Positions 1 to 64,000 of a DNA stretch of 64,000 nucleotides are shown here, piece by piece. Position 1 is the stretch's first letter. Every line of letters starts with the position of its first letter. The notes below the pieces were generated by a model. It saw only the letters and a program-made list of their open reading frames with translations, searched no databases and was not told the origin of the DNA. A program made the translations under genes and the position numbers. Source of the stretch: a virus; IMG/VR virus record IMGVR_UViG_3300032462_000002, positions 1-64,000 of that record, one strand, 5' to 3'.

Positions 1-122
1 CCGATCAGTTTTGGTCCAACGCCAACATTAGGGCCGATCAGTTTTGGTCCAACGCCAACATTAGGTCCGATCAGTTTTGGTCCAACGCCAACATTAGGTC
101 CGATCAGTTTTGGTCCAACGCC
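1..122 (+). repeat. 33-bp tandem repeat, about 3.7 copies
   Basis: The unit begins CCGATCAGTTTTGGTCCAAC and recurs every 33 bp at 1, 34, 67 and 100. Copies differ only at one base near the unit end (G or T). It is in frame with the protein at 1-801, giving an 11-residue repeat. The array probably extends upstream of the window. Confidence 0.95.
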
Positions 123-801
123 AACGGTGTCTGTGAATTGGGGTACGCCGCCAACTTGTTCCTGTACCGTTACTATCAGTTGTCCTAGTGGTGGAGGTGG
201 ACCTTCTGCGTTTCGTGCTGCGTCAATGGCTCTAAATGATGGATTGTCTAGCGACTTTGATCCTATTGAAGTTCAAATGACTGACTTGGGCATTCCTTCA
301 GAAATCTTCTTGAGAGTTCCAGAGATTCCCGACATTAGGGTATTGCATGACATACCGCAGATTATTCGAGTAGAGGCCCCAAAAATTCCAGACATCAAGA
401 TCATTGGGCCTGCTACTCCTTTGCCATCAGAGATTAGGATTGTCTCAGATAGCATTCCTTCATTTATTGAACTGGTTGCGTATAGTCTGCCAAAATCAAT
501 CATTTTGGACACAGCTAGTTTGCCACGCTCAATTAAGCTGGAAGTGCCGGAATCATTCCCGTCTATCAAAATTGATGCGAGTGGTATACCTACCTCAATT
601 CAGGTTGTTGGAATTCCATCATCCATTGAATTGATTGGCGCACCATCTGAAATTAGATTGGTAATGCCTGAAAAGCCAGAAATAGAACTGGTTTACAAGG
701 GTGCGCCAATTGATGTTAAGATCAACTTAGACATCAGCCGATTAACAGGAGATGATGGCAATGCGCAGTGCGTTGCTATTGTGCCATGCACGCCAAAGTA
801 A
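1..801 (+). CDS. Repeat-rich protein, C-terminal part (5' end outside window)
   Basis: The frame is open from base 1, so the gene starts upstream; the internal GTG at 127 is probably not the real start. It opens with copies of an 11-residue repeat (PISFGPTPTLG) encoded by a 33-bp tandem repeat. A Cys/Gly-rich linker follows, then about fifteen short I-P-x-x-I-x-L-like beats (for example IPSEIRIV, LPRSIKLEV). This spacing suggests a repetitive beta-solenoid or fibre-like protein, but no family was recognised. The last part (664-735) is almost identical at DNA level to 7824-7895 in another gene. The next gene starts 1 bp after the stop. Confidence 0.8.
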   Translation, partial: PISFGPTPTLGPISFGPTPTLGPISFGPTPTLGPISFGPTPTVSVNWGTPPTCSCTVTISCPSGGGGPSAFRAASMALNDGLSSDFDPIEVQMTDLGIPSEIFLRVPEIPDIRVLHDIPQIIRVEAPKIPDIKIIGPATPLPSEIRIVSDSIPSFIELVAYSLPKSIILDTASLPRSIKLEVPESFPSIKIDASGIPTSIQVVGIPSSIELIGAPSEIRLVMPEKPEIELVYKGAPIDVKINLDISRLTGDDGNAQCVAIVPCTPK

Positions 802-802
802 C

Positions 803-1669
803 ATGAGAATAAAAAAACACTCTAACGGCAATCAATATTTGTTGACCCCCCAAAACAAGTGGGTTCGCAATTTCACTGCCAACAATGTTCAATATATTGA
901 CATCAACAATACCATTGATGTCAAAGATCATTTTGCATTCCTACAAAATGAAGTGCAAAATGGTTTTCAAAGAAACCAATGGATTGATTCAGAACAAATT
1001 CATCATCCCGATGTTGTGATTGTATCCGATGGCTATGGATTCAAAGAGAAACAAAAGATTCTCAGTAAATTGCCAAAAAATATAACCATAATAGGCGTGA
1101 ATGGCTCTTTGTCTAAATGGGAAATCACAAACAGAAACATTAACTATTATGTGGTTAACAATCCGTATGACGAGTGCATGAAATACTTGCCACGGCGAGG
1201 AAAGGTTTTGCCAAAGTGTATAGCATCACCTAGAACTAACCATGAGTTTCTGAGCAACTACAGAGGGACCAAAATGAGGTACTATCCTGTAGGCGAGCAG
1301 AGCTACACCACGCTTGGTGCGAAAGAAGTGCAATGGCAAGTAGACGATTATCGCAACCCAATTTGTGCGGCCATTGGATTGGCCTACCGATTCGGAGCAG
1401 AACGCTTAATGTTGTTTTGCTGCGACGACTCGTTTAAGGATGAACGACCAGGGGCAGTACAATTGGAAAACGGATTGTGGATGTACCCACAACACGAAGT
1501 TGCACACGGTTTAATTGATGGCAATTTATACTGGCTGGGGAGCCAGCGATACCAAGAAGTCTTAACAGGCGATTGCTCAAGCGGACCAAACTACACAAAT
1601 GCTTCATACATAGAAGAAGATAAGATATTATCCTTCTTCGGGGTTGAGAATAATGAACAAACGGAGTGA
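803..1669 (+). CDS. DUF115/MptE-like Rossmann protein, possible glycan enzyme
   Basis: The protein has about 288 residues. I chose the ATG at 803 because it follows the previous stop by 1 bp; the earlier in-frame ATG at 752 lies inside the previous gene. Visible features are a Rossmann-like core (VVIVSDGYGFKEK, ITIIGVNGSLSKW, then NYYVVNNPYDECMKYLP) and a late block (GLAYRFGAERLMLFCCDDSF). This pattern recalls DUF115/MptE-like proteins found in surface-glycan loci. It is followed by an overlapping small gene. The function is a guess; the gene itself is solid. Confidence 0.75.
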   Translation: MRIKKHSNGNQYLLTPQNKWVRNFTANNVQYIDINNTIDVKDHFAFLQNEVQNGFQRNQWIDSEQIHHPDVVIVSDGYGFKEKQKILSKLPKNITIIGVNGSLSKWEITNRNINYYVVNNPYDECMKYLPRRGKVLPKCIASPRTNHEFLSNYRGTKMRYYPVGEQSYTTLGAKEVQWQVDDYRNPICAAIGLAYRFGAERLMLFCCDDSFKDERPGAVQLENGLWMYPQHEVAHGLIDGNLYWLGSQRYQEVLTGDCSSGPNYTNASYIEEDKILSFFGVENNEQTE

Positions 1670-1967
1670 CGAAAAGGGTGATCCCTTCGGACCATTTAAC
1701 TTTGGTGATTTCAAAAAGTGGATGGAACATCAGCAAGATACTAAGGCTAAACCAAACATGGTTGGTCTACAGGTTGAATCTAAAGTCGCATTCAAGAAAT
1801 TGCTGTCTCGTATAGAAACGCAAGATGGTGAAATTGAAGAAGTTGCCAGAGACTTCAAAAAGAACGGTGGAACCATAACCAGTGTTGATGGACACAATGT
1901 TCTTGTTGAAGTTGATAGTGGCTCTTTCATGATTCATAGAATGTACATCAAGAGAGAAGACGACTAA
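1653..1967 (+). CDS. Small hypothetical protein
   Basis: The protein has about 104 residues (MNKRSDEKGDPFGPFNF...). It begins inside the end of the previous gene, so translation is probably coupled. The C-terminal half (GGTITSVDGHNVLVEVDSGS) looks like a small beta-rich fold. The 3' end overlaps the convergent gene by 4 bp. A TTG at 1644 is an alternative start. No family recognised. Confidence 0.7.
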   Translation: MNKRSDEKGDPFGPFNFGDFKKWMEHQQDTKAKPNMVGLQVESKVAFKKLLSRIETQDGEIEEVARDFKKNGGTITSVDGHNVLVEVDSGSFMIHRMYIKREDD

Positions 1968-2332
1968 ACTCCTTTTCTAAGCATTGTTGTCTTTATTGGA
2001 AGATGTGACATATTGACGGTTGGTACCTGTACTGCCGCTGGCACGAATTCAGGTTGTGCGCTAACCGGAATGTTTGAAAATCCTCTGATTTTAAGACTTG
2101 AACGAAAATATTCAAATGAATCGGACGATTCAATCCAAGGCTCCCACAACATTCGTGAGTCAAAGATGATTTGCTCTAATTGAGCTTCCCAACCAACTGG
2201 TAGCTGCAATGGGCCTAAATCATCGACTCGAACGGCCATTTGTGTTCGTCCTTGAAATTTAGCTAGGATTCTAATGCCAGTTTTATCTCTTCTTCCAAGA
2301 TAGAGATATAGATTATTCGTCTTTATTGCCAT
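1964..2332 (-). CDS. Hypothetical protein, tandem paralogue of the upstream gene
   Basis: The protein has about 122 residues (MAIKTNNLYLYLGRRDKTG...). It is clearly paralogous to the gene at 2313-2582. Both contain LYLYL-[GA]-RRDK-[TS]-GIRIL, then QIIFDSRMLWEPW or QIIYDARMLWEPW, then SLKIRG. The ATG lies within the last codons of the upstream gene, giving a 20-bp overlap. This copy has an insertion after GIRIL and an extended C-terminus. The family is unknown; the shape suggests a small phage accessory protein made by tandem duplication. Confidence 0.75.
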   Translation of the reverse strand: MAIKTNNLYLYLGRRDKTGIRILAKFQGRTQMAVRVDDLGPLQLPVGWEAQLEQIIFDSRMLWEPWIESSDSFEYFRSSLKIRGFSNIPVSAQPEFVPAAVQVPTVNMSHLPIKTTMLRKGV

Positions 2333-2582
2333 CTTTCTTTTCCTCGGCATCTTTATCTTTGATGCCTAAAAGTGCCTTTAGAATTTCTTCAACTATGTTC
2401 GTATATCCCCTGATCTTGAGCGAGGCCCTGAGTTCTTCAAACGTGTTCGCCGACTCCACCCACGGCTCCCACAGCATTCTGGCGTCGTAGATGATCTGCG
2501 TGATCTGCCCGTCCAGGATGCGGATGCCGCTCTTATCTCGGCGGGCCAGATACAGGTACAAATCACTTACTAGCTGGGGCAT
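2313..2582 (-). CDS. Hypothetical protein, tandem paralogue
   Basis: The protein has about 89 residues, starting MPQLVSDLYLYLARRDKSG. It shares the LYLYLxRRDKxGIRIL and ARMLWEPWVES blocks with its downstream neighbour. The tail is charged (KDKDAEEKKDGNKDE). Its start overlaps the last codons of the HNH endonuclease gene by about 20 bp, so the three minus-strand genes form one overlapping unit. A longer in-frame start at 2624 would sit deeper in the HNH gene and is less likely. Confidence 0.7.
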   Translation of the reverse strand: MPQLVSDLYLYLARRDKSGIRILDGQITQIIYDARMLWEPWVESANTFEELRASLKIRGYTNIVEEILKALLGIKDKDAEEKKDGNKDE

Positions 2583-3297
2583 CGGGCTTCTCCTGATAAA
2601 CCGCCACTGTCCTGCAAAAATCAAGGAAGTCAGAGTCAGTCATGTTTTGTTTCATCTTGTTAATCGTTTTATGTAACCATTGCACATTTCCAACAAGGTA
2701 ACCTTTGCCAGAATCTATTCGATCTAAGGAAGCCGTGGTTTCTTCAGAGTAGTAGCTGCCGAATTTCAAAGGCATTCCACTCAATGTGCATCTTCTGTTC
2801 TGGAGTAAGAATAATTCCCAAGCGTACTCCACAGTGATCTCGACAAGAAGTTGTTTGTTTGACCTTTTCGCATTCCTCAATATGCGTTTCCAATGGGTGT
2901 TGCTGATTTCGCCGTGGCCTTTCCAGTTGGCATGACGAACTCCATACTTGTATTTGCATTCATTGCAACACTTACTTTGGCCCAATCTAAGCGCTGTGCC
3001 TGTGACGGTGGAAGAATGACCACATTCACATACTACACACCAACAAGACTTACCCTTATAAGAAGCAGCTTTTTCGAGAACCGACCATTTGCCAAATTTC
3101 ACACCGACCAGATTCCTACCTGCTTCTTTAGCCCAATATCTCGAAACAGCCCGTCTTCGTGGAACGCCATACTCCTTCAACCTTCTATTTATGGTCGTTT
3201 TTGGACAACCGCTTTCTTTGGCGATTTCGTCTAGCGTCTTCTGCTTTTTCACATACTCACTTATCAGGTAGCGTTTGTCTACTTGCTGGTGTTTCAT
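2563..3297 (-). CDS. HNH homing-type endonuclease with N-terminal helix-turn-helix
   Basis: The protein has about 244 residues. The N-terminus reads as a helix-turn-helix (TLDEIAKESGCPKTTINRRL, then KEYGVPRR). The middle has Cys pairs typical of a zinc-binding module (CWCVVCECGH and CCNECK). The C-terminus is HNH-like: RRCTLSGMPL, ASLDRIDSGKGYLVGNVQWL and KMKQNMTDSDFLDFC, a layout seen in free-standing phage HNH enzymes. It probably nicks or cuts DNA and spreads by homing. I used the ATG at 3297; the frame runs further upstream without a good start. It overlaps both neighbours. Confidence 0.85.
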   Translation of the reverse strand: MKHQQVDKRYLISEYVKKQKTLDEIAKESGCPKTTINRRLKEYGVPRRRAVSRYWAKEAGRNLVGVKFGKWSVLEKAASYKGKSCWCVVCECGHSSTVTGTALRLGQSKCCNECKYKYGVRHANWKGHGEISNTHWKRILRNAKRSNKQLLVEITVEYAWELFLLQNRRCTLSGMPLKFGSYYSEETTASLDRIDSGKGYLVGNVQWLHKTINKMKQNMTDSDFLDFCRTVAVYQEKPDAPASK

Positions 3298-3454
3298 TTG
3301 TTTTTGCCTCACCAGTATAATATGATGGACGTAGAAGTTCTTCCAATAGAATTTCCAAGATAATTTTATTGTAAACATCGTCCGGGCCAAACTCTTTTGC
3401 AAAAGCCTGAAACGCATTCACTCCAGCAATAGCTTCATTATGGTTTTTACTCAT
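3257..3454 (-). CDS. Small hypothetical protein
   Basis: The protein has 65 residues (MSKNHNEAIAGVNAFQAFAK...), mostly helical in the first two thirds. Its 3' end overlaps the HNH gene start by 41 bp. Its ATG shares the CATG tetranucleotide with the divergent gene at 3453, so the two start codons overlap by two bases. Unknown function. Confidence 0.55.
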   Translation of the reverse strand: MSKNHNEAIAGVNAFQAFAKEFGPDDVYNKIILEILLEELLRPSYYTGEAKTNETPASRQTLPDK

Positions 3455-4070
3455 GCCACTACCTTTACCTCAGTACGCCAAAGTCAAAGACAACTATTGT
3501 ATAGCCTACTTCGGCAATAACAAAGAACACTTGGTTCAGTTAAAGTTGCTCCGGCCTTATATGGAGGCCGCTTTTCTCGGCGTCAAGGTTTACTTGTCGT
3601 GTCGAGAAGACTCAGCTTATTTACTCAAAGGTGAAGAGAGAATAATCACACGAGAGGAATTAAAGGAAAATAAACATCTATTTGGATACATTCGTGAATT
3701 GTTATGTGACATGCAGTCACATCCAGTAGAGGAATTCATGAATGAATCTGACATCAGATATGGACCGATTCGTGTAGAACAACCTTTGAAAAACAAAAAA
3801 TGTGTTCTTTTAACAAATGGCGTGACGCCTGTTGGTTCCCTTACAGGAAACCAAATCAAATTGGCAATTTCTCACATTCAAAACAAAGGCTACCAACCAG
3901 AAATCAATGGAACGACTGAAGATGCTGGATGGGTGGTCGGTGTAGAAAACGAACAATTCTACAACGCTGCCGCCATTGGCAGGGCCGTTACGTTAATTCC
4001 AACGGGATTTGGTGAAAATATGTTCAAGAAACTCTTCCCTAGCGGACAAATCCTCAAGCTACCTGCATAG
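3453..4070 (+). CDS. Glycosyltransferase-like hypothetical protein
   Basis: The protein has 205 residues. Visible blocks are YCIAYFGNNKEHLVQLKLL at the N-terminus, LLTNGVTPVGSLTG in the middle and GWVVGVENEQFYNAAAIGRA then VTLIPTGFGENMFKKLFP near the end. The last block has the nucleotide-binding feel of GT-B glycosyltransferases, where a ligand-facing E or D precedes a small hydrophobic helix. It starts divergently against the 65-residue gene. The catalytic role is uncertain. Confidence 0.6.
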   Translation: MPLPLPQYAKVKDNYCIAYFGNNKEHLVQLKLLRPYMEAAFLGVKVYLSCREDSAYLLKGEERIITREELKENKHLFGYIRELLCDMQSHPVEEFMNESDIRYGPIRVEQPLKNKKCVLLTNGVTPVGSLTGNQIKLAISHIQNKGYQPEINGTTEDAGWVVGVENEQFYNAAAIGRAVTLIPTGFGENMFKKLFPSGQILKLPA

Positions 4071-4127
4071 CTAATGTGAAGTTAGGGGAATCACACACAA
4101 CTCTGTTACACTCTTAGGAGAAAACAC

Positions 4128-4742
4128 ATGAGCGTATTTAAGGTAGCTTTGAACAGCATTGCTCAGGGATATATGGACCTGAACCCTGCTACAGCAACAT
4201 CAATTTCGGGATTGGACCACAGCCAATTGGGCGCAGGAATGAGTCCTTCCATTCAGCGTACAATCTACGTTTCTGGACCGAATCACACATATCGTAATTT
4301 GAAGGACGGCGAGCAGTTCACCGACTGCAACTACTGGAAGCGTTTTGCTTATCCACAGGTCGCATTGGCTGACGCCTTCATTGAAGTCGTTACCGATGAC
4401 GGTTCTGTATACAGCGACGTTTCGGACGAGAATGTATTCCCGAAGGTTTACAACCTGTCTGTAGTCAATGGTACAACCTACACGGCTAACGTCGTAGACA
4501 TTCTTGGCGACACAGGCGGTTTCGCAGTGTTCGTACAGATTGCCAACCAGGGCGGCACTGCTGTCAAGGTTCGTCTGAACGGCACAGCAAACGCAATCTT
4601 CGATCTTGGTGCTGGCGAAACCCAGGTCTTCAACCACGGCGACCTCTCGGTCACTAAGTTGGAGTTCGCAAACACTGTTTCTGGTGGAGCCACCACAACA
4701 GTTCAGGTTCTTGTCTCTGTCAAGAGCGTCTGCAATAGCTAA
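4128..4742 (+). CDS. Probable virion structural protein
   Basis: The protein has 204 residues and is rich in Gly, Thr, Val and Asn, with beta-type sequence throughout and no catalytic signature. The start is well supported by TTAGGAG about 8 bp upstream. The composition (GTTYTANVVDILGDTGGFAV, GTANAIFDLGAGETQVF) is typical of decoration, fibre or sheath-associated proteins. The gene is followed at once by a strong terminator, so it probably ends a transcription unit and may be highly expressed. Confidence 0.7.
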   Translation: MSVFKVALNSIAQGYMDLNPATATSISGLDHSQLGAGMSPSIQRTIYVSGPNHTYRNLKDGEQFTDCNYWKRFAYPQVALADAFIEVVTDDGSVYSDVSDENVFPKVYNLSVVNGTTYTANVVDILGDTGGFAVFVQIANQGGTAVKVRLNGTANAIFDLGAGETQVFNHGDLSVTKLEFANTVSGGATTTVQVLVSVKSVCNS

Positions 4743-4763
4743 TTGGATTCTTTGAATTTCAGG

Positions 4764-4796
4764 CCCCGGTAGGAACCTTCCTACCGGGGTTTTTTT
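4764..4796 (+). terminator. Rho-independent terminator
   Basis: A perfect 12-bp stem (CCCCGGTAGGAA paired with TTCCTACCGGGG) has a two-base loop and is followed by seven T. It lies 22 bp after the stop of the structural gene at 4128-4742. Confidence 0.95.
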
Positions 4797-4817
4797 ATTG
4801 ACACACTCTATCAAAGC

Positions 4818-5804
4818 ATGGGACAACTTCGCAAACCAGCCGCCATTTCTAAACCTAAGCCATTAAGCATTAGGGACTTCTACAACAAACGAAATCGCAT
4901 CCTGGTATGGCATGACAAAGGCGGATTAGGCGATGTGTTGATGCAGCGAATGATGTTCGCCGATTTCAAATCTATATGTCCAGATGCCGATTTGATTTTT
5001 GCTTGTTTGCCAGAATACATGGACGCTGCCAAAGACCACCCTTGTATTAGTGAAGTAATTGATTCTAGGACGGTGAACGTCAACGACTATACCAATCATT
5101 ACAACACTTGCGTTTCTATTGCAGATAGGTATGAAAACCTAAATGCTCCTTTTTGTTTAGAACACAGAGCCGATATATGGGCTAAATATTGCGGCGTCAC
5201 TTTGACTAAACACGAAATGCAATTCAGATTTAATCCAGCATTCCTAGAACATTGCCGCAAGCGATTGAGAGCAATCGCTCCTGAAAGCAAGCCAACAGTA
5301 TTGTTTGCGCCAGTATCAAAAATGGCAGTCAAAACACTATTGCCATTTCAAATTCAAGCCGTAGTAGATGCCACAAAAGATTGCAATTTAATTGGACTAC
5401 ATAACAAAGAGATAGCCGAACTTACCCGCCTGGGACTGCCCGGCGTATATGGTGCTACTCTCAAAGAGTGGATGGGATACATTGCAGTAGCAGATTATGT
5501 CATATCTGTTGATACTGCAACTTTTCACATGGCTGGAGGGCTTAAAAAGCCGCTTGTGGGCATTTTTACATTTGCAGATGGAAAGGCTTATGGGAAGTAT
5601 TTCGACTTCGTGTTGGTTCAGAAACATCGGGACAACGGCAATTGGGATTGTGGACCATGTTTCAAATTTGGCGACTGTCCAAAGTGCAACAAGGCTCAAA
5701 AACCCTGTTTAACTGAATTAAGTCGAGAAGAATTGCAGACCGGAATCAAACAGATGTTTGAAAGATGTCCATTCAATCAAAAGACGCCTTTATTGCAATT
5801 TTGA
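4818..5804 (+). CDS. Glycosyltransferase family 9-like (heptosyltransferase fold)
   Basis: The protein has 328 residues in the GT-B style. N-terminal GGLGDVLMQRMM matches the G-x-[GL]-D-[LV]-[LV] motif of ADP-heptose-type transferases. A central VLFAPVSKMAVKTL follows. Near the C-terminus VADYVISVDTATFHMAGGL then KKPLVGIF is the classic nucleotide-sugar-binding block of GT9 enzymes. Several Cys (CGPCFKFGDCPKC) near the end may bind a metal. It probably modifies a surface glycan of the host or a virion glycoprotein; the donor sugar is unknown. Confidence 0.8.
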   Translation: MGQLRKPAAISKPKPLSIRDFYNKRNRILVWHDKGGLGDVLMQRMMFADFKSICPDADLIFACLPEYMDAAKDHPCISEVIDSRTVNVNDYTNHYNTCVSIADRYENLNAPFCLEHRADIWAKYCGVTLTKHEMQFRFNPAFLEHCRKRLRAIAPESKPTVLFAPVSKMAVKTLLPFQIQAVVDATKDCNLIGLHNKEIAELTRLGLPGVYGATLKEWMGYIAVADYVISVDTATFHMAGGLKKPLVGIFTFADGKAYGKYFDFVLVQKHRDNGNWDCGPCFKFGDCPKCNKAQKPCLTELSREELQTGIKQMFERCPFNQKTPLLQF

Positions 5805-5819
5805 CATCTAGTACCCGCA

Positions 5820-5928
5820 CGGAAATTATTCCGACTAATAAGAGATTCTGTGCCACGATGACATAAATATGTCATCGGATGCAGATCGCCGATGTAATGC
5901 TCTGCGAGCAGAAAACAACCTTTTCTGC
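5820..5928. ncRNA. Cluster of hairpins, candidate structured RNA
   Basis: In this 199-bp gap between genes there are four helices in a row: CGGAA/TTCCG (5820-5833), a perfect 10-bp CGATGACATA/TATGTCATCG (5856-5877), GCAGA/TCTGC (5881-5905) and GCAGAAAA/TTTTCTGC (5908-5928). None is followed by a long T run in the plus direction. It could be a small RNA, a 5' leader structure for the gene at 6004, or RNA-processing sites. The remaining gap to 6003 shows only AT-rich sequence. Confidence 0.4.
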
Positions 5929-6003
5929 AAAGACTTCTTGTAGTTCTATCAATGTCTTTTTAGTAGGCATTTTTAATCTTCAAGTGAATAACTACTTTAT
6001 TGT

Positions 6004-6261
6004 ATGGTTGATGGAGATATTTTTGTGCCACAGCTAATTAAACCAGGATCGGTCAAAATCACGACCCAAGATGGGGAAGTCCAAGTGACAATTGCCTTGG
6101 AGCTAACCATAAATCTAAACACGGATGGTGTTAAGGTTTATGCACAAGCAGTGGAACAGAAAAAAGAAGAAATTCAACAAGAAATTCAACAAGAAAAGGA
6201 TGAATGGATGATTCCTGATTTTGGAGCTTCTCCTAAACTTGATTTCGGAAAACGGGAGTAA
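6004..6261 (+). CDS. Small hypothetical protein upstream of the actin-like ATPase
   Basis: The protein has 85 residues. The N-terminal half is beta-like (IKPGSVKITTQDGEVQVTI), then a charged Glu/Gln/Lys helix with an exact IQQE repeat. It ends 3 bp before the actin-like gene, so it is probably co-transcribed and translationally coupled. A partner or adaptor role is possible but unproven. Confidence 0.65.
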   Translation: MVDGDIFVPQLIKPGSVKITTQDGEVQVTIALELTINLNTDGVKVYAQAVEQKKEEIQQEIQQEKDEWMIPDFGASPKLDFGKRE

Positions 6262-6264
6262 ATT

Positions 6265-7269
6265 ATGCCAATTGGATTTGACTGCGGAACATTCAATCTC
6301 GTCTGCTGCCACAGAGACGATAAAGGGGACTTCGTATACAAGAGAGAAGTCAATGCTTTCTTGGAACTCCCATTGGATAATCGTTTCGTCTTCAACATGA
6401 TGAAGACAGCGGGCGTGCCATTGATTGAACGAGACAAGGTTGCTTATGCTTTGGGCGAGGCGGCTTGCAATATGACTTACACAATGAGCCAGCTTGAACT
6501 CAAACGTCCCATGATTCACGGATGTGTCAATCCAAAAGAAAAAGACGCATTCCAGATTATGTCGATCATGATTCACTCATTGATTGATGGAATTACAAAA
6601 GATGGGGAGACGCTTTACTATTGCGTACCAGCCAATGCCATCAATGAAGATACAGACGCCGATTATCATCAAAGAATCCTTGAAGCAATCTTCAAGGCAT
6701 ACAAGGATGAAACGGGTCGCAAAGTAGATGCACACCCAATCAACGAAGCCCTAGCCCTGGTCTATGCAGAACTTGGAAAGAAGGCGTTTACGGGCATTGG
6801 TGTGAGTTTTGGTGCTGGCATGGTTAATCTATGTTATGCGATGTATGGAAATCCTGTTTTCGCTTTTTCGATTGTCAACTCAGGCGATTGGATCGACCGT
6901 CAAGCTGCTAAAGCAACGGGCGAGTCAATCTCTTTCATCAATAAAGAAAAAACGAAAATTGATTTGACTAAAGCTCCCGCCTCGTTGGTGGAACGGGCTA
7001 TTCATACTCAATACAGGCTGATGATAGAACATACCGTACAGGGAATCAAGAAAGGTTTTGCAGACATTACCAAATCGGTTCGTGCCGACGCTCCGGTTGA
7101 CGTGGTAATTGCTGGTGGAACATCTTCTCCTTATGGTTTTGCTACTATCTTCAAGGAAACGATTCAGCAGGCCGACTTGCCAATCAAGATCGGAGAGATC
7201 ATTAAACCTAATGATCCGTTATACAGTGTTGCTCGTGGCTGTCTGCTGGCAGCGGAAGCAGCAAAGTAA
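6265..7269 (+). CDS. Actin/Hsp70-superfamily ATPase (ParM/MreB-like)
   Basis: The protein has 334 residues. It shows the order expected of actin-like ATPases: phosphate-1 loop GFDCGTFNLVCC at residues 4-15, an internal NEALALVYAELG segment, phosphate-2 loop GIGVSFGAGMVNLCYAMYG, and adenosine motif DVVIAGGTSSPYGF near residue 280. The best guess is a filament-forming cytomotive ATPase that positions or segregates DNA or virions in the host cytoplasm. It follows a small coupled gene and precedes a chimeric gene, which may be partners. A non-polymerising Hsp70-like role is the alternative. Confidence 0.8.
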   Translation: MPIGFDCGTFNLVCCHRDDKGDFVYKREVNAFLELPLDNRFVFNMMKTAGVPLIERDKVAYALGEAACNMTYTMSQLELKRPMIHGCVNPKEKDAFQIMSIMIHSLIDGITKDGETLYYCVPANAINEDTDADYHQRILEAIFKAYKDETGRKVDAHPINEALALVYAELGKKAFTGIGVSFGAGMVNLCYAMYGNPVFAFSIVNSGDWIDRQAAKATGESISFINKEKTKIDLTKAPASLVERAIHTQYRLMIEHTVQGIKKGFADITKSVRADAPVDVVIAGGTSSPYGFATIFKETIQQADLPIKIGEIIKPNDPLYSVARGCLLAAEAAK

Positions 7270-7292
7270 ATTAGAAAAAGGATGAGAACCAA

Positions 7293-8342
7293 ATGAATGA
7301 AGTAACAACAGAAAATACAGATCGCTTTTATGTGCCAGAATCAATTGCTGATGAGTACAAAGAAAAAGCAACCATCGTGACAAATGCCAATCTCGATGAA
7401 AAAAAATACTATCCTATGTTGGAATATGCTCCAGAACCTCAACACATGATTGAATCTAAAACAAAACACTTGAGATTCACCGTTGGGAAAAAGTATCCAG
7501 TCATTGAAAAGAGACATGAATATACTGGTTGTAAAGCGAATTATGGATTCAAGACTTTGAACGACAAAGAAGAGAATGTTTGGGTTGATGAAAAATATTT
7601 CATTTTAGCAAATTCTCTAAGGTATGAAGAAGAAGTCGGCGGATTTACACCAAAGGGAGACAATCTGGTTTGGGATGCTGTCGCTGAAGATGGAATTGTT
7701 AATCTGTGTGATATTCGGAAAATGGCTTCTGAAAAGAACGTCAAACCACTCGAAGTAGGCAACGACGGACTGAAGTACATCGCCGAAAATATGAATCGCT
7801 TTTATGTACCAGAAATAATTGCTATGCCTGAAAAGCCAGAAATAGAACTGGTTTACAAGGGTGAGCCAATTGATGTTAAGATCAACTTAGACATCGACGG
7901 ACTGAAGGACAGCATCACCGAAAATATGACTCTTTCGGGAATCATCGGCGCTCGAAGCACAGGATTTAGTCACAATAATTTATGGACTTGCCGCAAAGAT
8001 AAAAAACCCGTAAAGCAAAGCACCTTCAACGAAGGCGTCGTAAAAGACGACGGGAACGAATTGATGAACAATGCCACAAAATGTATGGCAGCAATTGACA
8101 AGGTTTTTGGATACAACAAGATTGTAGACCCAGATGGAATTATCACAGCAATTGCTGTAAATGTTCCTCATCTATGTTTACAATGGGATAACGATGTTCT
8201 TTGTGTTAGCGGTGTGAAAACAAAGATTGCATACAAAGAAGTTCAAGCTGCGTACAGTGGATTGAAAGGTCTAGTTTCTGTCAAAATTGCAGAAAGGACC
8301 ATAGGAAAGCTGGTTGCAGGCCAGTTGAAGAAAGTATTCTAA
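7293..8342 (+). CDS. Chimeric hypothetical protein sharing a module with the protein at 1-801
   Basis: The protein has 349 residues. The N-terminus TENTDRFYVPESIA is repeated internally as AENMNRFYVPEIIA. Directly after the second copy comes a 24-residue block (MPEKPEIELVYKG...) nearly identical, also at DNA level, to the end of the protein at 1-801. The C-terminal part (VPHLCLQWDNDVLCVSGVKT) looks like a separate domain. The mosaic suggests module shuffling. It lies 23 bp after the actin-like gene with an AAGGATGAG leader. Function unknown. Confidence 0.7.
   Translation: MNEVTTENTDRFYVPESIADEYKEKATIVTNANLDEKKYYPMLEYAPEPQHMIESKTKHLRFTVGKKYPVIEKRHEYTGCKANYGFKTLNDKEENVWVDEKYFILANSLRYEEEVGGFTPKGDNLVWDAVAEDGIVNLCDIRKMASEKNVKPLEVGNDGLKYIAENMNRFYVPEIIAMPEKPEIELVYKGEPIDVKINLDIDGLKDSITENMTLSGIIGARSTGFSHNNLWTCRKDKKPVKQSTFNEGVVKDDGNELMNNATKCMAAIDKVFGYNKIVDPDGIITAIAVNVPHLCLQWDNDVLCVSGVKTKIAYKEVQAAYSGLKGLVSVKIAERTIGKLVAGQLKKVF
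7824..7895 (+). repeat. 72-bp dispersed repeat, copy 2 (copy 1 at 664-735)
   Basis: The segment begins ATGCCTGAAAAGCCAGAAAT and matches 664-735 at 71 of 72 positions; the only difference is C/A in the GCG/GAG codon. Both copies are in frame and encode the same 24-residue block. Sequence on either side is unrelated, so this is a local transfer rather than a whole-gene duplication. Confidence 0.95.
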
Positions 8343-8358
8343 GAATAAGAGAACACAT

Positions 8359-8398
8359 CCCGCACTCAATTTGGGTGCGGGATTTGGGTGCGGGATTT
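8359..8398 (+). terminator. Terminator-like hairpin with duplicated 3' arm
   Basis: CCCGCAC at 8359 can pair with GTGCGGG at 8375 or with a second copy at 8388. The 13-base unit GGGTGCGGGATTT occurs twice in tandem (8373-8385 and 8386-8398). The T tract is short (ATTT), so termination may be weak. Confidence 0.6.
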
Positions 8399-8418
8399 AT
8401 AGAAAAGAAAGGCTAGAA

Positions 8419-8877
8419 ATGAAAAAGAACCAGAAGAGTGTTAGCGACCTTGGGGCCGCAGCATATTTGTTAATGCACGAAATTAAGGTCATTGGTCGTC
8501 GAGGCAAGGATATTTACTTCTTGCTTACAGAGGATCATACGTCTGAGAAGTTTGACCAGTTAACCCTTGATTATTTGTCAAGTGAATTTCACCGATTTGA
8601 TGCTTGCATCATGTCGCTGAAAAAGATCGGCGAATACAACTTTGAAACGAGGAATCATCGCTTCGTTACTGATTTGGGCGCTGCTGCTTATATTCTCATG
8701 CACAAATACAAGGTTGTAGGTAAAAAGGGCAAAGCAATCTACTTTGAATTAGACGATGAGATTTCGGACAAATTTGATGAAGTTGCTCTGGACTACATCT
8801 CCAGCGATTATCACCGATTCGATTCTTGCCTAATGTCCCTGAAAAAGATTGGGGAATACGTTAGCGATCATAACTAA
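8419..8877 (+). CDS. Internally duplicated small-domain protein (DUF5659-like)
   Basis: The protein has about 152 residues made of two similar halves. Each has SDLGAAAYLLMH-like or TDLGAAAYILMH-like starts, KVIGRRGKDIYF or KVVGKKGKAIYF, SSxFHRFD or SSDYHRFD, and a closing MSLKKIGEY. The ATG at 8419 has an AAAGG leader; the longer in-frame start at 8371 lies in the terminator hairpin and is rejected. The pattern recalls the small DUF5659 family of phage proteins. Function unknown. Confidence 0.75.
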   Translation: MKKNQKSVSDLGAAAYLLMHEIKVIGRRGKDIYFLLTEDHTSEKFDQLTLDYLSSEFHRFDACIMSLKKIGEYNFETRNHRFVTDLGAAAYILMHKYKVVGKKGKAIYFELDDEISDKFDEVALDYISSDYHRFDSCLMSLKKIGEYVSDHN

Positions 8878-8911
8878 TCTCAGCAGAGATATATAAGGGC
8901 AAGGAGAAATC

Positions 8912-10825
8912 ATGCTGGGATTCAAAGAATATCGTAATAGGTTTACAGAAGCCACACCTGATGAGGGAGCGGTGCAGCCTGAAGACGTGCTAAAACACGA
9001 AAAGGCAGCAAGCATCCAAAATCAAGTCAATCAAATTGTTGACACTTGGGTTGCGGACTTGAAACGAACTCTCATAAACCCAATGACGCCTCTTGCAGAT
9101 CGTCGGGGTCTATGGGACCGTTTCAAGAATACCATGTCTAATGTGTGGCACGGACGTTACAACCAAACCAATCCGTATTTCTGGAAAAATAAACTTGGCG
9201 ATGACTTGGGAGCTACCCAGGAATCTTTCAATCCCAATAACCTTTCTTTGTCCGATTACAAATCTCTTCGAGACATCTGCGAATCCCTTGAAGAACAACT
9301 CAACGAAGATGTACCAGAGGGCGCTGAAAACCTTCGTTTGGTTCGTATGATTGATACGAAGGCAATGGAACTCAAGCAGAAACTCATGTCTATTGTCGGC
9401 GATGCTGGAGACTCTTCTAATGCCTCTGTGTTAACACCAGATGAGCCTTCAACATCGCCTTCAACATCGCCTTCAGCAGCCAATCCCGAAGATGGGGAAG
9501 TAGATTCCAAAGTCCCAGGTGGATTTTTGAGTTTAGTCAAAGTTGTAGAACAATGGGCAAAGTCCAAAAAAATGGATATGAAAGAAGCTCAAGATTTGAT
9601 CGACAGACTAACCAGCAAAAGAGATTCAATCAGACAAAAAGCCGCCGACGATTTCACAAAATACAACAATCAGTTCAATGGTGAATCAGACAAATCGACT
9701 CTTGGAACATCTGCATCACCGGATGCCACTGCATCCTCAGATGCTCCTGAATCTGACAAGGGAGCTTTGTTTACGCCGCCTTCTACTGGCAAACGATGGG
9801 AAGAACTCAATCCTGATGAGAAGTCCAAATGGGACATCTATGGCGGCGGTGCATCACATGGTTCTGGAACCAAAGTTGATGGTTGTTTGAATGACCACGG
9901 AATCTTTAAGATGCCTTGGATCATGAGAATTGGTGATCCACGCCGACAAATATTGGCGGATCAAAAAGAAGGCAAATTGCCAGATAGCAAAAAGTGCGGA
10001 AACAAGAAAGTTGGATCGCATTGGTTTGACTTCCTGCATCGTTTAGGACGTTGGGAATTGGATAGCGATCCCATCAAAGACGCAATGGGACTACAATCCA
10101 GAGTAGAAAAAGCAAAAGCAACAACAGAAGAAGCTCGTAGGAAGATGCCTCGCTCGACGGCACCTTCAGACGTTGATGCTGCTCGTGATGCGGCAATGGG
10201 AAGCGATCCAGCGGCTCCAGCGGCTCCAGCGGCTCCAGAAGCGGCTCCAGCGGCTCCAGCGGCTCCAGCGGCTCCAGAATCAATACCAACACCTACTCCA
10301 TCAATGAAAGATCGTGTTGGAAGTATTGGCGACGAAGTGCCAGAAGTAAAAAACAAGTTCACTGGAACTGGTTTAAGCGAACCAATGCACACTGGCGGTA
10401 GTGATGAACCAGAAAACACTCCACCTGATCTAAAGAGTAGAGTTGCTGGCATAGATGGCGCTGACGCTATTCCTAATCCAACTCCAAAAGAAGAACCAAA
10501 AGAAAAGCCTGTCAGACAAATGAAAAAAGAAATGGCGGCTCGCATTGAAGCATTGTCAGACGAAGACACAAAAGAACAATTGCTCAGAACATTGAAGAAA
10601 ATGAAAGATCGAACAGACCTTGCCCAACTTGAAAAAGAGTTGGGAATTCATGAATTAGCAAACATGGAAATAGAATGGACGGCAACAGATATGAAGAATT
10701 TCTACAAGCAACGTCTTCACGAAAGAAAAGGTGTGCCGCAACCTTTAGTGAACAACAAGAAGATTGAAATGCTTTCTTTCTCAGAAAGAACAAAGTATTT
10801 CAAAGAACAACTTCAAAAAAGGTAA
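8912..10825 (+). CDS. Large Pro/Ala-rich protein, possible virion component
   Basis: The protein has 637 residues with AAGGAG 6 bp before the ATG. The N-terminus MLGFKEYRNRFTEATPDE resembles the capsid-targeting leaders seen on several other proteins here. The middle has low-complexity linkers (repeated APAAP, STSPS), a GWE/WD-rich segment around 295-400 (GKRWEELNPDEKSKWDIYGG) and a charged helical C-terminus. The composition parallels the protein at 62179-63672. The best guess is an internal or structural head protein, but no known family was recognised. Confidence 0.7.
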   Translation: MLGFKEYRNRFTEATPDEGAVQPEDVLKHEKAASIQNQVNQIVDTWVADLKRTLINPMTPLADRRGLWDRFKNTMSNVWHGRYNQTNPYFWKNKLGDDLGATQESFNPNNLSLSDYKSLRDICESLEEQLNEDVPEGAENLRLVRMIDTKAMELKQKLMSIVGDAGDSSNASVLTPDEPSTSPSTSPSAANPEDGEVDSKVPGGFLSLVKVVEQWAKSKKMDMKEAQDLIDRLTSKRDSIRQKAADDFTKYNNQFNGESDKSTLGTSASPDATASSDAPESDKGALFTPPSTGKRWEELNPDEKSKWDIYGGGASHGSGTKVDGCLNDHGIFKMPWIMRIGDPRRQILADQKEGKLPDSKKCGNKKVGSHWFDFLHRLGRWELDSDPIKDAMGLQSRVEKAKATTEEARRKMPRSTAPSDVDAARDAAMGSDPAAPAAPAAPEAAPAAPAAPAAPESIPTPTPSMKDRVGSIGDEVPEVKNKFTGTGLSEPMHTGGSDEPENTPPDLKSRVAGIDGADAIPNPTPKEEPKEKPVRQMKKEMAARIEALSDEDTKEQLLRTLKKMKDRTDLAQLEKELGIHELANMEIEWTATDMKNFYKQRLHERKGVPQPLVNNKKIEMLSFSERTKYFKEQLQKR

Positions 10826-10869
10826 TATGAAGTTATATTGGCAGCTTCAATTTGAAGACTAAAAAATAA

Positions 10870-11802
10870 TCAATTGCCGTGTCTAGTCTGAACCCAGCGA
10901 ACAGTACCACTTTCAGATCGCATAATGACGCTATGTGTTGTTGGTCCACGAGAGTTAACAGAAACTCCCTTCAATAGACTACCATCGGTAATGCCAGTGG
11001 CAGCGAAACAACAATGACTCCTCACCAAGTCATCGTGCGAGAAGGTATCGCCTTTTAGTCCCACATCTTTATCCCAAACTTGAGCCAAGAAGAAGCCTCG
11101 CAAACACTTTACGGCTGCTGCCGTTATCACAGCTTCAGGTGCGCCACCTACGCCATATTGCATATCAATATTTCCATCAGCAGCAGAAATCGCACCAGAG
11201 ATGTCGCAGTCTTGTATCAACTTAATTCTGACTCCCAATTCTCTCATCTGGGCAATGTATTCTTCGTGACGAGGGCGATTGAGAATACAAACCATCAATT
11301 TGTCCACAGGTTTATTTAAGACTTCAGCAACTTGCTTGCACAATTCAGACAATGGGGTGCTGAGATAAAGATTTGTTCTACGAGCCACATCCCCACTGAC
11401 TGCGAGCTTTAGCATGTAATGCTCATCTGTATCAAACATGGTTCCTTTGTCGGCCATAGCAATAACGCTCATGGCTTCTGGCCCTGATGTCACAGTAGGG
11501 GTTGTTCCATCAATAGGATCGAGAGCAATGTCTACTTCTTTTGTGAATAAAGTACGAAGAACAGTTCCACCAAGATGAAGCCAACCACATCCAACACGGT
11601 CGCCCTTAAACAACCCATAACTTTCATCTTTTTTGCCTTCACCAATCTGGACTGTTCCTGCAACGTCCATGCGGTCAAGTCTGTCACGCATTGCGTTGGT
11701 AGCAGCCAAATCAGCTTCGAGTTTCTTGCCACTGCCTACCCAGGCTGCGGCAGCAATTGCCGCAGCTTCAGTTACACGAATCAAGTCCATATTATTGCGC
11801 AT
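10870..11802 (-). CDS. glpX: Class II fructose-1,6-bisphosphatase, GlpX type
   Basis: The protein has 310 residues, the usual size for GlpX enzymes, which remove the 1-phosphate from fructose-1,6-bisphosphate (and in some bacteria sedoheptulose-1,7-bisphosphate). Motifs in order: VQIGEGKKDES (metal/substrate Glu-Glu region), ALDPIDGTTPT (catalytic metal-binding motif, usually DPLEGT), GPEAMSVIAMADKG, IKLIQDCDISGAI, GGAPEAVITAAAVKCLRG, FAATGITDGSLLKGV and SVIMRSESGTVR. All key blocks are present, so it looks intact. It overlaps the upstream gene by 1 bp. In a phage this is an auxiliary metabolic gene that could push carbon toward gluconeogenesis or pentose phosphates. Confidence 0.92.
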   Translation of the reverse strand: MRNNMDLIRVTEAAAIAAAAWVGSGKKLEADLAATNAMRDRLDRMDVAGTVQIGEGKKDESYGLFKGDRVGCGWLHLGGTVLRTLFTKEVDIALDPIDGTTPTVTSGPEAMSVIAMADKGTMFDTDEHYMLKLAVSGDVARRTNLYLSTPLSELCKQVAEVLNKPVDKLMVCILNRPRHEEYIAQMRELGVRIKLIQDCDISGAISAADGNIDMQYGVGGAPEAVITAAAVKCLRGFFLAQVWDKDVGLKGDTFSHDDLVRSHCCFAATGITDGSLLKGVSVNSRGPTTHSVIMRSESGTVRWVQTRHGN

Positions 11803-12215
11803 TATTGTTTCCTTAACATTTTCCCTTGGGCTTCTTTAGCTTGTCTTGCTAGGTTCGCCATTAAGTCATGATCTACAAAAGGAGAAGCATTAGGGTCAAC
11901 AGGAAGGATTGTCTGTTGACGCTCGACAGGAGCTTTTTTGATCTCTTGCATAATTTCTTCATATTTAGGATCGTCTTGGAGAATCACTTGTTCTTCAAGA
12001 ATCCCTATGATGTGCTGCCAAGTGTAGTAGTTGCGACATCCTGTCATATGATGCTTGGCGAAAATGCCATCTTCATCTACAGATTCGATTATTGCCGTAA
12101 AAAAGTCAGAGAATTGCTGATCCTGGAAGTTGGTCTTGGCCACAGTAGAAGTAAGTATGGTGCATACTTTGCCCACGAAGGCTTCCTGGAGTTTTTTAAC
12201 TGTAAGTGCTTTCAT
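11802..12215 (-). CDS. Hypothetical protein in the primase-FBPase operon
   Basis: The protein has 137 residues. The N-terminal half is compact (VKKLQEAFVGKVCTILTSTV then FSDFFTAIIESVDEDGIFAK) and the rest is charged helix, including NLARQAKEAQGKMLRKQ. The stop overlaps the GlpX start by 1 bp and its start is 4 bp after the primase stop, so the three genes form one minus-strand operon. No family recognised. Confidence 0.7.
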   Translation of the reverse strand: MKALTVKKLQEAFVGKVCTILTSTVAKTNFQDQQFSDFFTAIIESVDEDGIFAKHHMTGCRNYYTWQHIIGILEEQVILQDDPKYEEIMQEIKKAPVERQQTILPVDPNASPFVDHDLMANLARQAKEAQGKMLRKQ

Positions 12216-12218
12216 GTT

Positions 12219-13268
12219 TTAACCGAGTAAATCCTTGACATAACTTGCATGAGTTCCGTGTGGCCAAGAATAGTCAAGTGGCCGTTGATTTTTTTGGATA
12301 TAATGATGCAAAACTGCTGGTCCTAATTTAATTAACATTTCATTCCAATCATTATATCCTGGTGGTGGGATTACGAATTTTAGTTTTTCATTTCCCTTGA
12401 CGGTTTCCACGGAAGAAATCATCGAAGTCATTTTCGTGGTGCCTTGTTTGCCAGCTTTGTCTCTATCCAGACACAAAACAATTTTGTAGTCTGTGAGCAT
12501 TAGAGCTTGTTTCTCGCTCATGTTCTTGCCGCCGCAAGCAGCAGCGTTCAAGTCGCAGAGTTTCAAGCTGATAGCGTTGAACTCTCCTTCGCACAGATAG
12601 ATGGTTTCGTCGGCACGGGGCCAATTCCCCGCCATAAATACGACATCTTCTTTGCCAACCCCAAGTTCCTTGGGTGGACCGAGATATTTGCACTTAGATT
12701 TACCGATATGCCGACCATTCCAATATACGAGTTTTTTGTTTCGGTCGTAATATGGAATGATGATTCTGGCTTTGTATCTGTCTTCAGTGCAGATATACAA
12801 ACCATCAATCGGAAGTTGGCGATTGACAAGATACTCTTCGGCCTTCTTTCGCCACCAATTATTGGTGCCAAGAGCCAAAATCAATTCACAACCTAAAGGC
12901 AATTCCAGATCAGGTTTGGGGACTATTGGTTCCTGTTCAACAGAATCACCAAACATCTCCTCAAATTGTCTTTCCAAGTCCCGAATGCTGGTGCGGCCAT
13001 CGAGCGTCGTCAGAGCGTCTTCTCGGTCGCAACTGTCAACGATTTGGACCAGCTTAACCAAGCTGCCTTTCTGGTCGGTCTTGAAGCAGTGGTATACGCC
13101 ACCCTTTCTTTTCTTTTTGCCACCCGTGGGCGAACACCAAAGGTGATAATCGTCGTCGCCTTTGTCGAATATACTGTTGATGCGTACTTCTTTACCTTTG
13201 ACGAGAATATTGTCCTCGCCAAAGCGGGCCTTTGCCCATTTCACAAATTTATTGAAGTCAACAGCCAT
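12219..13268 (-). CDS. DNA primase, DnaG/TOPRIM type
   Basis: The protein has 349 residues. The N-terminus has HLWCSPTGGKKKRKGGVYHC then FKTDQKGSLVKLV, which fits a reduced zinc-binding domain. A central segment YKARIIIPYYDRNKKLVYWN is the typical primase core opening. The TOPRIM fold follows, with catalytic Glu in TIYLCEGEFNAISL (about residues 221-234) and DxD in KIVLCLDRDKAGKQG. It would make RNA primers at the phage fork, where a separate helicase is expected elsewhere. The size is close to T4 gp61. Confidence 0.88.
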   Translation of the reverse strand: MAVDFNKFVKWAKARFGEDNILVKGKEVRINSIFDKGDDDYHLWCSPTGGKKKRKGGVYHCFKTDQKGSLVKLVQIVDSCDREDALTTLDGRTSIRDLERQFEEMFGDSVEQEPIVPKPDLELPLGCELILALGTNNWWRKKAEEYLVNRQLPIDGLYICTEDRYKARIIIPYYDRNKKLVYWNGRHIGKSKCKYLGPPKELGVGKEDVVFMAGNWPRADETIYLCEGEFNAISLKLCDLNAAACGGKNMSEKQALMLTDYKIVLCLDRDKAGKQGTTKMTSMISSVETVKGNEKLKFVIPPPGYNDWNEMLIKLGPAVLHHYIQKNQRPLDYSWPHGTHASYVKDLLG

Positions 13269-13336
13269 ATTTCCCTCTAGTTCGACCGATCCATATACTT
13301 TACAATATACTCATCCTTACCTTTGGTGGAATCATT

Positions 13337-14119
13337 ATGAGCCAAGAACATTTGATTTGTGAACATATTTCTGTATCGAGAAAGCAGACCTGGAATGAGT
13401 GTCAGGCAAAATACAAATTCCGGTATCATCTCAAGGTTCCGGTTGAGGGACCAGTGCAGCCGTATTTTGTTTACGGCAAGCTAGTTCATAAGATAGCCGA
13501 AGTGTACGTCCAAGAACAAGGCCAACGTGCAATCGAAGATATTGCTCACGACTGTCTTCACGGGATTATCGAAGTCGAGAAGGGGCAAGGCCCACCAGTT
13601 CTGGAAGCGAGCTACAAAAAGAAATTACCAGAACACGTTCGGAATCTCAAACAATTAAGCGACCGTATTGGATTTGACGGACATCTGGAGTGGCAGTTCC
13701 ATTATGACCTTCAGCCGCCCGATCAACATTTCATCACGGGATTTATCGACAGACTGATTATCCGTGGCGACAAATATTTCATTTTGGATTACAAAACAAC
13801 GAAGAAAGGATTCTACCGAAAGAATACCAATACGATCCGCAACGATATTCAACTTCGCTGTTACGCACGGGTCGTACAAAAAGAATTCGGAGCCAAGGCT
13901 GAGAATATTCGGGCTGCGTTATATTACGTTGATGGCAATGGCGGAGATTTAATCGCCACCAAGTTCAGCCAGGAATCACTTGACGCAGCAGAAACAGAGA
14001 TGCACGACGCATTTAATGAAATCGTCGGCACTCATCCTGATGATGTGTATGGTCGTGTAGGCGACCAGTGCCGACGATGTGATTATCGAAAGATTTGTCC
14101 GTTCTATTCACTCACTTAA
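13337..14119 (+). CDS. RecB/Cas4-like PD-(D/E)XK nuclease with Fe-S cluster cysteines
   Basis: The protein has 260 residues. Active-site residues are visible as FIDRL (D138) and ILDYKTTK (D151, K153), the D...D-x-K signature of the PDDEXK_1 family. Four cysteines are placed as in AddB/Cas4 proteins: C22 at the N-terminus and C245, C248 and C254 at the C-terminus, consistent with a 4Fe-4S cluster. It probably acts as a DNA exonuclease or end-processing enzyme in phage recombination. It is divergent from the primase operon. Confidence 0.87.
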   Translation: MSQEHLICEHISVSRKQTWNECQAKYKFRYHLKVPVEGPVQPYFVYGKLVHKIAEVYVQEQGQRAIEDIAHDCLHGIIEVEKGQGPPVLEASYKKKLPEHVRNLKQLSDRIGFDGHLEWQFHYDLQPPDQHFITGFIDRLIIRGDKYFILDYKTTKKGFYRKNTNTIRNDIQLRCYARVVQKEFGAKAENIRAALYYVDGNGGDLIATKFSQESLDAAETEMHDAFNEIVGTHPDDVYGRVGDQCRRCDYRKICPFYSLT

Positions 14120-14761
14120 ATGAATGATTAAATCATTCAGATATTTGAAAAATCGAACATCAGTTTTACTACTGTAAACGACTTTCTTCAAGTATCCCGA
14201 TCCGTAAGGTGGCTCATCATTTTCTGGCATATTTTGTAAAATTATACACATGGGTGCATTTACACTCATGCTAATATGTCCTATACCACTGGCGCAACCA
14301 ACAAATAATTTACAAGTGGATAACACTTCAATGATGTGAGACAACGGCTTGTGATTCCCCAAATTAACTGGAATGAGTCCAATAGAATGAATGTACGAAA
14401 TGAATTCATTAACTTCATTCATTGAGGGATTCTTGTGCCAGAAAGATGACCGTCCATCAAATTGATATGCAACGATTTTACTATCTGTATCTCTCCATAC
14501 GCTTTTTGTAGGAAGGTACTTTGTCAAAAAAGCCTTGCGATAATCACAAGGAATGATTTTCCTTGTTTTATCAAACTCAAGGCATCCTGTTGTGTTAAAA
14601 AAAGAAACCAATTCTTGAAGATGGCGTTCATCAAAATCACAATTTACAAAAATTGGTCTATTCTTTTCTTCAGATTCTCTGAGCAAACAAGAGATAGCGG
14701 CCCATCTATCTCCTAATCCAAATTGGATATAACGAGCAGGAATTTTATCTATTTTTAGCAT
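14108..14761 (-). CDS. GT9-like glycosyltransferase
   Basis: The protein has about 217 residues from the ATG at 14761. It opens with ARYIQFGLGDRWAAISCLLR, like the Gly-rich N-terminal loop of GT-B enzymes. Later it has LIPVNLGNHKPLSHIIEVL then STCKLFVGCASGIGHISMSV, a GT9-type nucleotide-sugar block. It is shorter than usual heptosyltransferases, so it may be a minimal version. The 3' end overlaps the convergent nuclease gene by 12 bp, and the start lies 11 bp after the secreted protease. Confidence 0.7.
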   Translation of the reverse strand: MLKIDKIPARYIQFGLGDRWAAISCLLRESEEKNRPIFVNCDFDERHLQELVSFFNTTGCLEFDKTRKIIPCDYRKAFLTKYLPTKSVWRDTDSKIVAYQFDGRSSFWHKNPSMNEVNEFISYIHSIGLIPVNLGNHKPLSHIIEVLSTCKLFVGCASGIGHISMSVNAPMCIILQNMPENDEPPYGSGYLKKVVYSSKTDVRFFKYLNDLIIHLSE

Positions 14762-14771
14762 CACGCCTCGT

Positions 14772-15671
14772 TTAACGACCACCCGGAAGCAGGACATATT
14801 CCGGTGTGTATGTGCCTTGAGGACCACTGCGATCTTTAACCGGAATCTGACGTGCTGCGGCACCACCCGGCTTCTGGCTTAACAAGAACTCATATCCACC
14901 TTGTTGATTCCAATATTTGTGGATAGCAGATAAAGGAGTAAAATATCCTTTACCGCTTCCGTCACGATATTGAGTTCCCCAACAAGTTGCGATATAATAA
15001 CCATCATCATCCATCAGCCCACCGCCAGAACGTCCTGGGCGTGGGCTGTTTTGGTTTGTGATTAAATCACCACCGCCAAGCCCAAGCATTTCAATGTCGT
15101 AGTGCGCAACCTCATTGGCACCATCACACCCCAAAGAGTGGGCGTGACGACCAGCTTTATACTCATAATTCACAGGAGCAATAGGGAAATAGTCAGGTTG
15201 CCAATCTGGGGTAAAAATCACAAGTGATGTATCCTGACCCTGGATGTAACTATAGAATACTACATTGGCATTGTAACTCTTGGGAGCATCCAACTTCTTG
15301 TCGTTATGATACCAAGCGATGACTTTGCAGGTCATATTTCTACGCTTGCCTTCTTCTGCGGACATGGTTCCTTGATTCCACATATGTCCACAGGATGCGA
15401 CGTAAGCAAGATTTTTAGCTGCATCGTAATAAACGATAGTTCCAGAACCAGAACCGCCACCAACACTGATCTTAACAGATACAGCGAGAAACTTACGGAA
15501 CTCTGGACCACGTTGTTCGTTGGGAGCCATGCCCGCAAAACCAGCCGGGCGACGCTCCATAATCGGCATATTGTCTAGCGCATCGTATGTGTACGCAGAA
15601 GGGGACTCAGCGGTGGCAACAGAAGCCAGAAAGCTGACCAAAAAGACAAAAACATAAGATAATTTGAACAT
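14772..15671 (-). CDS. Secreted trypsin-like serine protease
   Basis: The protein has 299 residues with a signal peptide (FKLSYVFVFLVSFLASVATA, likely cut near residue 21-22). The catalytic triad can be placed: H96 in YVASCGHMW, D147 in GQDTSLVIF and S215 in GRSGGGLMDDDG. This fits the S1/trypsin-like fold used by bacterial exported proteases. The C-terminal 21 residues carry DRSGPQGTYTPEYVLLPGG, a tail also found on the secreted protein at 28803-29525. Its role could be processing of host envelope or virion proteins after export. Confidence 0.85.
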   Translation of the reverse strand: MFKLSYVFVFLVSFLASVATAESPSAYTYDALDNMPIMERRPAGFAGMAPNEQRGPEFRKFLAVSVKISVGGGSGSGTIVYYDAAKNLAYVASCGHMWNQGTMSAEEGKRRNMTCKVIAWYHNDKKLDAPKSYNANVVFYSYIQGQDTSLVIFTPDWQPDYFPIAPVNYEYKAGRHAHSLGCDGANEVAHYDIEMLGLGGGDLITNQNSPRPGRSGGGLMDDDGYYIATCWGTQYRDGSGKGYFTPLSAIHKYWNQQGGYEFLLSQKPGGAAARQIPVKDRSGPQGTYTPEYVLLPGGR

Positions 15672-15679
15672 CGCTACTC

Positions 15680-15715
15680 CTTAGCATGAAGACGACTCTT
15701 AGCATGAAGACGACT
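15680..15715 (-). repeat. 18-bp tandem duplication in a leader
   Basis: CTTAGCATGAAGACGACT occurs twice head to tail just upstream of the secreted protease start at 15671. The ribosome-binding sequence AAGGAG (minus strand) spans the first copy edge, so the duplication may change leader length or spacing. Confidence 0.9.
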
Positions 15716-15747
15716 CCTACCATCTATATATTCGTGAGGACCAAAGA

Positions 15748-16197
15748 ATGGCAACGCTGACTATTTCGCATTACATCTATTTGAACCGGAAACAACGCTA
15801 TAAGTTGCATTCTGGCGAATCGCTTGAAGTTACAGGCATTAGTGTGCCAGTATGGTTCCATCGTGGAACGACTTCTGAGCCTGCCAAAGAGATGTTCTGT
15901 AAGTACAAGTTGACGAATGAAGCGATCAACAAGGCAATTATGCCTATGGAAGAAGGCTACAATATCAATCTACCTCAGAAATTGGAACTTGGTGGCGATA
16001 ACGTGCCTAAAGAAGTGCAAGATGTTGTAACCGTCCAGCTAGGAACTTCCGAAAGACTTTTGGACTTAAAAGACGGCGGTTCAGAATGGCTGGAATTCAG
16101 ACAGTACAACAAGGTTCAACAAGGCATACACAAATTTAATGTTGTGCATTTTGTTGAAATTAAGCCTGATGAATTACTGCAAGACACCATGAATTAA
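15748..16197 (+). CDS. Hypothetical protein
   Basis: The protein has 149 residues (MATLTISHYIYLNRKQRYKL...). It is beta-rich with no catalytic motif and could be a small structural or baseplate-type protein. A TATATA box lies at 15725-15730. The stop overlaps the convergent gene by 4 bp. No family recognised. Confidence 0.65.
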   Translation: MATLTISHYIYLNRKQRYKLHSGESLEVTGISVPVWFHRGTTSEPAKEMFCKYKLTNEAINKAIMPMEEGYNINLPQKLELGGDNVPKEVQDVVTVQLGTSERLLDLKDGGSEWLEFRQYNKVQQGIHKFNVVHFVEIKPDELLQDTMN

Positions 16198-16697
16198 GCA
16201 GGAACATCTCTTAAAGCGAGGGCCATTCGCATATTGATGGCATCTCCACTTGTCAAAGTGAGTGTGTTAGACAATGGATTGCTGGCCAATAAAATTCCAT
16301 TCCCTACCATGAATAAATTAGACACTGGACCCCAGCCTGATCCTGTTGCGATAAACGTGACGATCTGGCTGGTGGCTCTGTAAGCTCCACTTACAACATC
16401 AATGGTGAACTGTCCTGATGAGCTTACAGCTTGTCGTAAATATCCATTGTCAGATGGCTCGTCGGCAATATCTGTCATGAGATCATCAACAGTGATAGCT
16501 GCACGATTGTCTAGTCCAAAGTAATAGTTTGCTGGTGGATATGTGCCTGGGCTGGAATCAAAGGCACAAGTCAACATAAACATTTCTCCACCAATGTGTA
16601 AAGTGTTGAGTAGGTTTTTTTCTTCCCAAATCACCTTGCCGTCTCGGACGTGTTGGATTTCAAGAATCTTAACTAAGCCATGCCAATCTTTTTTCAT
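16194..16697 (-). CDS. Probable tail or virion protein
   Basis: The protein has 167 residues. The sequence KNLLNTLHIGGEMFMLTCAF then YYFGLDNRAAITVDDLM resembles a group of small phage structural proteins that open with an asparagine-rich N-terminal turn and end in a beta barrel. There is a Thr/Ser-rich middle and no catalytic motif. It overlaps the 2H phosphoesterase gene by 4 bp. Confidence 0.6.
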   Translation of the reverse strand: MKKDWHGLVKILEIQHVRDGKVIWEEKNLLNTLHIGGEMFMLTCAFDSSPGTYPPANYYFGLDNRAAITVDDLMTDIADEPSDNGYLRQAVSSSGQFTIDVVSGAYRATSQIVTFIATGSGWGPVSNLFMVGNGILLASNPLSNTLTLTSGDAINMRMALALRDVPA

Positions 16698-17251
16698 TTT
16701 GAACCTAACTTTATTGGCGTTTTCTCGCCAGTTTTCGAGGAAAAGAAAATCTTATTGATCGTAAACTTTTCATTTACGAAGGCATCATTGCCAATGTATT
16801 GTCGGCCTTCACCTTTTCGCATGTAGCAAATTGTAACATGAGGCACATAAACAGGATAACTTTCTGTAGCCTCTAAACTTCTTCGCATCTTTCGGTTTAG
16901 CCTGTGTAGTTCTTCGCATTCCACACCTACAATCAGCACATCGAATTTGTCGCTTTTCGTAAACAAATCAATCTTGCCTAATTTACACTCAAACTCTTTC
17001 TCTTCGGTAAACAAGTCAGAGACTTCTTTTAAGTTGTCTGTATGAATGCCGTATATCAAAGTAATGTGAGGGTCATCCTCTCGACCGAAACCAGGGTCTT
17101 TAGGATCGAGAAATACTGATTCATTAGGTACATGATCCCACCCCCAAGAAATTGCATTGTCTGCAATTTCTTCTGGTAGTTCGACCAATAATGAAGAGTA
17201 ATCGTATTTGTTTCTACGAGTCTCATTAACCAAGAACTGCTTGAAGCTCAT
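16694..17251 (-). CDS. 2H phosphoesterase (LigT/2'-5' RNA ligase-like) with capsid-targeting-like leader
   Basis: The protein has about 185 residues from MSFKQFLVNE. Two H-x-T motifs define the fold: H62-I-T64 in DPHITLIYG and H138-V-T140 in VPHVTICYM. 2H enzymes act on 2'-5' or cyclic phosphate linkages; phage members include anti-CBASS proteins that degrade cyclic nucleotides. The N-terminal ten residues match the leader found on several proteins here and resemble T4 internal-protein propeptides. I chose the start at 17251 for that reason; 17272 and 17257 are alternatives. Which substrate it uses cannot be seen. Confidence 0.8.
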   Translation of the reverse strand: MSFKQFLVNETRRNKYDYSSLLVELPEEIADNAISWGWDHVPNESVFLDPKDPGFGREDDPHITLIYGIHTDNLKEVSDLFTEEKEFECKLGKIDLFTKSDKFDVLIVGVECEELHRLNRKMRRSLEATESYPVYVPHVTICYMRKGEGRQYIGNDAFVNEKFTINKIFFSSKTGEKTPIKLGSK

Positions 17252-17567
17252 CGCCATCATCTTTCTCGTCATCTACCTTTCGGCGGCGTTGTTGGATGTC
17301 TTCAATCTTGGCTTTCTCTTTGGATATTTCCTCATCAATAGCCTGAATTGCTCGGAACGGGTCATACGCATACGCATTGCCTTGGCCCCGTGCCAATTCA
17401 CGACGTTCTGAGTTAACCTCACGACGATCCCGTTTCTTTTCAACAGTCTCTAGCTTTCCTAGAGCGGCCCGTATGTGATAACGTACTTCTGACAAAGAGT
17501 GATCCTGCGGTACTTGCGATAACGCTTTCTGCAAAGCCACCTTTGTTTCATTTGTGTTGTTTTTCAT
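17226..17567 (-). CDS. Helical hypothetical protein
   Basis: The protein has 113 residues, nearly all charged helix, with a coiled-coil-like region around AIDEEISKEKAKIEDIQQ. It overlaps the phosphoesterase start by 26 bp and the upstream gene stop by 4 bp, so it is part of the same minus-strand operon. No family recognised. Confidence 0.65.
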   Translation of the reverse strand: MKNNTNETKVALQKALSQVPQDHSLSEVRYHIRAALGKLETVEKKRDRREVNSERRELARGQGNAYAYDPFRAIQAIDEEISKEKAKIEDIQQRRRKVDDEKDDGDELQAVLG

Positions 17568-18526
17568 GTACTCATCCTCTCGATCCAGCGCATTGGGGCT
17601 TCTTCCCCTATGACTTGATATTCTTTTACATCTCCCTCATGGAGACATTCTTTGAGATATTTTTCTTCAACCCGGACTTTCCATACATCGGAGTTTCCAG
17701 GCAAAGGACTGTTCGCTAGGGTTATGTGGCTCGGCAAAACCGCTTCAATCCCAAGTGACAAATCTCTTTTTGCGATTTCAAAATATCTACGTTCAGATAA
17801 TGGTCTTGTCATATACAGAGTCAATATCTTGTTGTATTTAGGGTTGGTTCTGAGCTTTGCCAGCAAATCTTGCATGTCATTTTTTAGACTTCCGGGCAAC
17901 TCTTCTTCAGTGAGCAATTTGGACTTAAATCCTGTTGACGTGTGTTCGTACAAGAAAACTGCCTGGAACGCATCGCCTACCGAGATTTTAGCCTCGGACA
18001 CCACCCAGCCCACTTCTGGGCAGATGGCCTCTACTACAATTTTATGTTCATGCCATGTCGGGATTTTAGATATTGCCAAATTTATGTTGTGAATCATTTG
18101 GTCAATAATTGATGTTGATTCAGCAATCAACGATTTAACGACATCATCTGCTTCTTCTGGTCCGAAATCCTTGCCGTATAATTTAGCTTGATATTGAAAC
18201 ATTGCTGTTTCGATCTTATCGGACAAACTCTGATCTGGTTTGTGATAATCAGCCCATCGACGAAATGTCATGTGGGCGTGATTTACTCGTTTCGGATCGG
18301 CAGTGCGTATTGCCATCTTGAACTCATCCGACAAAGGATAAGCTAATTCTGATAAAGTTCTGGCTACTTCTTTGATGTTGACGATATTTTTGCGAGCTTC
18401 GACAAGCTGTTTATCTGGTTTGAGCATAAGGCTCGCCATGTCAGCGTGCAGCTTTTCCTTGTATTCGTCCATGACGACAAGGATGCTTGTTTGAGCTTTA
18501 TTTTCAAGGTATTTCATGAACGACAT
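17564..18526 (-). CDS. Hypothetical protein with short targeting-like N-terminus
   Basis: The protein has 320 residues beginning MSFMKYLENKAQTS. It is mixed alpha/beta with blocks such as HITLANSPLPGNSDVWKVRV and YQVIGEEAPMRWIERM at the end, and no recognised catalytic signature. It heads the minus-strand operon that includes the 2H phosphoesterase. A TATATA box lies about 65 bp upstream (18592-18597). Possible virion protein. Confidence 0.65.
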   Translation of the reverse strand: MSFMKYLENKAQTSILVVMDEYKEKLHADMASLMLKPDKQLVEARKNIVNIKEVARTLSELAYPLSDEFKMAIRTADPKRVNHAHMTFRRWADYHKPDQSLSDKIETAMFQYQAKLYGKDFGPEEADDVVKSLIAESTSIIDQMIHNINLAISKIPTWHEHKIVVEAICPEVGWVVSEAKISVGDAFQAVFLYEHTSTGFKSKLLTEEELPGSLKNDMQDLLAKLRTNPKYNKILTLYMTRPLSERRYFEIAKRDLSLGIEAVLPSHITLANSPLPGNSDVWKVRVEEKYLKECLHEGDVKEYQVIGEEAPMRWIERMST

Positions 18527-18615
18527 TTAATTTCGCCTCTTTCGATGACAGGCGATATTCCGACATTCTGTCGAACACATACGCTGTGTTTTATATATTC
18601 TGTGAAACATAGTAA

Positions 18616-20487
18616 TCACCACCCGAATTCACGCAAAAGTCGGTCATTGTTCCTCTGAACATTAAAAAGAACGCCAGGCAGGACAGTATCTTTATCAGGT
18701 GCTAAAAGGTCTATTTCATCATCCATGAGGAAATCTTCTGGTTTTCCTTCCATCAACTCACGTTTGATTTCTTCGTACACTTGAGCTTTTAGCGTTGCCG
18801 TAACTTCTTTCGGAACCTCTGCTCCAAATGGTATGTCTCGCAGCATGGAATCACGGACATAAAGAGCCATACACATAGACATAATAGCGTCGTCGTGCTT
18901 GCCTTTCTGAGCTTCTGCTTTTCGAGTGACAGGGTTGTACTCAAAAGTCTGGAGTTCCATGACGAACCGCATACTGTTAATTCGGACAGTTTGATTCAAT
19001 AGCCTATTTTGGAGAGATTCCAAATACAGAGATCGGTTCGCAACACCGATTTTGATACCGGGCTTCACATTGGCCGATTTAAGACTTTCATAAAAGAGAT
19101 TCTCATAAAACAAAGTAAATTGCAAATTGCTCAATACGGCACCACCTGGACCCATATTTTCGACAACAACAAGAGCATTGTTGTAATAAATGCCCACTTC
19201 GTTCATTACTTGAGCGAATTCGTGGGGAACGATAATGTTGGAATAGAACTCAGCAACTTGTTCTAAGGTTGCTGTGTCAATTACCTGGAAACAGCAGTTG
19301 TCATTATTGTTGCCTTGCCCTTCAGAAGCGTCAGCGCCAATGATGTATTCATGACCATCAATTGGCTCTTTCCAAACCCACATAGCCCCCTTGTTGTGAT
19401 CTTCACTCTCAAGCACGGCAATACGGCCTGATTTGTTGACCCATTTTGGGAACAGTTTACGACTAGGGTAATTATTTCTGGTTTGTTCTGTAAGTTGCGT
19501 AATGATTTTGGCAGAGAAGTAGGTGTCACCAGAGCCGAGAAACTCTCGCAATACTTCCTGTAAGAAGCCTTTCTCTCCAAGCTGGGCCTTTTGTTCTTTG
19601 ACCCATTCATCATCGTTGTAGTCTGGGTGTTCCCAATAGTCTAAGTCGATGACGTTGAATCTATTTTGTTTTTCTTGTGCCTCGTGATACGTTTGTTCGT
19701 ACCAATTGCCAAGACCATTGACCGTCGAAACAAGGGTGCAACCACCACCCGTCGATAGAATAGGCCACATAGCCTTCCAGTGCTTGTCCATATCATCAAT
19801 GAACGCTGCTTCGTCCACAATCAAGAACGTAACGGACTTACCACGAGCGGCTTCAGGAGAGTGAAACTTTAAGGCCGATCCCGTATCTGTGAACATTTTC
19901 ATGTGGTCATTCCACTTCCCATCTTTCTTAGGCTTTAGCCATTCAGGGAAGTTTTCAATGGAACGATCCACCATCATTCCAATATCGGTGGCGTCACGGT
20001 CGGTTCGCCCCAATATCATGATCTGTTGGTCGAGTTGGAACATGCACCGCCACATGCCCCACAAAAGAGTAACTGTGGTCAGGCCCCCTTGACGAAATTT
20101 ACTGATGATGTTAAATCGGTGGTCTTCGTATTCTTGAATGACTTTACGCTGATAGTTATAAAGAACGAACGGAATCAAACCGTCCATAGGGTGAAGAATC
20201 TTCACATATTTGTGGCAAAAATAAGCGAAGCTGTTATAACACTTGATGATTTCTTTTCTTTGGCGATCAGCGTCGTAGGCTTCAACACTCTCTATCGTCT
20301 CGTCTGGGTCGATTTCGAGTTCATATTTGTCCAGAGTGAAATAATCTGGGTCGTATTGGAGGCGGCTTTTCTTGCCCTCTCCTCGCTTCAGGATTTTTCC
20401 CCCATGTTTGTAGAAATCTTCAAGGGTTTTATGCCTTGAACGCCAGATAGAGTCACGTTTGCTCTTGAAAAACACAGGTTGATCCAT
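18616..20487 (-). CDS. terL: Terminase large subunit (gp17-like)
   Basis: The protein has 623 residues, near the T4 gp17 size. The ATPase domain shows a deviant Walker A region (SKFRQGGLTTVTLLW, about 128-142) and Walker B VTFLIVDEAAFID (about 218-230). The nuclease domain has an acidic first strand EYIIGADASEGQGNND-like near 380-392 and later VVVENMGPGG and GKHDDAIMSM, as in RNase H-fold terminase nucleases. It pumps DNA into the prohead and cuts concatemers. It is divergent from the M28 peptidase; the small terminase was not identified. Confidence 0.95.
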   Translation of the reverse strand: MDQPVFFKSKRDSIWRSRHKTLEDFYKHGGKILKRGEGKKSRLQYDPDYFTLDKYELEIDPDETIESVEAYDADRQRKEIIKCYNSFAYFCHKYVKILHPMDGLIPFVLYNYQRKVIQEYEDHRFNIISKFRQGGLTTVTLLWGMWRCMFQLDQQIMILGRTDRDATDIGMMVDRSIENFPEWLKPKKDGKWNDHMKMFTDTGSALKFHSPEAARGKSVTFLIVDEAAFIDDMDKHWKAMWPILSTGGGCTLVSTVNGLGNWYEQTYHEAQEKQNRFNVIDLDYWEHPDYNDDEWVKEQKAQLGEKGFLQEVLREFLGSGDTYFSAKIITQLTEQTRNNYPSRKLFPKWVNKSGRIAVLESEDHNKGAMWVWKEPIDGHEYIIGADASEGQGNNNDNCCFQVIDTATLEQVAEFYSNIIVPHEFAQVMNEVGIYYNNALVVVENMGPGGAVLSNLQFTLFYENLFYESLKSANVKPGIKIGVANRSLYLESLQNRLLNQTVRINSMRFVMELQTFEYNPVTRKAEAQKGKHDDAIMSMCMALYVRDSMLRDIPFGAEVPKEVTATLKAQVYEEIKRELMEGKPEDFLMDDEIDLLAPDKDTVLPGVLFNVQRNNDRLLREFGW

Positions 20488-20542
20488 TATATTCCTTTTC
20501 TAATTAAAGCGGCGTCCAGCTTCCTTGTAGGTAGTTTGGACA

Positions 20543-20554
20543 GAATATATAGCC
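20543..20554. promoter_or_regulatory. Candidate late-type promoter box between divergent genes
   Basis: GAATATATAGCC lies in the 94-bp space between the divergent terminase and M28 genes, so its near-palindromic TATATA core could serve both. The same TATATA box recurs upstream of several other genes (see findings). It resembles the T4 late box TATAAATA but is not identical. Confidence 0.4.
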
Positions 20555-20581
20555 AACACGCTAATAAATCAGGGTTTTGCT

Positions 20582-21712
20582 ATGCGTAAGCTGCAACTCG
20601 TTGTCATTGCTTTGAGTATTTTTTTGCTTGCCGTCTATGTTGGCAAGCGTATGGTTGTCGTACCACCAGTTGTGCAAAAGGAATTTGTACCACCCAAAAA
20701 ACCTTTGCTGCCTCCTGAAGTCAAACCGCCGCCAAAGAAGACTTATGATGAAGCCATTGCCGATATTTCCGAGGAAGAACTTCAAAAGCACTTGGAATAT
20801 TTGTGTTCTGCGGAATTAGAAGGTCGGATGTCTGGCAAAAAAGGAAATGTTATTGCTGCCGTATATCTTAAAAAGATATACGAGAGCTTTGGACTCGACA
20901 CGAATTACCAAAAATTCAATATTCAAAGAATGAATGCCGGGCCAAAAAATGAAACAGGTGATGACTTCACACAAAACATCATTGCTTGGATCGAAGGAAC
21001 CGAAATAAAAGATGAGATCGTAGTGGTTGGCGCACACATGGACCATATTGGGTGGGGGCCATCTATGAGTCGATCAGGGGGAAGAAAAATACACCCTGGG
21101 GCCGATGACAACGCATCTGGCACTGTGGCTTTACTTCAAATCGCCAAAACCTTCGCATCTTTACGAGGACAAAATAAAAGAACTGTCGTATTCATGTCTT
21201 TTAGTGCGGAAGAAATGGGATTGATTGGATCACGATATTATTGCGACAATCCACTGTTCCCGCAGGGCAGTCCAAATATACGCAATCACATATTCATGCT
21301 CAATATGGATATGGTTGGATATTTGGGCAAGGCTCGCACCGCAGTCGCATTCAACGAGGGAGAAAGTTCTCCTGATGTGTCCAGCATCATCGGAGAGTTG
21401 AGTGGCAAATACTCATTTGCTAAAAGCATAACAGGCAGAAGTAGTGGAGGCAGCGATCATGCCAGCTTCTACAATAAGAAAGTGCCAATTGCATTCTTGC
21501 ATACTGGAATGCACGACTATTATCACACGCCGAGAGACACAGCGGATAAAATCAATTTCGCTGGCATTGAAAAAGTGGCAAAGTATGGATTTGAATTGGC
21601 TTGGAAAGTCACCAATTCTACTACAAAGCCATCGTTTAATTACGGTGCATTCAGAGAGATGGAATACACTCATGACCACGGACACAAAGATACACCCTTT
21701 CACAAGGAATGA
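20582..21712 (+). CDS. Membrane-anchored or exported M28 zinc aminopeptidase
   Basis: The protein has 376 residues. An N-terminal hydrophobic segment (LQLVVIALSIFLLAVYVG) serves as signal or anchor, followed by a Pro-rich linker. The M28 domain has its zinc and catalytic residues in order: H152 and D154 in GAHMDH, D175/D176 in GADDNASG, Glu pair in FSAEEMGLIGS, D in MLNMDMVGY and H in DYYHTPRDT. It probably trims peptides outside the cytoplasm. The tail (YTHDHGHKDTPFHKE) is His-rich and may bind metal. It overlaps the ferritin-like gene by the ATGA junction. Confidence 0.9.
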   Translation: MRKLQLVVIALSIFLLAVYVGKRMVVVPPVVQKEFVPPKKPLLPPEVKPPPKKTYDEAIADISEEELQKHLEYLCSAELEGRMSGKKGNVIAAVYLKKIYESFGLDTNYQKFNIQRMNAGPKNETGDDFTQNIIAWIEGTEIKDEIVVVGAHMDHIGWGPSMSRSGGRKIHPGADDNASGTVALLQIAKTFASLRGQNKRTVVFMSFSAEEMGLIGSRYYCDNPLFPQGSPNIRNHIFMLNMDMVGYLGKARTAVAFNEGESSPDVSSIIGELSGKYSFAKSITGRSSGGSDHASFYNKKVPIAFLHTGMHDYYHTPRDTADKINFAGIEKVAKYGFELAWKVTNSTTKPSFNYGAFREMEYTHDHGHKDTPFHKE

Positions 21713-22149
21713 TTGAAATGATGACGAAAGAAAAGCTAATCCAATTGTTGAATTGCGATCTTAAAAACGAATGGAAACATTTACGTTTTTACTTGTACCA
21801 TGCCAGCGCCGTAACTGGATTGCATTGCGCCGAATACAAGGAACTGTTTCTCAAAGAGGCAGCATCAGAAATGCTGCATGTCACACAATTCTCAGACGTT
21901 ATCATTGGATTAGGTGGAGTTGCCACTTTTGAGTCGAATGAATTTGGGAAATTCTCTGATCCTAAAGACATCATGGAATACGCAGTGACGATGGAAGATG
22001 ATGTCGTCAAGAATTATGTTCAAAGAATGAAAGATGCCGATGATTTGGGCGGCGTCGATGGAACTTGGCTTGAAATCTTCCTCGAAGGACAAGTTCAAGC
22101 CAGTCGTGAAGACCTGGATCACTTCAAGCAAATCGTGCGTGGACTCTAA
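21709..22149 (+). CDS. Ferritin-like diiron protein
   Basis: The protein has about 146 residues (or 143 from the ATG at 21718). Helix motifs resemble bacterioferritin/Dps-type four-helix bundles: NEWKHLRFYLYHASAV in helix 1, EAASEMLHVTQFSDVI (E-x-x-H) in helix 2, then TMEDDVVKNYV and an E...H pair in EGQVQASREDLDHF. Likely roles are iron storage or protection against iron-driven damage, but a substrate-oxidising diiron enzyme is also possible. It overlaps the peptidase stop by 4 bp. Confidence 0.75.
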   Translation: MIEMMTKEKLIQLLNCDLKNEWKHLRFYLYHASAVTGLHCAEYKELFLKEAASEMLHVTQFSDVIIGLGGVATFESNEFGKFSDPKDIMEYAVTMEDDVVKNYVQRMKDADDLGGVDGTWLEIFLEGQVQASREDLDHFKQIVRGL

Positions 22150-22164
22150 AAACAAAGTATAAAA

Positions 22165-22263
22165 ATGCCCACGGAAATATTGTTCAAAGTTCCGTTGACC
22201 GACAATCGGTTTTCAAATAAACTATTGAGTAATTCCAAATATGCGGCAGAACTGCTCAACTAA
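22165..22263 (+). CDS. Possible 32-residue peptide
   Basis: An ATG frame of 32 residues (MPTEILFKVPLTDNRFSNKL...) fills the space between the ferritin-like gene and the next gene. The leader is AT-rich with no strong ribosome site, so expression is uncertain. No similarity recognised. Confidence 0.35.
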   Translation: MPTEILFKVPLTDNRFSNKLLSNSKYAAELLN

Positions 22264-22289
22264 ATTCTGAAGAAGTGAGAGGAAACAAG

Positions 22290-22592
22290 ATGAAGTACGA
22301 AATCGTAAAAAACATGCCTGTTGCTCGTTTCTGGTATAAGGGTACACATACTCATCCAGTGCGAAGAACCATCCTGATTATTGAACAAACCAGGGATTTA
22401 ATACGTGGATATGAACTCCGGGAAGGTCGAGTCATCAGAACTGCGGGAAAAGCACCTGTAAAGACCTACAGGCGTGACCGTATTGCCAAGGGCGTGTCTC
22501 TCCGAACGGATAGCCCTATTAGGAAGCTGAACCCTAACAAAAGCACATTGGTTAGGAAGCCACTTCTCGATATTATCGAGACGGGTGCCTAA
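22290..22592 (+). CDS. WYL-like small DNA/RNA-binding protein
   Basis: The protein has 100 residues, starting at an ATG preceded by GAGAGGAAAC. It is basic, with VARFWYKGTHTHPVRRTILI followed by GYELREGRVIRT and KTYRRDRIAKG. The pattern (aromatic-Tyr-[KR]-G near the start, Arg-rich end) recalls single WYL-type domains in phage proteins. It may bind nucleic acid or nucleotide ligands. An in-frame GTG at 22275 is less likely. A terminator follows. Confidence 0.6.
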   Translation: MKYEIVKNMPVARFWYKGTHTHPVRRTILIIEQTRDLIRGYELREGRVIRTAGKAPVKTYRRDRIAKGVSLRTDSPIRKLNPNKSTLVRKPLLDIIETGA

Positions 22593-22623
22593 GCCTTGCT
22601 CTTGCCCGGTAAGTTTCTCAAAA

Positions 22624-22672
22624 AAATACCCGTCACGCTCTAAATACAGGAGCAAGATGGGTATTTCTTTTT
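22624..22672 (+). terminator. Rho-independent terminator
   Basis: AAATACCC (22624-22631) pairs with GGGTATTT (22659-22666), with an inner GCTC/GAGC helix in the loop, and is followed by CTTTTTG. It lies between the WYL-like gene and the next structural gene. Confidence 0.75.
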
Positions 22673-22694
22673 GAACTTGAAATGAAGGTAAACA

Positions 22695-23735
22695 ATGTCA
22701 TTCTTCCAAAATCTATTTGACGCTGAATATGAAGGCTATTGGGCGCTAGGCGACTACAAAGGGTATTCTCTTACCTTCAAAGTCCCAGCAAACAAAAATA
22801 AAGGCGAGGCATTCATTGCCTGGAACGTAGAGCCTTATGATCTATCAGCCAGCGGGAATCTAACGATCAATTTTGCCTATGATCCAGACTTCAAAAACTT
22901 TGCCTCATTAACCGTAAACGTGGCAGGTGCGACACCTGGAGCGACACTAGCATCTGAAATCAGAGATATTCTGAATAGCACGACTGGTTTTTCGGATTGG
23001 TTTGTGGCAGGAATTGATAACGCCACAAGAGGCGGCGGGGAGCGGGCTGGTGGCCCATTTCGTTTATTTATCCGTCAAAAGAAAGGCAACACCGCTTTCC
23101 GCACTTACGTCTCAAATACAGGCGCAGAACTCAAGCTCAAGTTCAATAAGTTCGCTGGCGTTGCCGATATTCCCTCTTACTTCGAGAAGGATAGCATCGC
23201 CAATCGTTTTGCTACGCCTGAATCAAACGGAAGATTGATTCGCCTTAGTCATGCAATAAGTGGAAATACCGCTGCAAATCCATCTGTGATTACATCAACT
23301 GCTCACGGCTTGACAACGAATGACGTAGTGTATTTTGTAGACTCCAACAGCACGCCAACTCTCAGTGGCTCCATAGTAGTCGCTGTAACTGGAGCAGACA
23401 CATTCACGGTGCCAGTAAACGTAACAACGGCTGGGACAACAGGTGAATGGCTGACTGCAAGTGAATATGAAATGGTGACAGATTATGGCCTAGACTATAG
23501 TGCCATGTTAGGCGATTGGGCGCATTTGCGAGGCCGGACCAGCAGCTATATGTTCACTAAGAATACGCTTGATGGATCAAGTCGCATCACAACGCAAATT
23601 GTTTGGCAGGCTGGAGCAAAGGCCGGACAATTGGCAAAGAAGATTGCCAATACTTATTCAGGTGCCAGCACAACACCAAGTACAACAATTGAATTGCCAT
23701 ATGTGTTGACGGCTAGTGACTTGATAACGCCTTAA
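22695..23735 (+). CDS. Probable virion structural protein
   Basis: The protein has 346 residues. The N-terminal part is beta-rich with GYWALGDYKGYSLTFKV. The middle has a repeat-like module (NPSVITSTAHGLTTNDVVYF then TGADTFTVPVNV) that is typical of phage baseplate or tail-associated beta domains. The C-terminus is Thr/Ser-rich. It probably forms part of the virion surface or tail. The 3' end overlaps a convergent small gene by 23 bp. Confidence 0.7.
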   Translation: MSFFQNLFDAEYEGYWALGDYKGYSLTFKVPANKNKGEAFIAWNVEPYDLSASGNLTINFAYDPDFKNFASLTVNVAGATPGATLASEIRDILNSTTGFSDWFVAGIDNATRGGGERAGGPFRLFIRQKKGNTAFRTYVSNTGAELKLKFNKFAGVADIPSYFEKDSIANRFATPESNGRLIRLSHAISGNTAANPSVITSTAHGLTTNDVVYFVDSNSTPTLSGSIVVAVTGADTFTVPVNVTTAGTTGEWLTASEYEMVTDYGLDYSAMLGDWAHLRGRTSSYMFTKNTLDGSSRITTQIVWQAGAKAGQLAKKIANTYSGASTTPSTTIELPYVLTASDLITP

Positions 23736-23934
23736 AGTCAGGTAAGTCCCAAGAGGCAGCAGATTTCTGAAGCTCGTACATTGATGAGCGAGAATGCGAA
23801 ACAGTTGCTATGGATGCTGGCTTGATCTTCGCAACAACAATATCGGTATAACCAAAAGGGAGATTGTGCAAAGTAATAGCACAACCTCCCCATGTTGTTG
23901 ATTCTAACAATGACCGCCAGCCTTCAATTGGCAT
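23713..23934 (-). CDS. Small hypothetical protein
   Basis: The protein has 73 residues (MPIEGWRSLLESTTWGGCAI...). It fills the gap between a convergent structural gene and the upstream minus gene, whose stop lies 14 bp before its ATG. The leader has only a weak AGGATA. No family recognised. Confidence 0.5.
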   Translation of the reverse strand: MPIEGWRSLLESTTWGGCAITLHNLPFGYTDIVVAKIKPASIATVSHSRSSMYELQKSAASWDLPDFKALSSH

Positions 23935-23948
23935 GGTTATATCCTAGC

Positions 23949-24563
23949 TTACATAAAGAAAATTATGTATCCAAGACCTATGACCTGAGCCGCAATAACT
24001 CCCAGCAATACCTTGTCCATCATTGACATTTCGCCGGAGTCAACACGACTCGCAATCTCATCGGCCAAACCAAGACTGTTTAGGCGACCGGCAAGGCTAC
24101 CTGGGCTTGGCATGGACTGTGCGTGAATTGTTGGAGCCGCTTCCCGAACGACTTCCCGAATCGGGGCTGTCTCACGAGTTGCTTTAATAGCTGCAACAAT
24201 TGTTTCAACCATTTCATCTTTGGTGACGTGGCAATCACAGTCGTCTTGCACAGATAGTGCGGATACGCTCTTGGCAGAAGCAATGTGCTCTACCAATTGC
24301 ATTTGAACTTTGGGTTCAATAGATTCAACCCTTTGCTCTACAACATTACCTGTCATTGGATCAAGAGTTTCAACCTTACGTTCGTAAACAATAGGCTTAC
24401 TCTTTTCCACTACACGCTGCTGGAGTCTAAGCGGTCGCTCATCTTCGACGTGCAATTCGACTACTCGTTCGGACTGCCCGTTTTCAGAAGCATTTTCCGT
24501 GACCCGACGCTCGGCTCGACGGCCATCATCCAGCGTCCATTTTTCAGTTTTGAAGTCATCCAT
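23949..24563 (-). CDS. Tail-anchored membrane protein
   Basis: The protein has 204 residues. The first 110 are charged (repeated ERRV, RVVE, RVES segments); a DDCDCHVTKDEMVETIVAAI segment follows; the last 22 residues (MDKVLLGVIAAQVIGLGYII then FFM) form one membrane helix with almost no tail. This is the layout of a C-terminally anchored inner-membrane protein with its body in the cytoplasm. A role in lysis control or membrane docking is possible, but nothing shows it. Confidence 0.7.
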   Translation of the reverse strand: MDDFKTEKWTLDDGRRAERRVTENASENGQSERVVELHVEDERPLRLQQRVVEKSKPIVYERKVETLDPMTGNVVEQRVESIEPKVQMQLVEHIASAKSVSALSVQDDCDCHVTKDEMVETIVAAIKATRETAPIREVVREAAPTIHAQSMPSPGSLAGRLNSLGLADEIASRVDSGEMSMMDKVLLGVIAAQVIGLGYIIFFM

Positions 24564-24616
24564 AATTATTCTCCTGTTTATGAAGAGACGGTCTATCAGT
24601 ATGTATCCTCGTCAGA

Positions 24617-24976
24617 TCAAATTTTGAGACGTACTTTAACTTCGGATATTACTACCGTAGAACCGACTAATAGTTCCCCTGCCGTATATTCGGCAAGAGC
24701 TTTGGCTTTTTCTTTGTTTGCTGCCCGAACATCCGGGAGATTTTTATATTCAATCCCTAAACCCCGATTATATCGGACAATTACAGTCCAATCCGCCATT
24801 TGGGGGGCATTAAGCATAACTTCAGCAGCTTCAACGGCAAACTCATAACTGTCATACTCGGTTTCTTTGATGACAATTAGGTTGGACGGGACGGCTTCTT
24901 TTTTGACGATAAATTTACCATTGTACGGGTAAATCATAAATCCATTTAACAATAGATCACGCAGGATGTCGTTCAT
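24617..24976 (-). CDS. Hypothetical protein
   Basis: The protein has 119 residues with mixed alpha/beta sequence (MNDILRDLLLNGFMIYPYNG...). The central region (EYDSYEFAVEAAEVMLNA then WTVIVRYNRGLGIEY) suggests a small enzyme-like or binding fold but has no clear catalytic residues. It sits alone between two minus-strand genes, with an AAAAGGAGCAAT leader on the minus strand. Confidence 0.65.
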   Translation of the reverse strand: MNDILRDLLLNGFMIYPYNGKFIVKKEAVPSNLIVIKETEYDSYEFAVEAAEVMLNAPQMADWTVIVRYNRGLGIEYKNLPDVRAANKEKAKALAEYTAGELLVGSTVVISEVKVRLKI

Positions 24977-25022
24977 AGGATTGCTCCTTTTCCGTATGTA
25001 TTCATTTCAAATATCTCTTTCG

Positions 25023-25541
25023 TTACAGTCCCCATTTTAACTTCAAGTATTCAAGTATTTCGGTTCTTTTCTTTTGATTTGACTCGATTAACTTGGCCCG
25101 ATCAATCGGACGCTGCTGTCGCTCTGATTTTCTAGCGAGAGAAGAAAGTGTTTCTATTTTATCTTCCCAGGCAGGATCAGGCGCATAGCCTTCCAATTCG
25201 CCAGCGATTTCCTTGTAAACAATTCTGCCTTCGTACCTGCAAGTGATCTCTCGCAAATGATAAGCGACTGAAATGGTTAGATTCATTCCACGAGTCAGAC
25301 CATCGAATTGTTGTCCAACTTCATAGGAATTCTGATCTTCTTCCATCATAGGAATATCATCAGCTTCAGGAATTTCATAGGGATCATCAATAAAGCTCTG
25401 CTCAAACACACGACTTCCTTGATGGAATATTGGCTGACCAACATATTTGGCGATGCTGCAAAATTTGCCCTCTAAGCCCATGTAACCTTTTTTCATGGCT
25501 TCGATGGTACGAGCTTCTTTAATCTGATGTTCTCTACTCAT
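25023..25541 (-). CDS. Hypothetical protein
   Basis: The protein has 172 residues. It is acidic in the middle (DDPYEIPEADDIPMMEEDQN) and basic at the C-terminus (SERQQRPIDRAKLIESNQKK). No family recognised. A TATATA box lies about 20 bp upstream (25561-25566), shared with the divergent metallopeptidase gene. Confidence 0.65.
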   Translation of the reverse strand: MSREHQIKEARTIEAMKKGYMGLEGKFCSIAKYVGQPIFHQGSRVFEQSFIDDPYEIPEADDIPMMEEDQNSYEVGQQFDGLTRGMNLTISVAYHLREITCRYEGRIVYKEIAGELEGYAPDPAWEDKIETLSSLARKSERQQRPIDRAKLIESNQKKRTEILEYLKLKWGL

Positions 25542-25597
25542 GATTCATTCCTCTTTTGGATATATACCAATGTCTTTGAAAACAAAAGGAGATTGGT

Positions 25598-27328
25598 ATG
25601 CTTAAAGGAATAATCAACTGGATTAAAAATCTAGGAAAGACAGCGGACGCTGTGACTGCTCAAGCAATTATTGTCAACAGAAAATCACGTCCTGTGACGC
25701 CACAACGTCCTACAGACCCGAACACCAAGGTTTATCTAAACGACCCGATTTATCCCAATTTAGTCGTCAATGAATTAGAGCCAAGAGACACAATGTTAGC
25801 AATGCGATCTCTTGGAGAAATGGGAGGCGGGTATCCATTGGGCAGTCTTCAGCAACAAGCGCTTGCTTTGAAGATTATGGTTCACAACGCCCTGGTTTAC
25901 ATGGCAGGAAAATCTCCTAAACAAATCAAACAATGGGCAGCAGTACAATCATTGATTTTGATGCCTCGTGCTGGAAAAGACCTCAACGCCTACTATGACC
26001 GTGGTTCACTGCGATTTTTCTTCTTTGGCGATCCAAAAATGAATAAGAATGTTTTTGCTTGCGATGCACGCCCGGTTGTGGTGCATGAATTTGGACATGC
26101 GTTTCTGGATATTCTACGTCCAGATTGGTGGGACACACAAGCTGTTGAAGTCTGGGCTTTTCATGAAGCATTTGGCGACATGACAGCGACTTTGATTTCT
26201 TTGCAATACGACGCATTGATCGACCACGCCATTACAGAAACAAATGGCGACTTGATGAAATCCAACATCTTGACACGTCTCGCTGCTGAAATGGGAACAG
26301 GACTACATCACATCACAGAAGGCAAGAATGGCGAATTGCTAAACTGCCTACGAGATATGACCCAATACTTCAAATATACAGAACCAGAAAAATTACCAGG
26401 AAAAGGTCGAGATGACCAACTCCTAAGCGAGTCTCACAGCTTCAGCCGTGTATTTACAGGAGCGTTCTGGGAGATATTGGTTCGTATTGGCGTGGCTCAC
26501 ATTAACCAGGGATACGTTTTGCGTGATGGCATGAAATTGTCCAGAGACATTATTGCACATTACTTGTTAAAGGCTGTCGTTCAAGTTCCAACCACAGTTC
26601 GATTATTTGATGCAATGGCACAACAAATATTGGCAATCGACCATGCCGAGGGTGGAAAATATCAAACAATTATTCGTGAAGTGTTTTCTCAGAGAGGCAT
26701 TCTTCGTCAACAAGTCATGATGTTGGAAGATGTTGACATTGATGCTGTCCTGAAGGACATTCAGGAGCCACACGAGGTTCAAATGCACGGAGATTTGAAA
26801 ATCGTTCGCACACTTACAACCAAAACAATGAGGTTGTCGGATAAACTTGGTCCAGTAACGGCCTTGGATGCAAATCCATTGTTTGATCTGGAAATCAGCG
26901 TGCCAGATCAAACAGCATATTATTTCGACAACGATAAATTGGTAGGGGTATCAGAATCCAATGAAGGGGAAATCCTGGATGCTGCGTATGCCTGCCTACG
27001 GCTGTTAAATGATGACGATTTGGTTGGCGATCATGATTCGGCATTGTTTGAAAACAGACACGGAAAGCTAATGAGAAAGCAGATCGTTTGCACCTGTGCA
27101 AAACCGAATTATTGTGACGCAAACGCTCCTGAATATGGAAAGCCGTGGAAACCAGCAAATAACTCTGGGTGCGTGGCCTGCCATAATGACAATTGCAAGC
27201 CTAGATCATGCGATTGTGACCCTGTGCCAACAACACCGGCCCCGAAAGTTGGTTGTTACACCACGGTTAGGGCCGGAGGTCGAACAACATATAAATATGG
27301 CAGCAATGCGTCAAGAAAAGTCTGTTAA
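25598..27328 (+). CDS. Zinc metallopeptidase, gluzincin (HExxH...E) type
   Basis: The protein has 576 residues. The zinc site is VVVHEFGHAFLD (H163, E164, H167) with a second acidic helix 23 residues later (FHEAFGDMTATL, E190), the thermolysin-like gluzincin layout. The body is alpha-helical. The C-terminal 120 residues hold clustered Cys (VCTCAKPNYCDANAPEYG, GCVACHNDNCKPRSCDC) that look like a small disulfide or zinc domain. No signal peptide is visible, so it acts in the cytoplasm, in the virion, or after lysis. The start has an AAAAGGAG leader. Confidence 0.85.
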   Translation: MLKGIINWIKNLGKTADAVTAQAIIVNRKSRPVTPQRPTDPNTKVYLNDPIYPNLVVNELEPRDTMLAMRSLGEMGGGYPLGSLQQQALALKIMVHNALVYMAGKSPKQIKQWAAVQSLILMPRAGKDLNAYYDRGSLRFFFFGDPKMNKNVFACDARPVVVHEFGHAFLDILRPDWWDTQAVEVWAFHEAFGDMTATLISLQYDALIDHAITETNGDLMKSNILTRLAAEMGTGLHHITEGKNGELLNCLRDMTQYFKYTEPEKLPGKGRDDQLLSESHSFSRVFTGAFWEILVRIGVAHINQGYVLRDGMKLSRDIIAHYLLKAVVQVPTTVRLFDAMAQQILAIDHAEGGKYQTIIREVFSQRGILRQQVMMLEDVDIDAVLKDIQEPHEVQMHGDLKIVRTLTTKTMRLSDKLGPVTALDANPLFDLEISVPDQTAYYFDNDKLVGVSESNEGEILDAAYACLRLLNDDDLVGDHDSALFENRHGKLMRKQIVCTCAKPNYCDANAPEYGKPWKPANNSGCVACHNDNCKPRSCDCDPVPTTPAPKVGCYTTVRAGGRTTYKYGSNASRKVC

Positions 27329-27330
27329 AC

Positions 27331-27774
27331 CTATTGACCAGATTGCCGTCTTTGTTTACGTTTTGTCGGTTTGCCTTGGTCGTCAAAGTCGATAGTGTTG
27401 GTGTTTGAGTCAATTTGACCATACACCAATTCTGTATAAGGCTTGTTGCCCATGAAGTTTATGCGAATTTTGACCTCAGTGATGTGCGGTTTTACTTGTC
27501 GGATGACGATTTTGAATTTATCACCTTCGCCAGCCACTATGTAGCGACCGCCATCTTTTGTAGGTTCATCCTTTATAATTGGGTGATCCAATTCTTTTAA
27601 GGATATTTTCGTTGCCCGATACAGAGTATGGGCTTCCTCGTTATAATATTTGTGGGCTTCACCGTCTTTCCACATGATTACGCCCGTAACAATTGGGCTG
27701 ATAATCAATGGGGCTGCGGTGCAACCTGAGAAAAATGGCAAACACAAAGACAAAAATAGCAATAGTTTTTTCAT
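27331..27774 (-). CDS. Lipoprotein, DUF3568-like
   Basis: The protein has 147 residues with a lipoprotein signal: MKKLLLFLSLCLPFFSGC, where Cys 18 would be lipidated. The body (KYYNEEAHTLYRATKISLKE, KIVIRQVKPHITEVKIRI) resembles the small DUF3568 lipoproteins of bacteria. In a phage, such a protein could alter the host envelope, for example in superinfection exclusion. It is convergent with the metallopeptidase, whose stop lies 2 bp away. Confidence 0.75.
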   Translation of the reverse strand: MKKLLLFLSLCLPFFSGCTAAPLIISPIVTGVIMWKDGEAHKYYNEEAHTLYRATKISLKELDHPIIKDEPTKDGGRYIVAGEGDKFKIVIRQVKPHITEVKIRINFMGNKPYTELVYGQIDSNTNTIDFDDQGKPTKRKQRRQSGQ

Positions 27775-27828
27775 AGGCTCCTCCTATGATATGTATTGCC
27801 GTCACCATCAAAAAAAGGAGAATCAACC

Positions 27829-28155
27829 ATGAGCGGCCTGTACTACAGCAATTGTGAACTCGATTTCGACACTGAAGAGGATCGCATTATCTTTGCCCAA
27901 GACGAAGATTGGGATGAAGACGAAGAAGACGAAGAAGACAATGACGACGATGATGACGATGATAACGATCTTCTTGATGACGATGATGACGATGATGACG
28001 ATGATGACGATGATGACGACGATCTTCTCGACGATGATGACGATGATGACGATCTCGACGACGATTGGGATGATGACGAAGATGACGATGACGATTGGGA
28101 CGATGACGATGACGAAGACGAAGACGACGAAGACGAAGACGAAGACGATGAGTAA
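27829..28155 (+). CDS. Poly-aspartate protein
   Basis: The protein has 108 residues. After a normal start (MSGLYYSNCELDFDTEEDRI) it becomes a run of Asp with some Glu, Leu and Trp (repeated LLDDDD and WDDDED). The DNA is a near-tandem GAYGAY array with a strong AAAAAAGGAG leader. Such proteins can mimic DNA, bind calcium or act as chaperones; none of this is shown. The high GAC/GAT repetition makes length variation by slippage likely. The stop overlaps the next ATG. Confidence 0.8.
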   Translation: MSGLYYSNCELDFDTEEDRIIFAQDEDWDEDEEDEEDNDDDDDDDNDLLDDDDDDDDDDDDDDDDLLDDDDDDDDLDDDWDDDEDDDDDWDDDDDEDEDDEDEDEDDE

Positions 28156-28784
28156 TGACTCCTGCAATTGAATACTTAATTCGCACCGATCTCATCAAAG
28201 AGTGGCTTGTCGTTCCGTGTTCAATATTCCTCTGCAATAGAAGCGATTATCAAAAAGTAGTCGTGACTATTGCAGAGGAATTCAAGCCTAGCGACCACTA
28301 TTCGGTGAAGCATTGGCATCTCAATAGATGTTCAGAGGAACAAGCTCTGCCATTTATGGACGAATGCCGTGTATCCAAAGATTTGGTATTCAATCACTCG
28401 GCAACGATACTGCCAAATCATCTTTTGCTTACTTATCATCAAGAATCAATAGCATCACATCACAACAGCTTTCGACAGCCCATGTCTCCTGAGTTGTATG
28501 ATTATTACTTTGAAAACACGACAGAAAGCACACTTCACACCAAAAAGCGGTTAAACTGGCTTTGGAGAGAGTTTGTTCGCACCTACGCTCCTCAATTATC
28601 TTCCTGCCAAGGCTATATATCTAATGTATATCGTTCGGATGCGAGCCTTGCAGATGAGCAACGGAATCTTGTTTGCAAGTATATGAAAAGACAATGGAAG
28701 TTCTGGCTAATGTGGCAAAAGCATTTGCTATTAGCGCCTGGAGAACTTGTCTTTTATAAGGAGTATCTGAACGTAATCGACTAA
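28155..28784 (+). CDS. Hypothetical protein
   Basis: The protein has 209 residues, translationally coupled to the poly-Asp gene by TAATG. It has many aromatic and His residues (HYSVKHWHLNRCSEEQALPF, KRQWKFWLMWQKHLLL) and several Cys, but no pattern that names a family. Confidence 0.65.
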   Translation: MTPAIEYLIRTDLIKEWLVVPCSIFLCNRSDYQKVVVTIAEEFKPSDHYSVKHWHLNRCSEEQALPFMDECRVSKDLVFNHSATILPNHLLLTYHQESIASHHNSFRQPMSPELYDYYFENTTESTLHTKKRLNWLWREFVRTYAPQLSSCQGYISNVYRSDASLADEQRNLVCKYMKRQWKFWLMWQKHLLLAPGELVFYKEYLNVID

Positions 28785-28802
28785 TGCACGAGCAGGAGGC
28801 TC

Positions 28803-29525
28803 ATGAAGAAGTTGCTTACGGTTTTGGCCTGCCTAACAGTGGTGTTCATCGGCATTGCCATCACATTGCCAAAAAATCAGTTGCGTGGACAGGCAACTCA
28901 TCAATATCCAAATCCTGACATTCCAGCACAGATAAATCCTGTAGCTGAGTATGAAGGCGAGGCAGACGAAGACCTCACCGATGTCATGGTGCCGATCCCA
29001 ATGAAGGATCGAGTTTTCAACAAAACAGGCATTCAGTGTGTATGGTGTTCGCTGGAAACATGCGGACGATATGCTGAAGAACCAAAACTAATCAATATGA
29101 CAGACTTGGCTGATTGTAAAAGTTACGCCAGTCCAGGTAGTGCGGCTCAAAAATTGAAGCAACTGAGAGTAAGATATGAACAGACAACAAGTACGTCTGA
29201 TCGTAGCTTAATCATCAAATCGGTTGTTGTAGAAAGACGTGGTTGTTTATTTGCAGTCCCAGGTCACGCAATGACCTTGGTGCATTACGACGAAAAAAAG
29301 GGAATTGTCAAGTACATCAACAACAGTGATAGTTCACTCAAAATTCGTACTTGGACTATGGAAGAATTCAATCGTCGTTGGGACGGATGGATTTGCGTGG
29401 TGTATGCAGACAATGACATTGTGCCACATAAATACCGTCCAATAGTACCAGAGATTCCAATCGTGGACAGAAATGGACCACAAGGAATCTATCCAAAAGA
29501 TTACATACTTCAACCAAGTAAGTAA
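28803..29525 (+). CDS. Exported cysteine-peptidase-like protein
   Basis: The protein has 240 residues with a signal or anchor segment (MKKLLTVLACLTVVFIGIAI). The likely catalytic Cys is in TGIQCVWCSLETCGRYA (C82 best fits the papain-like Q-C-x-x-C pattern), and the His in VPGHAMTLVHY (H155) with an Asn/Asp in KYINNSDSSL. This fits the C39/papain-like fold. The C-terminal tail DRNGPQGIYPKDYILQPSK matches the tail of the secreted serine protease at 14772-15671. It ends at a strong terminator. Confidence 0.78.
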   Translation: MKKLLTVLACLTVVFIGIAITLPKNQLRGQATHQYPNPDIPAQINPVAEYEGEADEDLTDVMVPIPMKDRVFNKTGIQCVWCSLETCGRYAEEPKLINMTDLADCKSYASPGSAAQKLKQLRVRYEQTTSTSDRSLIIKSVVVERRGCLFAVPGHAMTLVHYDEKKGIVKYINNSDSSLKIRTWTMEEFNRRWDGWICVVYADNDIVPHKYRPIVPEIPIVDRNGPQGIYPKDYILQPSK

Positions 29526-29532
29526 CGAAAAA

Positions 29533-29557
29533 GCCCGGCAAATCGCCGGGCTTTTTT
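29533..29557. terminator. Bidirectional terminator
   Basis: GCCCGGC (29533-29539) pairs with GCCGGGC (29545-29551), with loop AAATC, flanked by five A and followed by six T. It can serve the exported protein at 28803 and the convergent gene at 29556. Confidence 0.93.
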
Positions 29558-29792
29558 ATTTGCAGTTACACTTCTTCTTGCTGAAGATCACGCCGCCTGC
29601 ACGCCCGACAATTTTCTTGCTGCGATTCTTTGCAGTAATGGGACGATCACTTCCATCCAGGGCGGAATTGGGTTCGACCGTGATCTCTCGTTCTCCATTT
29701 TCAGGCTGATTCAGACCGGCATTTGATGGATCACCTGCCGATCCGCCAAAATTTTCATCTCGCCGTTGAAGCCAATTTATAAATCCCGACAT
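29556..29792 (-). CDS. Small hypothetical protein
   Basis: The protein has 78 residues (MSGFINWLQRRDENFGG...). The first helix resembles the capsid-targeting-like leaders of other genes, followed by a disordered Asn/Glu-rich middle and a basic tail ending KKKCNCK. A TATATA box lies about 40 bp upstream. The cytoplasmic or virion location is unknown. Confidence 0.6.
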   Translation of the reverse strand: MSGFINWLQRRDENFGGSAGDPSNAGLNQPENGEREITVEPNSALDGSDRPITAKNRSKKIVGRAGGVIFSKKKCNCK

Positions 29793-29828
29793 TGAGTCAC
29801 GCCCTTCGCAAATAAATACCCTGTGCCA

Positions 29829-29834
29829 TATATA
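29829..29834. promoter_or_regulatory. Candidate late-type promoter box
   Basis: CCATATATAGAG lies 36 bp before the ATG at 29870 and also upstream of the divergent gene that starts at 29792. It belongs to the recurring TATATA set. No -35 box could be assigned. Confidence 0.35.
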
Positions 29835-29869
29835 GAGTATACGGAAGTATTTGAAGCCAAGGGAGGCAC

Positions 29870-30184
29870 ATGAAAGGAGTCAATCTATCCTGGACCGTAG
29901 GAGTTCTTACAGTAATCCTATTTGTGGCATTCGGCGTCAAGACACACCATGCCAACCAAGAACCAACTCAACCAATAGCTCAAGTTCAACCACCTGAAGT
30001 CATTCCTGAGCCGCCAAAAACGCCACGCTTGCCGAACATCACAGTTCAGGTGCCGCCACATCTAAGTTATTCAGAAGTAGTCACCCAAGTAAAAAAATGG
30101 GAACAAGAAGCACCAGATTTGGTTGAAGTGGGCTTCTATGGAAAGACAAAAAGAGGCTTAAAAGAAAAGGAGCATCAATTTTAA
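29870..30184 (+). pseudogene. Truncated M14 carboxypeptidase, N-terminal remnant
   Basis: The ORF has 104 residues with an N-terminal signal or anchor segment (LSWTVGVLTVILFVAFGVK) and a Pro-rich linker. It then has HLSYSEVVTQVKKWEQEAPD then LVEVGFYGKTKRG, which matches the start of M14 zinc carboxypeptidases (Y-x-[ED]-[ED]-[IV]-x-x-x-L-x...P-[DL]-L-V-x-x-x-x-x-G-x-[ST]-x-[ER]-G). The zinc ligand H-x-x-E would come next but the frame stops. The following 70 bases show no continuation. I therefore read it as a decayed gene; a short standalone membrane protein is the alternative. Confidence 0.55.
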
Positions 30185-30254
30185 TGATGTTATGAATACT
30201 CTCGAACATGGACTGGTGTTTTGTGGTTTCTCAAAGAGGCTCCAGTAGTACCAA

Positions 30255-30866
30255 TTAAGACCAATGTTGAAGATTTTGACTTTTCAGGTAATACAGGTAT
30301 CGTTGGTAGGTATCTTCCACTTTGGAACGCACTTGCAGCCCAACAAGATCGGTAGAGTACGTTCTTTTGAATGGAGCAAGAGACGCAGGGTCGTAAACAA
30401 TAGGTTGTCTGAGATTAAGATAATCTTCAATTAAAGAAATGCCTCGGTTTTCGATTAAATCATCCCATGTCAATAATACAGCGCCCGGTGTCCGTTTGGC
30501 CATTTCGCACAACCGTCTGAGTCGATAGGTGTAATGCCTAACGGCAAAAGACGGTTTCATTTTTTCGTTACCTATCAATAAATTCAAAACAGCAGCAGGT
30601 TCTCTTACAATATAGATGAATTTACACTCTTTATAAGCTGCCTTAGTTGACAAGTGATGATTGTGAAGCAATTCATCCATGTAAATTGCAGAACGATTGT
30701 CTAATTTATGATGCTGCTCTGTAAGAGTCAATAAATTGGGTGGTCCCACATACGGACTGCGAACCGCTAAGTTGTAACCCTGAATCCGAGGATGGTGATT
30801 TAATGCGTCACATAACGCAGAAGAACCCGAATGTAGATGGCTGCAAACGAAAAGAACTTTCTTCAT
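30255..30866 (-). CDS. Sulfotransferase-like (PAPS-dependent) protein
   Basis: The protein has 203 residues. The N-terminal VLFVCSHLHSGSSALCDALN matches the phosphosulfate-binding loop of sulfotransferases (P-loop-like, G-S-[ST]-x-[LA]). A second block KFIYIVREPAAVL matches the 3'-phosphate-binding R-[DE]-P motif. It would move sulfate from PAPS to an alcohol on a sugar or polyketide. It lies near glycosyltransferase-like genes, so surface glycan modification is a reasonable inference. Confidence 0.75.
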   Translation of the reverse strand: MKKVLFVCSHLHSGSSALCDALNHHPRIQGYNLAVRSPYVGPPNLLTLTEQHHKLDNRSAIYMDELLHNHHLSTKAAYKECKFIYIVREPAAVLNLLIGNEKMKPSFAVRHYTYRLRRLCEMAKRTPGAVLLTWDDLIENRGISLIEDYLNLRQPIVYDPASLAPFKRTYSTDLVGLQVRSKVEDTYQRYLYYLKSQNLQHWS

Positions 30867-30954
30867 TATGGTCCTTTGGGAGAAAAAACACATTCACCTT
30901 AATAACTAACATCGTACCTGCCGGTACTTTACTTAATTAGAGAGGGATAAAAAC

Positions 30955-33900
30955 ATGCCACTTTGGTCAGACTTTTTCAAATTGTTCACATATGCCACAG
31001 AGAAAGACCCTCTGTCGGCTCGTAAAGACCCTAAGAACTTCGGGACTGCTGGCATTTCCCAGCCAGAAGCATTAGGGACAGATTTTCAAAGCGGTGGTGG
31101 ACCGGGTGGCCAAACAAGCTACCGTCAAACCAACGACATGATTGACACGACGACACTCTCCAATCGCTCTATGCGATATAAAGAGTATGAGCGTCTGCGT
31201 AATGTCCCGGAAATCGAAATGGCAATGACAGTCTTCGCTGATGAAGCGTGCGTTGCAGGTGATACTCCAATCACAACTCCATTCGGCGTTACAACCATAA
31301 AAGAGTTGGCAGAAAAAAGAGCCGATGAGAGATTTTTGGTTTATTGCTATGACTTCATTAAAAGAGATTACACTCTCGGTTGGGCTTTCGCTCCACGATT
31401 GGTCAAAAAAGCCAAAACTCTAACTATCATCCTGGACAATGGCACAAAGTACACTGCCACCCTGGATCACCTCGTTCTAAAGAAAAACGGGGAATGGATT
31501 GAAACAGGAGAACTTCAGTTCGGCGACGAACTAATGCCGTTTTACCGTCTGTCGGCTGCGTCCGATCTTAAACACAAACAATTTCCTCGTCTATTCAGTT
31601 TTGCAAAAGGCTGGATCAGTGAGCGTCAATTCATCGACGATTGGAAAACAGGCAAAAGTAATCCTGACTATGAAAAAGTAAATCGAGTAATTCGTATGGT
31701 TGGTGGCGGATTAACCACCCGACAAATTGCTAACAAACTAAATTTCGATTGGGCGACAATAGACGCCTGGGTAAAAAAAGAAGGATTCACCCCAAAGGAA
31801 ATCAGAACTCTTTACAAGCACGAAGATCGTCGTAGAGTTGTAGGGATTGAAGAAGGTCCAGAACAAGATGTTTATGACATTTCAGTTGAAGGACACAAAT
31901 GCTTCGCTACGGATTCTGTGATTCTACACAATTGCCAAAAAGATGAAGATGGCAACATATTCAAAGTGATTACAGCAAACGACGAAATTCGTGAAGAAGT
32001 TGAATTTCTGCTGTTGCACCGCAAGATGTTGAATATGAATCGCCAAGGTTGGACATGGTTCAAGAACCTGTGTATTTCTGGCGACTGGTTCGTAGAAATG
32101 GTCATCAATCCAGATAACCCTAAAGAGGGCATTTATCGAGCCATGCCATTGCCTCCCGAAACGATGTATCGCATCGAAACGGTAAAGGGCAAGATGATTG
32201 AGTACCAACAAAGCAAAGAAGGCCCTGATTATCAGGCCATCATACGAGGACCAGTCACCGGACAAAACGAAATGGAATTGAATCAAACGACGGCCATTAG
32301 GTTTGCTCCAAGCCAAGTCGTTCACTTCCGAATTGGCGATGATCGAAAGACATTCTTTCCATACGGTCAGAGCTTAATCGAGCCAGCCCGTGGACCGGCT
32401 CACAGCTTGAGATTGATGGAAGACGCAATGGTCGTATATAGGCTGTGTCTGGTGGGGGATTCCCGTGTTCGCACTGAAGACAGTTATAAACTGATTCGTA
32501 ATCTCAAAGTCGGAGATTGCGTTTGGTCACTTACTCCTAAAGGAATAATCCCAGCAAAGGTTTCCTGGTTCGTCAATAATGGCATTCAGGATATATTGAA
32601 AGTTCGCACTAAGCACGTTGAACTACGGGGAACAAAAACGCACCCAGTTTTGGTCAACAGAACAGGCGTCGTTCAGTATGTAGATATGCAAGATTTGCAA
32701 ATCGGTAAAGATCGCCTATTATTGGTTGACAATGATGCCAATCAACAGGTGGAAATTCCGTTTTTCGAGTCAGAACCGTGGGCTAAGTTATCCAAAGAAC
32801 AATTATTTACTTTCCGCAAAAAACAATACAAAAACAAATCAAACTTGTTGCGAGAATGCCATAATTTTGGTCGAGCCAAGCAATTCCTGTACTGTAAAAA
32901 CAAAGCTCTGCCATTATCCAAAGCAGAAAAGATCTGCGAGGTTTTTGGATTAGACAGTTCAAAATTGATCCAAGTCAATAAAAATCAAAGAAACGAAGAA
33001 CGTATTTCTTTACCATATATTGTTGACGAGGAATTTGCAAGATTGTTTGGTTTTCTATGCGGAGATGGGAACATCCACAATGGTTCTCAATTGTCTTTTT
33101 CAGCCGGAACAGACAAAACAATCAACGAAGTATATCGAGCAAAATTAGAGAACTATTTTGGGAAAGTGCGATTTGAGACAGACAAAAGAAGTTTGACGGG
33201 ATGCGGCAAGCATGTGGTAGATTCTACCTTTGCCTGTTCTTTAATGACGAGAATGGGTTACATCAACAATCATGATTGTAATCGTATTCCAAAATGGGTT
33301 TTCACAGCGCCGAAGAATATTCGCCGTGCATTCATAGAAGGTCTGTCAGACGCCGATGGATGCGAACGTCACACAAATAAAGGCACATGGTTCTCAACTA
33401 TTGAATTATGCAATGAAGAACTCGTCAGAGACATTAAAGAACTATGGTCATCCATTGGATTGAGTTCAGGACATCTAAAAACAAGACATCGTAAAGGTGG
33501 TCATGAAATTGAAATTGGCAGAGTAATGCCGCCAACAACTTCATACTCTGTAACCATTAGTGATGTTTTGCTGCCAGAAGAAGAAAACATTATTTCTATT
33601 GAAGAAGACGGAAAAGAAGAAGTATTTGATATTACAGTGGATAATGAATATCACAATTTCATTGTGAATGGCTGTTGTACACACAACACCCGTGCGCCAG
33701 AACGACGTGTGTTTTATATTGATGTTGGACAACTCCCTCCATTCAAGGCTGAAGCATTTATTGATCGACTGAAAGATCAATTCCGCAAGCGTAAAATCAC
33801 GAGTGGCCGGGGCGCACCAGGAGCAAACTCAGTAGAAGAACGCTGGCAACCACCGGCTCAAGACGAAGACTATTGGCTACCAATTCGTCCAAACAGCCTC

Positions 33901-34737
33901 ACTCGTATTGATACATTGCCGGGTGCTGAAAACTTAGGCGAAATTGACGATGCTGTTTACTTCAGAAACAAGTTGTTGACCAGTTTGAATTTCCCGAAGA
34001 ACTACTTCAACAATGAAGACCCAGGTGCAACCAGAATTACTCTGTCTACTCAAGATGTTAAGTTCGCTCGCATGATTGAGCGGCTACAGAGTCACTTCGA
34101 GGATGGAATCCTGGATATGGCAGAGAGACACTTACATTTGCGAGGTTATCCTGAAGAAAGTTATCAAGACCTAAAGATCAAGATGACGGCTCCTTCGGAT
34201 TGGCGAGAGCTTTCTCGTGCAGAAGTGGTAACGGCCCGCTATACTAATGCTGGTACATTAAAGAGTGGTCAGCTTATGGCTGACTATGATATTGTCACCA
34301 AGATATTAAAGTTTTCCGATGACGAAGCTGATGAAATGCTGGCTCGTTTGAAGTTGCAAAAATTGGAAGACCTCAAACTACAAGTATTGGCGCAGAATCC
34401 ACAACTATTGGGTGTGGGCATTCCTGGGGCTGATGCGGGTGGCGGTCAAGGAGAACTTGGAACCGAACCAGGTGGACCGGGCATGTCGCCTGACCCGATG
34501 GCGGGTGGTGATCCTATGGCAGCAGCAGGCGGTGGAGCAGGCGCTCCTCCACCAACGGCAACGGCTTCTGGGGCAGATGAAACACCCGATGCTGATCCCG
34601 GCTCAAAAGCACCTGAAGGTGCGAACATTCCAGAGCCAGATGGAGAAGACATCAAGAAGTATGATCTTGAGATTCAAGACTACGAGGCCGAGCAGGACCG
34701 AGAAGATATTGACTACAGCGTAGGTGACGAGGGTTAA
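30955..34737 (+). CDS. Portal protein (gp20-like) interrupted by two inteins
   Basis: The 1260-residue precursor holds two inteins. Removing residues 99-326 and 498-911 leaves a portal of about 618 residues, close to T4 gp20 (524) plus a longer C-terminus. Portal identity comes from the DEA/CQKDEDGN region, the conserved TRAPERRVFYIDVGQLPPFK segment, the NYFNNEDPGATRITLSTQDV block and the helical C-terminus. The portal forms the dodecameric head entry ring for DNA. Low-complexity Gly/Pro/Ala sequence fills the last 150 residues. An AGAGAGGG leader precedes the ATG. Confidence 0.93.
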   Translation: MPLWSDFFKLFTYATEKDPLSARKDPKNFGTAGISQPEALGTDFQSGGGPGGQTSYRQTNDMIDTTTLSNRSMRYKEYERLRNVPEIEMAMTVFADEACVAGDTPITTPFGVTTIKELAEKRADERFLVYCYDFIKRDYTLGWAFAPRLVKKAKTLTIILDNGTKYTATLDHLVLKKNGEWIETGELQFGDELMPFYRLSAASDLKHKQFPRLFSFAKGWISERQFIDDWKTGKSNPDYEKVNRVIRMVGGGLTTRQIANKLNFDWATIDAWVKKEGFTPKEIRTLYKHEDRRRVVGIEEGPEQDVYDISVEGHKCFATDSVILHNCQKDEDGNIFKVITANDEIREEVEFLLLHRKMLNMNRQGWTWFKNLCISGDWFVEMVINPDNPKEGIYRAMPLPPETMYRIETVKGKMIEYQQSKEGPDYQAIIRGPVTGQNEMELNQTTAIRFAPSQVVHFRIGDDRKTFFPYGQSLIEPARGPAHSLRLMEDAMVVYRLCLVGDSRVRTEDSYKLIRNLKVGDCVWSLTPKGIIPAKVSWFVNNGIQDILKVRTKHVELRGTKTHPVLVNRTGVVQYVDMQDLQIGKDRLLLVDNDANQQVEIPFFESEPWAKLSKEQLFTFRKKQYKNKSNLLRECHNFGRAKQFLYCKNKALPLSKAEKICEVFGLDSSKLIQVNKNQRNEERISLPYIVDEEFARLFGFLCGDGNIHNGSQLSFSAGTDKTINEVYRAKLENYFGKVRFETDKRSLTGCGKHVVDSTFACSLMTRMGYINNHDCNRIPKWVFTAPKNIRRAFIEGLSDADGCERHTNKGTWFSTIELCNEELVRDIKELWSSIGLSSGHLKTRHRKGGHEIEIGRVMPPTTSYSVTISDVLLPEEENIISIEEDGKEEVFDITVDNEYHNFIVNGCCTHNTRAPERRVFYIDVGQLPPFKAEAFIDRLKDQFRKRKITSGRGAPGANSVEERWQPPAQDEDYWLPIRPNSLTRIDTLPGAENLGEIDDAVYFRNKLLTSLNFPKNYFNNEDPGATRITLSTQDVKFARMIERLQSHFEDGILDMAERHLHLRGYPEESYQDLKIKMTAPSDWRELSRAEVVTARYTNAGTLKSGQLMADYDIVTKILKFSDDEADEMLARLKLQKLEDLKLQVLAQNPQLLGVGIPGADAGGGQGELGTEPGGPGMSPDPMAGGDPMAAAGGGAGAPPPTATASGADETPDADPGSKAPEGANIPEPDGEDIKKYDLEIQDYEAEQDREDIDYSVGDEG
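31249..31932 (+). mobile_element. Intein 1 in the portal gene (228 residues, HTH insert)
   Basis: The intein starts at Cys 99 (CVAGDTPITTPFG, block A) and ends at Asn 326 (VILHN), with Cys 327 as the first downstream extein residue. The last splicing block VYDISVEGHKCFATDS is present. There is no LAGLIDADG endonuclease; instead the middle holds a helix-turn-helix-like segment (TTRQIANKLNFDWATIDAWV). It is a mini-intein with a DNA-binding-like insert. Confidence 0.9.
32446..33687 (+). mobile_element. Intein 2 in the portal gene (414 residues, LAGLIDADG)
   Basis: The intein starts at Cys 498 (CLVGDSRVRTED) and ends at Asn 911 (CCTHN), with Thr 912 following. A homing endonuclease lies inside: RLFGFLCGDGNI and AFIEGLSDADGCE are the two LAGLIDADG-type helices. 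Splicing block VFDITVDNEYHNFIVNGC is intact. It interrupts the portal just before the conserved TRAPERR motif. Confidence 0.92.
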
Positions 34738-34988
34738 TGACAGGAATTACACAATTTCCCACGTTGGCAATAAAAAACCGGCAATTGGTGGAGCAATCCA
34801 CCAACGCCGGATGTTTTCATTGTTTGAAGATTTTCAATGTAACGGAAATCAAAAATTACACCGACAATGACAAAACTGTGATCTGTCCCCTTTGCGGGGT
34901 GGACTCAGTTGTTGGCGATATGTGCGGCTTTGAGCTTTCTGAGGAAATCCTCAAGACCGCTCATCAATTCTGGTACACCAAGCGTTAG
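34737..34988 (+). CDS. Small zinc-ribbon protein
   Basis: The protein has 83 residues coupled to the portal by TAATG. Two Cys pairs (C26-x-x-C29 in GCFHCL and C51-x-x-C54 in VICPLCGVDS) form a zinc ribbon. A helical C-terminus follows. It resembles small cytoplasmic zinc-ribbon proteins found in bacteria and phages. Its role is unknown. Confidence 0.75.
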   Translation: MTGITQFPTLAIKNRQLVEQSTNAGCFHCLKIFNVTEIKNYTDNDKTVICPLCGVDSVVGDMCGFELSEEILKTAHQFWYTKR

Positions 34989-35902
34989 TCTTGGTCTTCT
35001 TGTCTATCAAAGAAGTATTGTCGGATGTCGTCGTGCATCCCAAACTTATCTGAAGACCATTCGTAGACATCGTTGACTAGCTTGATGTCGGCATTTGGGT
35101 TGTAGTCGTAGTTGAGAATAATGTCATGACGATCCATATACTTGCGATTCTTCAGGGAGCCGTGCCACAAATGAGAAATGTCCACGGGGATATAATCCAG
35201 GGTTGGTTTTTTGGCTCGCAATCCTTCGCACCATTTCATTAAGTCTACTTTCATATGATCGTTGAATTTACTAGCAAATCCGTGGATGTCCCACGAATCC
35301 AAGTAACAATCAACGAAAAATGTATCGCCACTTCCAACGATATTACGGTCGTACAGACCGCCTAATTCTTTGAATGTGTCACGACGAGCGGCCCAGGCGA
35401 ATCCTGGAACTGAAAAATTCAGTTCTCGATTACGGCGGCGTTGCAACCAATTGCGGTGAATCTTCCATTGCCATGCAACACTTTGCAAGTTTGGAATTTT
35501 GCTACCGTCATAGTTCAACATGCCTTTGGGCATGTAATACACTTTCTTGAATAGCTGAATCACATCAGCCGTTTTAAGTTTGTCGCAGGCTTGCTGCGCC
35601 CAATCTTCTGAATGGAAAAGCACATCGCAATCAATCCAAGCATAGTATTTGCAATCATCAGGCAATTTGGTAACACCATAGTTTATTAGGCGTTCCTTTT
35701 GCCACATGATACTATCGCTACGCAACCGATGGACATCCTGGCCATCTGGAATGTAGAAAGGACCGCCGTTGAAAGCACACTCAACGGTGATAAGTCTCAC
35801 TCCTTGCCGCTTTAATTGCTCGGCAAAAATGAAGTAGTTACTTAATAAAGATGTGAACCCGGCAGGGTTAAAAAACACAGTGATGACGCATAGTTCGTCC
35901 AT
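34985..35902 (-). CDS. GT-A-type glycosyltransferase
   Basis: The protein has 305 residues. It carries YYAWIDCDVLFHSEDW (metal-binding D-C-D), FSVPGFAWAARRDTFKELGG and IVGSGDTFFVDCYL (acceptor side), and HLWHGSLKNRKYMDR near the end, a layout known from GT-A enzymes in glycan loci and phage genomes. It overlaps the zinc-ribbon gene by 4 bp. It might glycosylate a host surface or capsid protein; the donor cannot be read. Confidence 0.75.
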   Translation of the reverse strand: MDELCVITVFFNPAGFTSLLSNYFIFAEQLKRQGVRLITVECAFNGGPFYIPDGQDVHRLRSDSIMWQKERLINYGVTKLPDDCKYYAWIDCDVLFHSEDWAQQACDKLKTADVIQLFKKVYYMPKGMLNYDGSKIPNLQSVAWQWKIHRNWLQRRRNRELNFSVPGFAWAARRDTFKELGGLYDRNIVGSGDTFFVDCYLDSWDIHGFASKFNDHMKVDLMKWCEGLRAKKPTLDYIPVDISHLWHGSLKNRKYMDRHDIILNYDYNPNADIKLVNDVYEWSSDKFGMHDDIRQYFFDRQEDQD

Positions 35903-35980
35903 TGAAGCTCCTTCTTGTTACAACGGGACTGATGACATCCTTATGTATTCAAAAAGATCAACAATTATTTGTTATGTGTT

Positions 35981-36382
35981 TTAACCAATTGGATTGTGGA
36001 AAGAATCTGCTGAATTTGTAGCCAATACATCGGTCCCGTGATTCTTAACATCATCGGGAGACACGTCGGCCAAGCCTTTGGAAATTACCCTGCGACCTTT
36101 TGTGGCCGCTTTTCGCATATCTCTTTTGAAATTTCCATCTTTGAAACTATCTAATCCATGTTGTTGAAGTATTGACTTGAGTTCAGGCATTACTTCAGAC
36201 ATACGGTTAAGAAATTGAGCAGCGGCCTGACTGTTCTTGGACATCACAATCTCGAACGCTTGTATGGCAGCAGTTAGAGCCTTCTCAGAGTCAGCATCTA
36301 AGCTGGATTTACCAAGCATATTGGTTCCAACATCGTAGGCTGCTAACTCTTTTAGACTCACATAGTCGTTAAATGTTTTCAT
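35981..36382 (-). CDS. Hypothetical protein with capsid-targeting-like leader
   Basis: The protein has 133 residues. It starts MKTFNDYVSLKELAAYD, which matches the T4 internal-protein leader MKTYQEF at several positions. The rest is helical, with KAATKGRRVISKGLADV a basic patch. It sits in the head region next to the portal operon. It may be an internal head protein. A longer start at 36412 exists but the leader match favours 36382. Confidence 0.65.
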   Translation of the reverse strand: MKTFNDYVSLKELAAYDVGTNMLGKSSLDADSEKALTAAIQAFEIVMSKNSQAAAQFLNRMSEVMPELKSILQQHGLDSFKDGNFKRDMRKAATKGRRVISKGLADVSPDDVKNHGTDVLATNSADSFHNPIG

Positions 36383-36550
36383 TTTGATCCCCATTTTTAT
36401 TGTTCCCTGCATACCTATCTACTAGGTGACGAGGGATTTTACGAATTACGGTGTAAAATTTGAATCAGAGTTAATACATAACCTCATCACTAGCAGCAGA
36501 AGCAGTTGCCGATGACTGAATCCAACAACAGCACAGGGAGTCAATTGATT

Positions 36551-38455
36551 ATGAAAAGAAAACTAATCAGCTTCGATGCGTTTAAGAAAATCGAAGAAGC
36601 ATCACTTACAAACGCCCAGGAAGAGTTAATCGGGGCAGAAGAAGTGTTGGCAAAAACCTTGGGTGTAGATGACTTGAAGTTATTCACCTTCGGGGAATCC
36701 GACGTTACATACCAAGCACCGGACGGAAGTTTCGTACATGCCAGCTACAAGTTAGAAAAGGACCAATTGGTCCTTGAGAATCTTGAACAATTGGTTATTG
36801 AAGAGGAAAGCGAGAAGAAAAATGCCCGCCAAACCCTAGTCAATATGGTAGATTCGCTACTTGAGAACAACGAAGCAAAGGCAGGCCAGCAATTTGAGGC
36901 TTATCTTTCCATGCCGTTTGTTCGTAGAGAATTGCTAGTCAGCGAAGGGTTTAAGGTCACTGTTTCCAAGCCTACTGGCAGTAACTCACCGCTCAAAAAC
37001 AAAAAGCAGAGTCGTTCTTTGGTCGCAAAGCGTACTCGCTCCCGCAATAAGACCCTCTCCCGTATTTCCAAGAGCCAGAAAGAACAACTCGGTCGCAAGC
37101 GTACTTCCGCTTCTAAGCAACTAGGTGGTTCTAACAATCCACGTTGGCGTACATACGCTCGCAAAGTCAAGCCGAACACCATCAAAGAATGGTCGATGAT
37201 GTGCGAGAACGTCATGAGCTATTTGGACTACAAAGAATTTGGCCCTGTTATGTCTGAATCCATGATTCAGACAGACGACAGAGGTAACGTAACTGGTGTT
37301 GCAATGCAAACCATCCAGAAGCGTAATGAAGGCAAGATTTTGACCTTCAATTGGAAGACTATGGATCATGAGATCAAAGTTCTCCGTGGAAATGTCAAGA
37401 AGCTGTCAGAAGACCAGACCTTCATTAAGGCCATGACCGATCTGAAGCGATACAACAACATTTCTGACAACTCTTCACTCGAAGAAACACTAGAAGCTAT
37501 TGTCAGCCGTTGGCCAGATGTTCTTTACATCACCGAAGGCGAATTGGCAGAGCAAATTTCAACAGCGTTGGAGACAGCCAATGTCACCAACTATGACGAC
37601 AATATGTGTTCTTTCATGGCTGAAGCAATTCTTCGCACAGCACACAATGCTTTCACGGATCGTGTACGCAAAATCGGCTCCCTGGCTGGCAGCACAAACG
37701 ACCTGACTGCTGAGTGCAAGACCTGTGAGGATTCCTACAAAGAATTCAAGACTGTTGCTGACAAGTTCTACACCCAGCTAGACGAGTCTGACTCGGCTGA
37801 CCTGAGAGTATTTGCTGACTTGTTCAAGGCTCTCCACGAAGTCCACCGTGTTGCCGCCGAAACTGGTGATGAAGCAACCAAGGCTGAAGTTGAGAACTAC
37901 ATGCAGGAATGTGCTGCTGTTCTGAACCGTGAAACTCAAGTTGATCTAAGTCTTGCAGAGGCTATTGCCAATTATCTGCACGATCTAGTTGAAGCTAATG
38001 TTTCTGGTGCGGAAGCAACATGGAACGTTTCCAACAGTGATGTACATAGCACAATCAATGGCGATCACCCAAGAACATCTTGGAACGCCAAGCAAACTGA
38101 CGCAGTTCCTTCCAAGTATACCGGCGACTACGGCGACGAAGCCCCGGTATCTGACGGCAAGAGCTACAAGAATGGATTAGCAGATGAAATGCGAAATCGT
38201 TCGTGGAGCAACATTGGCGGTGCAGACACTTGGCCAGACATGAAGAACCCATATGTACCGAAGCCTTTCGGCGATTACAAGATGAAAGAAAAGTCGGCAG
38301 TTGATGATGGCGAAAGTGATTGGAGCCGTTGGCAGTCTGGCGACACATGGCCGAACTTGAAGAACCCGTATGTGCCTGACTCCCCTTGGGACAAGAGCAA
38401 ATACAAGATGAAGTCCGACAACCTAGTTGTCGATAAAGGCGAAACCAAGGTCTAA
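36551..38455 (+). CDS. Head-associated core protein with targeting-like N-terminus
   Basis: The protein has 634 residues and sits directly before the prohead protease. It begins MKRKLISFDAFKKIEEASL, with IEE-A resembling a T4 gp21 cleavage site. A basic patch (SRSLVAKRTRSRNKTLSRIS) at about 160-215 follows, then a mostly helical body. The C-terminus has two similar repeats (TWPDMKNPYVPKPF and TWPNLKNPYVPDSPW). The best guess is an internal prohead core protein that is cut during maturation. The ATG at 36551 has a GGGAG leader. Confidence 0.7.
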   Translation: MKRKLISFDAFKKIEEASLTNAQEELIGAEEVLAKTLGVDDLKLFTFGESDVTYQAPDGSFVHASYKLEKDQLVLENLEQLVIEEESEKKNARQTLVNMVDSLLENNEAKAGQQFEAYLSMPFVRRELLVSEGFKVTVSKPTGSNSPLKNKKQSRSLVAKRTRSRNKTLSRISKSQKEQLGRKRTSASKQLGGSNNPRWRTYARKVKPNTIKEWSMMCENVMSYLDYKEFGPVMSESMIQTDDRGNVTGVAMQTIQKRNEGKILTFNWKTMDHEIKVLRGNVKKLSEDQTFIKAMTDLKRYNNISDNSSLEETLEAIVSRWPDVLYITEGELAEQISTALETANVTNYDDNMCSFMAEAILRTAHNAFTDRVRKIGSLAGSTNDLTAECKTCEDSYKEFKTVADKFYTQLDESDSADLRVFADLFKALHEVHRVAAETGDEATKAEVENYMQECAAVLNRETQVDLSLAEAIANYLHDLVEANVSGAEATWNVSNSDVHSTINGDHPRTSWNAKQTDAVPSKYTGDYGDEAPVSDGKSYKNGLADEMRNRSWSNIGGADTWPDMKNPYVPKPFGDYKMKEKSAVDDGESDWSRWQSGDTWPNLKNPYVPDSPWDKSKYKMKSDNLVVDKGETKV

Positions 38456-38476
38456 CACACAAAAAGGAGTGCGTCA

Positions 38477-39157
38477 ATGGATGAAAGATTAAGTCTATTC
38501 GTTGACTGCTGTGACAATGGCGGGTTTGTCTTGAATTTGAATGAGTCAGCTACCGACAAGGGGCTGACTAAGTTCAAAGGCAAGTTTCAAGAGGCCGAGG
38601 CAGTTAACAAAAACAAAAGAATTTACCCCTTTGGTGTTCTCGATGAGAACGTCAAGAAATTGGTTCCCATCGTAGAAGCCCGTGGGCTGGTGGGAGAATT
38701 AGATCACCCGACAGATTCGATCATTCACTTTGAGAAATGTTCTCACGTCATCACTAAGTTGTGGTGGGAGGGAAACAATCTTATGGGTGAAGGAGAAATT
38801 CTGAATACACCGCACGGCAGAATACTGCGAAGTCTTTTGTCAGACGGGGTGAGAGTTGGTATTAGCAGCCGGGGCGTTGGCAACGGTCGCAGTGATGAGA
38901 ATGGCATTCTAGTTATTGGCGAAAGCTACAAACTGATTACCTTCGATGCTGTTGCTGATCCAAGCACCTACAACGCCTTTCAGGAGAAAGTCGTTGGAAA
39001 GAAAGAGAGTTATACACCAATCCCAAGTGATATTCACAAAAATGTGGCGAAAAATGAAGACAGCCGCATACATAAAGTAAATAAAGAAGCACTTATTGCT
39101 TGCTTGGGCGGTATCATTGAACAACAAACTAGCAATATCAAAGCGAGGTTAGGCTAA
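38477..39157 (+). CDS. Prohead maturation protease (gp21-like)
   Basis: The protein has 226 residues. The catalytic pair is H77 in GELDHPTDS and S130 or S131 in GISSRGVGN, as in the T4 gp21 (S80) family. The first 40 residues include NLNESATDKGLTKFKGKF, and the enzyme is expected to cut proheads at [LIV]-x-E sites. It sits between core and scaffold genes, the classic T4 order. The stop overlaps the scaffold ATG (TAATG). Confidence 0.93.
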   Translation: MDERLSLFVDCCDNGGFVLNLNESATDKGLTKFKGKFQEAEAVNKNKRIYPFGVLDENVKKLVPIVEARGLVGELDHPTDSIIHFEKCSHVITKLWWEGNNLMGEGEILNTPHGRILRSLLSDGVRVGISSRGVGNGRSDENGILVIGESYKLITFDAVADPSTYNAFQEKVVGKKESYTPIPSDIHKNVAKNEDSRIHKVNKEALIACLGGIIEQQTSNIKARLG

Positions 39158-40053
39158 TGGATAAGATTACAGAAGCACTAAAAAAGCTCTTACCCGAATC
39201 TGAGATTAACGAAGTCGCAGCCGCCGTCAAGGACATGCTAGAGCAGGCTAAGGTAAATCTCGAAACTGAGTACAATCAGAAACTTGAAGAAGCCTATGCC
39301 GAGCTTACTAGCGAGTTGGCGAATGCTGAAAAGACAGCAGAGAAAGGCTACGAAGAAGCATATGCCATTATTGGCGATCTTCGTAACCGTCTTGAACTTC
39401 AAGGCGAAGAGTACAAGTCAGCACTTGAGGAAGGATATGAAGAAGCATATCAGATGCTCAAGGGCGAACGAGACAAGAATCAGCAGCTAGAAGTCGAGAT
39501 GTACGAAGAGTACGACAAGAAACTGTCTGAGATGAAGGAATACATTGTCGATAAGGTTGACCAGTTCTTGCAATTCAAGGGCCAGGAAATCTACGAACAA
39601 GCCAAGCGGGACGTATTGAACGATCCTCGTATGGCCGAACACAAGGTTACTCTGGACAAGATCATTGATCTGACCAGCAACTACTTGTCAGATGATGATT
39701 TCGCATCAGTATCTTCCACAAAGTTGGAAGAAGTCAACAAGAGTGTTGAAGAGATGAAGGGACAGCTTCGCATTATGGAAGCTAGAAACATTCGTCTATC
39801 TACAGACAACACCAAATTGAACGAAGCCGTGCGTCAGTCTCAGGAACTCATTACAGAAAGCCGTAAGGCCATCAAGTCTGTAAAGAAGTCCGAGGTTGTT
39901 AACGAGCAGAAAGAAAGAACACAGAAAGTAACGAATGTAACGGGGAGAGGTAAGACATCCGATGATGGTGTAGTGATTTCGGAATACGCTGCACCCACAA
40001 ACAATGACGTGGATCAACTGTTGATCCTGTCGGGTTTGAAACAAGCTCAATAA
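39157..40053 (+). CDS. Head scaffolding protein (gp22-like)
   Basis: The protein has 298 residues, almost entirely charged coiled coil (EEAYAELTSELANAEKTAEK, EEGYEEAYQMLKGERDKNQQ). Near-identical GYEEAY segments suggest internal duplication. Position between protease and capsid genes matches T4 gene 22. It organises capsid assembly and is degraded or released during maturation. Confidence 0.88.
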   Translation: MDKITEALKKLLPESEINEVAAAVKDMLEQAKVNLETEYNQKLEEAYAELTSELANAEKTAEKGYEEAYAIIGDLRNRLELQGEEYKSALEEGYEEAYQMLKGERDKNQQLEVEMYEEYDKKLSEMKEYIVDKVDQFLQFKGQEIYEQAKRDVLNDPRMAEHKVTLDKIIDLTSNYLSDDDFASVSSTKLEEVNKSVEEMKGQLRIMEARNIRLSTDNTKLNEAVRQSQELITESRKAIKSVKKSEVVNEQKERTQKVTNVTGRGKTSDDGVVISEYAAPTNNDVDQLLILSGLKQAQ

Positions 40054-40094
40054 GGCTAACTCCAGCAATAACATAACCAGAGGACAACTCTAAT

Positions 40095-41531
40095 ATGAAC
40101 GCAAATTCTCGATTTTTGAACGAAGCTAAGGAGCTAGAATCTCGTTGGGGCAAGACCGGACTCCTCGAAGGTATTCAGGACCGTTACGTTCGCTCTGCCA
40201 CAGCAGTTCTACTCGAAAACCAGAGACTCATGAATGAAGTCTCGACCGACACTGGCGACATCGCACAGTTCAAGCGCATCAGCATTCCGCTGGTACGTCG
40301 TATTTACCCACAGTTGATCGCCAACAAGATTGTTAGCGTTCAACCATTGCTAGGCCCAACAGGTCTGGTGTATTACCTACGCTTCCGTTACAGCAGCAAC
40401 AAGGGTGGAACCCGTGGTGCTTCTAACAACGGTGGTTTCCCAGGTGATGACGCCAACTCGTTGATGCAGACCGCTGACGGTACTGCCAACCTGGACATTT
40501 TCTACACCCACCAGTTCATTCAGAACGAAGTAACTTCGACTGATTCTGGTACTGACGCTTCTGCTGTATTCACTCCTTTGGAGCATACACCAGTTTTGGC
40601 CGGTACTGTAACTGGTACGATTTTTGATGGCAGCACTGCTGTTCAGACATTCATCGTATCGTCCGGTGGTAGCTTCACCTTCACTGACATTGGCGCTCCT
40701 AGCGTTAAGGTCACAGCAGGTAGCTTGAACAATAACACTGGCGAACTCGCCATGACCTGGAACTCGGCTCCTGGCGCTAACCACGCTGTCATCAGCTATG
40801 AGTACAACATGGAGTGCCAGCAAGACCTCCCAGAAATCAACCTCGTGATCGAGTCGGAAGAAATTGCCGCCAAGACCCGTAAGTTGAAGGCTGTTTGGTC
40901 ATACGAAGCACAGCAAGACCTCCGCAGCCAGCACAATCTGGATGCAGAAGCCGAACTGACCGCTGTATTGGCTCAGGAAATTAACCTGGAAATAGATCGT
41001 GAAGTTTTGACCGACCTGCGTAACAACGCTGGTACTGTCACAGCTTGGGACTTCAATACTGCTCTTGGTGAAACCATCAAGGAAAAGTATGAATCTCTGT
41101 ATGTTAAGGTTGTTGAAGTTTCTAACGTCATCCACCGTAAGACCCTCCGTGGTGGTGCTAACTGGCTCGTAACTAGCCCTGAAGTTGCCTCGATCTTCGA
41201 GACAGCAACAGCAGGCTTCGCACCAGCACCTAGCGAAACATTTACTAGCAGCCTGGGCATCCAGTATGTTGGTACAGTGAACAATAGGTGGCGTCTGTAC
41301 AAAGACCCTCTGTTCCCATCCAACCAGATTTTGATGGGTTACAAGGGCGATAGCTACATGGATAGCGGTTACTTCTACTGCCCATACGTTCCGCTGACAC
41401 AGACACCTGTGGTCCTCGACCCAGAATCGTTCTGTCCTCGTAAGGGAATTTTGACGAGATATGGAAAAAAATTATTGCGTGAGGGTGCTAAATTCTACGC
41501 ACGCATGTCGATTGCGAATTTCGTGATCTAG
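40095..41531 (+). CDS. Major capsid protein (gp23-like)
   Basis: The protein has 478 residues. It matches the T4 gp23 plan: an N-terminal LLEG...LLENQ helix, VRRIYPQLIANKIVSVQPLL then GPTGLVYYLRF, a central insert domain (FTPLEHTPVLAGTVTGT), and the late conserved YKDPLFPSNQILMGYKGD then YCPYVPLTQTPVV segment. RFLNEAKEL near the start and RLMNEVSTD around residue 50 could be protease sites. It forms the hexamers of the head. A strong terminator follows. Confidence 0.95.
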   Translation: MNANSRFLNEAKELESRWGKTGLLEGIQDRYVRSATAVLLENQRLMNEVSTDTGDIAQFKRISIPLVRRIYPQLIANKIVSVQPLLGPTGLVYYLRFRYSSNKGGTRGASNNGGFPGDDANSLMQTADGTANLDIFYTHQFIQNEVTSTDSGTDASAVFTPLEHTPVLAGTVTGTIFDGSTAVQTFIVSSGGSFTFTDIGAPSVKVTAGSLNNNTGELAMTWNSAPGANHAVISYEYNMECQQDLPEINLVIESEEIAAKTRKLKAVWSYEAQQDLRSQHNLDAEAELTAVLAQEINLEIDREVLTDLRNNAGTVTAWDFNTALGETIKEKYESLYVKVVEVSNVIHRKTLRGGANWLVTSPEVASIFETATAGFAPAPSETFTSSLGIQYVGTVNNRWRLYKDPLFPSNQILMGYKGDSYMDSGYFYCPYVPLTQTPVVLDPESFCPRKGILTRYGKKLLREGAKFYARMSIANFVI

Positions 41532-41562
41532 TTTTTACGCTGCTATAAAAAGAAATCGTAAA

Positions 41563-41597
41563 AAAGAAACCTACCGACACTATGTCGGTAGGTTTCT
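41563..41597. terminator. Bidirectional terminator after the capsid gene
   Basis: A perfect 16-bp stem (AAGAAACCTACCGACA with its reverse complement) and CTA loop at 41563-41597, with A-rich sequence before and CTTATT after. It can stop capsid transcription and the convergent homing endonuclease gene, whose stop codon lies at its edge. Confidence 0.9.
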
Positions 41598-42775
41598 TAT
41601 TGGTTTTTACAAACGTAGCTGCGAAGAAGTGCTTCTTTCGTGTCCACGTTTAGCGACTTGAGGTAAACTTCGTCCCACACCAGGAACACCCCGCCCTCAT
41701 CCCTCGCAAGTTCCTTGCCTCGATTTTCCTTCGCTATATTGATCTCGTCTGTCCTCTTAAAACCCGGCTTCACTTCGACAAAGTAAAGTTTTTCGTCACC
41801 AATGTATTTGACTAGAAAATCTAGCACATATCTATGGGTTTTTCCCAGGTAGACATAATCAATCCCGAACGGCTCGAAATCATACCACTCGACTGATTGA
41901 TTTTCGCTTAGGTGGATGTGAGCGATCAATTCCAGATGCGATCTGAAATAAGGGTTCGTTTTCCTGCATTTGCCTGCCGGATGAGAAATCCATCCTGTTA
42001 TGTGTCCTTGATTCCATCGTCCTCCAGCCCACTTTCCCGACGTAATTAAGTCGATCATCGTTTTGCTTTGCTTCTGATTCCACTCTTCTGGCCTTGTAAT
42101 GCCTTTTGCCCAAGGATTTGCGTAGCTTTCAGCGAGCCATGTTGTGCAGTTCTGGCGTAGATAATCTTTCATTTCTGGTAGTTGGTTGTAGTGTTCAACT
42201 CCATATTTCTCCAGAGTGGTGATTGCTCCTTTAACTCGGACTTCAGGCAAGCTCAAAGGATTATCTACTCCATACCGTTCTTGACAAGTTTGTCGCATTT
42301 TCTCCTGGATTTTTTCAGATTGAAGAGGAAAGTCTACGCCATATTTTTCTTGCATAGCTTCATTAAGTCGCCGTATGCCTTCATCGGTTTTCATGATATG
42401 GTCGGCCCCATATCGCTTCACAGAAGTTTCCCGTCGTTTGTTGACAATTTTCTGCGTAGATTCCTCAGTACCGAACATCTTTTCAACCCGTTCAGCGATC
42501 TTTTCCGGTGTATTGATCGGCATGGCAGTGCCATATTTTGCGATATTGGTTTTCTCAATTTTATCTCGAACCTCTTTGCGATTAGCGGGGTTATTCGCTG
42601 CCATTTGACATGAACGGCAAATATGCTTGCCGCCATGTGCATCAGCATTCTTTTGAGCAACGCTGTATATTGGCGTAGACTCCGTTCCGCACAATTTGAA
42701 CCCGCCGTTACAATCGTACTTGATCCGCACCCGTTGTCCAGGTAGTAGATTCGCAGGAATCTTTTCGATGTACAT
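41597..42775 (-). CDS. Homing endonuclease with KYGV-type repeats and PD-(D/E)XK C-terminus
   Basis: The protein has 392 residues. After two Cys pairs (CNGGFKLC and CRSCQ) it carries five copies of a [KR]YG-[VAT] DNA-binding-like unit (KYGTAMPINTPEKI, RYGADHIMKTDEGI, KYGVDFPLQSEKI, RYGVDNPLSLPEV, KYGVEHYNQLPEM). The end shows a nuclease core YVLDFLVKYIGDEKLYFVEV then KPGF (D...E-V-K). This fits Vsr/Hef-like free-standing homing enzymes. It lies directly behind the capsid gene, a site that such elements often target. Confidence 0.82.
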   Translation of the reverse strand: MYIEKIPANLLPGQRVRIKYDCNGGFKLCGTESTPIYSVAQKNADAHGGKHICRSCQMAANNPANRKEVRDKIEKTNIAKYGTAMPINTPEKIAERVEKMFGTEESTQKIVNKRRETSVKRYGADHIMKTDEGIRRLNEAMQEKYGVDFPLQSEKIQEKMRQTCQERYGVDNPLSLPEVRVKGAITTLEKYGVEHYNQLPEMKDYLRQNCTTWLAESYANPWAKGITRPEEWNQKQSKTMIDLITSGKWAGGRWNQGHITGWISHPAGKCRKTNPYFRSHLELIAHIHLSENQSVEWYDFEPFGIDYVYLGKTHRYVLDFLVKYIGDEKLYFVEVKPGFKRTDEINIAKENRGKELARDEGGVFLVWDEVYLKSLNVDTKEALLRSYVCKNQ

Positions 42776-42819
42776 ATTTGCTCCTTGTACGGGTCAAAAA
42801 AGTTTTCAAAAATAAAATA

Positions 42820-42851
42820 AAAACCCGTAGTCGTTTCCAACTACGGGTTTT
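42820..42851. terminator. Bidirectional terminator
   Basis: AAAACCCGTAGT pairs with ACTACGGGTTTT, with a CGTTTCCA loop, and is followed by more T. It separates the homing endonuclease from the repeat-protein cluster. Confidence 0.9.
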
Positions 42852-42874
42852 TCGTTGCATCGACCTAGTCGAGA

Positions 42875-43039
42875 TCAGTTGGTTTTCTTAAACCAATCAG
42901 GACGCATTTTGCGAATCTCCGCATCAAACTCAGGATCATATCCTTGACTGTTGAATACAGCTTTTGAGAGCGGTCGTGGCTCGCCATTACGAGCCATTTC
43001 CATAAGTTGTTGCTTCTTCGCCTTTGCTTCGTCACTCAT
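42875..43039 (-). CDS. 54-residue single-unit repeat protein
   Basis: The protein (MSDEAKAKKQQLMEMARNGE...) consists of exactly one copy of the unit repeated in the two following genes, ending MRPDWFKKTN. It starts at an ATG at 43039 and ends 24 bp from a terminator. It may be a minimal member of the family, or a deletion product of a longer one, since repeat-rich genes lose units easily. Confidence 0.65.
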   Translation of the reverse strand: MSDEAKAKKQQLMEMARNGEPRPLSKAVFNSQGYDPEFDAEIRKMRPDWFKKTN

Positions 43040-43104
43040 CGCTACATTATCCAAATCAGATAATTAAGTAACCACTACGCATCATACCAAAAGATTATTG
43101 AGTG

Positions 43105-44436
43105 TCAACTCCTGAACCAATCAGACCGCAGTTTTCGAATTTCTTTGTCGAAGTCTGGGTCGTAAGAACCACCTTGATTAGTATAATGAGTTAAAACCTT
43201 TCCTAATTCTCCCGTCTTTTGACTGGGTCTTAGTTCACCATTCTTTGCCATGTCCAGAAGTTGTTGTTTCTTCTGGTCAGCAATATCAGATGTTAATACA
43301 AACCAATCAGGTCTTAAATTTCTGATTTCCTTATCAAATTCTGGATTATAACAGCCATTTTTTAGACTTGTATAAGAAGACAACATGCCTCCTAATTCAT
43401 GTTTTTTATTATTTGGTCTTGGTTCACCATTTTTAGCCATTTCCAATAGTTGTTGTTTAGCAATATTAGATGTTGAGATAAACCAATCAGGTCTGAGATT
43501 GCGAATCTCTGCGGCAAATTTAGGATCGTAACATTTTGATACAGTACAAATGTAATTATTAAACACCGATCCCAATTTAGTTTTTCTCTTTGGTTTTGGC
43601 TCACAGTTTCTCGCCATTTCCAGAAGTTGTTGTTTCTTCTCGCTTGCAACATCGAACTGAGATATAAACCAATCAGGTCTAAGTTCACGGACTTCCTTGT
43701 CAAATTCTGGATTATAACAGCCATTTTTTGGATTAGTATAAGAAGACAACGTGCTTCCTAATTCATGTTTTTTATCATTTGGTCTTGGTTCACCGTTTCT
43801 CGCCATTTCCAGAAGTTGTTGTTTAGCAATATTAGATGTTGAGATAAACCAATCAGGTCTAAGCCTACGAATTTCTGCATTAAATTCAGGATCAGATCTC
43901 ATGTAATGATTAAACGCAATTCCTAATTCATGTTTTTTATCATTTGGTCTTGGTTCACCATTCTTTGCCATTTCCAGAAGTTGTTGTTTTTTATCGCTTG
44001 CAACATCGAACTGAGATATAAACCAATCAGGTCTGAGATTGCGAATCTCTGTGGAAAAATTAGAATCGTAACATGGGTTTTTTGGATTAGTATAAATTCT
44101 CAAAAAAATTCCCAAGTTATGCGTCCGTACTTTTGGTATTGGATGTTCTTTACGAGCCATTTCCAAAAGTCGCTGTTTCTTCTGTACGGAATTATCAAAC
44201 CAATCAGGTCTAAGTTCACGGATTTCTGCGTCAAACACATCATCATAACAGCCACCTTTAAGGCGTATATAGTTGCGAAAAACCGATCCCAATTTAGTTT
44301 TTTTCTTTGGTTTTGGCTCTCCGTTTCTCGCCATTTCCAGAAGTTGTTGTTTATTCTGGTCAGATTGAGTTAAGCAGAACTTCTCCCAGCCGTCAATTGA
44401 TTCTAAGAGTTGTAATTGCCATGTTTTGAGTGTCAT
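43105..44436 (-). CDS. Seven-unit helicase-associated-like repeat protein
   Basis: The protein has about 443 residues. After an N-terminal cap (TLKTWQLQLLESIDGWEKFC) it contains seven copies of a 56-60-residue unit with KKQQLLEMARNGEPRP, a HELG or TKLG turn, YTNPKN and a terminal EIRxLRPDWF. The pattern resembles the helicase-associated (HA, PF03457-type) repeats usually fused to SF2 helicases. The unit third from the N-terminus is shorter. It overlaps the next repeat gene by 4 bp. Confidence 0.8.
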   Translation of the reverse strand: MTLKTWQLQLLESIDGWEKFCLTQSDQNKQQLLEMARNGEPKPKKKTKLGSVFRNYIRLKGGCYDDVFDAEIRELRPDWFDNSVQKKQRLLEMARKEHPIPKVRTHNLGIFLRIYTNPKNPCYDSNFSTEIRNLRPDWFISQFDVASDKKQQLLEMAKNGEPRPNDKKHELGIAFNHYMRSDPEFNAEIRRLRPDWFISTSNIAKQQLLEMARNGEPRPNDKKHELGSTLSSYTNPKNGCYNPEFDKEVRELRPDWFISQFDVASEKKQQLLEMARNCEPKPKRKTKLGSVFNNYICTVSKCYDPKFAAEIRNLRPDWFISTSNIAKQQLLEMAKNGEPRPNNKKHELGGMLSSYTSLKNGCYNPEFDKEIRNLRPDWFVLTSDIADQKKQQLLDMAKNGELRPSQKTGELGKVLTHYTNQGGSYDPDFDKEIRKLRSDWFRS

Positions 44437-45794
44437 TTTATTTTTCTGAACCAATCAGACCGCAGTTTTCGAATTTTTTTGTCGAAGTCTGGGTCGTAAG
44501 ATTTATGTTTTAGTCTTGTGTAACAACCCAAAACCGATCCCAGTTTATGTGTTTTTTGATTTGGTCTAGGCTCGCCGTTCCTTGCTATCTCCAGAAGTTG
44601 TTGTTTCTTCTGGTCAACAATATCAGATTGAGTTTTTTTATTTCTGAACCAATCAGGCATAAGTTCACGAATTTTTTTGTCGAAATCTGGATCGTAAGAA
44701 CTGTCTTTTGGTTTTGTGTAATAAACCAAAGCCGATGCCAATTTATGTGATTTCCTATTTGGTCTTGGTTTGCCACGACGTGCCATATCGATAAGTTGTT
44801 TTTTTTTATGATTTACGGCATAACGAAACCAGTCGGGTCTAAGGCTGCGAATTTCCTTATCAAAATTTTTGTCAAAGGTATTGCCTACGGTTGTATATTT
44901 GCTTAAACAACTACCAATGTGTTCTGAAATTTTTGGTCTTAGTTTTCCTCGTCGTGCCATCTCTAAGAGTTGTTTCTTCTTTTGGTTGGCACGCTCAGAT
45001 AGAGACACAAACCAATCAGACCGCAGTTTTCGAATTTCTTTGTCGAAGTCTAGGTCGTAACAATTAGATTTTGTAGTGTATAAAGTCAATGAATGGCCCA
45101 ACTCATGTACTTTTTGAATAGGTCTTGGTTCACCACGACGTGCCATCTCCAAAAGTTGTTGTTTCTTCTGATCGGCAATATCAGATAAAGATGAAAACCA
45201 GTCAGGTACGATTTTGCGGATTACCTTGTCAAACTCTGGATCGTAGCAATCTCGCTTGTGTTCTGTGTAAATACGCAAGACATTTCCTAGACCATCTCGT
45301 TTAGGTTTTTTCTCTCCATTCCTTGCCATCTCCAAAAGTTGTTGTTTCTTCTGATCGGAAATATTAGATCGAGACACGAACCAATCAGGTCTGATCTTAC
45401 GAATTTTTTTATCAAAGTCTTGGTCGTAGCTGCCGCTTTTTTGACTCGTATAGCAAGTCAAACCAGATCCCAATTTATGTGATTTCTTATTTGGTCTTGG
45501 TTTGCCACTATATGCCATCTCTAAGAGTTGTTGTTTCCTTTTCTTGGCACACATGAACCAGCGGGGTATGCGTTCTCTGATTTGCTTGTTGAATTCTGAA
45601 TCATAAGAACTGCTGTTGTGTCTCGTGTATTCATTCAAAACATACCCCAGAGGATGCTTTCCCGGAATGGGTTTTGTCTCGCCATTCTTTGCCATCTCCA
45701 TAAGTTTCTGTTTCTTCTGACTTGATTTAGATAAACAGAACTCCTTCCAGCCACTTTTGGAATCCAAAAGTTGTATTTGCCAAATACTAAGCAT
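44433..45794 (-). CDS. Seven-unit helicase-associated-like repeat protein
   Basis: The protein has about 453 residues and is a paralogue of the next gene. It has the same cap (MLSIWQIQLLDSKSGWKEFC) and seven units ending in P-[RD]-WF or RSDWF. Two units carry different spacing (PGKHPLGYVLNEYTRHN). The start at 45794 overlaps the helicase stop, so the module is translationally coupled. Longer starts to 45896 lie inside the helicase. Confidence 0.78.
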   Translation of the reverse strand: MLSIWQIQLLDSKSGWKEFCLSKSSQKKQKLMEMAKNGETKPIPGKHPLGYVLNEYTRHNSSSYDSEFNKQIRERIPRWFMCAKKRKQQLLEMAYSGKPRPNKKSHKLGSGLTCYTSQKSGSYDQDFDKKIRKIRPDWFVSRSNISDQKKQQLLEMARNGEKKPKRDGLGNVLRIYTEHKRDCYDPEFDKVIRKIVPDWFSSLSDIADQKKQQLLEMARRGEPRPIQKVHELGHSLTLYTTKSNCYDLDFDKEIRKLRSDWFVSLSERANQKKKQLLEMARRGKLRPKISEHIGSCLSKYTTVGNTFDKNFDKEIRSLRPDWFRYAVNHKKKQLIDMARRGKPRPNRKSHKLASALVYYTKPKDSSYDPDFDKKIRELMPDWFRNKKTQSDIVDQKKQQLLEIARNGEPRPNQKTHKLGSVLGCYTRLKHKSYDPDFDKKIRKLRSDWFRKIK

Positions 45795-47679
45795 TCTCTG
45801 TCTGCCTTTTATAATGTGCTCGTTGAACTGCCATAAATCGGTACAGCGAGCTATCTTTGTCAAGATTTTCAAAGCCAATTCGACTTGCTTCTTCAACTTT
45901 TTCTTTCCAATCTGTTCCTAAGAACTGTTGGAGTCTTTGAAGGTCATTTGTATTGGCTCGACCTTCAAATGGAGAATGCGGAGCTATATGAGTTCTGACG
46001 ACTACGTCCCAACCATGTTCACGCACAAAATCAACAATCATTCCATCAAGTCGTAGATCAGGGTTATTTGGATTTTGTCGTCTTAGGAGTTCTTTACGGA
46101 GTCGTTCTTTGAGGACTTCATAAGAGACATTTTCCAAGATATAATCATCAAATGATTCGATGATATCTTCGATTACTTCGTTGATGGCATCTGGAGTGCG
46201 AAGGTCTTCTGGGATTGCAAGTACAGCTTGGAGCATTTCTTCGATTACATCGTTACGTTTAGAGCCGTAAACATCTTCAAGGCTGACGTATTTAACTGGT
46301 TCAGTGTCTTCTTCGTCGTCATCAAATGGCAATGTGGGCATGAGGATGGGATAGAACATATCATCGAGCATTGACGAGACGATAACTGCGTTAAACATAT
46401 CCGAGATGTTTTGGCGGATTTTATCTGATGGTGAGTCCCATTGTGCGAAGTATTCGATGTAATTGACCATTTTGACATCTTGTTTGTCTTTATGGTCTCG
46501 AAGACTGCGGCCCAATTTTTGGATGGCCAAGTGTACCGAACGATCAAAACTAGCGTTGTGGATTCGTGAGCATGGAGGCCAATCTGTCCCTTCTCGACCT
46601 ATCATGCAGGTGACAGCAACTTGAAAGTCATGGTCATCTGACATGAGTCGATCTTTATCTCGTTTTTGTCGATCTGGTCGTACTAGATCGAGAACCAATT
46701 TTGGTCCATAGATTTGTTCTAGTTTTTCTACTAATGTCTTAACCCATTCGGTTTTATTGGTGGTCTTAAAAAAGCTATTGCCATCTGAGGGAACAATAAT
46801 GAGGGCAGGTTCGTTTGATTCTTCTTTGACAGAATCAATGATCTGATTCATGAGTTGAGTGCTATTTTCATAGCAAACATAATTTTGTCGTAATTCACGC
46901 AGTCCAAGGACATTCCAGTGTTCCATGAATGGCACTCTGAAAATCTCGAAATCACTAAGATAATCGGTGTCAATAATGGCTTGTTTATTGCCACGATAGA
47001 AGAGTGCGGTCATTACATGAAGAAATCCCTCTTGATCCAAGAGGTATTTGCAAAATTCACCCAATCTATTCATTTCATAATCATCTTCACTTACGCCTGA
47101 AACATGTTGTATTTCATCGATGCGAAACGATGTATTTTTGATCGCACGTTTCTTTTCAGAATTGCTCATATTCTGAAAGGCTTTTATGAAGGCGGCGTAT
47201 GTAGCAACGCAAGTGACTCCTCCGAGGACATCTTGTTTTCTGAAGGAATCTAGGCTTTTTTTAGTTCGTTTTTCCAGAAGAAATTTACGAACACTTTCGA
47301 CTGAGCCATCATTTTCTTCACAGCAATTGGTGGTTATTTCCCAATGATAAATTTTGCCATCTATATTCAACATGGGGTGTTTTTTCTCAGTGAACCCATA
47401 TCCGATATTGAGTTGTGGCACAATAAAGATTTGTTTTCGTTCATAGTCAGTTTGGATAATTTCACGAGCTGCGTCGAAGATTTGCATTAAACTTTTACCA
47501 CTCCCTGTTGGTGCAACGGTGAGGGTGCGAGTTTTGCCGTCAAAGCTCTTAAATCTACGTATTTGATAATCTCGTCCAGCATACCCAAGCTCTCTTGGTT
47601 GAGATTGTTTTATCGCAGGCAGTTTGGCTTGATGTGGTTTCCAATTTGGATCTCTAAAACTGAAATCGGCAGGCTTCAT
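45787..47679 (-). CDS. Superfamily 2 helicase
   Basis: The protein has 630 residues. Motif I is VAPTGSGKSLM, motif II is DEIQH, and motif VI is KLGRSLRDHKD with GREGTDWPP before it. The C-terminal 190 residues (RKELLRRQNPNNPDLRLDGM then IVDFVREHGW) look like a separate module. It probably translocates on or unwinds DNA. The adjacent repeat proteins look like HA repeats split from the helicase. The ATG lies 1 bp from the upstream gene. Confidence 0.88.
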   Translation of the reverse strand: MKPADFSFRDPNWKPHQAKLPAIKQSQPRELGYAGRDYQIRRFKSFDGKTRTLTVAPTGSGKSLMQIFDAAREIIQTDYERKQIFIVPQLNIGYGFTEKKHPMLNIDGKIYHWEITTNCCEENDGSVESVRKFLLEKRTKKSLDSFRKQDVLGGVTCVATYAAFIKAFQNMSNSEKKRAIKNTSFRIDEIQHVSGVSEDDYEMNRLGEFCKYLLDQEGFLHVMTALFYRGNKQAIIDTDYLSDFEIFRVPFMEHWNVLGLRELRQNYVCYENSTQLMNQIIDSVKEESNEPALIIVPSDGNSFFKTTNKTEWVKTLVEKLEQIYGPKLVLDLVRPDRQKRDKDRLMSDDHDFQVAVTCMIGREGTDWPPCSRIHNASFDRSVHLAIQKLGRSLRDHKDKQDVKMVNYIEYFAQWDSPSDKIRQNISDMFNAVIVSSMLDDMFYPILMPTLPFDDDEEDTEPVKYVSLEDVYGSKRNDVIEEMLQAVLAIPEDLRTPDAINEVIEDIIESFDDYILENVSYEVLKERLRKELLRRQNPNNPDLRLDGMIVDFVREHGWDVVVRTHIAPHSPFEGRANTNDLQRLQQFLGTDWKEKVEEASRIGFENLDKDSSLYRFMAVQRAHYKRQTENA

Positions 47680-47680
47680 A

Positions 47681-48316
47681 TCATGACCTTATAAAGAGGA
47701 AGGTTCCCATGTCGGTTCTGGACGCTTTGTAGCAATAAAGCTGTTCTGAAACAGTCCAATCTGTTGGATTTCTCAGATGTTTTACTACTGATTCGACCAA
47801 AATTTTTGGATCAAATCTTTTACTGGAATGCCCATCTGACAACATCAGATTTGCCGCCACAACAGTTTTTGGTGGGCAGAGATTCATGGTTTTAGCGAGA
47901 TATTTGTGGCAACTCGTTTTGAGCACAGTTTTTGTGTAATCGAAATACACAAGTGCTGGATTGAAAATCTCGAAATTATCTTCGATTGTTTCGAGCCAAT
48001 CTCCGCACAGCCAGTTGGCTTCGGGATGGTTTTTTTTATTGAATTCAATTACACCTTCACCTTTGAGGTCGTTGTCGATTCCAAAAAATTGATTTTTGGT
48101 GATAAATCCAGCTTGGACCAACTGAACGATTTCTGATCCTTCTGTATCGGGTTGTTTATTGCAGAAGGTCCAGTAAGATTTTTCCATTGGAATTGAATGG
48201 ATGCCGGTAATTTTTCTATAAGCATTGATCAATTCTTGTCTTGCCTTTATCTTGGCAGAGTTCTTATAATATTCTGGCTGTTCGGCGAAATGATGTTTGT
48301 CGAATGGATTTTGCAT
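47681..48316 (-). CDS. Rossmann-like protein (methyltransferase-like) upstream of the helicase
   Basis: The protein has 211 residues. It has FFGIDNDLKGEGVIEFNKKN then WLCGDWLETIEDNF, like the Gly-rich turn and acidic end of strand 2 in class I methyltransferases, then LVYFDYTKTVLKTSCHKYLA. The standard G-x-G-x-G loop is not clear, so it may be inactive or a different Rossmann enzyme. It starts the helicase operon with a 1-bp gap. The start at 48316 was chosen over one at 48385. Confidence 0.65.
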   Translation of the reverse strand: MQNPFDKHHFAEQPEYYKNSAKIKARQELINAYRKITGIHSIPMEKSYWTFCNKQPDTEGSEIVQLVQAGFITKNQFFGIDNDLKGEGVIEFNKKNHPEANWLCGDWLETIEDNFEIFNPALVYFDYTKTVLKTSCHKYLAKTMNLCPPKTVVAANLMLSDGHSSKRFDPKILVESVVKHLRNPTDWTVSEQLYCYKASRTDMGTFLFIRS

Positions 48317-48418
48317 GTGTGATTTATAGCACAAATCACACAATTGTTCAAGGACAAAATAACTGATGAAGATTGACACTGTCACAAGCCTTTAGATGGC
48401 AAAGCATCCGAGGATGTA

Positions 48419-48565
48419 ATGAGCAATCAGATCAATGAAAATTTGTTTCCACCAAAGTTCTTAAACTGGCCTGTTCATTTGCATCACGATCATAAGACTG
48501 GCATGACAGTAGGTGCAGTTCATTCCCACTGCAACGCTGTATTATGGCAATATCATAATGAGTAA
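48419..48565 (+). CDS. 48-residue endonuclease VII-like HHDHKTG protein
   Basis: The protein (MSNQINENLFPPKFLNWPVH...) is short but has the strong HHDHKTGMTVGAVHSHCNAV motif, close to the D-H-D-H-x-T-G-x-x-R-G-[LV]-x-[CH]-x-x-C-N core of recombination endonuclease VII. The zinc-binding Cys pairs at the N-terminus are missing, so it may be a minimal or inactive form. It ends 2 bp before the next ATG. Confidence 0.55.
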   Translation: MSNQINENLFPPKFLNWPVHLHHDHKTGMTVGAVHSHCNAVLWQYHNE

Positions 48566-48567
48566 AT

Positions 48568-48948
48568 ATGAATTACATCATCGTTCAAGTAGATCAAGAT
48601 TATGGTCAAGTAGTAGGCGTCAGGTACATTGAAAGTTTTGAAGACAAAGAATCTGCGAATGCGTTTATTTTAGGAAAGAATGAACAGCGGATCGCAGAAT
48701 GGAAAAATAGATTAGAATACATTGAACAATGGGTCGATGCTATTGAACTTCCTGAGACAGATTATCATGGCTGGATTAAATATCTCGAACAATACCATCC
48801 ATTTGGTGTCATGTATGTGACTCCCGATGACTTCAAAGAAAATTTGAAGAGTTATTTAACAACACACTCGGTGAAATTGAATGAATATGAGCCGCCTCCA
48901 GTAGATTTAGAATGCAACGGTTTTCATATAGTGAAGATGAGTCGGTAG
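48568..48948 (+). CDS. Hypothetical protein
   Basis: The protein has 126 residues. The N-terminus (MNYIIVQVDQDYGQVVGVRY) looks like a small beta strand unit; the rest is helical with DYHGWIKYLEQYHPFGVMYV. No family recognised. It follows the 48-residue gene with a 2-bp gap, so the two are likely co-expressed. Confidence 0.65.
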   Translation: MNYIIVQVDQDYGQVVGVRYIESFEDKESANAFILGKNEQRIAEWKNRLEYIEQWVDAIELPETDYHGWIKYLEQYHPFGVMYVTPDDFKENLKSYLTTHSVKLNEYEPPPVDLECNGFHIVKMSR

Positions 48949-48952
48949 GATT

Positions 48953-49066
48953 TCAAAGGCTTTTGCAGCCTTTGAAACTCGCTTGGCGTGCAACTTCTGA
49001 AACATTTCAATCCACAAAGGCTTTTGTCCCCGTATCCCGCAGCCTTTGAAACCGGCTGGCGTCGAT
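48953..49066. repeat. Two related hairpin elements in a gene gap
   Basis: CAAAGGC pairs with GCCTTTG around a 7-base loop near 48955-48975. A second copy near 49016-49052 keeps the same arms with a longer loop. Each is followed by GAAACTCGCTTGGCGT or GAAACCGGCTGGCGT. The rest of the 230-bp gap up to 49178 is AT-rich and shows nothing else. Confidence 0.5.
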
Positions 49067-49178
49067 AGACAAATGCCCGGATCTTGTATGAGTGATTCTC
49101 GTTATGTAATGATATTTGATAGTTAAATCGTAAATATCTAAAGGAAAGATATTCGATAAAACAAACATAGAGGCGAAG

Positions 49179-50030
49179 ATGAAATTCAGAAAATGGTTTG
49201 AAGTTGTGGAGTTAATGAAGCCGAAAGGTGCAAGAAAGAGCAACATTGTAAGGGATGCTGGCACGAATACAGCCAGAGGTGCGATTCAGTACAAATGGAA
49301 AACACAACTGGGAAGCGAAGTAAAGTTATTGTTTACTCCTGAAGGCAATGACGAATACACGGTTGTTTTTTATGTAAACAATACATTGTATGACGATGCT
49401 GCATCTAACACAGAAAATGGTAGAGACCCAGAGATTTTGTCTGGTATTTTTTACTTATTAAAGTCCAAGTCGGAAGTAATTGGAGCAAAGACTTTATCGT
49501 TTAGGGCACATCAATCTCCTGGCGACACTAAAATTGTGCGAAGTCTAAACATAGATTTGTATAAGCAACAAGCATTGACAGACATTTTCAATTTCTCAAA
49601 AGAATCGTCTACAGTTGTTCCTAATGTTGTACCTCCGAGCGAGAGATCGCTGTCGCTTATGAAAAAAATCAACAGGCCGATTCTAACAGTATACGATTTT
49701 GAAAAGGATCGTTGGTTGAATTTTGCAAAACAAGTAAAATCAGCAATTGAACAAAACGAATCGATTTACAATTATGTGAATCAGTTAAAAACTGGAGTAG
49801 GGGTTGGCGACTTCCGTACTTTGAATTTTGATATCAACAAATTGATTTATTCTTTAAGCAATTATCAAAACGCATTTATATCAAATACAGAGCAGGGCTG
49901 GAGCAAAACCAAAAACAGACGTGCTGTGATATATGAAAAGCTGTTGAATCGTCATATGTCTAATGACTGGTCTATTAGTGTTGTTCGTGGCGACAATTTT
50001 TTGTTGACTAAAAAACATGATGTGGTTTAA
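49179..50030 (+). CDS. Hypothetical protein with targeting-like leader
   Basis: The protein has 283 residues, beginning MKFRKWFEVVELMKPKG. The body is mixed alpha/beta (WKTQLGSEVKLLFTPEGND, then YTVVFYVNNTLYD), with a helical C-terminus (NRRAVIYEKLLNRHMSNDWS). The start motif is one of the M-x-F-x-x-W set. The gene follows an AGAGGCGAAG leader. Function unknown. Confidence 0.65.
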   Translation: MKFRKWFEVVELMKPKGARKSNIVRDAGTNTARGAIQYKWKTQLGSEVKLLFTPEGNDEYTVVFYVNNTLYDDAASNTENGRDPEILSGIFYLLKSKSEVIGAKTLSFRAHQSPGDTKIVRSLNIDLYKQQALTDIFNFSKESSTVVPNVVPPSERSLSLMKKINRPILTVYDFEKDRWLNFAKQVKSAIEQNESIYNYVNQLKTGVGVGDFRTLNFDINKLIYSLSNYQNAFISNTEQGWSKTKNRRAVIYEKLLNRHMSNDWSISVVRGDNFLLTKKHDVV

Positions 50031-50036
50031 TGAATG

Positions 50037-50069
50037 CGTGAAACAGTGAAACAGTGAAACAGTGAAAGT
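50037..50069 (+). repeat. 8-bp tandem repeat (about 4 units)
   Basis: GTGAAACA is repeated about four times just after the stop of the previous gene and before the ATG at 50083. It is a simple repeat likely to vary in length, located in the short leader of the next gene. Confidence 0.85.
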
Positions 50070-50082
50070 TGAATAAGGAAAC

Positions 50083-50346
50083 ATGATGTCAGACGAGAAT
50101 TGGGAATGGGCCGAGCGAGGAATAAGTCCTAATGACAATTTCAAGCCTACGGTGATAACGGATGGTGGTCCTTGGGCGACTCACAACATGCCTTGTGCTG
50201 TATTGAATCAAACGGAGAAGGCTGTATTGGACATGAATAGTAATGTATTTCAACCGTCTTGGAAGGCACAATCTGAGGGCTGGCGATTAGTTCATGCTCG
50301 GAGTTGGTTTCAAAGGTTTTTGTTAAAAGTTGCGGGTTTGGTTTAG
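50083..50346 (+). CDS. Small hypothetical protein
   Basis: The protein has 87 residues (MMSDENWEWAERGISPNDNF...) with several Trp and a C-terminal amphipathic helix (WFQRFLLKVAGLV). The ATG at 50086 is an alternative start. It may be a small head or host-interaction protein. Its stop abuts a hairpin that precedes the next gene. Confidence 0.6.
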   Translation: MMSDENWEWAERGISPNDNFKPTVITDGGPWATHNMPCAVLNQTEKAVLDMNSNVFQPSWKAQSEGWRLVHARSWFQRFLLKVAGLV

Positions 50347-50388
50347 CAATTGTCTATAATGTAGCTTAAAGCTATTTATGGACAATTG
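50347..50388 (+). promoter_or_regulatory. Hairpin in the leader of the next gene
   Basis: CAATTGTC (50347-50354) pairs with GACAATTG (50381-50388); inside, TAGCT pairs with AGCTA. It starts right after the upstream stop codon and ends 6 bases before the ATG at 50395, so it could cover or expose the ribosome site. There is no T run. Confidence 0.5.
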
Positions 50389-50394
50389 CGATCT

Positions 50395-50907
50395 ATGATT
50401 GACGAAAGACTTCTTCAAGATAAGTACATATTAACAAATGTAAGACAAGGTGGAGTTTCTGATTTCATTGAAGATGAAATACGTCGCATTTGCGATTGTC
50501 CGAAGAAAGGCGAAAAGTCGATTGGCGATTTGTTTATTGATGGAAGTCCGTTAAACATAAAGACGATTGACATAGGAAAGAGTTTTCATATGCCCAATTT
50601 AGTTTCTGCAAAGAAGGCGTTTGATTTTCTTCAGAAACCAGAAAACAAGCTGCGATATATGTTTGTTGAATACGAAAAAAATGGAGACATAGTGGAAATC
50701 AAAAGAGAAACCATCAAAGAGATCGAAGAGTTGTCTGACGTTAAAATACAAGCTCAAGGAGAGGGAGTAATTCAACTTCAAAGTTTGACATTTAGGGATC
50801 ACATTGATGAATTCAGAGTGCTTATGCGAGACTTCATCAATAGACAAAACAAAAAATGGGAAATGCGATGGGACTATTATGGTTTACAACAAAAAACTTT
50901 GTTGTAA
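50395..50907 (+). CDS. Possible PD-(D/E)XK nuclease
   Basis: The protein has 170 residues. GDLFIDGSPLNIKTIDIG resembles the D-x(n)-N-x-K site of some type II restriction-like enzymes, but the usual E is replaced by N, so activity is uncertain. N-terminal DKYILTNVRQGGVSDFIEDE could be a substrate-binding helix. The gene is framed by two hairpins, one before the start and one over the stop codon. The host of this element is unclear. Confidence 0.55.
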   Translation: MIDERLLQDKYILTNVRQGGVSDFIEDEIRRICDCPKKGEKSIGDLFIDGSPLNIKTIDIGKSFHMPNLVSAKKAFDFLQKPENKLRYMFVEYEKNGDIVEIKRETIKEIEELSDVKIQAQGEGVIQLQSLTFRDHIDEFRVLMRDFINRQNKKWEMRWDYYGLQQKTLL

Positions 50908-50910
50908 ACC
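50881..50910. terminator. Perfect 13-bp inverted repeat over the stop codon
   Basis: GGTTTACAACAAA pairs with TTTGTTGTAAACC around a 4-base loop. The stop TAA of the upstream gene lies inside the right arm. No T run follows, so it may be a weak terminator or an RNA-stability element. Confidence 0.5.
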
Positions 50911-50922
50911 ATAAATACAATT

Positions 50923-51279
50923 ATGACAGCATCATCAGTAACAGGCGTATCAGGACCAGGCGCAGCAACAAGCAAAGGTCCACACAACAATCGTGACACT
51001 TATGTACCATTGGCTGGTCCAAGAGTGATTGTGGCAGGATCGGCAACACTAGACGGAGGGGGCGGCTTTACACTAGAGTTTCCTACGCCACTACCCGGTG
51101 GATTCTACAACTATTCTTACGCTGTAACGCCTCTAGGTTCGGAACGATTCTCTGTAACTGTCGGTGGAGCCGAAAACGCTGAAGGCGAGCTAGCAAGCAT
51201 CACCATCATTGGCAACAGCAACAAGACGATTACTTATATGGTAGTCAGCAATGGGCAAGCAGCCATTCCTTTAAGCTAA
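50923..51279 (+). CDS. Small beta-rich structural protein, paralogue of the one at 59433
   Basis: The protein has 118 residues and starts TASSVTGVSGPGAATSKG, matching ATSVTGVSGPGSVAGLQKG at 59433. Both then have a beta barrel-like body with Gly- and Val-rich strands (GFTLEFPTPLPGGFYNYSYA). They are probably decoration or fibre-type virion proteins. The gene begins 13 bp after the inverted repeat. Confidence 0.65.
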   Translation: MTASSVTGVSGPGAATSKGPHNNRDTYVPLAGPRVIVAGSATLDGGGGFTLEFPTPLPGGFYNYSYAVTPLGSERFSVTVGGAENAEGELASITIIGNSNKTITYMVVSNGQAAIPLS

Positions 51280-51291
51280 AGGAGCAGGCTC

Positions 51292-51744
51292 TTATTCCTT
51301 CAGCACAGCCTTCTTGACGTGCTTGTTTTTATTCATCCATTCTAAAAACGCAGGTCTGCTTTTGCGTGTTGACACTTTGACTTCATAGGTGAATTCTTCT
51401 GTTTGTTTCACGGCAAGAATTTTTCCCCCATCATCAGATACAATCTTGGCCAAGGATCGTGCGTCGGATTCTTTGGTGACATCTACGACAACCGTAAGTT
51501 GCTGTGTTGAGGTTAGCTCATAGGTTATCACGCCTATTCCAGCCAAAGCCATAACCGAAGCCATTGACAAAACAATTCGCTGAGTCCATTTCATGAATGA
51601 GTTGGACTTCTGTTTTGCTGGCATTACGATTCGCCCCATGTCAACAAGACAGTCTTCCATACTTCCTTGTTCTTTCATAAATTTCAAATGTCCCGGTAGG
51701 TTCTCAAGGGACATTGGAATTTGTTCATCTTTTGGTGTTGCCAT
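51292..51744 (-). CDS. Single-pass membrane protein
   Basis: The protein has 150 residues. Residues 1-56 are soluble and charged, residues about 57-76 (RIVLSMASVMALAGIGVITY) form one membrane helix, and the rest (LTVVVDVTKESDARSLAKIV, VKVSTRKSRPAFLEW) looks like a small extracytoplasmic or periplasmic domain. It resembles SPOR-like or regulator proteins but no family could be fixed. Confidence 0.65.
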   Translation of the reverse strand: MATPKDEQIPMSLENLPGHLKFMKEQGSMEDCLVDMGRIVMPAKQKSNSFMKWTQRIVLSMASVMALAGIGVITYELTSTQQLTVVVDVTKESDARSLAKIVSDDGGKILAVKQTEEFTYEVKVSTRKSRPAFLEWMNKNKHVKKAVLKE

Positions 51745-51779
51745 TTTATCTCCTTTTTGGTGGCTAACGTATTTAGTAT

Positions 51780-52058
51780 ATGCTCAATACAATTACACCA
51801 GAATTCGTCCACTACATCCCTGAAGACATGCAAGAAGGCGTACTGTATGTTTCTTTGGAGTACAGCACAGCGATCCACAAGTGCTGCTGTGGCTGCGGAC
51901 ATCAAGTCTGTACGCCAATTGATCCCAATCCACCACACAACGGCTGGACGCTTATAAACGACGATGGCAAGGTATCTCTCAGCCCGTCAATAGGCAACTT
52001 CCAGTTGTCTTGTAAAACACACTACTTCATCAAAGAAAACCAAGTCATGTGGTGTTAA
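51780..52058 (+). CDS. DUF6527-like cysteine-rich protein
   Basis: The protein has 92 residues. It has HKCCCGCGHQVCTPIDP, then GWTLINDDGKVSLSPSIGNF and a final CKTHYFIKENQVMWC, the pattern of the DUF6527 family. Members of this family sit beside ubiquitin-like and E1/E2-like genes in some bacteria, but no such gene is visible here. The Cys cluster may bind zinc. Confidence 0.7.
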   Translation: MLNTITPEFVHYIPEDMQEGVLYVSLEYSTAIHKCCCGCGHQVCTPIDPNPPHNGWTLINDDGKVSLSPSIGNFQLSCKTHYFIKENQVMWC

Positions 52059-52134
52059 TTACTTCACGACATATTAGCAAATTAGTGGAGGAAATGTACG
52101 CTGAAGATTACAAACTATTTGAGTATATATTTTA

Positions 52135-52377
52135 ATGGAATCATTCAAAGAATATATCAACGAAGGAAAAGATCGAGGCAACAATAGGATTGAGGCCATA
52201 TCGACTCTCGTATCTGCTTTGAAAACAGCACTCGGTCAGTACGATATATCAACCCGTCATTTCGTCTGGGAGCATCTCAACAGCCAAAAAGGGAAAGAAT
52301 TGATGGAAAAGATTCTACGCAATCCGAAAACCTACCTTTCCGACAGCGAATTCACCAAGTTGGTTATAAAGAAATGA
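52135..52377 (+). CDS. Small protein with clear capsid-targeting-like leader
   Basis: The protein has 80 residues, beginning MESFKEYINEGKDRGN. The YINEG site fits a prohead-protease cut after I-N-E. The rest is helical and charged (STLVSALKTALGQYDIST), and may be the mature internal head protein. Confidence 0.65.
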   Translation: MESFKEYINEGKDRGNNRIEAISTLVSALKTALGQYDISTRHFVWEHLNSQKGKELMEKILRNPKTYLSDSEFTKLVIKK

Positions 52378-52467
52378 CGTGTTGACTTCAGACGAGAAAA
52401 GAGTAAATTGTGTTGGATCAGTTGGATCGCCGACTGAAATTTCCGATTCTCTCGAAGGAGTCTTGCA

Positions 52468-53007
52468 GTGAAGAAGTTTCTCTCAGTTATGGCTGCAATC
52501 GCAGTCCTCGTGGCCTGGAGTGGCACAGCTCCGGCTCAATGTGGCAGCGGGCGTTTCTTTAGTGGCCAAAACCAATGCGAGAATGGCTACTTCGGTGGTT
52601 GGCGAGTGATTCACTCGAACTATTCCCCCGTCTACTCGCACAGCAGCTTTGGATCGTGTTCCAGTGGAGGATATGTGACGGCGAGTCAACCAGTGCCTCA
52701 GACGGTGCCATACATCGAAAACAAAGGCACCAACAAGGCCGTGATGCCTGATCCAAATTACCAACCCTATAAGGGTGGCAATTTGCCAGCTCCTACTCCA
52801 AAGAAGACTTCCCAACCGGGAGACCTTCCTCTGCCTCCGAAGAAGATTCAGCCGCCGAATCCTCGCCAAGATGGATTTCCCGAAGGGACCATTCAGATTG
52901 ACAACCAATCGTATGGCAGATTGCTTGACGGTACTTACGCCAAGATTTCCGATGGGACGTACTCTCGCTTGAAGGGCAATACGGCATACGGAAGTTACTC
53001 GAAGTAA
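52468..53007 (+). CDS. Secreted Pro/Gly/Ser-rich protein
   Basis: The protein has 179 residues with a clear signal peptide (MKKFLSVMAAIAVLVAWSGT, probably cut after APA). The start is Cys- and Gly-rich; the middle is proline-rich (PAPTPKKTSQPGDLPLPPKK). The C-terminus has a repeated YGRLLDGTYAKISDGTYSRL motif. It may be an exported surface or cell-wall protein. A strong terminator follows. Confidence 0.75.
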   Translation: MKKFLSVMAAIAVLVAWSGTAPAQCGSGRFFSGQNQCENGYFGGWRVIHSNYSPVYSHSSFGSCSSGGYVTASQPVPQTVPYIENKGTNKAVMPDPNYQPYKGGNLPAPTPKKTSQPGDLPLPPKKIQPPNPRQDGFPEGTIQIDNQSYGRLLDGTYAKISDGTYSRLKGNTAYGSYSK

Positions 53008-53027
53008 TTTGAGTCAGTATCAAAAAG

Positions 53028-53057
53028 CAAAAGCCAGGGATCAAACCCTGGCTTTTG
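53028..53057. terminator. Bidirectional terminator
   Basis: CAAAAGCCAGGG pairs exactly with CCCTGGCTTTTG, with loop ATCAAA. It lies between two convergent genes and probably stops both. Confidence 0.92.
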
Positions 53058-53060
53058 TCG

Positions 53061-53429
53061 TTATTTGGGGGCTGGATAACGGTCTATTCTGTTTTTTCGG
53101 TCATAAGACCCAAGCATATGACCCTGACGATAATCGTCACTTAATGTCCAACGGATTGGACCCAGCCACTTGCCATGCCCCCCATCCCAATATCCAGTCA
53201 TAAATGTAGCTGACGGGGTTGCTGGTTGTGTAGTCGCTCCCACTGCGGGGGCAACTGGACTTGATTCTGACGGTACAGGAACAGGTTGAACCTGCCTGAT
53301 TTCTGACATAGGCGATTCGTTGATTGGACGAGCCTCCGGCTTAACTCGCACAATGCTAATGATACCTAAGATCACAAGTGGAGTCGAAAGTATCGCCAAC
53401 AATAATACGACAAAGAAACTCTTTTTCAT
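53061..53429 (-). CDS. Membrane-anchored or secreted protein with GYxDG motif
   Basis: The protein has 122 residues. The N-terminus (MKKSFFVVLLLAILSTPLVI then LGIISIV) is a signal or anchor. A Pro/Ser linker follows (PVPVPSESSPVAPAVG). The end carries TGYWDGGHGKWLGPIRWTLS then YRQGHMLGSYDRKNR, a motif that recurs at 58202-58678. A TATATA box and AAGGAGG leader precede it. Confidence 0.7.
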   Translation of the reverse strand: MKKSFFVVLLLAILSTPLVILGIISIVRVKPEARPINESPMSEIRQVQPVPVPSESSPVAPAVGATTQPATPSATFMTGYWDGGHGKWLGPIRWTLSDDYRQGHMLGSYDRKNRIDRYPAPK

Positions 53430-53490
53430 AAGTCCTCCTTTATCGTATATACCTGCACACTGGAATAATTCAGAGGTTACAAGAAGTTAA

Positions 53491-54441
53491 ATGCGAGTTG
53501 CATCTATCACTATGATCGGTCAGTTTCCCGATGGGATCAACATTCATGTAAGAAATTTGAAATGGGCATTGACGGAAGATGACCACATTTTCATCATTAC
53601 TTTGCCATCTTTTATTGAATCTCTTGATCTAAAAAACGATAAGCAAGTCACCTACATTCCCTTCCATACACAACTTAATTCGGAAAAAGGATTCATCAAC
53701 TTTTGGAAATATTTTCCGAAAATAATCAAAGAGTACAAAATATACCCTGAGTGGTTTTTGTTCATGGAGGAAGACATTTGGTTTTTTGCCAAGCCACTAC
53801 TCCAAAGCGATCCTAAAATTATCCGTGGATATTTACCTCGTGGCTCGTACAGAAACATCTTACTCGACGACCAAATCATACACAATCGAGTGTGGGAAGG
53901 TGCGCAGGTAATCCACAGTGATATTGTGAAAAACGCCATCAATTTCGGCATCGACTTTTCTTTTGTGCGAAACACATTCTTGGTCAAGAACAGAAAAAAA
54001 TACGAAGATGAATTTGGTGGCGAGATTACCATGTCCATGTATCAGAACCCTGATACATTTGACGAGTTTGGTCTATATTGCGCTTTGGTCGAAAAGACGA
54101 AAATGCAACATGAAGTTAAAGCTCTGCATGTTCGTGGGCCGGAAAGTCTGCACCGCATGTATCCCGATGCTTATTTGCACGCAACCAAACAACGCATAGA
54201 TGAAATACAAAAGAAATTGCCATATATTGATGTTCTACTTGCTGTTGCTGTATATTACACAGTTGGATTGTGGAAGCACATTCATCATTTGGACTGGACC
54301 AAGGCTCAGATAGAAAGTAAGAGAGAAATACAGCGGCTGTTGTTGACTGGTAACGAATGGATTACATTCGAGGAATACACCAAATTAGATTCATTGCATG
54401 TCTTAATGAATGGCTTATCTCCGAGCAGGAAGAAGGTATAA
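53491..54441 (+). CDS. GT-A-like glycosyltransferase
   Basis: The protein has 316 residues. It has an N-terminal turn (MIGQFPDGINIHVRNLKWAL), an acidic site FLFMEEDIWFFAKPLL (E-E-D in place of D-x-D) and an acceptor region IHNRVWEGAQVIHSDIV. The pattern fits a GT-A enzyme of the type seen in glycan loci. It may be part of the same glycan-modifying set as the other transferases in this window. Confidence 0.65.
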   Translation: MRVASITMIGQFPDGINIHVRNLKWALTEDDHIFIITLPSFIESLDLKNDKQVTYIPFHTQLNSEKGFINFWKYFPKIIKEYKIYPEWFLFMEEDIWFFAKPLLQSDPKIIRGYLPRGSYRNILLDDQIIHNRVWEGAQVIHSDIVKNAINFGIDFSFVRNTFLVKNRKKYEDEFGGEITMSMYQNPDTFDEFGLYCALVEKTKMQHEVKALHVRGPESLHRMYPDAYLHATKQRIDEIQKKLPYIDVLLAVAVYYTVGLWKHIHHLDWTKAQIESKREIQRLLLTGNEWITFEEYTKLDSLHVLMNGLSPSRKKV

Positions 54442-54450
54442 TGCGATATA

Positions 54451-54563
54451 CTCATTCTCCGGGCGATCTCGATCAGCAATCGTCGGTTTCTATGTGAGAA
54501 AGCCGGACTTCTATCGGTACGAGCAAGACTGATAAGCCAAGCTGGTTTCACCCGGAGAGTGAG
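54451..54563 (+). ncRNA. Structured element with a 13-bp closing helix
   Basis: CTCATTCTCCGGG (54451-54463) pairs with CCCGGAGAGTGAG (54551-54563), 13 bp with one G-T wobble. Inside is a second imperfect helix (CGGTTTC with GAAAGCCG, one bulge). The whole 113-nt piece lies exactly between two genes. It is not a tRNA: no T-loop or anticodon stem was found. It may be a leader, a small RNA or a processing element. Confidence 0.5.
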
Positions 54564-54593
54564 TTGTCTTTGGTCAAATTTATTGGATTCGAT

Positions 54594-54971
54594 ATGATAC
54601 GCAAAATTACTGATCCGTGGGAAGTAAGCAAAGATGCACCGCCCAAGACTCTGGAAGGAGCCATCGTATTTTTGAATAATTGGTTATCTCAAACATCAGG
54701 TAAAGAAAAAGACGAAGACCCTGAGCAACCTATGATTGAGGTAGTTACAAAGATGATAAACGAAAACCCAACCGAATGGTGGCTTGGACATCATTTCGGT
54801 TGGGGCATGGGTATGAGAAACATACTTCGCAAGAATGGATACGACGAGCAAACGCTCGGCGTCAGCAATCTTGACGATTACTACATTGGGCTGATCGAGC
54901 AAGCATGTTTAGGCAAGGGAAACCATCACCATGAAATGCCTAGTCTCGACGCCGATAGTACAAAAGAATGA
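54594..54971 (+). CDS. Hypothetical protein with ITDPWEVS start
   Basis: The protein has 125 residues, MIRKITDPWEVSKDAPPKTL. The core (EWWLGHHFGWGMGMRNILRK, GVSNLDDYYIGLIEQACLG) is a recognisable compact helical module, reminiscent of DUF6794-type proteins. The ITDPWEVS start is also found at the end of the gp23-like fragment at 56470-56746. A TTG at 54564 is another possible start, touching the RNA hairpin. Confidence 0.7.
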   Translation: MIRKITDPWEVSKDAPPKTLEGAIVFLNNWLSQTSGKEKDEDPEQPMIEVVTKMINENPTEWWLGHHFGWGMGMRNILRKNGYDEQTLGVSNLDDYYIGLIEQACLGKGNHHHEMPSLDADSTKE

Positions 54972-55056
54972 CTCGTCTAATGTGATCTGCTTCGATTTTT
55001 CCCCACGATCCATCGTCGTGAAAAATCTCTTTAATGAATTTCCATATTCGGTTCAT
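54940..55056 (-). CDS. 38-residue basic peptide
   Basis: The protein (MNRIWKFIKEIFHDDGSWGK...) has a very strong ribosome site (AAAGGAGG, 5 bp before the ATG). It is amphipathic and ends in Arg-rich RRRD. It overlaps the 3' end of the convergent gene by 32 bp. It may be a small accessory or toxic peptide. Confidence 0.6.
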   Translation of the reverse strand: MNRIWKFIKEIFHDDGSWGKIEADHIRRVILLYYRRRD

Positions 55057-55089
55057 ATAGCCTCCTTTGCCAAAAGGAACCGAATGTAT

Positions 55090-55686
55090 TTATCCTACCT
55101 GTCGATACTTCACTTTTTCTTGGAATTCATTTGGATGAATTAAACCCAACAAACTGGGTTTATCAGTTGCAAATTGATCCCAACTGATGCTTCTGTTGAA
55201 ATTATTGATTTGAGTTGCTTGGATGTCACATTCGATGACGCCGCAGCCCCAATCAATATCGAAGAACATCAAACTTATTTTCCAACTACGGTCGCATGGA
55301 CAGGCGACGTGTGGAAGTCATTCGTAAAGTTCCGAAACTCCTGGAATCTTCCAGCGTATGTTGTTGAGATAAGGATTGCAATCATGGACAACAATAGTGC
55401 CACCAATATTGATGCTCCGAATGGAATTCAAGATGTCTTTGTCTACTTGATCTGATTGATGCAATCCATCAATGAAAATCAAATCAAACTTTTGTGTATT
55501 GAAAGCAAAGAATTCATCTGAAGTGATTTGATATGTGGCCGCAGTATTATTCGGGTCTACACAAAATTTGTGTTCACATTGGATGTGCTGGTATGTGTCA
55601 AATGTACCAATACCTATTTCCAAGTAGCTTTTGTAAGATAGCTCTTTAATCAAGAACGAAATCAATTCGAGTCGAGTTGAAAACAT
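55090..55686 (-). pseudogene. Class I methyltransferase interrupted by an internal inversion
   Basis: The minus strand encodes MFSTRLELISFLIKEL, YLEIGIGTFDTYQHI, FDLIFIDGLHQSDQVDKDIL and GGTIVVHDCNPYL, a class I methyltransferase of the Methyltransf_24 kind. The frame then stops. The missing part is read on the plus strand at 55261-55365 (EEHQTYFPTTVAWTGDVWKS then FVKFRNSWNLPAYVV). The minus strand resumes with DIDWGCGVIECD and ends at 55090. Turning 55261-55365 back gives one uninterrupted frame of about 198 residues. The gene is inactive in the present orientation. Confidence 0.85.
55261..55365. other. 105-bp inverted segment inside the methyltransferase gene
   Basis: Inverting 55261-55365 restores HDCNPYL-EEHQ and PAYVV-DIDWGCGVI exactly in frame; the length is a multiple of three. 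The ends form a short imperfect inverted repeat: GAAGAACAT on the left and ATGTTGTTG (reverse complement CAACAACAT) on the right, 7 of 9 matching. No recombinase gene is nearby. Confidence 0.85.
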
Positions 55687-55688
55687 CC

Positions 55689-56417
55689 TTAAAATTTCAC
55701 TTGAGCCAAACACGGCGGCATAATTTGTTTGAGCATTGACACTGGAATATACGCCATGAGTTTATCTTGCTGGCTTCTAGGATCAGGGCGAACTCGCAAT
55801 GTTGCAGCACCCATCCGATAGTTACCTCGTTGATCGAATCCCTCATCTTCGGCCCCGGCTCGCATCTCTTCTATGAGCTTTTTGGCTTCAGCAACGCTTA
55901 CCAACACGATTTTGCCGCCAACTCGACTTAGAACAGCATAGAACTCAGCTTTGCCAACCATGTCTCTACCAGGGACGCCACGGCGATAATCCTTCATGAC
56001 TTCAAAGAGAATATCATCTCCAGTATCACGATATTTGATTTGAATGGGTTTTTCACCGCTGGGAGTGTCCCACCATCCGTCAACCTTGTCATATTTATCT
56101 TCTTGAGTGGATGGCTCTCTAAGTTTCATTCCACATTGAACCAAGCTATCAAATATCTGCTTTTCAATACTTTTGCCATATTGAACTCTCTGGTCAATGT
56201 CCTGAAATCTATTGCCCATACGCATTTGAGGCGGTGAAGTACGATCAGCAGGGTTTGGAGCATGACCAAGAGATGGCTTAGGAATTTCTTCTTCAGGATT
56301 TGTCACAGGTATCACCGGCTTTTGTTGTTGCATACGACGAGGATCACGGCCAAAGGCTCCACCTACGGGGCCTCGCCAGCGAGCTTCATTAGTTGATAAC
56401 CATTTTGAAAAGTTCAT
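55689..56417 (-). CDS. PD-(D/E)XK nuclease-like protein with targeting-like leader
   Basis: The protein has 242 residues beginning MNFSKWLSTNEARWRGP. The catalytic core is YGKSIEKQIFDSLVQCGMKL (first acidic helix), EDKYDKVDGWWDTPSGEKPI (D) and QIKYRDTGDDILFE (Q-x-K), a PD-(D/E)XK restriction-like fold. A Pro-rich stretch joins leader and nuclease. The leader matches others here, so it may be packaged and injected. It ends 2 bp before the methyltransferase ATG. Confidence 0.8.
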   Translation of the reverse strand: MNFSKWLSTNEARWRGPVGGAFGRDPRRMQQQKPVIPVTNPEEEIPKPSLGHAPNPADRTSPPQMRMGNRFQDIDQRVQYGKSIEKQIFDSLVQCGMKLREPSTQEDKYDKVDGWWDTPSGEKPIQIKYRDTGDDILFEVMKDYRRGVPGRDMVGKAEFYAVLSRVGGKIVLVSVAEAKKLIEEMRAGAEDEGFDQRGNYRMGAATLRVRPDPRSQQDKLMAYIPVSMLKQIMPPCLAQVKF

Positions 56418-56469
56418 AGCTTATTTATCTCCCAAGCTACATATTATTCAAAGTTAAATATAATGAAAT

Positions 56470-56746
56470 ATGATTGAGCATGAACCAGAAGAAATCCGAA
56501 TCAAAACATACAAAGACCCTTTAATGGATGGGAAGCTCCTCATGGGACACACACACACAATATAAAGGCAACAGCCATATGGGTGCTGGATATTTCTTTG
56601 CGCCTTACGTCCCTTTGACTCGAACTCCGACCGTTTTTGGTCAGACGCACCAAGCTGTTGATTACGCTCGTGGTGATGATGTTGTAAAGCCAACAAAAGC
56701 TCACAGAAGCATCACCGATCCGTGGGAAGTTTCTCGATTCGACTGA
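56470..56746 (+). pseudogene. Fragment of a gp23-type capsid protein with a frameshift
   Basis: From 56470 the frame reads MIEHEPEEIRIKTYKDPLMD then GKLLMG, then stops at an ACACACACACA run near 56551-56562. The next frame continues with QYKGNSHMGAGYFFAPYVPL then TRTPTVFG. This matches the YKDPLFPSNQILMGYKGDSY then CPYVPLTQTP segment of the capsid gene in the window. The tail ends HRSITDPWEVSRFD. It is a C-terminal capsid fragment broken at a dinucleotide repeat. Confidence 0.78.
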
Positions 56747-56857
56747 AATAAACTGCTTGTATTCGGCTGTCCAGCAAGTAAAATGAAAGTTGACAGTACA
56801 AGACCAGCGTGCCGTCCAATTTCAATTCTGCTGGCCAATCCCTCACGGAGTCAAAAC

Positions 56858-57340
56858 ATGACCACAACACAAGAGGGCATGGACGCCACAACAGAAGAAC
56901 CCGAAAAAATTGTTGTCCCTGTCTTAACAGACACGGATGAACAAGAAATTCTTGGTCTTCACAATGCCATCGGAAAGGTCTTGGAAAAGATCAAATGGCA
57001 TGAAGAACAGATCAAAGAACGACGACAAGACATCACCGGCCACGAAAATCAAATCAATGATTTGCGAAATTCATTAAGGCAACACGTCGGTCCATTGATG
57101 AGTCAAGCTCTGAGTCAGCCTCAAAAAACTGAGAGCCGAACTCGTGAATCGACTGATGCGACAGGAACTTTGATTACAGACTGTCTTCGCAAAAGCAGCA
57201 AGCCGCTGGATACAAACCACATCAAAAAGTTCCTGGTGAAGCATGGAAATACCACCAACCCTAGTGTCGAACTCAGTCGAATGGTCAAGCGTGGATTCAT
57301 CGAACGGTCAGGACGTGGGCTTTACCAACTGAAGAAGTAG
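56858..57340 (+). CDS. Coiled-coil and winged-helix regulator
   Basis: The protein has about 160 residues from the ATG at 56858 (GGAG leader). A central coiled coil (GKVLEKIKWHEEQIKERRQD) is followed by a C-terminal winged-helix domain (TNHIKKFLVKHGNTTNPSVE, RMVKRGFIERSGRGLYQL). It probably binds DNA as a dimer. A terminator follows. Confidence 0.75.
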   Translation: MTTTQEGMDATTEEPEKIVVPVLTDTDEQEILGLHNAIGKVLEKIKWHEEQIKERRQDITGHENQINDLRNSLRQHVGPLMSQALSQPQKTESRTRESTDATGTLITDCLRKSSKPLDTNHIKKFLVKHGNTTNPSVELSRMVKRGFIERSGRGLYQLKK

Positions 57341-57354
57341 AATTTCGAGGAAGG

Positions 57355-57386
57355 AAAAAAGGACGGCTTTCAGGCCGTCCTTTTTT
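57355..57386. terminator. Rho-independent terminator
   Basis: GGACGGC (57361-57367) pairs with GCCGTCC (57374-57380), flanked by A6 and T6, with loop TTTCAG. It follows the winged-helix gene. Confidence 0.95.
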
Positions 57387-57411
57387 ATTGCGCCAAGTCG
57401 TACATACCTTC

Positions 57412-57615
57412 ATGAATTTCAAACATTGGTTATCTCTGAACGAGGGCGGTTGGATTAGCAAAGGCAAAGCACAAAACTCTTTGTTCAAGCCCGGCCCCAA
57501 AGATACAACACCAAAACCACACGATCTAAAACTTTGTGGTATCGGCGGCGGTCCAGGTCCTGGTGGTGCATGCGCAAGTGCCGGAGGCGGGGCAACGGCT
57601 GTTCCTGTTAAGTAA
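57412..57615 (+). CDS. Small protein with LNEG targeting-like leader
   Basis: The protein has 67 residues starting MNFKHWLSLNEGGWISKGKA, with L-N-E-G, the best match to a T4 protease cut in this window. The rest is Gly/Pro-rich and ends GGGATAVPVK. No strong ribosome site is visible, and an earlier start at 57388 exists. It overlaps the convergent gene by 8 bp. Confidence 0.55.
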   Translation: MNFKHWLSLNEGGWISKGKAQNSLFKPGPKDTTPKPHDLKLCGIGGGPGPGGACASAGGGATAVPVK

Positions 57616-58096
57616 GTGGCTTCAACCAACTGGTAGGATTAGGCGTAGAATAACTAACATCAGAATATCTGACTGTTACATTTATCTCATAGTCTAACGA
57701 GCTTGTGATGTCCATGCTACCAAAGTCCAGAGCGGAGATAAGTGAATTTTCTAAATACAACAATTCTAAAACTTCACCATTTTCACCATGTAGCCTCAAT
57801 ACCACAGTCGCTTTTTCTGATTGCCACTTGCGATCTTCTAACGCACGAAATTGCTCAGACACCCAACACATGAACAATGCGCCACCTTCGTCGTTTTCAA
57901 CATCGTTGTAGGTGATTTTCATTTCGTCCCATGACGATTTGCCCGGCAACCAAGTGGTGTTCCCATTATGTTGAACAGTCGTTGATTGAACGGTCATTGA
58001 TGGAAGCGAACCAATTTTAACTGGAGACGGTGGGGCTATGAGTTGCCATGTCTTATCGTCTCGCCATTCCGCAGACCAATTGAATTTGTGAGGCAT
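57608..58096 (-). CDS. Tail tube-like structural protein
   Basis: The protein has 162 residues. MPHKFNWSAEWRDDKTWQLI, then WLPGKSSWDEMKITYNDVEN and a final YEINVTVRYSDVSYSTPNPT, is the beta-rich layout of T4 gp19-type tail tube subunits. It lies away from a full tail cluster, so this could be a homologue with another role. The start at 58096 is supported by the fold; the frame runs up to 58156. Confidence 0.55.
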   Translation of the reverse strand: MPHKFNWSAEWRDDKTWQLIAPPSPVKIGSLPSMTVQSTTVQHNGNTTWLPGKSSWDEMKITYNDVENDEGGALFMCWVSEQFRALEDRKWQSEKATVVLRLHGENGEVLELLYLENSLISALDFGSMDITSSLDYEINVTVRYSDVSYSTPNPTSWLKPLT

Positions 58097-58201
58097 ATAT
58101 TTTCTCCTGCATCCATTATAAGAAAATGAACTTCTCAAAAAGCCTATGCGGAGCATAAATACTTATTGATAGAGGTTAAATCAACCATCAAGGAGGAAGA
58201 T

Positions 58202-58678
58202 ATGAGCAACAACAACTCTGTCGCTGTTATTGTTGTGGGCCTGTTAGGGTTCATGGCAATTGCCATCACAGGAAAATGGATTCTCGATCAAAATAATGAG
58301 TGTAATCATCATCGCCAAGATCATCGAGATCGAATTGAAATAAACACACCGGCACCACAAGTTGTGACACCACCGGCTCAACAAATAATTGTGACACCAC
58401 CGGCTCAACAAATAATTGTGACACCACCGGCTCAACAAATCATCATTGGTCGTCCTTACCCACAAGCCTACCCACAATATCACAGCAGAAACGAATTCTG
58501 GATGGGATATTCCGATGGATGGAATGGTATGGGAATGCGTCAGAATTGCCCTGAATATATTCAGGGCTATCAGATCGGCACGCATGATCGCAGTTGTCAT
58601 CGACCATATTATCACGAACGACATTGCCCACCAGGGTTCTCTTTGAGAGTCCCTGGCTTTAGCTTGAATATCCGTTAA
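58202..58678 (+). CDS. Membrane protein with repeats and GYxDG motif
   Basis: The protein has 158 residues with an AAGGAGGAA leader. One membrane helix (VAVIVVGLLGFMAIAITGKW) is followed by a His-rich segment and three copies of VTPPAQQII encoded by a 27-bp repeat. The end has FWMGYSDGWNGMGMRQNCPE then YIQGYQIGTHDRSCH, the same G-Y-x-D-G...Q-G...D-R pattern as the protein at 53061-53429. Function unknown. Confidence 0.7.
   Translation: MSNNNSVAVIVVGLLGFMAIAITGKWILDQNNECNHHRQDHRDRIEINTPAPQVVTPPAQQIIVTPPAQQIIVTPPAQQIIIGRPYPQAYPQYHSRNEFWMGYSDGWNGMGMRQNCPEYIQGYQIGTHDRSCHRPYYHERHCPPGFSLRVPGFSLNIR
58364..58444 (+). repeat. 27-bp tandem repeat, three copies
   Basis: The unit contains ACACCACCGGCTCAACAAAT and recurs every 27 bp three times, giving a 9-residue protein repeat. 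The last copy diverges at its end. Confidence 0.9.
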
Positions 58679-58682
58679 GCAA

Positions 58683-58716
58683 AAAAACACCCCATGATTT
58701 TTCATGGGGTGTTTTT
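58683..58716. terminator. Bidirectional terminator
   Basis: AAAAACACCCCATGA pairs with TCATGGGGTGTTTTT, a 15-bp stem with a TTTT loop. It lies between two convergent genes (58202-58678 plus and 58722-59297 minus). Confidence 0.93.
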
Positions 58717-58721
58717 GTTTT

Positions 58722-59297
58722 TTACTCGTATTTTTCAATCAAGAAATTTGGCAACTTAGGAGCGATGATTGAAAGCAATTCAAACGCTCCTTTATTGGTA
58801 AACACGATTTCGTATCTGCCTCTACACTGATGCAGATCACAGGTGCAATCTAGCGAATTGAAATATTCAGCTATGATCTTTGTGCCTTCTTCGCCAAACT
58901 TGTGAGTCCGCAAATAGGCTTTTCTTTTACTTTTCCGACCGGCATCAACAAACCAAACCATCCAGGCTTCGTCTGTCAATATTTCCAGCATCTCACGAGT
59001 CACTGTCTTAGCGCCATCTTTGTAATACATTTCGTATGCTTCATTGAAGATTGGAAAAGCAACACTGTAACACCTGTAAGTGTTTTTGTCTTTCTTGATG
59101 GTATTTTGGTCGATCTTGAAGAAATCCTTTAAGACCTCGATCTTATAAGACAACCACATATTGTCGTGGTCACGCATGGCGAGGTAACAATTCTTACCAC
59201 GCTCAGGGTGAATGATAGAGGAGCCTCCAAGGATGGTCCCGTATAGCACTTGTCTCTGGCTGTCTTTTAAGTTTGGTCCGCACTGATAAGTCATCAT
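58722..59297 (-). CDS. LAGLIDADG homing endonuclease
   Basis: The protein has 191 residues. QVLYGTILGGSSIIHPERGK and WMVWFVDAGRKSKRKAYLRT are the two LAGLIDADG-type helices, spaced as in PF03161 enzymes; CYLAMRDHDNMWLSYKIEVL is the usual next helix. It starts at the ATG pair at 59297/59294 preceded by CAAGGAG; the upstream frame to 59846 is opposite other genes. No intron or intein is obvious around it, so it is probably free-standing. Confidence 0.82.
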   Translation of the reverse strand: MMTYQCGPNLKDSQRQVLYGTILGGSSIIHPERGKNCYLAMRDHDNMWLSYKIEVLKDFFKIDQNTIKKDKNTYRCYSVAFPIFNEAYEMYYKDGAKTVTREMLEILTDEAWMVWFVDAGRKSKRKAYLRTHKFGEEGTKIIAEYFNSLDCTCDLHQCRGRYEIVFTNKGAFELLSIIAPKLPNFLIEKYE

Positions 59298-59432
59298 TGT
59301 CTCCTTGTTGCCATATATACGTTTCGCAACATTGTTCCCGAAGATATGTAGTAGAAATCGGAATAAAAATATGAGCAGCATAGCTATTGTGAACAAAAAG
59401 TTCACTCGCATTAAAAAAAGGAGATAAATACT

Positions 59433-59771
59433 ATGGGAGCAACAAGCGTAACAGGCGTTAGTGGTCCAGGAAGCGTAGCCGGTCTTCAGAAGGGTTCGGA
59501 GCATATGTCTCTTGGCGTAGCCAAGTTGATTGGTCCGAAGGTTTCTGCTGCTGGTAAGATTACTTTGACTGGCACAACTGGCGTTGTAGAATTTCCAGAA
59601 TTGGTTGGTGTAGTTGGCGATTACGTCGTCATGTTGACTGCTAATAGCGTCACACATGTTTTCGTTTCGACACCATTGGCCGCTATTGCAAGCACAGATC
59701 AGTGGGGATTCGTCGCAACTGGTGGTACTAATGCAGTAGTTAATTGGGCAGTCGTTAAAGTCGGCAACTAA
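59433..59771 (+). CDS. Small beta-rich structural protein
   Basis: The protein has 112 residues and starts MGATSVTGVSGPGSVAGLQK, shared with the protein at 50923. The body is beta-strand-rich (GKITLTGTTGVVEFPELVGV, VVNWAVVKVGN). AAAAAAAGGAG gives a strong start. It is probably a decoration-type virion protein. The following 110 bases hold no gene; a terminator lies at 59881. Confidence 0.65.
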   Translation: MGATSVTGVSGPGSVAGLQKGSEHMSLGVAKLIGPKVSAAGKITLTGTTGVVEFPELVGVVGDYVVMLTANSVTHVFVSTPLAAIASTDQWGFVATGGTNAVVNWAVVKVGN

Positions 59772-59880
59772 TTGATGACAAAATGAAAGAATTGAATGAA
59801 GCAAAAAAGTGATGCCCGGCAGCATTGCTCTTTTGGAAAAAGGCAAAACTCATCCTTATTAGCCTTTCTAATTAAGCTAA

Positions 59881-59919
59881 CAAAACCTTGACATTGTGTG
59901 ATGTCAAGGTTTTGTTTTT
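59881..59919. terminator. Bidirectional terminator
   Basis: CAAAACCTTGACAT pairs with ATGTCAAGGTTTTG, a 14-bp stem with loop TGTGTG, followed by T5. The 256-bp gap (59772-60026) otherwise contains no supported gene. Confidence 0.9.
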
Positions 59920-60026
59920 ATATCAGGTCGCCATTCTCATCGAGACAACACAGAGGCATTTGCGAACCTGCGATTTACTCTGTTCAGCCCGGTCTTTTGA
60001 GTAGACTGCTACCTTGTCTTTATTTT

Positions 60027-60593
60027 CTATTCAGTCTCATCTTTTGGACGATAGAACTTGAAGTTTTTGTCGGCCCATTCGATTGCCATGTGCGATCCCC
60101 TTGCCAAAAGACCTACAAGTTGCGTTGGATTGCCACTTCCTTCAATGGCGATGTTGTCTCGCTCATTGTTTTCAATCCAAACCAGAGCAAACGTCAAATT
60201 AGGTCGCTGCTTCAACTCCATTGCCATCTGACGAATAGTCACAAGAGAAAGATCAGGTAGTCCCAATTCTTTGAGAGTGGCCCGCAGAGCATCACCGCCA
60301 GCTTCCAAAATGTTGTTTAACTTCTTTGTCAGAACTTTCATAGCCATCAGTCGATCATCGGCTTCGATGATGAGTTGATACGAGAAATCATCTACATTGT
60401 CCTGATTAGACAGGACTAAAAGACTGCAAGGGTGTTGTTCTTTAACATCTGAAACTTGGTTTGATATGCTCACCAAACTTTTTTCATCTGTTAGCTTAAA
60501 ATGTATCCAACTTCCTTCAGCACTGGTGTCGATTAGCGTAAGCCCATCAAATTTTTTCAGTGCCTCAATCAATAATTCAAATTCCTTTTCCAT
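60027..60593 (-). CDS. Hypothetical protein
   Basis: The protein has 188 residues. The C-terminal block LTFALVWIENNERDNIAIEG then GNPTQLVGLLARG shows a conserved-looking strand-helix pattern; the N-terminal half is charged. It ends 109 bp from the terminator and begins 4 bp after the SWIM-like gene. No family recognised. Confidence 0.65.
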   Translation of the reverse strand: MEKEFELLIEALKKFDGLTLIDTSAEGSWIHFKLTDEKSLVSISNQVSDVKEQHPCSLLVLSNQDNVDDFSYQLIIEADDRLMAMKVLTKKLNNILEAGGDALRATLKELGLPDLSLVTIRQMAMELKQRPNLTFALVWIENNERDNIAIEGSGNPTQLVGLLARGSHMAIEWADKNFKFYRPKDETE

Positions 60594-60597
60594 ATGG

Positions 60598-61134
60598 TTA
60601 ATCCTCCAAGATTCCAGCGTGATCGAGAGATTGCACGAGTTTGATTAGATGTTTGCACATTCCTGGCATTTCGAGCGGATTCGCCGAGCCAGGATTTACA
60701 TTCGCTTCGTACTTCTTTCTGACTCTTCCATACAACGATGTATCTATGTGATCTGTGTAGTTGAAACGCCATTTGAAATCGTTACAATCACACCGAACCA
60801 ACACATTGTTCTCTTTATCGAGTCTTTCAAAAACGTAGTGACGACCATCGTTCGCTACAATCTCGATCCAGTTCTGGTTGTCTTTGGAGTCGTGATAATT
60901 CACGCCTTTGAACAATACCATAGGGGAATATTCTTTTCCGCTTTCTTCACTATGCGCAATACCCTTTATGAACAGGGTTTTAACTCCCAAGAAAGGCGTC
61001 CAATTCAACTCGATGATCCGAACTAAATCGGTGGCATGTTGTCTTTTGGTCGTCTGGGGGAAGGCTTGAACCGTACTTGTGTAAAGGTCTTGAAGATTAG
61101 ATTCTTGAAAAACCAGCCAATTTTGGAAACGCAT
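60598..61134 (-). CDS. SWIM-like zinc protein with targeting-like leader
   Basis: The protein has about 178 residues, beginning MRFQNWLVFQESNLQDLYTS. The C-terminus has VLVRCDCNDFKWRFNYTDHI and MPGMCKHLIKLVQ, the C-x-C...C-x-H pattern of SWIM zinc fingers, which bind DNA or proteins. Its start matches the M-x-F-x-x-W leaders seen elsewhere. The longer frame to 61299 opposes another gene. It may be a packaged DNA-binding protein. Confidence 0.7.
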   Translation of the reverse strand: MRFQNWLVFQESNLQDLYTSTVQAFPQTTKRQHATDLVRIIELNWTPFLGVKTLFIKGIAHSEESGKEYSPMVLFKGVNYHDSKDNQNWIEIVANDGRHYVFERLDKENNVLVRCDCNDFKWRFNYTDHIDTSLYGRVRKKYEANVNPGSANPLEMPGMCKHLIKLVQSLDHAGILED

Positions 61135-61167
61135 ACAATATTTAAGCAGCCAAACTATATTATTGAC

Positions 61168-61464
61168 ATGAGCGAAGAAATACTCCAATTCCCGACGCCT
61201 CCAGAGGGAAAAAAACGATTCGAGGTTAAAATGCGACCAGCCAACGGCGGCGGCATTGAGAAAGCAATTTTCATTGATAATGAAATTATGGATTGGCAAA
61301 TTGACCTAAATTCATATATGGAAGCCGTGAAAATGGGACCGATGTATCGCCGTGAAATTCAGCGAAGCATCGAAGAACATTTCATCGAATCGGTATCCGA
61401 TACCTTGGGCCGAAAGGTTACAATGGAAGAGATCAAAGTGGCAATCAAAACCGGATGGATTTAA
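61168..61464 (+). CDS. Hypothetical protein
   Basis: The protein has 98 residues (MSEEILQFPTPPEGKKRFEV...). It is mixed alpha/beta with AIFIDNEIMDWQIDLNSYME in the middle. It starts divergently from the SWIM-like gene. No family recognised. Confidence 0.6.
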   Translation: MSEEILQFPTPPEGKKRFEVKMRPANGGGIEKAIFIDNEIMDWQIDLNSYMEAVKMGPMYRREIQRSIEEHFIESVSDTLGRKVTMEEIKVAIKTGWI

Positions 61465-61496
61465 CAGGGAAGTCATTAGTATCACAGAACAAGGAG

Positions 61497-61620
61497 GTGC
61501 GGCTTGTTGTAGAACATGTTGATGGAAGCAAACATTGGCATATTGATGGTATCTTTCATCGACCTTTGGAAAAAGCCTGTTGTAGAATATGCAGATGCTA
61601 GGATGTTACTCAATGTTTAG
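61497..61620 (+). pseudogene. Remnant of a DGSKxW repeat protein
   Basis: From a GTG at 61497 the frame reads RLVVEHVDGSKHWHIDGIFH then RPLEK, then stops. The +1 frame continues KPVVEYADARMLLNV up to about 61620. The DG-x-K-x-W-x-x-x-G-x-x-HR...VEYA pattern is the repeat unit of a phage/bacterial HREDGPA-type repeat protein. It is a broken single unit. Confidence 0.5.
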
Positions 61621-62195
61621 ACCAGATCAAGTCCATGATGTCATGAAGCTGTACACCATCGGTGACGGCGAGCCTAATACTTGATGAAGTTCAAACCGGC
61701 GTAGGCTTGACCGGGACAACATGGGCATACGAACATCATGCCGGGCTGCGGCCCGATATGATAGCGTTCGGGAAGAAAACGCAGGTCTGTGGCTTCGCTT
61801 CTACCACCCGTATTGATGAAGTGCCTGATAATGTATTCAAACAATCCAGTCGTATCAATTCGACCTGGGGTGGAAACATTATTGACATGATTAGATTCAC
61901 GCACATTGCAGAGATCATGAAAGAAGATGGAATCTTAAATCAAGTTGCCATAGTTGGCGACTACTTCTTAAAGCAGCTTCACACGATTCCACGCATCACT
62001 AATGTTCGTGGCAAAGGATTGATGCTGGCTTTTGATTTAGAGACGCCTGACGCACGCAACAAGGTCTTAGATAACCTACTAAAAAGAATGACCGTCCTGC
62101 CTTGTGGAGAACGGTCAATTCGATTAAGACCACATTTGATATTCTCAATGGCCGACGTAGACGAGGCCATCGACATCATTAAACACGCCGTTTAA
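61613..62195 (+). pseudogene. L-lysine 6-aminotransferase with internal deletion and frameshift
   Basis: The frame from 61613 encodes MFRPDQVHDVMKLYTIGDGE, matching the N-terminus of lysine epsilon-aminotransferases, then stops at 61684. From 61674 another frame encodes the C-terminal half: LILDEVQTGVGLTGTTWAYE, then IAFGKKTQVCGFAST with the pyridoxal-phosphate lysine, SSRINSTWGGNIIDMIRFT, VRGKGLMLAFDLETPDA and VLPCGERSIRLRP. About 250 central residues are missing. It cannot make an active enzyme. The 3' end overlaps the next gene by 17 bp. Confidence 0.82.
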
Positions 62196-63672
62196 GATAC
62201 TCAAAGAATAATGGCATCTTGTTTTTGTTCCTCAGATTGTGATCTGCAAATTTACTTGTGTGAGGAGTATCCAAATTTGGTTCTGGCAATCCAAGTTTAG
62301 CAAGATCGACTCCCTGTTTTTTCAGCATGGACAATAAGGTGTCCTTGTCTACGCCTGCCTTTTCAGCAGACGCCATGATTTCTGGAATTTCTGCCTGGAA
62401 AACCACAGGTGGCTCTTTTGAAACATCAATCAAATTTTTGAGATGAGACTGTAAAGGATCAGATTTTGCTTCTGGTGCTGTTTCTGGTGCTGTTTCTGGT
62501 GCTGTTTCTGGAGTTGTTTCTGGTGCTGTTTCTGGAGTTGCTTCTGGTGCTGTTTCTGGAGTTGCCGCCTGATTCAATCCAGCCTTAACTTGTTTGAGTG
62601 CAGCAGCAAAGTCTTCTGTTGGTTGACTTCCAGTCATACCCTTCTCAAGCTCTCCCAATGCGTGCATAGCTTGTTGGATAGCATCCGTGTCACGTCCTTG
62701 ATCTTTCTGTGCTTGATACTCATCGCCAGCTTTACCCCATTGGTTCCAAGCCCCTTTGGCATTAGCCCATTGACGACCAAACCAATCTTTAGCACCATCG
62801 AACATGCCTTCATTGAGGTATTGCCCTTCTTCGATATACCAATCAACAAATTTAACTGGATCAATACCATGTTCTTGAAGAGTTCGCAGCCCAGTCTTAA
62901 TTTCATTATGAAGCCTGATCTTACGAGTGAATTCGCCAAATCCATTTGATTCAAAAGATGGCGTATCAGCACTAGCCGCTTGAGCAATATTAGCTGGGTT
63001 GTTGAGTAGATGCAGCAAATTAACAACTGCTGCTTGGAAAGAAGGTCCGCCAAGTTTTTCCATCAATGACTTGGACTTAGACATACGCTTAGAAAGTGCA
63101 TCTACAGCGGTTGCTGCATTCTTGGCATGTTGTGTGTATGCTGGCTGTGGCGTTGATCCTGGTGGCGTTGATCCTGGTGGCGTTGATCCTGGTGGCGTTG
63201 ATCCTGGTGGCGTTGATCCTGGTGGCGTTGATCCTGGTGGCGTTGATCCTGGTGGCGTTGATCCTGGATGAATTGAAGAGTAGGGATTTCCCTCAACGCC
63301 TGAGTTAAAACTTTTTGCAATATCTCCTCCCTGCCCTTGTAGCCAGCCACCAACTTTGCCTCCTAATTCACTAGCTCCTCCTAATGCTCTACCTAATCCA
63401 TAAGTAACGGCGGAACTTTTTGGTCGATTGGCAGTTTGTTGATAGCCCTGTTTGAATCTATCGAAAAAACCTTCATTTAGATAAATCTCATTTTTAAGCC
63501 ATTCTTCAGATGCTTCTGTAAGCAATCCTTGGTCCTGCATACCGATTCCATCGGTTGTGTACCACTCGACAAAATCGTTAGGATCAATTCCACGTTCGGA
63601 CATCAAAATGAACGATTCTCTTACCATTCTGAGATTCGTGGTGGTTTTTAGGCTTTCAGTAAATGTTCTCAT
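62179..63672 (-). CDS. Repeat-rich internal/structural protein candidate
   Basis: The protein has 497 residues. The N-terminus MRTFTESLKTTTNLRMVRES is helical. Two similar modules each contain a GIDPxxFVxWY segment and a YLNEG-[FM]-FD site, like the protease-cut L-N-E-G motif. Between them is an eight-fold GSTPP repeat, and later a TPETAPEA-type repeat. It resembles the protein at 8912. It may be a packaged or processed head protein. It overlaps the aminotransferase remnant and follows the protease gene. Confidence 0.7.
   Translation of the reverse strand: MRTFTESLKTTTNLRMVRESFILMSERGIDPNDFVEWYTTDGIGMQDQGLLTEASEEWLKNEIYLNEGFFDRFKQGYQQTANRPKSSAVTYGLGRALGGASELGGKVGGWLQGQGGDIAKSFNSGVEGNPYSSIHPGSTPPGSTPPGSTPPGSTPPGSTPPGSTPPGSTPPGSTPQPAYTQHAKNAATAVDALSKRMSKSKSLMEKLGGPSFQAAVVNLLHLLNNPANIAQAASADTPSFESNGFGEFTRKIRLHNEIKTGLRTLQEHGIDPVKFVDWYIEEGQYLNEGMFDGAKDWFGRQWANAKGAWNQWGKAGDEYQAQKDQGRDTDAIQQAMHALGELEKGMTGSQPTEDFAAALKQVKAGLNQAATPETAPEATPETAPETTPETAPETAPETAPEAKSDPLQSHLKNLIDVSKEPPVVFQAEIPEIMASAEKAGVDKDTLLSMLKKQGVDLAKLGLPEPNLDTPHTSKFADHNLRNKNKMPLFFEYLKRRV
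63149..63268 (-). repeat. 15-bp tandem repeat, eight copies
   Basis: GGCGTTGATCCTGGT recurs eight times with no visible variation, giving a 5-residue PGSTP repeat in the minus-strand protein. Unit number is likely to change by slippage. Confidence 0.95.
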
Positions 63673-63685
63673 TTAATTCCTCATA

Positions 63686-64000
63686 CTATTCTGACAACTG
63701 GTATTCGTAATCTTTCAGTTTTAACTTCACGAAGGGAAGTAAAGGCAACGCTGCCGACTCCGTATATACAGATTCGAGAACATTATTTAGCTCTGTGTCC
63801 CAGGTTTTGAGGTCTGAGATAGGACGATAATACGAGACATTAGGAAGCAGCATCTGCTTGTGAGAACGAAGTCCAACGCAAATTGCAATGACCTTGTAAT
63901 TATCAGTCAAAAACAACGGCCCGCCTGAATCACCCAGGAAAGCAAAACAATTGGCTCGAATCAAACCTTGAAATCCCTTCGGGAAAAGAGTTTTAGGCTG
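63686..64000 (-). CDS. Trypsin-like serine protease, C-terminal part (5' end outside window)
   Basis: The frame is open to the window edge, so the N-terminus with the catalytic His and Asp is missing. The visible part has FAFLGDSGGPLFLTDNYKVI (catalytic Ser in GDSGGP) and VIAICVGLRSH, which is the S1 family C-terminal half. The last 50 residues (LPLLPFVKLKLKDYEYQLSE) have no matching tail to the other exported proteins. It ends 13 bp upstream of the next gene's start. Confidence 0.8.
   Translation of the reverse strand, partial: QPKTLFPKGFQGLIRANCFAFLGDSGGPLFLTDNYKVIAICVGLRSHKQMLLPNVSYYRPISDLKTWDTELNNVLESVYTESAALPLLPFVKLKLKDYEYQLSE

Follow-up and report, generated by a model that had tools for sequence, protein, structure and literature searches.

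Inteins in phage portal proteins are already known. Six are listed for cluster C1 mycobacteriophages (PMC5050341), which have the portal host in common with the locus described here and are other phages, and large phages are rich in inteins (PMC12363816, PMC7886860). Two archaeal inteins, the TliVMA intein and PI-TkoII, carry a helix-turn-helix (HTH) accessory domain beside their endonuclease (PMC8966425). The RadA intein of Pyrococcus horikoshii, as described in PMC8987985, is endonuclease-free and splices in response to single-stranded DNA.

Here we analyzed a huge-phage portal gene with two inteins, and the newness lies in the first of them, intein 1. Like the TliVMA intein and PI-TkoII, intein 1 has a Hint splicing domain with an inserted HTH domain of DNA-binding type, but their HTH accompanies a LAGLIDADG endonuclease while that of intein 1 stands alone. 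With the RadA intein it shares the lack of an endonuclease and a DNA-handling host protein, and RadA offers a model for DNA-linked splicing; unlike intein 1, the RadA intein has no HTH insert, so far as that paper describes it. The HNH intein of Bacillus phage SP-15 (SP15_022) shows clear Hint homology to intein 1, but it contains an HNH core, and the insert profiles of the two had no significant similarity. The NCBIfam model NF052663, for an RtcB-related protein intein, matched 32 of 32 intein 1 members (best E 5e-23) and covered the copy studied here over its full length; it belongs, however, to another host protein and site, and the intein 1 insert alone had no match to it. A clade-fixed HTH intein was not described in the literature searched, which is weak evidence because many journals lay outside its coverage. 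The main text of the huge-phage paper is silent on inteins.

The window, 64,000 nucleotides long, belongs to a virus record of 106,870 bases. Positions 30955-34737 form one ORF of 1260 amino acids, starting with ATG and without an internal stop. The Pfam profile Portal_T4 (PF07230) matched this ORF with E 1.4e-68, and the match was broken by two Intein_splicing stretches and LAGLIDADG_3. The NCBIfam profiles for the N-terminal and C-terminal intein blocks, TIGR01445 and TIGR01443, had two matches each. When the exteins were joined, they matched the solved structure of T4 gp20 (3ja7) with E 9.2e-35, as a T4-type portal should. Head genes lie downstream, with a prohead protease at 38477 and a major capsid gene at 40095. 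A search of the window for known RNAs, group I introns included, gave none at the gathering threshold. The window also has a free-standing LAGLIDADG_2 ORF at 58722-59846. The parts of the portal gene are as follows, a slash marking the splice junction.

30955..31248, forward strand: portal N-extein, amino acids 1-98, ending in FADEA (Portal_T4 match; intein-free portals align over the junction)
31249..31932, forward strand: intein 1, class 1, 228 amino acids, endonuclease-free, C1...H227-N228/Cys+1 (PF14890, TIGR01445, AF2, same-site relatives)
31558..31830, forward strand: insert of intein 1 at the endonuclease position, predicted beta-hairpin and five helices including an HTH, with the motif GWxxERQFxDEW (AF2, HTH profiles, Foldseek)
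31933..32445, forward strand: portal middle extein, amino acids 327-497, CQKDE...VVYRL (alignment of relatives and intein-free portals)
32446..33687, forward strand: intein 2, class 1, 414 amino acids, LAGLIDADG, C1...HN/Thr+1 (PF14890; LAGLIDADG_3, E 2e-6; sporadic, with empty sites)
33688..34737, forward strand: portal C-extein, starting with TRAPERRVFYIDVG and ending in an acidic tail rich in Pro, Gly and Ala (Portal_T4 at 912-1128; 3ja7 alignment)

An earlier note, made from the sequence of this locus, had proposed two inteins of different type in a T4-like portal, and it had named failure of intein-free homologues to align across the junctions as the result that would refute this. The profiles and the reading of the DNA bore out its coordinates, its catalytic residues and the Cys and Thr at the +1 positions. 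The DNA from 31240 to 31935 reads GAT GAA GCG/TGC ... CAC AAT/TGC, which places the junctions of intein 1 exact to the base. Intein-free relatives aligned without gaps over both junctions (the L238 and L250 rows, being wrong ORFs, were disregarded): they have DIYADDS/TQ and YRL/ARAPERR where this portal has TVFADEA/CQ and YRL/TRAPERR. The exteins are thus continuous with intein-free homologues at both sites, and near-identical portals have an exactly empty site 2. As the record is a contig from a metagenome and may be a fragment, the inteins or their junctions might be artefacts of assembly or translation. This has next to no chance of being right and is already contradicted by the same architecture in more than 100 distinct portals and in a 595-kb huge-phage genome.

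The view that both sites are highly conserved held for site 2, which lies directly 5′ of a TRAPDRR/TRAPERR motif whose RAPERR is kept in T4-type portals. For site 1 it held only within the clade defined below and its nearest intein-free relatives, where the context YAD[DE]x/xQ is kept. That context is not kept in T4 gp20, where the 3ja7 alignment put site 1 at an unremarkable position in the N-terminal region.

Intein 1 has the residues of a class 1 intein, namely an N-terminal Cys, a block B TxxH, a His-Asn pair and Cys+1. Across 32 members C1, T71, D73, H74, D210, H216, H227 and N228 were invariant, and C...HN/C was intact in 77 of 77 copies. Its AF2 model (pLDDT 95.5, pTM 0.89) joined the insert and a Hint fold in a single structure, and Foldseek matched it to solved inteins with E 1.8e-8 and TMt up to 0.86; the RadA intein structures 4e2t and 2lqm were among those compared. 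A mini-intein is essentially a splicing domain alone, of about 130-160 amino acids. The earlier note had called intein 1 a mini-intein, which was right in that it has no homing endonuclease domain and wrong as to size: its members have 228-237 amino acids, with a folded domain of about 93 amino acids at the endonuclease position.

For relatives, five viral scans were made, two anchored on intein 1 or its insert and three on the exteins only. With intein 1, the portal exteins and the insert as queries, these found several hundred loci. The nearest named genome was that of an uncultured phage (LR756511.1, 595 kb), whose intein 1 is 50% identical and at the same site, without intein 2. Contigs of 511 and 527 kb were among the loci in the portal clade, which therefore includes huge phages. 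We defined the clade set as 115 distinct portals with a middle-extein identity of about 43% or higher, plus a divergent type, L049.

Every distinct clade portal that was readable at site 1 (113 of 113) had a full intein 1 of 228-237 amino acids, always at this one site. Among the 115 portals at or above about 43% identity, 112 had the full intein, two were cut off within it by the end of a contig, and one started after it; the divergent L049 type also had it in full. Portals below about 43% identity were without intein 1. Because three of the five scans were made with exteins alone, the universal presence of intein 1 is not an artefact of intein-based searching. The intein 1 tree largely agreed with that of the exteins. 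It recovered 20 of the 24 extein splits that had strong support (27 splits overall), the distances correlated with r 0.84, and there was one strong conflict. The likeliest history is thus a single gain of intein 1 before the clade radiated, followed by inheritance along with the portal.

The insert is, by profile and predicted fold, an HTH-type domain, as the earlier note had surmised. In the best of the 32 members, Pfam profiles HTH_28 and HTH_23 matched with 1.4e-5 and 5.1e-5; the window's own copy fell under the Pfam cut-off. Its best structural neighbours were DNA-binding domains of NarL/LuxR type (probability 0.99, RMSD 2.1 Å over 61 columns, but E 0.13), and Foldseek E values for the insert alone were weak, 0.1 or worse. 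The net charge was +2 to +9 in 32 of 32 members. Only five positions, G, W, E, W and L, were invariant. Pfam profiles and Foldseek matched no nuclease motif, family or fold in the insert, the member alignment had no metal-binding or conserved His/Asp set, and all intein 1 members lacked an HNH motif and a conserved His pair.

The insert is under purifying selection. Pooled dN/dS was 0.083-0.099 (0.08-0.10) for the insert, 0.092-0.094 for Hint-N and 0.012-0.060 for the exteins, so that the constraint on the insert equals that on the splicing domain. By pairwise identity the HTH was the fastest-evolving part of intein 1, which gives no hint of a single conserved target in DNA. The length of the insert stayed near-constant at 93-97 amino acids despite strong divergence in sequence; selection thus seems to act on the fold of the domain and not on a fixed sequence. 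The earlier note had missed this selection and the clade-wide fixation, which are the main point of the locus.

The insert was not found in any other protein in a scan of bacterial genomes and in 77 of 149 viral loci. The one locus from the bacterial scan, on a scaffold in a Neisseriaceae MAG, proved to be this same phage portal. The viral scan matched 149 loci, and all 77 that were examined were portals with full intein 1. A scan of bacterial genomes with the whole of intein 1 gave no match.

These observations bear on whether intein 1 does anything for the phage. It could be a trapped relic, selfish but harmless, which plays no phage role and keeps its insert only because the splicing domain needs it to fold. 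Its fixation would then come from the lack of any intein-free allele to recombine with and from the rarity of exact deletion. Indeed, there are no intein-free alleles within the clade, and every splicing residue is kept, as would be expected of any intein in an essential protein. The single high-confidence model of insert and Hint domain (pTM 0.89) and the equal constraint on both fit such a relic as well. Against it, AF2 folded the insert modelled alone (pLDDT 87), and its length is stable while its sequence diverges. In addition, outgroup portals L082 (137 amino acids) and the similar L143 have a short insert-free intein, of about 137-140 amino acids, four residues upstream of site 1, so that an intein in this protein context can do without an insert. 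We hold this explanation to be tentative, with somewhat less than an even chance.

The HTH could also have been put to use. If intein 1 has been domesticated, its HTH may sense or bind phage DNA and gate splicing of the portal, or the excised 228-amino-acid intein may act as a late DNA-binding regulator. The positive net charge of the HTH domain throughout the 32 members, the NarL-like fold, the clade-wide fixation and the purifying selection are consistent with such a role. There is a precedent in the single-stranded-DNA-responsive RadA intein (PMC8987985). The recognition region, however, evolves fast, and we consider domestication unlikely.

As to origin, structural models make an HNH intein a plausible ancestor of intein 1, although sequence profiles do not support such a descent. 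The best match of the intein 1 model among viral models was the SP-15 HNH intein, with TMq 0.69 as against 0.44-0.56 for solved inteins. At a third site in the same portal gene, one relative (L191) has an intein from which the HNH core is gone and the flanks are left. By eye, RIFTxxKGWIHERQFVDEW in the insert resembled the HNH-domain starts of site-3 inteins (YEQVYDNKSKTWIFTHRLVSNY), and the insert was considered as an HNH relic by sequence; hhalign was negative, and this reading is kept as no more than a possibility. Against inserts taken from eight HNH inteins, whole and in halves, the insert gave hhalign E values of 0.11 or worse and a probability under 1%. As HTH accessory domains adjoin endonucleases in archaeal inteins, the simplest origin would be loss of the endonuclease with its DNA-recognition part kept.

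Intein 2, judged from its sequence, is an ordinary homing intein with two LAGLIDADG motifs. The endonuclease that the earlier note had seen in it was recovered with both motifs, FARLFGFLCGDG and AFIEGLSDADG, whose acidic residues are present in the alignment; PF14528 was also over its cut-off. Identity to three other copies was 57-59%. Site 2 was filled in only 13 of 112 distinct readable portals, all of which had intein 1 too, and two further portals held three inteins apiece. Two inteins in one portal are therefore uncommon, as had been proposed, but not singular. Eight mapped occurrences of intein 2 required eight changes on the extein tree, forced by strongly supported branches, and exact empty sites were found in close relatives (L005 for the window, L010 for L008, L017 for L020). 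The distribution is thus patchy, with empty alleles, as for a mobile element. A decaying copy in L067 has 262 amino acids, with most of the endonuclease gone.

Close pairs were also compared for synonymous differences near site 2, leaving out the L026/L028 pair, which was one codon out of register. Between L020 and L017, 7 of 24 positions within 12 nt of the site differed, against a background of 24 of 876 (2.7%; p 3e-6). Clustering was not significant in the other two of the three pairs.

Could intein 1 also still home, with a nuclease hidden in its insert or with the help in trans of a free-standing endonuclease? Hidden HNH endonucleases are reported in phage insertion elements (PMC11855218), and the LAGLIDADG_2 ORF at 58722-59846 might supply such an activity. 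The insert, however, matches no nuclease family or fold and has no conserved His/Asp set, there are no intein-free alleles to invade, and inheritance is vertical. Continued homing of intein 1 is very improbable.

Taken together, we regard the following account as probable. The catalytic residues were intact in all copies examined, from which we infer splicing of both inteins; a functional portal would require the two events, with one portal precursor splicing twice. During co-infection, the LAGLIDADG endonuclease of intein 2 would cleave, at the YRL/TRAPERR codons, portal alleles that lack the intein, which would then be copied in; such homing would account for its patchy distribution. Intein 1, an ancient element without an endonuclease, would have been acquired once, before the portal clade radiated, and passed on vertically since. 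In it a compact basic hairpin-HTH domain would occupy the endonuclease position, most likely as the part of a former homing endonuclease that recognized DNA. This domain may have been kept because intein 1 has come to need it, whether to fold and splice or to make contact with DNA; a need in folding or splicing is somewhat likelier than a DNA-linked role.

The expected life cycle of an intein begins with its gain, goes on to the loss of its endonuclease and ends when the element itself is lost. In this portal gene two inteins have met opposite fates: one is still mobile, and the other has no endonuclease, retains a domain of DNA-binding type, and is fixed and selected in all clade members sampled. 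Intein 1 looks like a mobile element turned into a permanent, still-selected part of a gene. Domestication, if true, would explain its fixation and the selection on its insert across a clade of huge phages. Being small and having many variants in nature, intein 1 makes the possible usefulness of inteins to their hosts directly testable. For annotation, one to three inteins may be present in the portal genes of huge phages.

The window carries an apparently free-standing ORF with a LAGLIDADG_2 endonuclease domain, and a relative is present in the nearest named genome, that of the 595-kb uncultured phage LR756511.1. This ORF and other genes of the window are as follows.

6265-7269, plus strand: Volactin (E 2e-69)
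10870-11802, minus strand: GlpX-type fructose-bisphosphatase (E 2e-94)
20582-21712, plus strand: M28 peptidase (E 2e-40)
27796-28155, plus strand: ORF consisting mostly of Asp/Glu repeats
41597-42775, minus strand: DUF7487 protein whose endonuclease domain is TnsA-like, adjoining the major capsid gene
58722-59846, minus strand: LAGLIDADG_2 endonuclease-domain ORF (domain match E 2e-23)

The Volactin, GlpX-type fructose-bisphosphatase and M28 peptidase genes are notable for their presence in a phage.

Related portal genes bearing these inteins were seen at other loci. On a 77-kb scaffold assigned to a Neisseriaceae MAG (L296, RXKI01000042.1), the same portal type carried both inteins; the scaffold is either a misbinned phage contig or a hint of the host. 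On a 36-kb contig, the portal with intein 1 (L048:5725-8202) was split into many reading-frame pieces, probably by sequencing errors.

Three inteins were found in a related portal ORF of 1695 amino acids (L082:205-5289), at these positions.

Four residues upstream of site 1: short intein
Site 2: LAGLIDADG intein
Between LPGG and NLGEIDD: HNH intein

The T4-like portal of the 484-kb phage LR756508.1 (L137:1-3687) also had three inteins, two short and one HNH-bearing, at positions that differ from the others.

Two further portals had inteins with altered endonuclease regions. In one (L067:2200-5538), intein 2 had shrunk to 262 amino acids and its LAGLIDADG domain was degenerate. The other (L191:3966-7367) carried intein 1 together with a 286-amino-acid intein at the third site, a further insertion position in the same gene. 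This third-site intein has lost its HNH core while retaining the flanking parts, and is a snapshot of endonuclease decay.
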